Below, piece by piece: positions 1 to 13,620 of a stretch of DNA of 13,620 nucleotides. The DNA comes from Candidatus Parvarchaeota archaeon (GTDB lineage Archaea > Nanobdellota > Nanobdellia > Parvarchaeales > Parvarchaeaceae). Position 1 is the stretch's first letter. Each line of letters starts with the position of its first letter. The notes under the pieces were generated by a model. It ran no database searches. It was not told the origin of the DNA and was given only the letters and a program-made list of their open reading frames with translations. The position numbers and the translations under genes were made by a program. The stretch lies in NCBI GenBank assembly GCA_023488405.1, contig JAMDDW010000026.1, positions 1 to 13,620 on the forward strand, in the 5' to 3' direction.

Positions 1-677
1 ACAATACCTTTTTCCTGAGATTTTTCATAACCTGTAAATAGAACTGCTTTCATTCCTGATTCTTTTGCATTTTGTATATCCAGGTCTTGCCTGTCTCCAA
101 CCATTATTATGTCCTTAGTATTTAATTCCAAAAGCTTTGCAGTCTCTATAAATGATTTAGGCCCGTCTCTTGCTTTTGAAAAAGGTATTGTTTCTCCAGC
201 TATTACTACAACATCGAAATATTTATGAAAAGGAACTTTATTTATCCTCTTGGCCTTTAAACCACTTATTGAGTCTCTTTCACTTAAAAGAGCCAATTTT
301 TTGCCTTCTCCTTTCAATTCTTTTAGTAATTCTTCCGTTTTGCTTGAGAATTTCTGGTTCTCTATGATATAAGAATAAAATAAATTCGTGTAATACTCCT
401 TTTCTTTTTCATTTAATTTTATAGATTCTTTTTCAGCTATCAATGGTATCCAGTCTGCATGATTATATGATGCCTTTGATTCTGCTAATTCTCTTATTTT
501 TTCCTTCTGGAAAGCATCTGCTTCAGAAATAAGTTTCTCTCTGGCTACATTGAACGTTTCTGCCATTTCAGAAAATACCTTATCATATGCTTCTGAGACG
601 GTTTTCTTCGTGTTCACTAGGGTGTTATCAAAATCAAACACCACCCCTTTAAAATCAATTCTGCTCTGATTAAGCAT
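1..677 (-). CDS. HAD-superfamily phosphatase, C-terminus cut by window edge
   Basis: Reading the minus strand from ATG at 677 gives an open frame of 225 codons that runs off the window, so the C-terminus is missing. Motif I is FDFDNTLV (D15 nucleophile, D17 acid/base). S132 in LLSERD is motif II, K168 is a candidate motif III lysine, and MVGDRQDLD (D195, D200) is motif IV. The stretch between motif I and motif II (residues about 25-110) is mostly charged and helical, as in a C1 cap. The layout matches phosphoglycolate phosphatase/haloacid dehalogenase-like hydrolases, which cleave phosphate from small metabolites in the cytosol through an aspartyl-phosphate; the substrate cannot be told. Nearly the full family length is present. 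The gene lies 63 bp downstream of the 741-1832 gene on the same strand. Confidence 0.85.
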   Translation of the reverse strand, partial: MLNQSRIDFKGVVFDFDNTLVNTKKTVSEAYDKVFSEMAETFNVAREKLISEADAFQKEKIRELAESKASYNHADWIPLIAEKESIKLNEKEKEYYTNLFYSYIIENQKFSSKTEELLKELKGEGKKLALLSERDSISGLKAKRINKVPFHKYFDVVVIAGETIPFSKARDGPKSFIETAKLLELNTKDIIMVGDRQDLDIQNAKESGMKAVLFTGYEKSQEKGI

Positions 678-740
678 TAATTATTTAAGAAGTGTACACT
701 GTATTAAGCTTTTCTTTTTTATAAAGACGGTAAAACTACT

Positions 741-1832
741 TTATTTATAGAATGGTATTATAATAAGAATTATTTCAATTACGAAAAGAAGTATAATTAC
801 CCACTCCAAAAATGAGCTTGTATCCTCTGACACGTGACTTTGTATAAAGCTACGTATGTTTACAAGCATATCGAATGTAGATTCTAATCTTTTTGCTAGA
901 TCGGTAAGACGAAATGCATCTGAAAGAAGAGAATAAAGCCTAGCAAGATACCATTCTCCAAAACTCATGATTATTTGGTTTATCCCATCAATAAGGTCCT
1001 TATATTCGGCGTAGAAATCACTTATTTCCTTGCTTAACTTTATCATACTCCTTCTTGTGAATATTATATAGAAAGGATTCCTGTTCATTTTCAGAAAACG
1101 ATTATTTACAGTATCTATCATCTTATTCACTTCATTTTGGTATACTCTGTATTCCAAAAGCTGTATGTTTGCGGTATCCACTACCATTATTTCATTCTCG
1201 TAATTGCTTGTGTTTGAGATCAGAAACATCGCATCCCAGTCCACTATTGCTGAATCGCAGCTGTAATACGACAAACTCCTTTTTATGGTATTTGCTATAT
1301 ATTCTTTTGATAGCTCTTTGTAATTCTGTTCGTCTAGCAGTATACCAGCTATAAACTCCTTATTTTTATCTACAAAACTGTCAGCGCACTGCTCTAAAAA
1401 GTATGATCTATACATTTCAAATATCCTTTTTTCTTTTATTTTCATGTGCTTAGAAAGTGTTTTTTCCACCCTTGCCTTTGCATCCTCTGCCAGTTCCTTA
1501 AACCTGTTTTCAAACCTTTTGTCAAAGGTAATCTTTTCCAGCAAAGGTATATTAATATTTTCGAAAGGAGAACGTACTCTTACTGCCATAGCTCCAACTG
1601 AGTATATTACGCACTGAATATTGACTAATAACATCGTATTGTCGAACTTTACCTCTTTTTTGCCTGCATTTACCACTATTGGAAGTTCAAACGGGTTTAA
1701 CCCTTCTGGTACTGCCTTTCCATACTCATAGAACGAAAACTCCTCTGCTCCTCTGAAATAATTCTTAACATTCTTAAGTTCTATCTCATCCGAGAAATTA
1801 TAAAAATAACTGTAGATTACTTCTCCTTTCAT
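741..1832 (-). CDS. Tail-anchored protein resembling the RMD1/DUF155 family
   Basis: This 363-residue protein has no signal peptide. It ends in one hydrophobic segment (about 342-361) followed by a very short tail, so it is probably anchored by its C-terminus with the bulk in the cytoplasm. The end, SSFLEWVIILLFVIEI, resembles the conserved C-terminal signature of the RMD1/RMND1/DUF155 (YagE) family, in which a helical region precedes an LEW-type motif at the start of the membrane helix. Residues 110-145 and 225-335 are charged and probably helical or coiled coil, and IVDWDAMFLI (196-205) forms a buried-looking strand. Yeast and human relatives are mitochondrial inner-membrane proteins linked to translation; no enzymatic role is known. 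A possible TATA box (TATATAATA on the minus strand, 1856-1864) lies about 28 bp before the ATG. The family call is from memory of the motif and is only moderately sure. Confidence 0.55.
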   Translation of the reverse strand: MKGEVIYSYFYNFSDEIELKNVKNYFRGAEEFSFYEYGKAVPEGLNPFELPIVVNAGKKEVKFDNTMLLVNIQCVIYSVGAMAVRVRSPFENINIPLLEKITFDKRFENRFKELAEDAKARVEKTLSKHMKIKEKRIFEMYRSYFLEQCADSFVDKNKEFIAGILLDEQNYKELSKEYIANTIKRSLSYYSCDSAIVDWDAMFLISNTSNYENEIMVVDTANIQLLEYRVYQNEVNKMIDTVNNRFLKMNRNPFYIIFTRRSMIKLSKEISDFYAEYKDLIDGINQIIMSFGEWYLARLYSLLSDAFRLTDLAKRLESTFDMLVNIRSFIQSHVSEDTSSFLEWVIILLFVIEIILIIIPFYK

Positions 1833-1900
1833 AAAGAATTATTTAGAACTCAATTTATTATATACTTGTTTTATATTTTATTGAAGGGGGAGATAAACGT

Positions 1901-1908
1901 TTTTATAT
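1901..1908 (+). promoter_or_regulatory. TATA box of the zincin gene
   Basis: The T/A run TTTTATAT is centred about 26 bp before the ATG at 1930, the usual archaeal TATA-to-start distance. Transcription would begin at or next to the start codon, giving a leaderless mRNA; no Shine-Dalgarno sequence is seen. Confidence 0.45.
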
Positions 1909-1929
1909 CATTTAAAATCTAGAAAATAG

Positions 1930-2619
1930 ATGAAAACTAGCAAGTTAAACAAAATACTTAAAGATGATGAAAAATACAAATCATTCTTATCACAAAAACT
2001 TGGAATAACTGAAAATATTGAGTTCTCTAAGGATATACTCCCATATTATATTAAAAGCATGGCATATTCCTTAGGGTACAACCAGATATGGTTATCTTAT
2101 GAAACTAAGCGCATAATTTACTTTATAGAAGAAAAAGAGGAATTAAGTGAATTAAGAGAGGGGTGCAGATTCATAATACAACATGAATTTGGCCATTTTC
2201 ATGAAATAAAAGATAAAAACAAAAACGTAAGAGATTATTTCCAAAGACTGCTTTACGTTAATAACAGCAACTATAAAGTAAATTTTTTCCCGGAATCGGA
2301 AGCCACCCGGTATGCGATTTCAAAGTCAACGGATTGTGTAGAAGCACTTGCGGGATTTCTGGCAATTTCTTGTTTTTTGTACAAAAGCGATATTAAAACG
2401 GCAATAAACTCCTTTTCTGAACATTTTTCTAACTCAAACATAATAGACATAGAAAAAAGAAACTTGGTAAATGCAAAAAGTAGCTTTAAACTTTCAAATG
2501 GAAACTATGAGAAAATATTAAAGAAAACAGAAACTTACCTTAACAAGTTAAATAATAATCTTGCAAGAAGCTTGCTTTATAAGGTAAAAGATAAGGTAGA
2601 TAAAAATGATAAAAATTAA
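1930..2619 (+). CDS. Soluble HExxH zinc metallopeptidase-like protein
   Basis: This is a 229-residue protein without a signal peptide or convincing membrane helix. Residues 85-91 read HEFGHFH, a zincin HExxH motif (zinc ligands H85 and H89, catalytic E86). Thirty-odd residues later comes ESEATRYA (121-128), which fits a gluzincin third ligand of the ExxA type (E121 or E123), as in the ImmA/IrrE-like and M48-like groups. The family cannot be fixed. The N-terminal 80 and C-terminal 80 residues are very rich in K, N and S, and the gene is more AT-rich than its neighbours, which may point to relaxed selection or acquisition. It is a single-gene transcription unit flanked by a divergent gene on the left and a convergent one on the right. 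Zinc-peptidase chemistry is inferred from the motif only; the substrate is unknown. Confidence 0.7.
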   Translation: MKTSKLNKILKDDEKYKSFLSQKLGITENIEFSKDILPYYIKSMAYSLGYNQIWLSYETKRIIYFIEEKEELSELREGCRFIIQHEFGHFHEIKDKNKNVRDYFQRLLYVNNSNYKVNFFPESEATRYAISKSTDCVEALAGFLAISCFLYKSDIKTAINSFSEHFSNSNIIDIEKRNLVNAKSSFKLSNGNYEKILKKTETYLNKLNNNLARSLLYKVKDKVDKNDKN

Positions 2620-2795
2620 AAACTAAAGTTTAGTGCTTAAATAATGATTTCCAAATATCTTATAATATCCATAGTTTAGAATATCTATTTGACTGTTAAT
2701 TTTAGTGATTTATCTTTAAACAATGGCTGAAATTGAAAATACTGCAGATAATGATTATTTAAAAATTAAAGAAAAAATAAAAAATCAAATCATTT

Positions 2796-3272
2796 TTAGC
2801 TGCCTGTTCCTGCTATTGTTCCTGTTGCAGTGAAAGTTGCGGTGCCAGCTGAAGTTGCAACCGAGTAATTCACTACACCAGAAGCACTGAATGCAACGCC
2901 TGACAAGCATGTACCCGGGAAGGTTACATTAAAGCTACTACCGCTAGTCACTGTAATAGGGGTAGTACCCAAGCTAGAATCAGTACCAGTAGCTGAGCTA
3001 ATTCCGCTTCCAGACGAGTAACTTGCTCCAGTAATTTTTGCAGATGTAGCTCCGTCAGGTATTCCACCAACAGTAAAAGCTACTGTTAGCCCGCTGCCAT
3101 CACAGACTGCTGCGCTTGCTGCAAATGGGCTGAACCCACTACTGCCTGCGGTTACACTTGCTCTAGGGTTGAAAATACCCATAGAGTACAGGATTACAGC
3201 TACGATAACTATGATCAGTATTGCCCAACCATAAGTCATCATGTATTCTAATGCTGACTGTCCTTTTGCCAT
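2796..3272 (-). CDS. Type IV pilin-like protein with class III signal peptide
   Basis: The N-terminus MAKGQSALEYMMTYGWAIL is a classic archaeal class III signal peptide: processing expected after G4 by an EppA/PibD-type prepilin peptidase, with Q5 at +1 and E9 at +5, followed by a hydrophobic helix (about 11-31) that forms the pilus core. The mature head (about 125 residues) is dominated by Gly, Ser, Thr and Ala with almost no charge, typical of a beta-rich surface domain. It has exactly two cysteines (C57, C122) that could form one disulfide. The reading frame is more GC-rich than its surroundings because of these small residues. A TATA-like box (3293-3302) lies about 26 bp before the ATG, suggesting a leaderless transcript. 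The 3317-3970 gene lies 44 bp upstream on the same strand. Confidence 0.85.
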   Translation of the reverse strand: MAKGQSALEYMMTYGWAILIIVIVAVILYSMGIFNPRASVTAGSSGFSPFAASAAVCDGSGLTVAFTVGGIPDGATSAKITGASYSSGSGISSATGTDSSLGTTPITVTSGSSFNVTFPGTCLSGVAFSASGVVNYSVATSAGTATFTATGTIAGTGS

Positions 3273-3292
3273 TATGATAATACAAAATGATG

Positions 3293-3302
3293 ATATTTAA
3301 AC
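3293..3302 (-). promoter_or_regulatory. TATA box of the 2796-3272 pilin-like gene
   Basis: On the minus strand GTTTAAATAT is centred about 26 bp before the ATG at 3272. The pilin gene therefore probably has its own leaderless promoter in the 44-bp gap, besides any read-through from the upstream pilin-like gene. Confidence 0.4.
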
Positions 3303-3316
3303 ATTATTTTATATAA

Positions 3317-3970
3317 TTAACCTATTGAAAAAGGCAAATCAACGTAGATTTTTGGATTGCTAACGCTTTCTGCTACATAATTGTAAATACCACTAGGCAA
3401 TGCTACTAACTTTGTATTTGCGAAGTATGTAAATGGTGAATTCTGCTGTAGTAAAGTAACTGCAGTGCCATTTGGATAATCTAAAGATAAATTAACTTTC
3501 CCTGTAAAGCCTCCTACAAATATGTAATTCGGTAGATTATCTGAGTAATTTGCATATTCATATGCTACTGCCGTATAACTAGAATTTGTGTATAATGCAA
3601 GGTTTGACAACCCAAAAGACTCATTTTCAGTAAGCATAGTATTTGCACCGCATGAAGTTAAATCCTGCCCTGCTAGCAACTTACCTCCATAAAGAGAACT
3701 TTCATAGATTATTATTATTCCATTAGATACGTTTATTGTGTAGTTTTCAAATTTAGTAAATGTAAGCAGAGGAAGATACTGAATTGTCTGCAAGTTATTG
3801 GAGGTAGCCATTGAATTTATCGAATCCGCTAGTTCATAGCATATTCCGTTCATGTTAGAAACAGTAGGATTGCCAGCTGAAATGTGAGTAAAGAAAACCG
3901 CTATAAAGGCTATCAAAATCAAAACGAATGAAACGTCTATTATGAACTCAAATGAAAACTGCCCTTTCAT
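3317..3970 (-). CDS. Pilin-like surface protein with class III signal peptide
   Basis: The start MKGQFSFEFIIDVSF fits the class III signal: cleavage after G3, Q4 at +1, E8 at +5, then a hydrophobic helix to about residue 28. The mature 190-residue part is rich in N, S, T, Y and V and has several N-x-S/T sequons, so it may be N-glycosylated outside the cell. It has only two cysteines (C44, C107). The head is larger and less repetitive than that of the 2796-3272 neighbour, so it may be a minor pilin or adhesin rather than a major subunit; this is inference. Its start lies 52 bp from the start of the divergent 4022 gene, with a single TATA element midway. Confidence 0.8.
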   Translation of the reverse strand: MKGQFSFEFIIDVSFVLILIAFIAVFFTHISAGNPTVSNMNGICYELADSINSMATSNNLQTIQYLPLLTFTKFENYTINVSNGIIIIYESSLYGGKLLAGQDLTSCGANTMLTENESFGLSNLALYTNSSYTAVAYEYANYSDNLPNYIFVGGFTGKVNLSLDYPNGTAVTLLQQNSPFTYFANTKLVALPSGIYNYVAESVSNPKIYVDLPFSIG

Positions 3971-3990
3971 AGTTAGATTAAAAGCAGAGA

Positions 3991-4000
3991 ATATTTATAC
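3991..4000. promoter_or_regulatory. Shared TATA element between two divergent leaderless genes
   Basis: The decamer ATATTTATAC (GTATAAATAT on the other strand) is the only TATA-like element in the gap and is centred 26 bp from both the minus-strand ATG at 3970 and the plus-strand GTG at 4022. The same decamer occurs at 12117-12126 before the L15e gene. Confidence 0.45.
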
Positions 4001-4021
4001 TATTTCCTGTCTAACTTAAAT

Positions 4022-4759
4022 GTGGGGGAAAGAAGACTTGAGGAATTATTAATAGAGAATACAATAGATAATAATCCATCTATTCTGCATAAACTTATGC
4101 AGGTTTCCACTTTTTCTTACATAGAAAAAAGAAGGGAGATAGATTATGCGGATGCCGAATATCCACTGCAGATATACAGAAAAAAGATGAATCATTCGCT
4201 TAACGAAAAAGACAAGGGAAAACTAAAAACGGACAAATGGAACGCAGACCTTATTCTGCTTTACAATGACAATGGAAAAAGAATATGCGAGATAGTCGAG
4301 ATAGAAACCATAAAGGCAGATGAATTACTGCATCATAGAAAAAAGAACATAATAAAAAAGATAAACACGATTGAAAGAGCTTACAATGCCCTAGACTCAA
4401 ATAAAATACTAAATAATTTAGATGAAATAAGATTTTCACTTTCTTTGAATGCAGCTCACTTAACAGAAAATGAAAGATACAGAGTAGCAAAGAACATTGG
4501 TAGAAGAATAATTCAAGAAAGGAATAGAAACTATAAAGATGAAAAAATAGACTTATACAAGATTTACATGCTAAAAGATGATATTTGGGATTACTGCACT
4601 GACAATGAAGATAAAGAGTTTCTTATGAATTATAATATGTCAATGAGAAAGAATGCCTGGAAAAATCCTCTAAAAAGAGCCATGTCTGAACTCTATTATA
4701 ATTTGAATGATAATGCAAAGGTAAAGGCGCTGTACGAAAGGTATTATTTCAAGAGATAA
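4022..4759 (+). CDS. Unknown cytosolic protein, possibly PD-(D/E)XK nuclease-like
   Basis: I do not recognise this 245-residue protein with certainty. It is soluble and strongly charged (K, R, E, N), with mainly helical ends. In the middle, WNADLILLYNDNG followed by RICEIVEIET (about 74-96) has the strand-turn-strand form of a restriction-endonuclease-like core: D76 would be the first acid and E90 the second, but the usual lysine is replaced in the E90-x-x-E93-x-E95 pattern. That variant is known among PD-(D/E)XK relatives, so nucleic-acid cleavage or binding is possible but unproven. The start is taken as GTG at 4022: an ATG at 4020 is out of frame, and the TATA element at 3991-4000 is 26 bp upstream. 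The C-terminal part (about 160-245) is rich in Y, N and R. Confidence 0.6.
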   Translation: MGERRLEELLIENTIDNNPSILHKLMQVSTFSYIEKRREIDYADAEYPLQIYRKKMNHSLNEKDKGKLKTDKWNADLILLYNDNGKRICEIVEIETIKADELLHHRKKNIIKKINTIERAYNALDSNKILNNLDEIRFSLSLNAAHLTENERYRVAKNIGRRIIQERNRNYKDEKIDLYKIYMLKDDIWDYCTDNEDKEFLMNYNMSMRKNAWKNPLKRAMSELYYNLNDNAKVKALYERYYFKR

Positions 4760-4825
4760 GGACAAAAAGCCTTTAAAAGCCCAAATACATTAAGAATTAA
4801 TAAAATCAGATGTTATGGATTCTTT

Positions 4826-5761
4826 ATGGGCATACGAAACAAGGTAAGCAAAACTATAGACAATGTAGTTGAGTATTACCTGAAAAACTACAGAAAAATG
4901 ATATTTATACCCATAATATTCGTCATATTCTTTGCTTCTTTTATAGGTTATTATTACCATGTCCATGGAGAACTTGTCAATGAAGGAATATCACTAGCGG
5001 GAGGAACCAACATAATAATAAGCACGAATCAAAGCATTTCTCCGACATTGATTGCAAGCTCACTGGGTACAGATTTAAAGCAGACAGTTACAGTAAGCGT
5101 TGTAAAGGCCCCGTTTACTAATACTATAACAGGTTATTCAATAACTGTTGGAAAGAATGTGAATACTACGCTGTTGGAGAGTAGTCTGTCAACAATACTT
5201 AAAATACCTGTAAATGGCAAAGATTCAAGCGTAGATTATGTAAGTGCAACTCTAGCTCAAAGCTCTCTTTACAGTTCTTTCATTCTTTTAGGGATAGCTT
5301 TCATTCTTGTAGCAGCCGTTTCCTTGTTCTACTTCAGAAGCGTATGGCAAGCGTTTTCAAACGTGATAAGTATAATAAGTGATATAATAAACATAATAGG
5401 AGTTCTTGACATAATTGGGTTCAGCTTTTCAACTGCTTCTATAGCTGGAATTCTCATGATAATGGGTTATTCGGCTGACAGAAACATAATCTTAGCTACA
5501 AACATACTAAAAAGAGAAGAAGCAAGTATGCGCTACCGTTTAACAAAAACAATAAAAACATCGCTTACAATGGATGGAGCTGCTTTGGTAACATTTCTTA
5601 TACTTTTCCTAGGAACAACAAATTCAACATTGCATGAGATAGCTATAATCCTTATAATAGGTGTAATATTCGATGACTTTACAGTATGGATATTAAATGG
5701 TTCTACGCAGCTGTATGGATTAAAATACAAGGAGGTAGAAAAGCAGCCGGCTAAAGTATAA
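4826..5761 (+). CDS. secF: Protein-export membrane protein SecF
   Basis: SecF works with SecD in the membrane and is thought to use ion flow to help pull secreted proteins through SecYEG. The 311-residue protein shows the family layout: first membrane helix at about 25-42, an outer domain beginning with GISLAGGT (54-61), then five helices between about 150 and 290. GYSADRNII (214-222) corresponds to the conserved GYS-x-D region of transmembrane helix 4, and the aspartate is kept. LTMDGAALVTFLIL (247-260) fits the next helix. The start is ATG 4826; nearby ATGs at 4810 and 4815 are out of frame. This is the first gene of a tightly spaced run, with secD one base after its stop, the order usual in archaea. 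A TATA-like CTTTAAAAG at about 4771-4779 would give a leader of roughly 25 nt. Confidence 0.93.
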   Translation: MGIRNKVSKTIDNVVEYYLKNYRKMIFIPIIFVIFFASFIGYYYHVHGELVNEGISLAGGTNIIISTNQSISPTLIASSLGTDLKQTVTVSVVKAPFTNTITGYSITVGKNVNTTLLESSLSTILKIPVNGKDSSVDYVSATLAQSSLYSSFILLGIAFILVAAVSLFYFRSVWQAFSNVISIISDIINIIGVLDIIGFSFSTASIAGILMIMGYSADRNIILATNILKREEASMRYRLTKTIKTSLTMDGAALVTFLILFLGTTNSTLHEIAIILIIGVIFDDFTVWILNGSTQLYGLKYKEVEKQPAKV

Positions 5762-5762
5762 T

Positions 5763-7340
5763 ATGGCAAAATCGATATTTTATGATTGGAGGATAATACT
5801 GATGATTGTTTTGGTAGTTGTATCTTTCTTAGCTATACAACCAAACATTACAAACGTAAACGGAGCGCAGGTTGTTTACATGCCAGTTAACTCTTATATA
5901 GGAAATTTAAGTTCAAGAGGCGTTATAGGCCTGCAGACTGGATCAGTAATAACGGCTGTAGACGGTGTGCCTGTGCACAATGTACAGCAGTTTTACAGCC
6001 AGCTAAACAAATCTGCAATAGTGAACACTTCTTTGAGTATTACTTATGAGAAAGAGATATTTCCATATTTATTCGAAAGTAATACAACAAAGATATTTGT
6101 AGAGCCTGGTACCGTCTTTAATTCATCAACCATACAAACGCAGAACATTCCATACACCCACTTAAATTACGGACTGGACATAATAGGTGGAACGCAGATA
6201 GAAGTAGTACCAAATTCTACAAACTATAATACTTCTATACTATCTAAACTGGAAACGACTCTTTCGAAAAGGCTTGATGTATATGGAATAAGCGGTACGA
6301 CTGTTAATACCGTACAGGCCCTTTCAGGAAAGTCATTCATAATGGTCAGCATGCCTAATATAGGAGAAAGTCAGGCTTTGTCGTTGATTCAAAATCAAGG
6401 TAAATTCTACGCCACTATAGGAAACTTTACAGTATTCAACAGTAGCAATTCAAGCGAAAGCATATTGGACGTATGCCTTTCTTCAGGCTGCCCATTCGGA
6501 GTTTATCAAACTCCTAGTGCATCTAATGGCTACCAATTTCAGTTTGGAATACAACTTGCTTCAGGTGCAGCAAAGAACTTTGAATTAGCAGTGAAATCCC
6601 TTAAGCCTTCTACTACAAGCCCAGGATATTTCAACAGAAGAATACATCTGTACTTAAATGGAGTACAGCAAGGACAGCCTCTTTTGATCTCTGAAAATAT
6701 ACTTACTAACTTTAATGGTGCAATAACGATAGAAGGAGGGGGGGTTGACCAGCAACAGGCAGCAACTGACATGAAAACTCTTCAGGCCGTGATGCAGTCA
6801 GGCAGCCTTCCAGTTCCATTAAAGATAATATCAATAAGCTCTGTTTCGCCGACGGCAGGTAGCCAGTTCATAAACCAGATATACATTCTATTGCTAATAG
6901 CATTTTTGCTGGTAAGTATAGTCATATTCTTAAGGTATAGAGATTATAAGATTTCTTCATTGATACTTCTTACAAGCATTACAGAAATATTTATAGTAAT
7001 AGGTGTAGCAGCAGCTATACACTGGACCTTGGATATACCAAGTATGGCCGGTATAATCGCTAGTATAGGAATATCCGTTGATGACCAGATAATAATAACA
7101 GATGAGATGAGAAGAGGATCTTCGCAGCTTGAATATGCAGTCACAAAGAAGAGGATAAGCAGAGCATTCTTTATAATATTCGTCTCATTCTTTTCATTTG
7201 CAGCAATAATGTTCCCGCTATTATTTTCAACTGCAAGCCTGTTTGCCGGATTTGCGCTTACCACAATACTCGCTTCTTTGATAGGTTTGCTGGTTACAAG
7301 GCCGGCATATGCAAAGATAATAGGAAAAATTGAAGGATAA
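5763..7340 (+). CDS. secD: Protein-export membrane protein SecD with PDZ-like insertion
   Basis: SecD is the larger SecDF partner, acting on the outer face of the translocon. The N-terminal helix is at about 11-25. The family motif YGLDIIGGTQIEV (136-148) opens the P1 outer domain, a second outer subdomain follows to about 370, and five helices lie between about 371 and 515. ASIGISVDDQIIITDEMR (433-450) is the helix-4 region that in bacteria reads VDANVLI-ERI; D440 matches the functionally important aspartate. Between helix 1 and the GLD motif is an extra block (about 45-97) reading GVIGLQTGSVITAVDGVPV and then a helix, the pattern of a PDZ-like substrate-binding fold. The length of 525 residues is within the family range. 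ATG 5763 follows the secF stop by one base, so the two are probably translationally linked. Confidence 0.93.
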   Translation: MAKSIFYDWRIILMIVLVVVSFLAIQPNITNVNGAQVVYMPVNSYIGNLSSRGVIGLQTGSVITAVDGVPVHNVQQFYSQLNKSAIVNTSLSITYEKEIFPYLFESNTTKIFVEPGTVFNSSTIQTQNIPYTHLNYGLDIIGGTQIEVVPNSTNYNTSILSKLETTLSKRLDVYGISGTTVNTVQALSGKSFIMVSMPNIGESQALSLIQNQGKFYATIGNFTVFNSSNSSESILDVCLSSGCPFGVYQTPSASNGYQFQFGIQLASGAAKNFELAVKSLKPSTTSPGYFNRRIHLYLNGVQQGQPLLISENILTNFNGAITIEGGGVDQQQAATDMKTLQAVMQSGSLPVPLKIISISSVSPTAGSQFINQIYILLLIAFLLVSIVIFLRYRDYKISSLILLTSITEIFIVIGVAAAIHWTLDIPSMAGIIASIGISVDDQIIITDEMRRGSSQLEYAVTKKRISRAFFIIFVSFFSFAAIMFPLLFSTASLFAGFALTTILASLIGLLVTRPAYAKIIGKIEG

Positions 7341-7341
7341 A

Positions 7342-8139
7342 ATGGAAGAATTTAGACTTGACCCGGTAGATTTTGCTTTTGATCTGATAAGCAATGAAAA
7401 AACCGGTTGTAGGGAATGCCTTCCGCCAGAAAGTTCAATAAAGTCTATAGAATTCAAAAAGGGATATATAAGAGTATACGAAATGAAGGACAGAATACAA
7501 CCCTCCAGATACCAGCTTGACGGAAAGTTCTTCAAACGGTCAAATGCCCATGGGTATGAAGAACTGATCGTAGAGAATGACAAACATTCTTCAAGTTTTT
7601 CGGGCTATTCTGCCGATGACATCGAAAAACTGCTCCTTATTATAAGCGAAAGGCTTAATGAACTTAAGGCTTATGAAATAGGAAAAAATATCTCTGTAAG
7701 CAGGTATGTAAATGGACATGATTACTGGGATCTGGTAATTCTTCCAATACCCTTGCAAACCGCACAGAAATGCCATATATGTGAAAGCCTGAACTATATA
7801 GGAAACAGAGAAGTTTACAAAACAGAGAACATAAAAGCATATGTGCCGTTTTCTCCAAAAAAGAATGAACTGCTCAGAATAACAACTACAAAACACATGG
7901 CCATAGAGGAATTGGACAGCGTAATAGCTTTTGATATAGCCAATCTACTCATAAAAATCATGAAAAAACTTACTAAAGAGATAACATTTGACATAAAGCA
8001 ATCCGGCGCAGACCACTTCGAAATAGAAGTGATTATGGGAGAAACTGATCCAATAGAAGCACTTGGTATAACCAGAATAAATTATTCCCCGGAAGAGAGT
8101 GCAAAAAATATAAATGAAAAAATGAATGATGGAAAATGA
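7342..8139 (+). CDS. GalT-family (HIT-superfamily) protein lacking catalytic histidines
   Basis: The 265-residue product follows the outline of galactose-1-phosphate uridylyltransferase. GYEELIVENDKHS (71-83) matches the GalT strand with E-x-PKH. GHDYWDLVILPIP (125-137) sits where the family has the HPHxQ active site, but H-D-Y-W-D replaces it. ADHFEIEVIMGETDPIEALG (223-242) plus INYSPEESA (246-254) match the GalT C-terminal block, in which the usual HWH is reduced to H-F-E. Two CxxC pairs (C23/C26 and C144/C147) may bind zinc. Uridylyl transfer through a His adduct looks impossible, so this is probably a pseudoenzyme or has a changed role. ATG 7342 is preferred to an in-frame TTG at 7330 inside secD; it starts one base after the secD stop. 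The next gene overlaps it by 14 bp. Confidence 0.75.
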   Translation: MEEFRLDPVDFAFDLISNEKTGCRECLPPESSIKSIEFKKGYIRVYEMKDRIQPSRYQLDGKFFKRSNAHGYEELIVENDKHSSSFSGYSADDIEKLLLIISERLNELKAYEIGKNISVSRYVNGHDYWDLVILPIPLQTAQKCHICESLNYIGNREVYKTENIKAYVPFSPKKNELLRITTTKHMAIEELDSVIAFDIANLLIKIMKKLTKEITFDIKQSGADHFEIEVIMGETDPIEALGITRINYSPEESAKNINEKMNDGK

Positions 8140-9019
8140 TGCAACCATTAAAGTATTATTAGTAACGATAGTATTGCTCGCTGCATTTACTGCAATACTT
8201 TACGTTTATCCATTTAAACCAGCGGTAATAAATCAACAAAACATAACTAATAGCATAAAACTCCAGAATTTTCTTTCTACTTACAATATAAATTTAAGCA
8301 GACTATCAGACAAAGACCTGTACTATTTTTATGGAGGACTGACGAATAATTCGATTATATTCGGTTGCGACTATGAAATGGAACCTTTCTTTCCGTATTT
8401 ACCTTTGAATTCTACCATACTCCAAAAGGAATACAACAGTATACTAAAAGACATTACACTTATTTCTATGTGCAGCGTGGAAAATTATACTAATTGCAGT
8501 GTCGCAGAAAAACAGCTTTACCAAGTTATAAATGAAAGCATGACTCCTGCACAGATAGAACAATTGTTTAATCTTTCTTATTCCCAGGCAGATAGCTATT
8601 ATGCAGAGATAGTAAATTCAGGTCTTCAAAATTACTCAATTACTGATCCATTAAAATATGATTTAAAGCTTTTCAATGAAAGCACAAACATTAGTGATAT
8701 GATAAATACCATATTAGATATGAAACAGATGACTGTAAATATAGTTCTCAATGGAAACGGCAATATGCTGGATTACGGAAATGAAACGGGGGTATACAGC
8801 CCTTTCGAATTTCAGGTTTATAGGTTAATAAATGCAAGTTCATGCAGTTATTCCAAAATATTCAATTTAGTTGTTGATCCAAATTACTTTTCATCAAACA
8901 GCTATAATTATCTGTATAGGAGCCTAGGAAATTACACGAACATATGTATAGTCAACAAAAGAAACAGCTGCAATTCCAGCGAAATGAAAAATTTAAACCT
9001 ATCATTCTATGCTAACTAA
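8126..9019 (+). CDS. Exported membrane-anchored protein of unknown function
   Basis: I do not recognise the family. The 297-residue protein has a short charged N-terminus, a hydrophobic helix (about 8-28) that can act as an uncleaved signal anchor, and a long outer domain rich in N, S, Y and L with many N-x-S/T sequons, as expected of an N-glycosylated archaeal surface protein. Six cysteines lie in the outer part. ATG 8126 and ATG 8129 are equally possible starts; either overlaps the GalT-like gene by 11-14 bp, so translation is probably coupled. Its last 11 bp overlap the thioredoxin-like gene, suggesting the two exported proteins are made together and may act as a pair. No repeats or enzyme motifs were seen. 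Confidence 0.75.
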   Translation: MMENDATIKVLLVTIVLLAAFTAILYVYPFKPAVINQQNITNSIKLQNFLSTYNINLSRLSDKDLYYFYGGLTNNSIIFGCDYEMEPFFPYLPLNSTILQKEYNSILKDITLISMCSVENYTNCSVAEKQLYQVINESMTPAQIEQLFNLSYSQADSYYAEIVNSGLQNYSITDPLKYDLKLFNESTNISDMINTILDMKQMTVNIVLNGNGNMLDYGNETGVYSPFEFQVYRLINASSCSYSKIFNLVVDPNYFSSNSYNYLYRSLGNYTNICIVNKRNSCNSSEMKNLNLSFYAN

Positions 9020-9515
9020 AACAAGATACTACCTTTACTTAGCCATAATACTTGTATTGGTAATGCTGTCAATATTCTTTTTTTATCAGAACTACTCTCT
9101 AAATAGATTATACTCCTTCCACAAAGCTGATTTAAATATGTCCGGGCTCTGCTCACCAAACATGCCGTCATTTGTTATTTACTATGCAGATAACTGCAGA
9201 ACCTGCGCTTCTACGGTTAATTCATTTCAAAACGTGACTTCTCTTTTTGGCCTCTGGTCAAACAACACTTTTTACAGTGGCTATTTCTGCGCATGGAAAT
9301 TCAACATATCAGCTTATAATAATAATATAACTAATAACATACCTGATTCTGCTGTATTACTTTTCAACCAAATAGCTGTTAACAAAGTGCCTTTAATTGT
9401 ATTCAACGGAAAATACTATAAAGTAGGAGGATTTACAGACAATGAAACTGCTTACAATGAGATATTAAATTATATATGCCTTTCCGTAAATGAATCCCTG
9501 CCCCAGTGTAGTTAA
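9009..9515 (+). CDS. Membrane-anchored extracytoplasmic thioredoxin-fold protein
   Basis: The N-terminal helix (about 8-26) is a signal anchor. The outer domain starts a thioredoxin fold: SFVIYYADNCRTCASTV (54-70) is a strand ending in the redox motif C63-R-T-C66 at the head of a helix, and NKVPLIVFNGKYYKVGGF (125-142) supplies the cis-proline (P128) before the last two strands with the GGF turn. Four more cysteines (C48, C94, C157, C167) lie around it. A thiol-disulfide oxidoreductase acting on exported proteins is the natural reading. The 168-residue length is normal for a membrane-tethered thioredoxin. It overlaps the 8126-9019 gene by 11 bp and lies in the secF-secD run, so its job is probably linked to protein export. 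Direction (oxidase, reductase or isomerase) cannot be told. Confidence 0.8.
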   Translation: MLTKTRYYLYLAIILVLVMLSIFFFYQNYSLNRLYSFHKADLNMSGLCSPNMPSFVIYYADNCRTCASTVNSFQNVTSLFGLWSNNTFYSGYFCAWKFNISAYNNNITNNIPDSAVLLFNQIAVNKVPLIVFNGKYYKVGGFTDNETAYNEILNYICLSVNESLPQCS

Positions 9516-9518
9516 AAA

Positions 9519-9764
9519 ATGGTAAGAAAAATAGATAAAGAATTGATGGAAGAGATCCTTGCTACACTGTCTAATGGAGGAAAAACAGGCTACGAAATAT
9601 TTAAGGAAATAAAAAAAGGGGGAAGAAAAATTTCAAGCAGGTTAGTGTATCATTACCTTTACCTTGCATTAAAGGAGAGTAAGGTCACAGTAGAAACAAA
9701 GAATGAACTAGGAAATTTCAGCTGGGGAAACACTGTCAACAAGAAATATTACAGACTTAAATAA
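9519..9764 (+). CDS. Small PadR-like winged-helix protein
   Basis: This 81-residue protein looks like a lone winged-helix domain. GGKTGYEIFKEIKKGGRKIS (20-39) corresponds to the first helices, RLVYHYLYLALKESKV (41-56) to the recognition helix of the PadR type, and the end reads NKKYYRL, like the rKYY-L strand that closes the wing. No ligand-binding or dimerisation extension is present. It is the last gene of the secF-secD run, three bases after the thioredoxin-like gene, and could regulate that run or another set of genes. Its last 8 bp overlap the convergent gene at 9757. The assignment rests on the residue pattern only. Confidence 0.65.
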   Translation: MVRKIDKELMEEILATLSNGGKTGYEIFKEIKKGGRKISSRLVYHYLYLALKESKVTVETKNELGNFSWGNTVNKKYYRLK

Positions 9765-10281
9765 TTCCTAGCTTTATTCCTGCCTTCACAAGAGAGATCA
9801 TACCACCGGGTCTTCTTTCTTCTATCTCTGTTAAAAATTTAAGCACATATTCATCCTTTCCATTCCTGGTTATATGCTCTATGTCTTTTTTCTTTAACTT
9901 GAAAAAGCTTATTATCTCATGTTCTGACACGTTAAACAGTGGACTAAACCCATTCTTTTGCTCTATTTTTTTATCAGGAGGATTATGAAAAAGGAAAAAC
10001 TCCATTACACAGACAGCAAAGTCCTCCAAAGTATACGAATAGAGCTTTTCTCCGCTACTGCTATCCATGTCCTTAAACATGAATTTTAAGAACTCCTTTC
10101 CACAGTTATTTTCATCTCCAAAAATAAAACTTGACTCTTTTATTTTATGCAAGTTCATGTTTGATCTTACTCTTTTTATCAGCATTCTCTCAAAATGTTT
10201 CTTGCAGAGTTCTTGTTTCAAATACGCAGAGTAAAAAACTGCCTTTCTACCACATATTGCACAGGTTTTATACGAATCCAT
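9757..10281 (-). CDS. Shrunken Ncs6/TtuA-like protein without a PP-loop
   Basis: The 174-residue protein begins with the zinc finger of the archaeal Ncs6/TtuA/TtcA group: C7-x-x-C10, then C26-K-K-H29 followed by FERMLIKRVRSNM, where the enzymes have HFLEYVERRVRRTI-like sequence. Later YTLEDFAVCVMEFFLFHNPPD-type sequence (83-103) lines up with the N-L-D-D-F-A-x-T-V-L-x-N segment, and FLTEIEERRPGGMISLV (149-165) with the closing E-x-x-x-PG-x-x-x-S-L helix. The intact enzymes are about 300 residues and use an SGGKDS PP-loop to adenylate tRNA uridine; here the equivalent site reads FGDENNCGKE (54-63). Most of the ATP-binding core and the C-terminal zinc knuckles are absent. It is either a decayed gene or a small RNA- or protein-binding protein made from this scaffold. 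Its frame is fully open. Its start is 32 bp from that of the divergent ATPase gene. Confidence 0.7.
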   Translation of the reverse strand: MDSYKTCAICGRKAVFYSAYLKQELCKKHFERMLIKRVRSNMNLHKIKESSFIFGDENNCGKEFLKFMFKDMDSSSGEKLYSYTLEDFAVCVMEFFLFHNPPDKKIEQKNGFSPLFNVSEHEIISFFKLKKKDIEHITRNGKDEYVLKFLTEIEERRPGGMISLVKAGIKLGII

Positions 10282-10313
10282 AAATATTAATTAGTCTACC
10301 TTTTATTATTAAT

Positions 10314-11033
10314 ATGCTAGCCAAAATTATAGTGGTCATGAGCCCTAAAGGAGGTGTCGGAAAAACGACTACAGCCGTAAATATCGCTACTGCAATCTCA
10401 AACTTAAACAAAAAAACGCTACTTATAGACGCGAACCTTGAAACTCCACACGTTGCGATTTACTATGGCTTTGTAGGCTTTAAATATTCGCTAGAAGATG
10501 TATTAAATAAAAAAACCAAGATAGAAGAAGCAATATACACGGGAGATAATACAAATTTCCATCTTCTACCTTCAAGAGTCATAAAAAGTGATCGGGACAA
10601 TTCGGTACACAAGCTTATAAACATAAATATATATTTAGAGCAGCTAAGAGACAAATACGATTTTATAATAATAGACTCAAAACCCTCTTATGACATAGAT
10701 TTTATAAAACTTATAAAGGAAGCAAACAGCCTAATAATCTCAAATCCGGATATAACTTCAATAATAGAGGCAAAAAAACTAAAGGAAGAATTGGACGAAG
10801 CAGGAATAAAAATAATTGGGCTTGTTGTAAACAAGGTAAACAACCGGATAAAAGAACAGATGACTGAGAACGAAATAAAAGACATAACAAAGATAAACAA
10901 CATCTGGAAGATTAGAGAAGACCACGGAGTTTACAATGCGTTAAGGCAAGGCATACCTATGGTTTTGTCATCTAAAAAAAGCATTGCAGCCAAAGACATT
11001 ATAAACATATCTAGACAAATAATTAAGATATGA
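10314..11033 (+). CDS. MinD/ParA-family P-loop ATPase
   Basis: The deviant Walker A motif KGGVGKTT (12-19) with the signature lysine, the A' strand TLLIDANLETPH (35-46), and the Walker B strand FIIIDSKPS (117-125, D121) place it in the SIMIBI ParA/MinD group, closest in outline to archaeal MinD-like proteins of about 240-260 residues. VVNKV (192-196) is the base-recognition strand. These ATPases dimerise on ATP and position or load other cell components. The normal D-x-x-G switch II reads D-S-K-P-S, and there is no C-terminal amphipathic membrane-targeting helix after ISRQIIKI, so a soluble or partner-bound role is likely. The last four bases, ATGA, overlap the zinc-ribbon gene, so the two are co-translated. 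A TATA-like stretch (10281-10289) lies about 28 bp upstream. Confidence 0.85.
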   Translation: MLAKIIVVMSPKGGVGKTTTAVNIATAISNLNKKTLLIDANLETPHVAIYYGFVGFKYSLEDVLNKKTKIEEAIYTGDNTNFHLLPSRVIKSDRDNSVHKLININIYLEQLRDKYDFIIIDSKPSYDIDFIKLIKEANSLIISNPDITSIIEAKKLKEELDEAGIKIIGLVVNKVNNRIKEQMTENEIKDITKINNIWKIREDHGVYNALRQGIPMVLSSKKSIAAKDIINISRQIIKI

Positions 11034-11215
11034 CAGTTTATAGGGTTGTGAAGTGCCCAAAATGCGGCAAATACCGGAAAACCTCCTCAGTTAAAACAGT
11101 AAAATGTTTTTACTGCAGCAGTGCCTTTTCTGTAATGAACCACGTTGTAAGCAATGAAAACTATAAAAAAGAAATAAGCAAAAAGGAAGTCGGATTCGAA
11201 ACGTTTAAACGTTAA
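11030..11215 (+). CDS. Small zinc-ribbon protein
   Basis: The 61-residue protein has two CxxC pairs, KCPKCGKY (C9, C12) and KCFYCSS (C26, C29), 13 residues apart, which is a zinc ribbon. The pattern YRVVKCPKCGKY--T-SVKTVKC-YC resembles the archaeal DUF1922-type or rubredoxin-like ribbons seen beside informational or regulatory genes. The last 25 residues are charged and probably helical. Its ATG overlaps the stop of the MinD-like ATPase (ATGA), a strong hint of joint synthesis and perhaps a physical partnership. No DNA- or RNA-binding role is proven by the sequence. Confidence 0.75.
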   Translation: MTVYRVVKCPKCGKYRKTSSVKTVKCFYCSSAFSVMNHVVSNENYKKEISKKEVGFETFKR

Positions 11216-11431
11216 TTTTGTAGCCTCCAAAATCTTATCCCCTAAATGATACACTAATACACCCTTATTTATATCTTTCTTGGGTTGTAAATACCATTCT
11301 TTGGCTGCTTGTCTACATTGGGTGAGATCCTACTCTGATTTTTGTCCTATTTAAAAGGAATCTATATAAAGTTAAATATTATTATACTTTACTATTTAAT
11401 AATAAATAATAGTTTTATAGTGCATTAAATA
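11216..11431. other. AT-rich intergenic stretch before the tRNA
   Basis: No convincing gene is seen. A TATA-like TTATTTATATC at about 11264-11274 could start a short RNA near 11298 that would end in the T-run at 11339-11343. An AT-only inverted repeat has arms at 11377-11384 and 11397-11404. Neither is strong. Confidence 0.3.
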
Positions 11432-11432
11432 C

Positions 11433-11443
11433 TTTTATTATAC
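11433..11443 (+). promoter_or_regulatory. TATA box of the tRNA-Thr gene
   Basis: TTTTATTATAC is centred about 26 bp before the first base of the tRNA at 11464, so the tRNA probably starts without a long 5' leader. Confidence 0.4.
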
Positions 11444-11463
11444 GGGCCAATTCTTAATATTAT

Positions 11464-11535
11464 GCCTTGGTAGCTCAATGGCAGAGCATCTGCTTCGTAA
11501 GCAGGAGGTTGTGGGTTCGAAACCCACCCAAGGCT
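11464..11535 (+). tRNA. tRNA-Thr (anticodon CGT)
   Basis: A full cloverleaf folds by eye: acceptor GCCTTGG (11464-11470) with CCAAGGC (11528-11534); D stem GCTC/GAGC (11473-11476, 11484-11487); anticodon stem TCTGC/GCAGG (11489-11493, 11501-11505) around loop TTCGTAA; five-base variable loop; T stem GTGGG/CCCAC (11511-11515, 11523-11527) with loop TTCGAAA. The anticodon CGT (11496-11498) reads ACG, threonine. Base 73 is T, as expected for archaeal tRNA-Thr. CCA is not encoded and there is no intron. Confidence 0.96.
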
Positions 11536-11636
11536 TTTGCCGCCCTTTTATCCTACAGGTCTATGGTTTTATATACTAATATGTAACTTTGATTTAACAA
11601 TTTTTAAATGCTCTTTCCTCTGTTTATAAAAGTATA

Positions 11637-11646
11637 CTTATATTTT
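11637..11646 (+). promoter_or_regulatory. TATA box of the 11667 pilin-like gene
   Basis: CTTATATTTT is centred about 26 bp before the ATG at 11667. The sequence just before the ATG is AAAAAAGGAT, which has at best a weak Shine-Dalgarno resemblance, so a leaderless transcript is favoured. Confidence 0.4.
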
Positions 11647-11666
11647 AAAAATTCATAAAAAAGGAT

Positions 11667-12104
11667 ATGAAAGGTCAGCAATCTCTTGAAATGATCGCAA
11701 TCTACAGCTTAGCGATAATAGTAATAGGATCAATATTTTATATAATATTTACTTTTTTTCCCAGCTTGACGGGGGGCACAACCCAGTCTAGCTATTCGGG
11801 ATTTCCTGGCTTCAGAATAGTACAACAAGGGTATATTTCGTCAAAATCCCTCTTCTACATAGAATTCCAGAATCTATTAAATGAAAATGTGAATATAGAC
11901 GGCATATCCATAGTAATATCTGGTACTAACTATACAAATTTTGTGTGTTCAAAAACGTATATTCCTGCTTTGGAGTACAGCGAATGCAATTTAACCGCTG
12001 TGTCGCTTGGAAGTTCGTTCACCGGAAACGGCTTTATATATTATACACCTAAGAATATTTCCTCTTCTCCTGTGATAGCATCTAGTGGGAGCATAATCAA
12101 TTGA
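11667..12104 (+). CDS. Pilin-like protein with class III signal peptide
   Basis: MKGQQSLEMIAIYSLAII is a class III signal peptide: cleavage after G3, Q4 at +1, E8 at +5, then a hydrophobic helix (about 9-31). The mature head of about 115 residues is predicted to be beta-rich, with N-x-S/T sequons and two cysteines (C94, C107) spaced 13 apart, likely a disulfide loop. The SLEM variant differs from the SALEYMMTYGWA type at 2796-3272, so this may be a different pilus or a minor subunit. It is on the plus strand between the tRNA and the L15e gene and probably has its own promoter. Confidence 0.8.
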   Translation: MKGQQSLEMIAIYSLAIIVIGSIFYIIFTFFPSLTGGTTQSSYSGFPGFRIVQQGYISSKSLFYIEFQNLLNENVNIDGISIVISGTNYTNFVCSKTYIPALEYSECNLTAVSLGSSFTGNGFIYYTPKNISSSPVIASSGSIIN

Positions 12105-12116
12105 AGATAGAGTTAG

Positions 12117-12126
12117 ATATTTATAC
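12117..12126 (+). promoter_or_regulatory. TATA box of the L15e gene
   Basis: ATATTTATAC, the same decamer as at 3991-4000, is centred about 28 bp before the ATG at 12150. The L15e gene can therefore be transcribed on its own with an almost leaderless mRNA. Confidence 0.45.
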
Positions 12127-12149
12127 TTACAGATTTTAATTTATCCCTT

Positions 12150-12560
12150 ATGGGATCATATAAATACATACATGCAAATGAAATGGCATTGTACAAGAAC
12201 GATGAAAGAAAAAAGGAAATCTTGCAGGAGGTAAGAAATCAACCTATACTGCAAAGAATAGAAAGGCCGACAAAACTTGCAAAGGCCAAGACGATAGGGT
12301 ATAAGGCAAAACAAGGATACATAATCGTAAGAGTCAGAGTAAGCAAAGGAGATTTTAGGAGACCAAGAGCAAACCATGCAAGAAGACCGAGTAAAAGCGG
12401 ATTATACTATAAACTATCGATAAGCAAGGAGGGCATAGCAAGGAACAGAGCTTTAAAAGTGTACAAAAACATGAAGGTCATCGGATCTTATTTCATAATA
12501 GAAGACGGAAAGAACAAGTGGTTTGAAGTAATAATGGTAGACAATAAAAAAGGTAAATAA
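12150..12560 (+). CDS. rpl15e: Large-subunit ribosomal protein L15e, C-terminally short
   Basis: L15e is a core protein of the archaeal and eukaryotic large ribosomal subunit that threads through 23S rRNA. The hallmark segments are present: MGSYKYIH at the start, RIERPTKLAKAKTIGYKAKQ (36-55), IVRVRVSKGDFRRPR and the basic ARRPSKSG, then GSYFIIEDGKNKWFEVIMVD (111-130). Family members are normally near 190-200 residues; this one stops at 136, directly after the MVD strand, so the basic tail of roughly 50 residues that normally continues is missing. The stop is followed by non-coding AT-rich sequence without the missing part in another frame. The gene looks intact and expressed otherwise. The shortening could be lineage-specific reduction or could come from rearrangement linked to the transposon relic 50-65 bp downstream. 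Confidence 0.93.
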   Translation: MGSYKYIHANEMALYKNDERKKEILQEVRNQPILQRIERPTKLAKAKTIGYKAKQGYIIVRVRVSKGDFRRPRANHARRPSKSGLYYKLSISKEGIARNRALKVYKNMKVIGSYFIIEDGKNKWFEVIMVDNKKGK

Positions 12561-12610
12561 AATATTTGTTAAAACTACTTTATCTTTTGTAGAACATTGT
12601 GGATTTTTTT

Positions 12611-12933
12611 CTATGTTAATCTTTTGTGACATCCCCCCTGAATGAATTCATGGGCTTCCGGTTCCTGCTTCACAGACACGACTTGCATGCAGTTTCCTGC
12701 AGTGTATAGGTCGGATTCTCGACGGGCTTGACTTCCCCTCCGTCCGAGGGTAACTTCTTTTTGAGAAATATTTGATTGATATTTCGACTAACCTTTTTAA
12801 GATTTTACGTTTAGTCAACAACCTTTTATCTTAAGCATCGGTCTATTCTTTTTCAGGATAGACTTCATTATTGATGCTGTTGATACGCCTTCCCTCCCTT
12901 TATAGTTTTCCGTTCTTTCAGTTCGCTTTCATC
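12611..12933 (-). pseudogene. tnpB: Decayed, internally deleted tnpB
   Basis: TnpB is the RNA-guided nuclease of IS200/IS605 elements. One minus-strand frame from 12933 reads DESELKERKTIKGGKAYQQH, then six stop codons interleaved with KRIDRCLR and KVVD, then an open part (12804-12673) with SRNINQIFLKKKLPSD and GEVKPVENPTYTLQETAC. The EVKPVE...PT block just before the end is typical of archaeal TnpB C-termini. After a stop at 12672-12670 the expected tail SVKQEPEAHEFIQGGCH continues in another frame (from 12679 to a TAG at 12611), showing a frameshift. The RuvC-like core and most of the zinc finger are absent, so no nuclease is made. The start of the original gene is not identifiable. Confidence 0.7.
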
Positions 12934-12976
12934 CCACCTCTAAAGAGCATGGGTTTTCCCGCTCACCTTTGATAAA
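12626..12976 (-). mobile_element. IS200/IS605-family element relic (TnpB type)
   Basis: On the minus strand this 350-bp block keeps features of both ends of an IS200/IS605-type element. The right end has GAAGCCCATGAATTCA, then ATTCAGGGGGGATGTCAC, whose CCC-a-TGAAT/ATTCA-GGG hairpin (12636-12654) and terminal GTCAC are typical of these elements. The left end has GGGAAAACCCATG and a second imperfect hairpin, CCCAtgCTC-TTTA-GAGgTGGG (12933-12953), followed by GATGAAAGCGAAC. Between them is a decayed tnpB. There is no tnpA, so it cannot move alone. It could be a collapsed full element or a short non-autonomous derivative. The left boundary (about 12976) is estimated, because no target duplication is expected in this family. 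Confidence 0.7.
12736..12883 (-). repeat. Chain of perfect short inverted repeats in the transposon relic
   Basis: Perfect stems follow each other: CCCTC/GAGGG (12736-12740, 12746-12750), GAAATAT/ATATTTC (12765-12771, 12779-12785), GACTAA/TTAGTC (12786-12791, 12811-12816), and a nested stem of three helices: 12815-12820 with 12878-12883, 12835-12839 with 12873-12877, 12841-12846 with 12858-12863. A further GAAA-tetraloop hairpin (TGCAG/CTGCA, minus strand) lies at 12688-12701, closed by an outer ACAC/GTGT pairing. The pairing is strand-neutral, so RNA from either strand could fold. Confidence 0.5.
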
Positions 12977-12981
12977 AATGA

Positions 12982-12990
12982 TTTAAATTA
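12982..12990 (+). promoter_or_regulatory. TATA box of the Cys-rich exported protein gene
   Basis: TTTAAATTA is centred about 23-24 bp before the ATG at 13009, directly next to the estimated left end of the transposon relic. The element appears to have inserted just outside the core promoter. Confidence 0.4.
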
Positions 12991-13008
12991 ATACTGGCTA
13001 AGAATCAA

Positions 13009-13518
13009 ATGGATGTTGAACAATTTCTTTTCTTTGAAGTGCTTGTCGGAATAATCATAGCTCTTACAATGTTTTTCCTTTTCTACAATAATTATTCATC
13101 AATTTTTCCTATAGGCTGTGATTCTTCAACCGCTCTGCTGCAAAACCAGTTTACCAGCGCAGAATATGGGTATGCAAACAGAATGGAGGGCACTTCATTA
13201 TTCAGATGTTATGATGAGAATGCATGTTATAATGCGGCTACCGCACAGCAGACCTGCATAAGACATTGGTGTTACTATCAACTTTGGACAAACGGCCAGG
13301 GAAGCGAATCAGCAGTACAGAACTGCATAACAAGTCCTCCTGCTAACATAACCAATTCGTGTAGTACCATTTCTCCCACAAATACTGCTGATCTGTTCAG
13401 CTGCTCTGAAAGCACTATAGTTGCAAACAACGCTACAGATATACAAAATTGCGCAATAAACGTTACGGCGTGTATATCAGGAGATGGACCTTATTGTCCA
13501 GCATGTATAGGCCAATGA
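13009..13518 (+). CDS. Cysteine-rich membrane-anchored exported protein
   Basis: I do not recognise the family. The N-terminus MDVEQFLFFEVLVGIIIAL leads into a hydrophobic helix (about 6-27) that acts as a signal anchor; the Q-to-E spacing is one residue too long for a standard class III signal. The outer domain of about 140 residues has 12 cysteines, an even number consistent with up to six disulfides, and ends in YCPACIGQ with a CxxC pair. It is rich in N, T and S with several glycosylation sequons. Disulfide stabilisation outside the cell is the likely purpose of the cysteines, but metal binding is possible. The next gene starts one base after its stop, so the two probably form an operon continuing beyond the window. 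Confidence 0.75.
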   Translation: MDVEQFLFFEVLVGIIIALTMFFLFYNNYSSIFPIGCDSSTALLQNQFTSAEYGYANRMEGTSLFRCYDENACYNAATAQQTCIRHWCYYQLWTNGQGSESAVQNCITSPPANITNSCSTISPTNTADLFSCSESTIVANNATDIQNCAINVTACISGDGPYCPACIGQ

Positions 13519-13519
13519 T

Positions 13520-13620
13520 ATGAATAAAAAAGGAAGTGTAGAATGGCGTCTTATCTGGATAATACTAGTTATAGTAACCGCCCTTGCAGTCATAGGATTA
13601 ATAGTAATTCTCTTTTACGC
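13520..13620 (+). CDS. N-terminus of a membrane or pilin-like protein, cut by window edge
   Basis: ATG at 13520 opens a frame to the window end (33 full codons): MNKKGSVEWRLIWIILVIVT, then more hydrophobic residues. KKG-SVEW followed by a long hydrophobic helix recalls a class III-like signal (KG then E three residues after G), although Q is absent. It follows the Cys-rich gene by one base. Only the first transmembrane segment is visible, so the product cannot be named. Confidence 0.6.
   Translation, partial: MNKKGSVEWRLIWIILVIVTALAVIGLIVILFY

Follow-up and report, generated by a model that had tools for sequence, protein, structure and literature searches.

The window, a stretch of 13,620 nucleotides that forms one contig (C13) of a Candidatus Parvarchaeota assembly (G000; 419,610 bases, 71% complete), carries on its minus strand a 346-bp non-autonomous element of the IS200/IS605 type (12626..12971). 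The element lies between the gene for ribosomal protein L15e (12150-12560; Pfam E 1.4e-35) and an unnamed ORF (13009-13518), both of which are encoded on the plus strand. Read on the minus strand, the locus consists of the motif TTTAT (12972..12976), followed by the element from 12971 to 12626, with GTCAC as its final bases. We set these boundaries according to related copies, which start after TTTAT and finish with GTCAC, and to the empty sites found in five relatives (G001, G004, G018, G025, G026), chosen by a match in the flank of the element. The L15e gene and the ORF are present with no element between them in all five relatives fetched: the alignments of the flank end around window positions 12547-12588 and resume at 12966-12974. 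TTTAT is found at the insertion place in four of these empty sites, and TTTGT in that of G018 (alignment read by eye). Based on paired copies and empty sites, TTTAT is the target or transposon-adjacent motif, and since it occurs a single time at the window locus, the insertion took place without target duplication. The locus is 100% identical in a second genome (G002) across all 451 bases of our search query, so that no mobility within the species is apparent for the window copy itself.

Both ends of the element carry near-terminal hairpins related to those of tnpB-bearing elements. The left end (12899..12971, minus strand) displays the hairpin CCCATGCTCTTTAGAGGTGGG at 12953-12933 and is 91% identical to a left end from G021, and the right end (12626..12667, minus strand) displays CCCATGAATTCATTCAGGG at 12654-12636 before the closing bases GTCAC. 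When the window was scanned by nhmmer with end models rebuilt without the window copy, 12976-12905 scored as a left end (E 3.2e-18) and 12667-12626 as a right end (E 1.1e-13), and the models found nothing further below E 0.6 anywhere in the window. Allowing up to three mismatches, a left-end pattern has a single match in the window, against none in 200 shuffles. The sequence-only reading, which had described a TnpB-type relic with both hairpin ends kept, was thus correct as to the ends. It was also right that a C-terminal signature of TnpB is kept, but this signature is short: residues 370-391 of the TnpB of G001 (430 residues) align by tblastn to 12780-12712 (23 positions, 65% identity, E 4e-5), delimiting a remnant of 23 codons (INQIFLKKKLPSDGGEVKPVENP; 12712..12780, minus strand). 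The similarity to TnpB, whose lack the sequence-only reading had named as a refutation, is thus seen in the translated search, although Pfam gave no match up to E 1 for the 57-aa ORF at 12648-12821. The RuvC catalytic core is absent, in agreement with the earlier reading; beyond the 23 C-terminal codons no nuclease sequence was found in the element, and stop codons interrupt all three minus-strand frames across it.

Approximately 110 bp in the middle of the element (roughly 12781-12893) are not recognisable as tnpB. The search for their source led to weakly matching sites in G023 and G027, which had no end-model score below E 0.08, and likewise to a site in G028; part of this middle reappears in a short element of G014 (contig C23, L115). 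An AT-rich box, GAAAACTATAAAG (12898..12910, minus strand), lies where the left end meets the interior. It resembles the archaeal BRE/TATA consensus and is presumably a promoter. Of the 33 paired elements that exceed 60 bp, 29 match a loose motif for such a box, a count made without chance control and in which the box matched is not always the same one. A promoter scan with a sigma-70-type model, unsuited to an archaeon, returned no minus-strand site.

The element belongs to a family that is distributed among close relatives of the host. A search of 55 genomes with the 451-base query, flanks included, at a threshold of E 0.01 gave matches in 20, all inside the host's family of 32 genomes, and no match to the element query in the 23 other genomes of the host's class. 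One of the 20 (G018) matched by its flank only and three (G023, G027, G028) only at E 0.006-0.009; the element itself is thus matched in 16 of the 55 genomes. Similar right ends also occur in named records, which are MAGs of Nanoarchaeota and Candidatus Parvarchaeota. Starting from 76 left-end and 64 right-end matches in loci brought in by similarity, after a genome search that scored at most 12 candidates per genome, we counted at least 42 paired ends, a lower bound that leaves out ends unpaired within 1.9 kb and left ends beginning after model position 8; exact duplicates were dropped, and one insertion in two genomes may count twice. By length (TTTAT included), ten of these 42 measure 1175-1417 bp, two 557 bp, 21 between 147 and 397 bp, and nine 52-54 bp. 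The ten long ones are tnpB elements with frames of 246-445 codons, some of them broken, and the two of 557 bp carry pieces of tnpB. The copies start with TTTAT (29), CTTAT (7), ATTAT (3) or other pentamers (3), and 39 of the 42 close with GTCAC.

Within the window's own genome, the left-end search gave two clear copies, namely the window element and a 1409-bp tnpB element with related ends on contig C24, whose tnpB is broken and falls into three pieces when aligned to an intact TnpB. Related ends, for which the sequence-only reading had proposed to search, are therefore present both in the host genome and among the relatives with element matches. We looked for a parent element among the 12 loci with window-type sequence: at E 0.01, 11 were without any TnpB match and one (G002, contig C7) had TnpB fragments only, so that a whole TnpB lies alongside none of them.

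The shortened form is also found at other sites. Window-type interiors occur in G022 on contigs C14, C1, C7, C23 and C18, and partially on contig C7 of G002; the C18 copy is interrupted by the contig end and the C23 copy lacks the outer left end. The copies on C1, C7 and C23 have an inverted left-end piece in common. Flanks of 400 bp, taken from five copies (G002 at the window locus; G022 on C14, C1, C7 and C23), showed no mutual similarity at E 1e-3. The presence of window-type copies at five places of G022, three of which carry the common rearrangement, establishes that the shortened form itself multiplied in this relative. The label of relic was hence misleading, and the block is a real element, one of many copies, with a middle that is not recognisable as tnpB.

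These copies bear on the possibility that the window element arose by decay in place, in which case a full tnpB element would have inserted once and lost its middle by deletion, leaving an inert remnant. Such a course would be consistent with a window copy devoid of its own mobility and with changes of interior at a fixed site: a single insertion site, with flanks alike on both sides, holds 374 bp in G002 (contig C50, L122) and 213 bp in G026 (contig C28, L107), which indicates that interiors also change in place. We consider it quite improbable for the window element, both ends of which are sharp and whose shortened structure recurs in G022 between unrelated flanks. Window-type right-end fragments were also seen on contig C7 of G002 (L022) and contig C2 of G001 (L028), at what looks by eye to be one and the same place in the two genomes; their upstream contents differ, and three changes fall within the first 18 flank bases.

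The element is very probably a short, non-autonomous, PATE-like derivative of IS200/IS605 that would be moved in trans by a Y1 TnpA. As expected of PATEs, it has no transposase gene and is repeated at unrelated sites. The proposal of the sequence-only reading that it relies on a TnpA or TnpB encoded elsewhere is well supported by the related ends on contig C24 of the same genome and in relatives, and by the short copies at unrelated sites of a related genome. From the kind of ends, we infer both the Y1 TnpA acting in trans and a single-strand mechanism. A TnpB-only (IS1341-type) transposon of the Ca. Parvarchaeota lineage would have shed the greater part of its interior and retained both ends together with an extended 3' segment; the shortened form would then have been moved as single-stranded DNA by the trans-acting Y1 TnpA, which would recognise both hairpins and insert the element beside TTTAT without target duplication.

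The Pfam family Y1_Tnp was detected in three of the 32 family genomes (G007, G008, G029) and not in the genomes with short forms (G000, G002, G014, G021, G022), which is why the mobiliser is deduced from the kind of ends. Some of the short-form genomes are 71-89% complete, and G022 is 98% complete; the mobilising enzyme may have been lost, may have been missed in incomplete assemblies, or may be a different one. A comparable situation is described for Haloquadratum (PMC3119063): the tnpA genes are pseudogenes in one strain, yet the elements differ between strains. A lineage poor in TnpA and rich in such copies is well suited to a study of how TnpB-only elements are mobilised.

The element adds to a known kind, that of PATE-like IS605 derivatives. 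The PATEs of Haloquadratum walsbyi comprise HqIRS46, HqIRS71 and the terminal-only ISHwa23, and include terminal-only forms of 52 bp and one with a C-terminal segment (PMC3119063). Like these, the short parvarchaeal elements are palindrome-associated, IS605-derived and gene-less, a likeness drawn from the published descriptions. Unlike them, they belong to a Ca. Parvarchaeota lineage, and the window type adds an apparently structured interior and a TATA-like box. TTTAT is the motif reported for TnpB-only IS200/IS605 elements of Sulfolobus islandicus (PMC10640517), where it stands at the left junction as it does in the window. In these elements the tnpB 3' end and the right end form a putative omega-RNA gene (PMC10640517), as they may in ours; the window copy differs in having no tnpB beyond the 23 codons.

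The position of this 3' segment raises the question of whether the element is instead a solo guide-RNA locus, as the sequence-only reading had suggested. A promoter in the left end would drive a structured non-coding RNA through the right end into the flank; this RNA would load a TnpB made elsewhere, which would cut the empty site and so aid retention of the element. We regard this as unlikely, with evidence on both sides. The 15 nucleotides proposed as the guide (12625-12611) are the flank of the insertion site, and their role, as that of the whole would-be guide of an omega RNA (12606..12625, minus strand), is assigned by position only. By its location, spanning the 3' end of tnpB and the right end, the segment resembles the omega RNA or sotRNA of archaeal tnpB genes (PMC12558985); it differs in having no whole tnpB in cis, no known transcript and no Rfam match at gathering level. 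The terms MITE, non-autonomous, in trans and standalone are absent from PMC12558985. Among the titles retrieved on solo, trans-acting or non-autonomous TnpB or IS605 elements, none names a guide-RNA-only TnpB element, and we make no claim as to whether such an element has been published.

Codon usage gives the first argument for an RNA encoded in this region. We took five long tnpB frames from the family (400-446 codons), leaving out three truncated ones, and measured synonymous codon identity at shared residues. Two of the five are incomplete: near its start, the G022 frame splits into two pieces in the alignment to the reference, and the G014 frame (400 codons) starts about 30 codons late. 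Identity is 58.9% over codons 30-287 (1167/1980) and reaches 84.8% over codons 379-410 (217/256), the highest region of the gene; every 32-codon window that attains this value begins at codon 375-389. Codons 288-347 are also raised (340/427, 79.6%), codons 348-378 are not (120/192, 62.5%), and the part from codon 411 to the end stands at 74.2% (92/124). A first run, in which truncated genes from a single genome stood alongside longer ones and may have inflated the 3' identity, was discarded and redone, and the 3' rise remained. This rise agrees with the prediction of an omega-RNA scaffold that overlaps the tnpB 3' end, which in this genus shows the signature of RNA-level constraint, as judged from the aligned codons.

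The window element retains codons 370-391, including the CCCTCGGACGGAGGG hairpin (12736..12750, minus strand), which is common to the tnpB 3' end in the genus and is a putative piece of the omega-RNA scaffold, as suggested by alignments and by the codon constraint. Part of the constrained stretch is therefore kept, but the window type has no recognisable counterpart of the most constrained codons, those beyond about 391, and carries a shorter sequence of its own there up to the right end. Moreover, the motif of the scaffold hairpin is unmatched in 12 of the 21 mid-size copies and in all nine copies of 52-54 bp, implying that spread does not need this hairpin. As to a nuclease that such a guide might serve, the window's genome encodes on contig C31 a second TnpB, different in type, whose frame spans 402 codons; its ends differ, with no right-end match and a left end matched only at E 0.008. 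The matching tnpB of the genome is the broken one in three pieces, and the genome, as noted above, yielded no Y1 TnpA.

A second argument concerns the predicted structure of the interior. In the alignment of seven window-type copies, pairing holds in 97.9% of the 287 cells, and compensation, with a change on both sides, is seen at 6 of the 44 pairs; the six unpaired cells fall in helix 2 (four, in the window and contig C7 of G002) and in the right-end helix (two). Four of five measures (cells paired, pairs and cells doubly changed, covariation score) lie above all 500 shuffles, the fifth, pair types, is equalled by 171 of 500, and the six slid versions score lower on every measure. These statistics concern copies of about two lineages, with a structure derived from the same alignment, and related sequences devoid of structure can also exceed such shuffles. 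The near-terminal hairpin would be kept for DNA transposition anyway. Folded alone, the window RNA is only modestly more stable than its shuffled versions (z -1.9; equalled by 7 of 200), and the copy on contig C14 of G022 gives z -3.96 (1 of 200).

Individual helices, all on the minus strand, comprise hairpin 1 of the non-coding interior (12841..12863; RNAalifold), for which five of the seven copies have letters, all of them paired, with one compensatory pair, and an interior hairpin (12753..12769) paired in all seven copies, again with one compensatory pair. A GCAG-GAAA-CTGC hairpin (12689..12700) was recognised by eye outside the RNAalifold consensus; it reads GCGG/CCGC in two G022 copies and GCGG/CTGC on contig C7 of G002, and three G022 copies have lost its 5' side. 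A long-range helix of three pairs (RNAalifold columns 183-185 with 353-355) was omitted from the pair count as implausible, and a pseudoknot between a GGACA loop and a downstream UGUCC was dropped by eye, as not every copy could form it. At gathering level, Rfam detected in the window only a tRNA (11464-11535) and nothing at the element, and up to E 1 it detected tRNAs only in six related loci.

On contigs C14 (19420-19661, L123) and C19 (L048), G022 also holds elements of a second class without ORFs, about 240 bp long, with the ends of the family around a different, compact interior. Several G022 contigs terminate inside this class, as expected of a repeat. Two diverged relatives of about 240 bp in G014 (C17, L150; C12, L151) have more divergent left ends. 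The interior of the class contains a CTCTC-GGACA-GAGAG hairpin that resembles the tnpB 3' hairpin, a point in favour of a guide RNA; in the consensus fold of four copies, 4 of 39 pairs are changed on both sides, and one copy folded alone is no more stable than its shuffles (z -0.39; 61 of 200 as good), which argues against it.

It is rather doubtful, though conceivable, that these are parvarchaeal families of gene-less transposons that carry a guide-RNA gene as cargo (left-end promoter, structured scaffold and a guide supplied by the insertion site) and hitchhike on TnpA for movement and on a TnpB encoded elsewhere for retention. If so, two of these families would be represented by the window type and by the second class, and each new insertion would add a guide against its own empty site. 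Should some copies keep a working scaffold, transposons would provide one TnpB with a natural collection of guides acting in trans, which would bear on the origin of separate guide loci from single-guide elements. Under the preferred reading of PATE-like elements moved in trans, the gene-less IS605 derivatives reveal the minimal end requirement for movement, of about 49 bp with a single hairpin.

The smallest members are nine elements of 52-54 bp from four genomes: L154-L157 and L161 (G021), L047 and L124 (G022), L158 (G002) and L160 (G014). In the six viewed as sequence, a left and a right junction surround a single hairpin, and five of the nine are located at different places of G021. A viral collection was scanned for one left-end and one right-end string, which gave three and zero contigs, respectively. 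Two of the three look like chance matches and were set aside; the third (L185, IMGVR_UViG_3300021255_004386) holds a distant tnpB element: its left end is similar (E 1e-14), and its TnpB is 44% identical to the parvarchaeal one over 372 aligned residues. Finally, a weak TnpB-domain match below the cut-off was seen in the window's genome on contig C15 (10688-10843, L003), inside a 315-aa frame that we presume to be a transcription factor B with a zinc ribbon.
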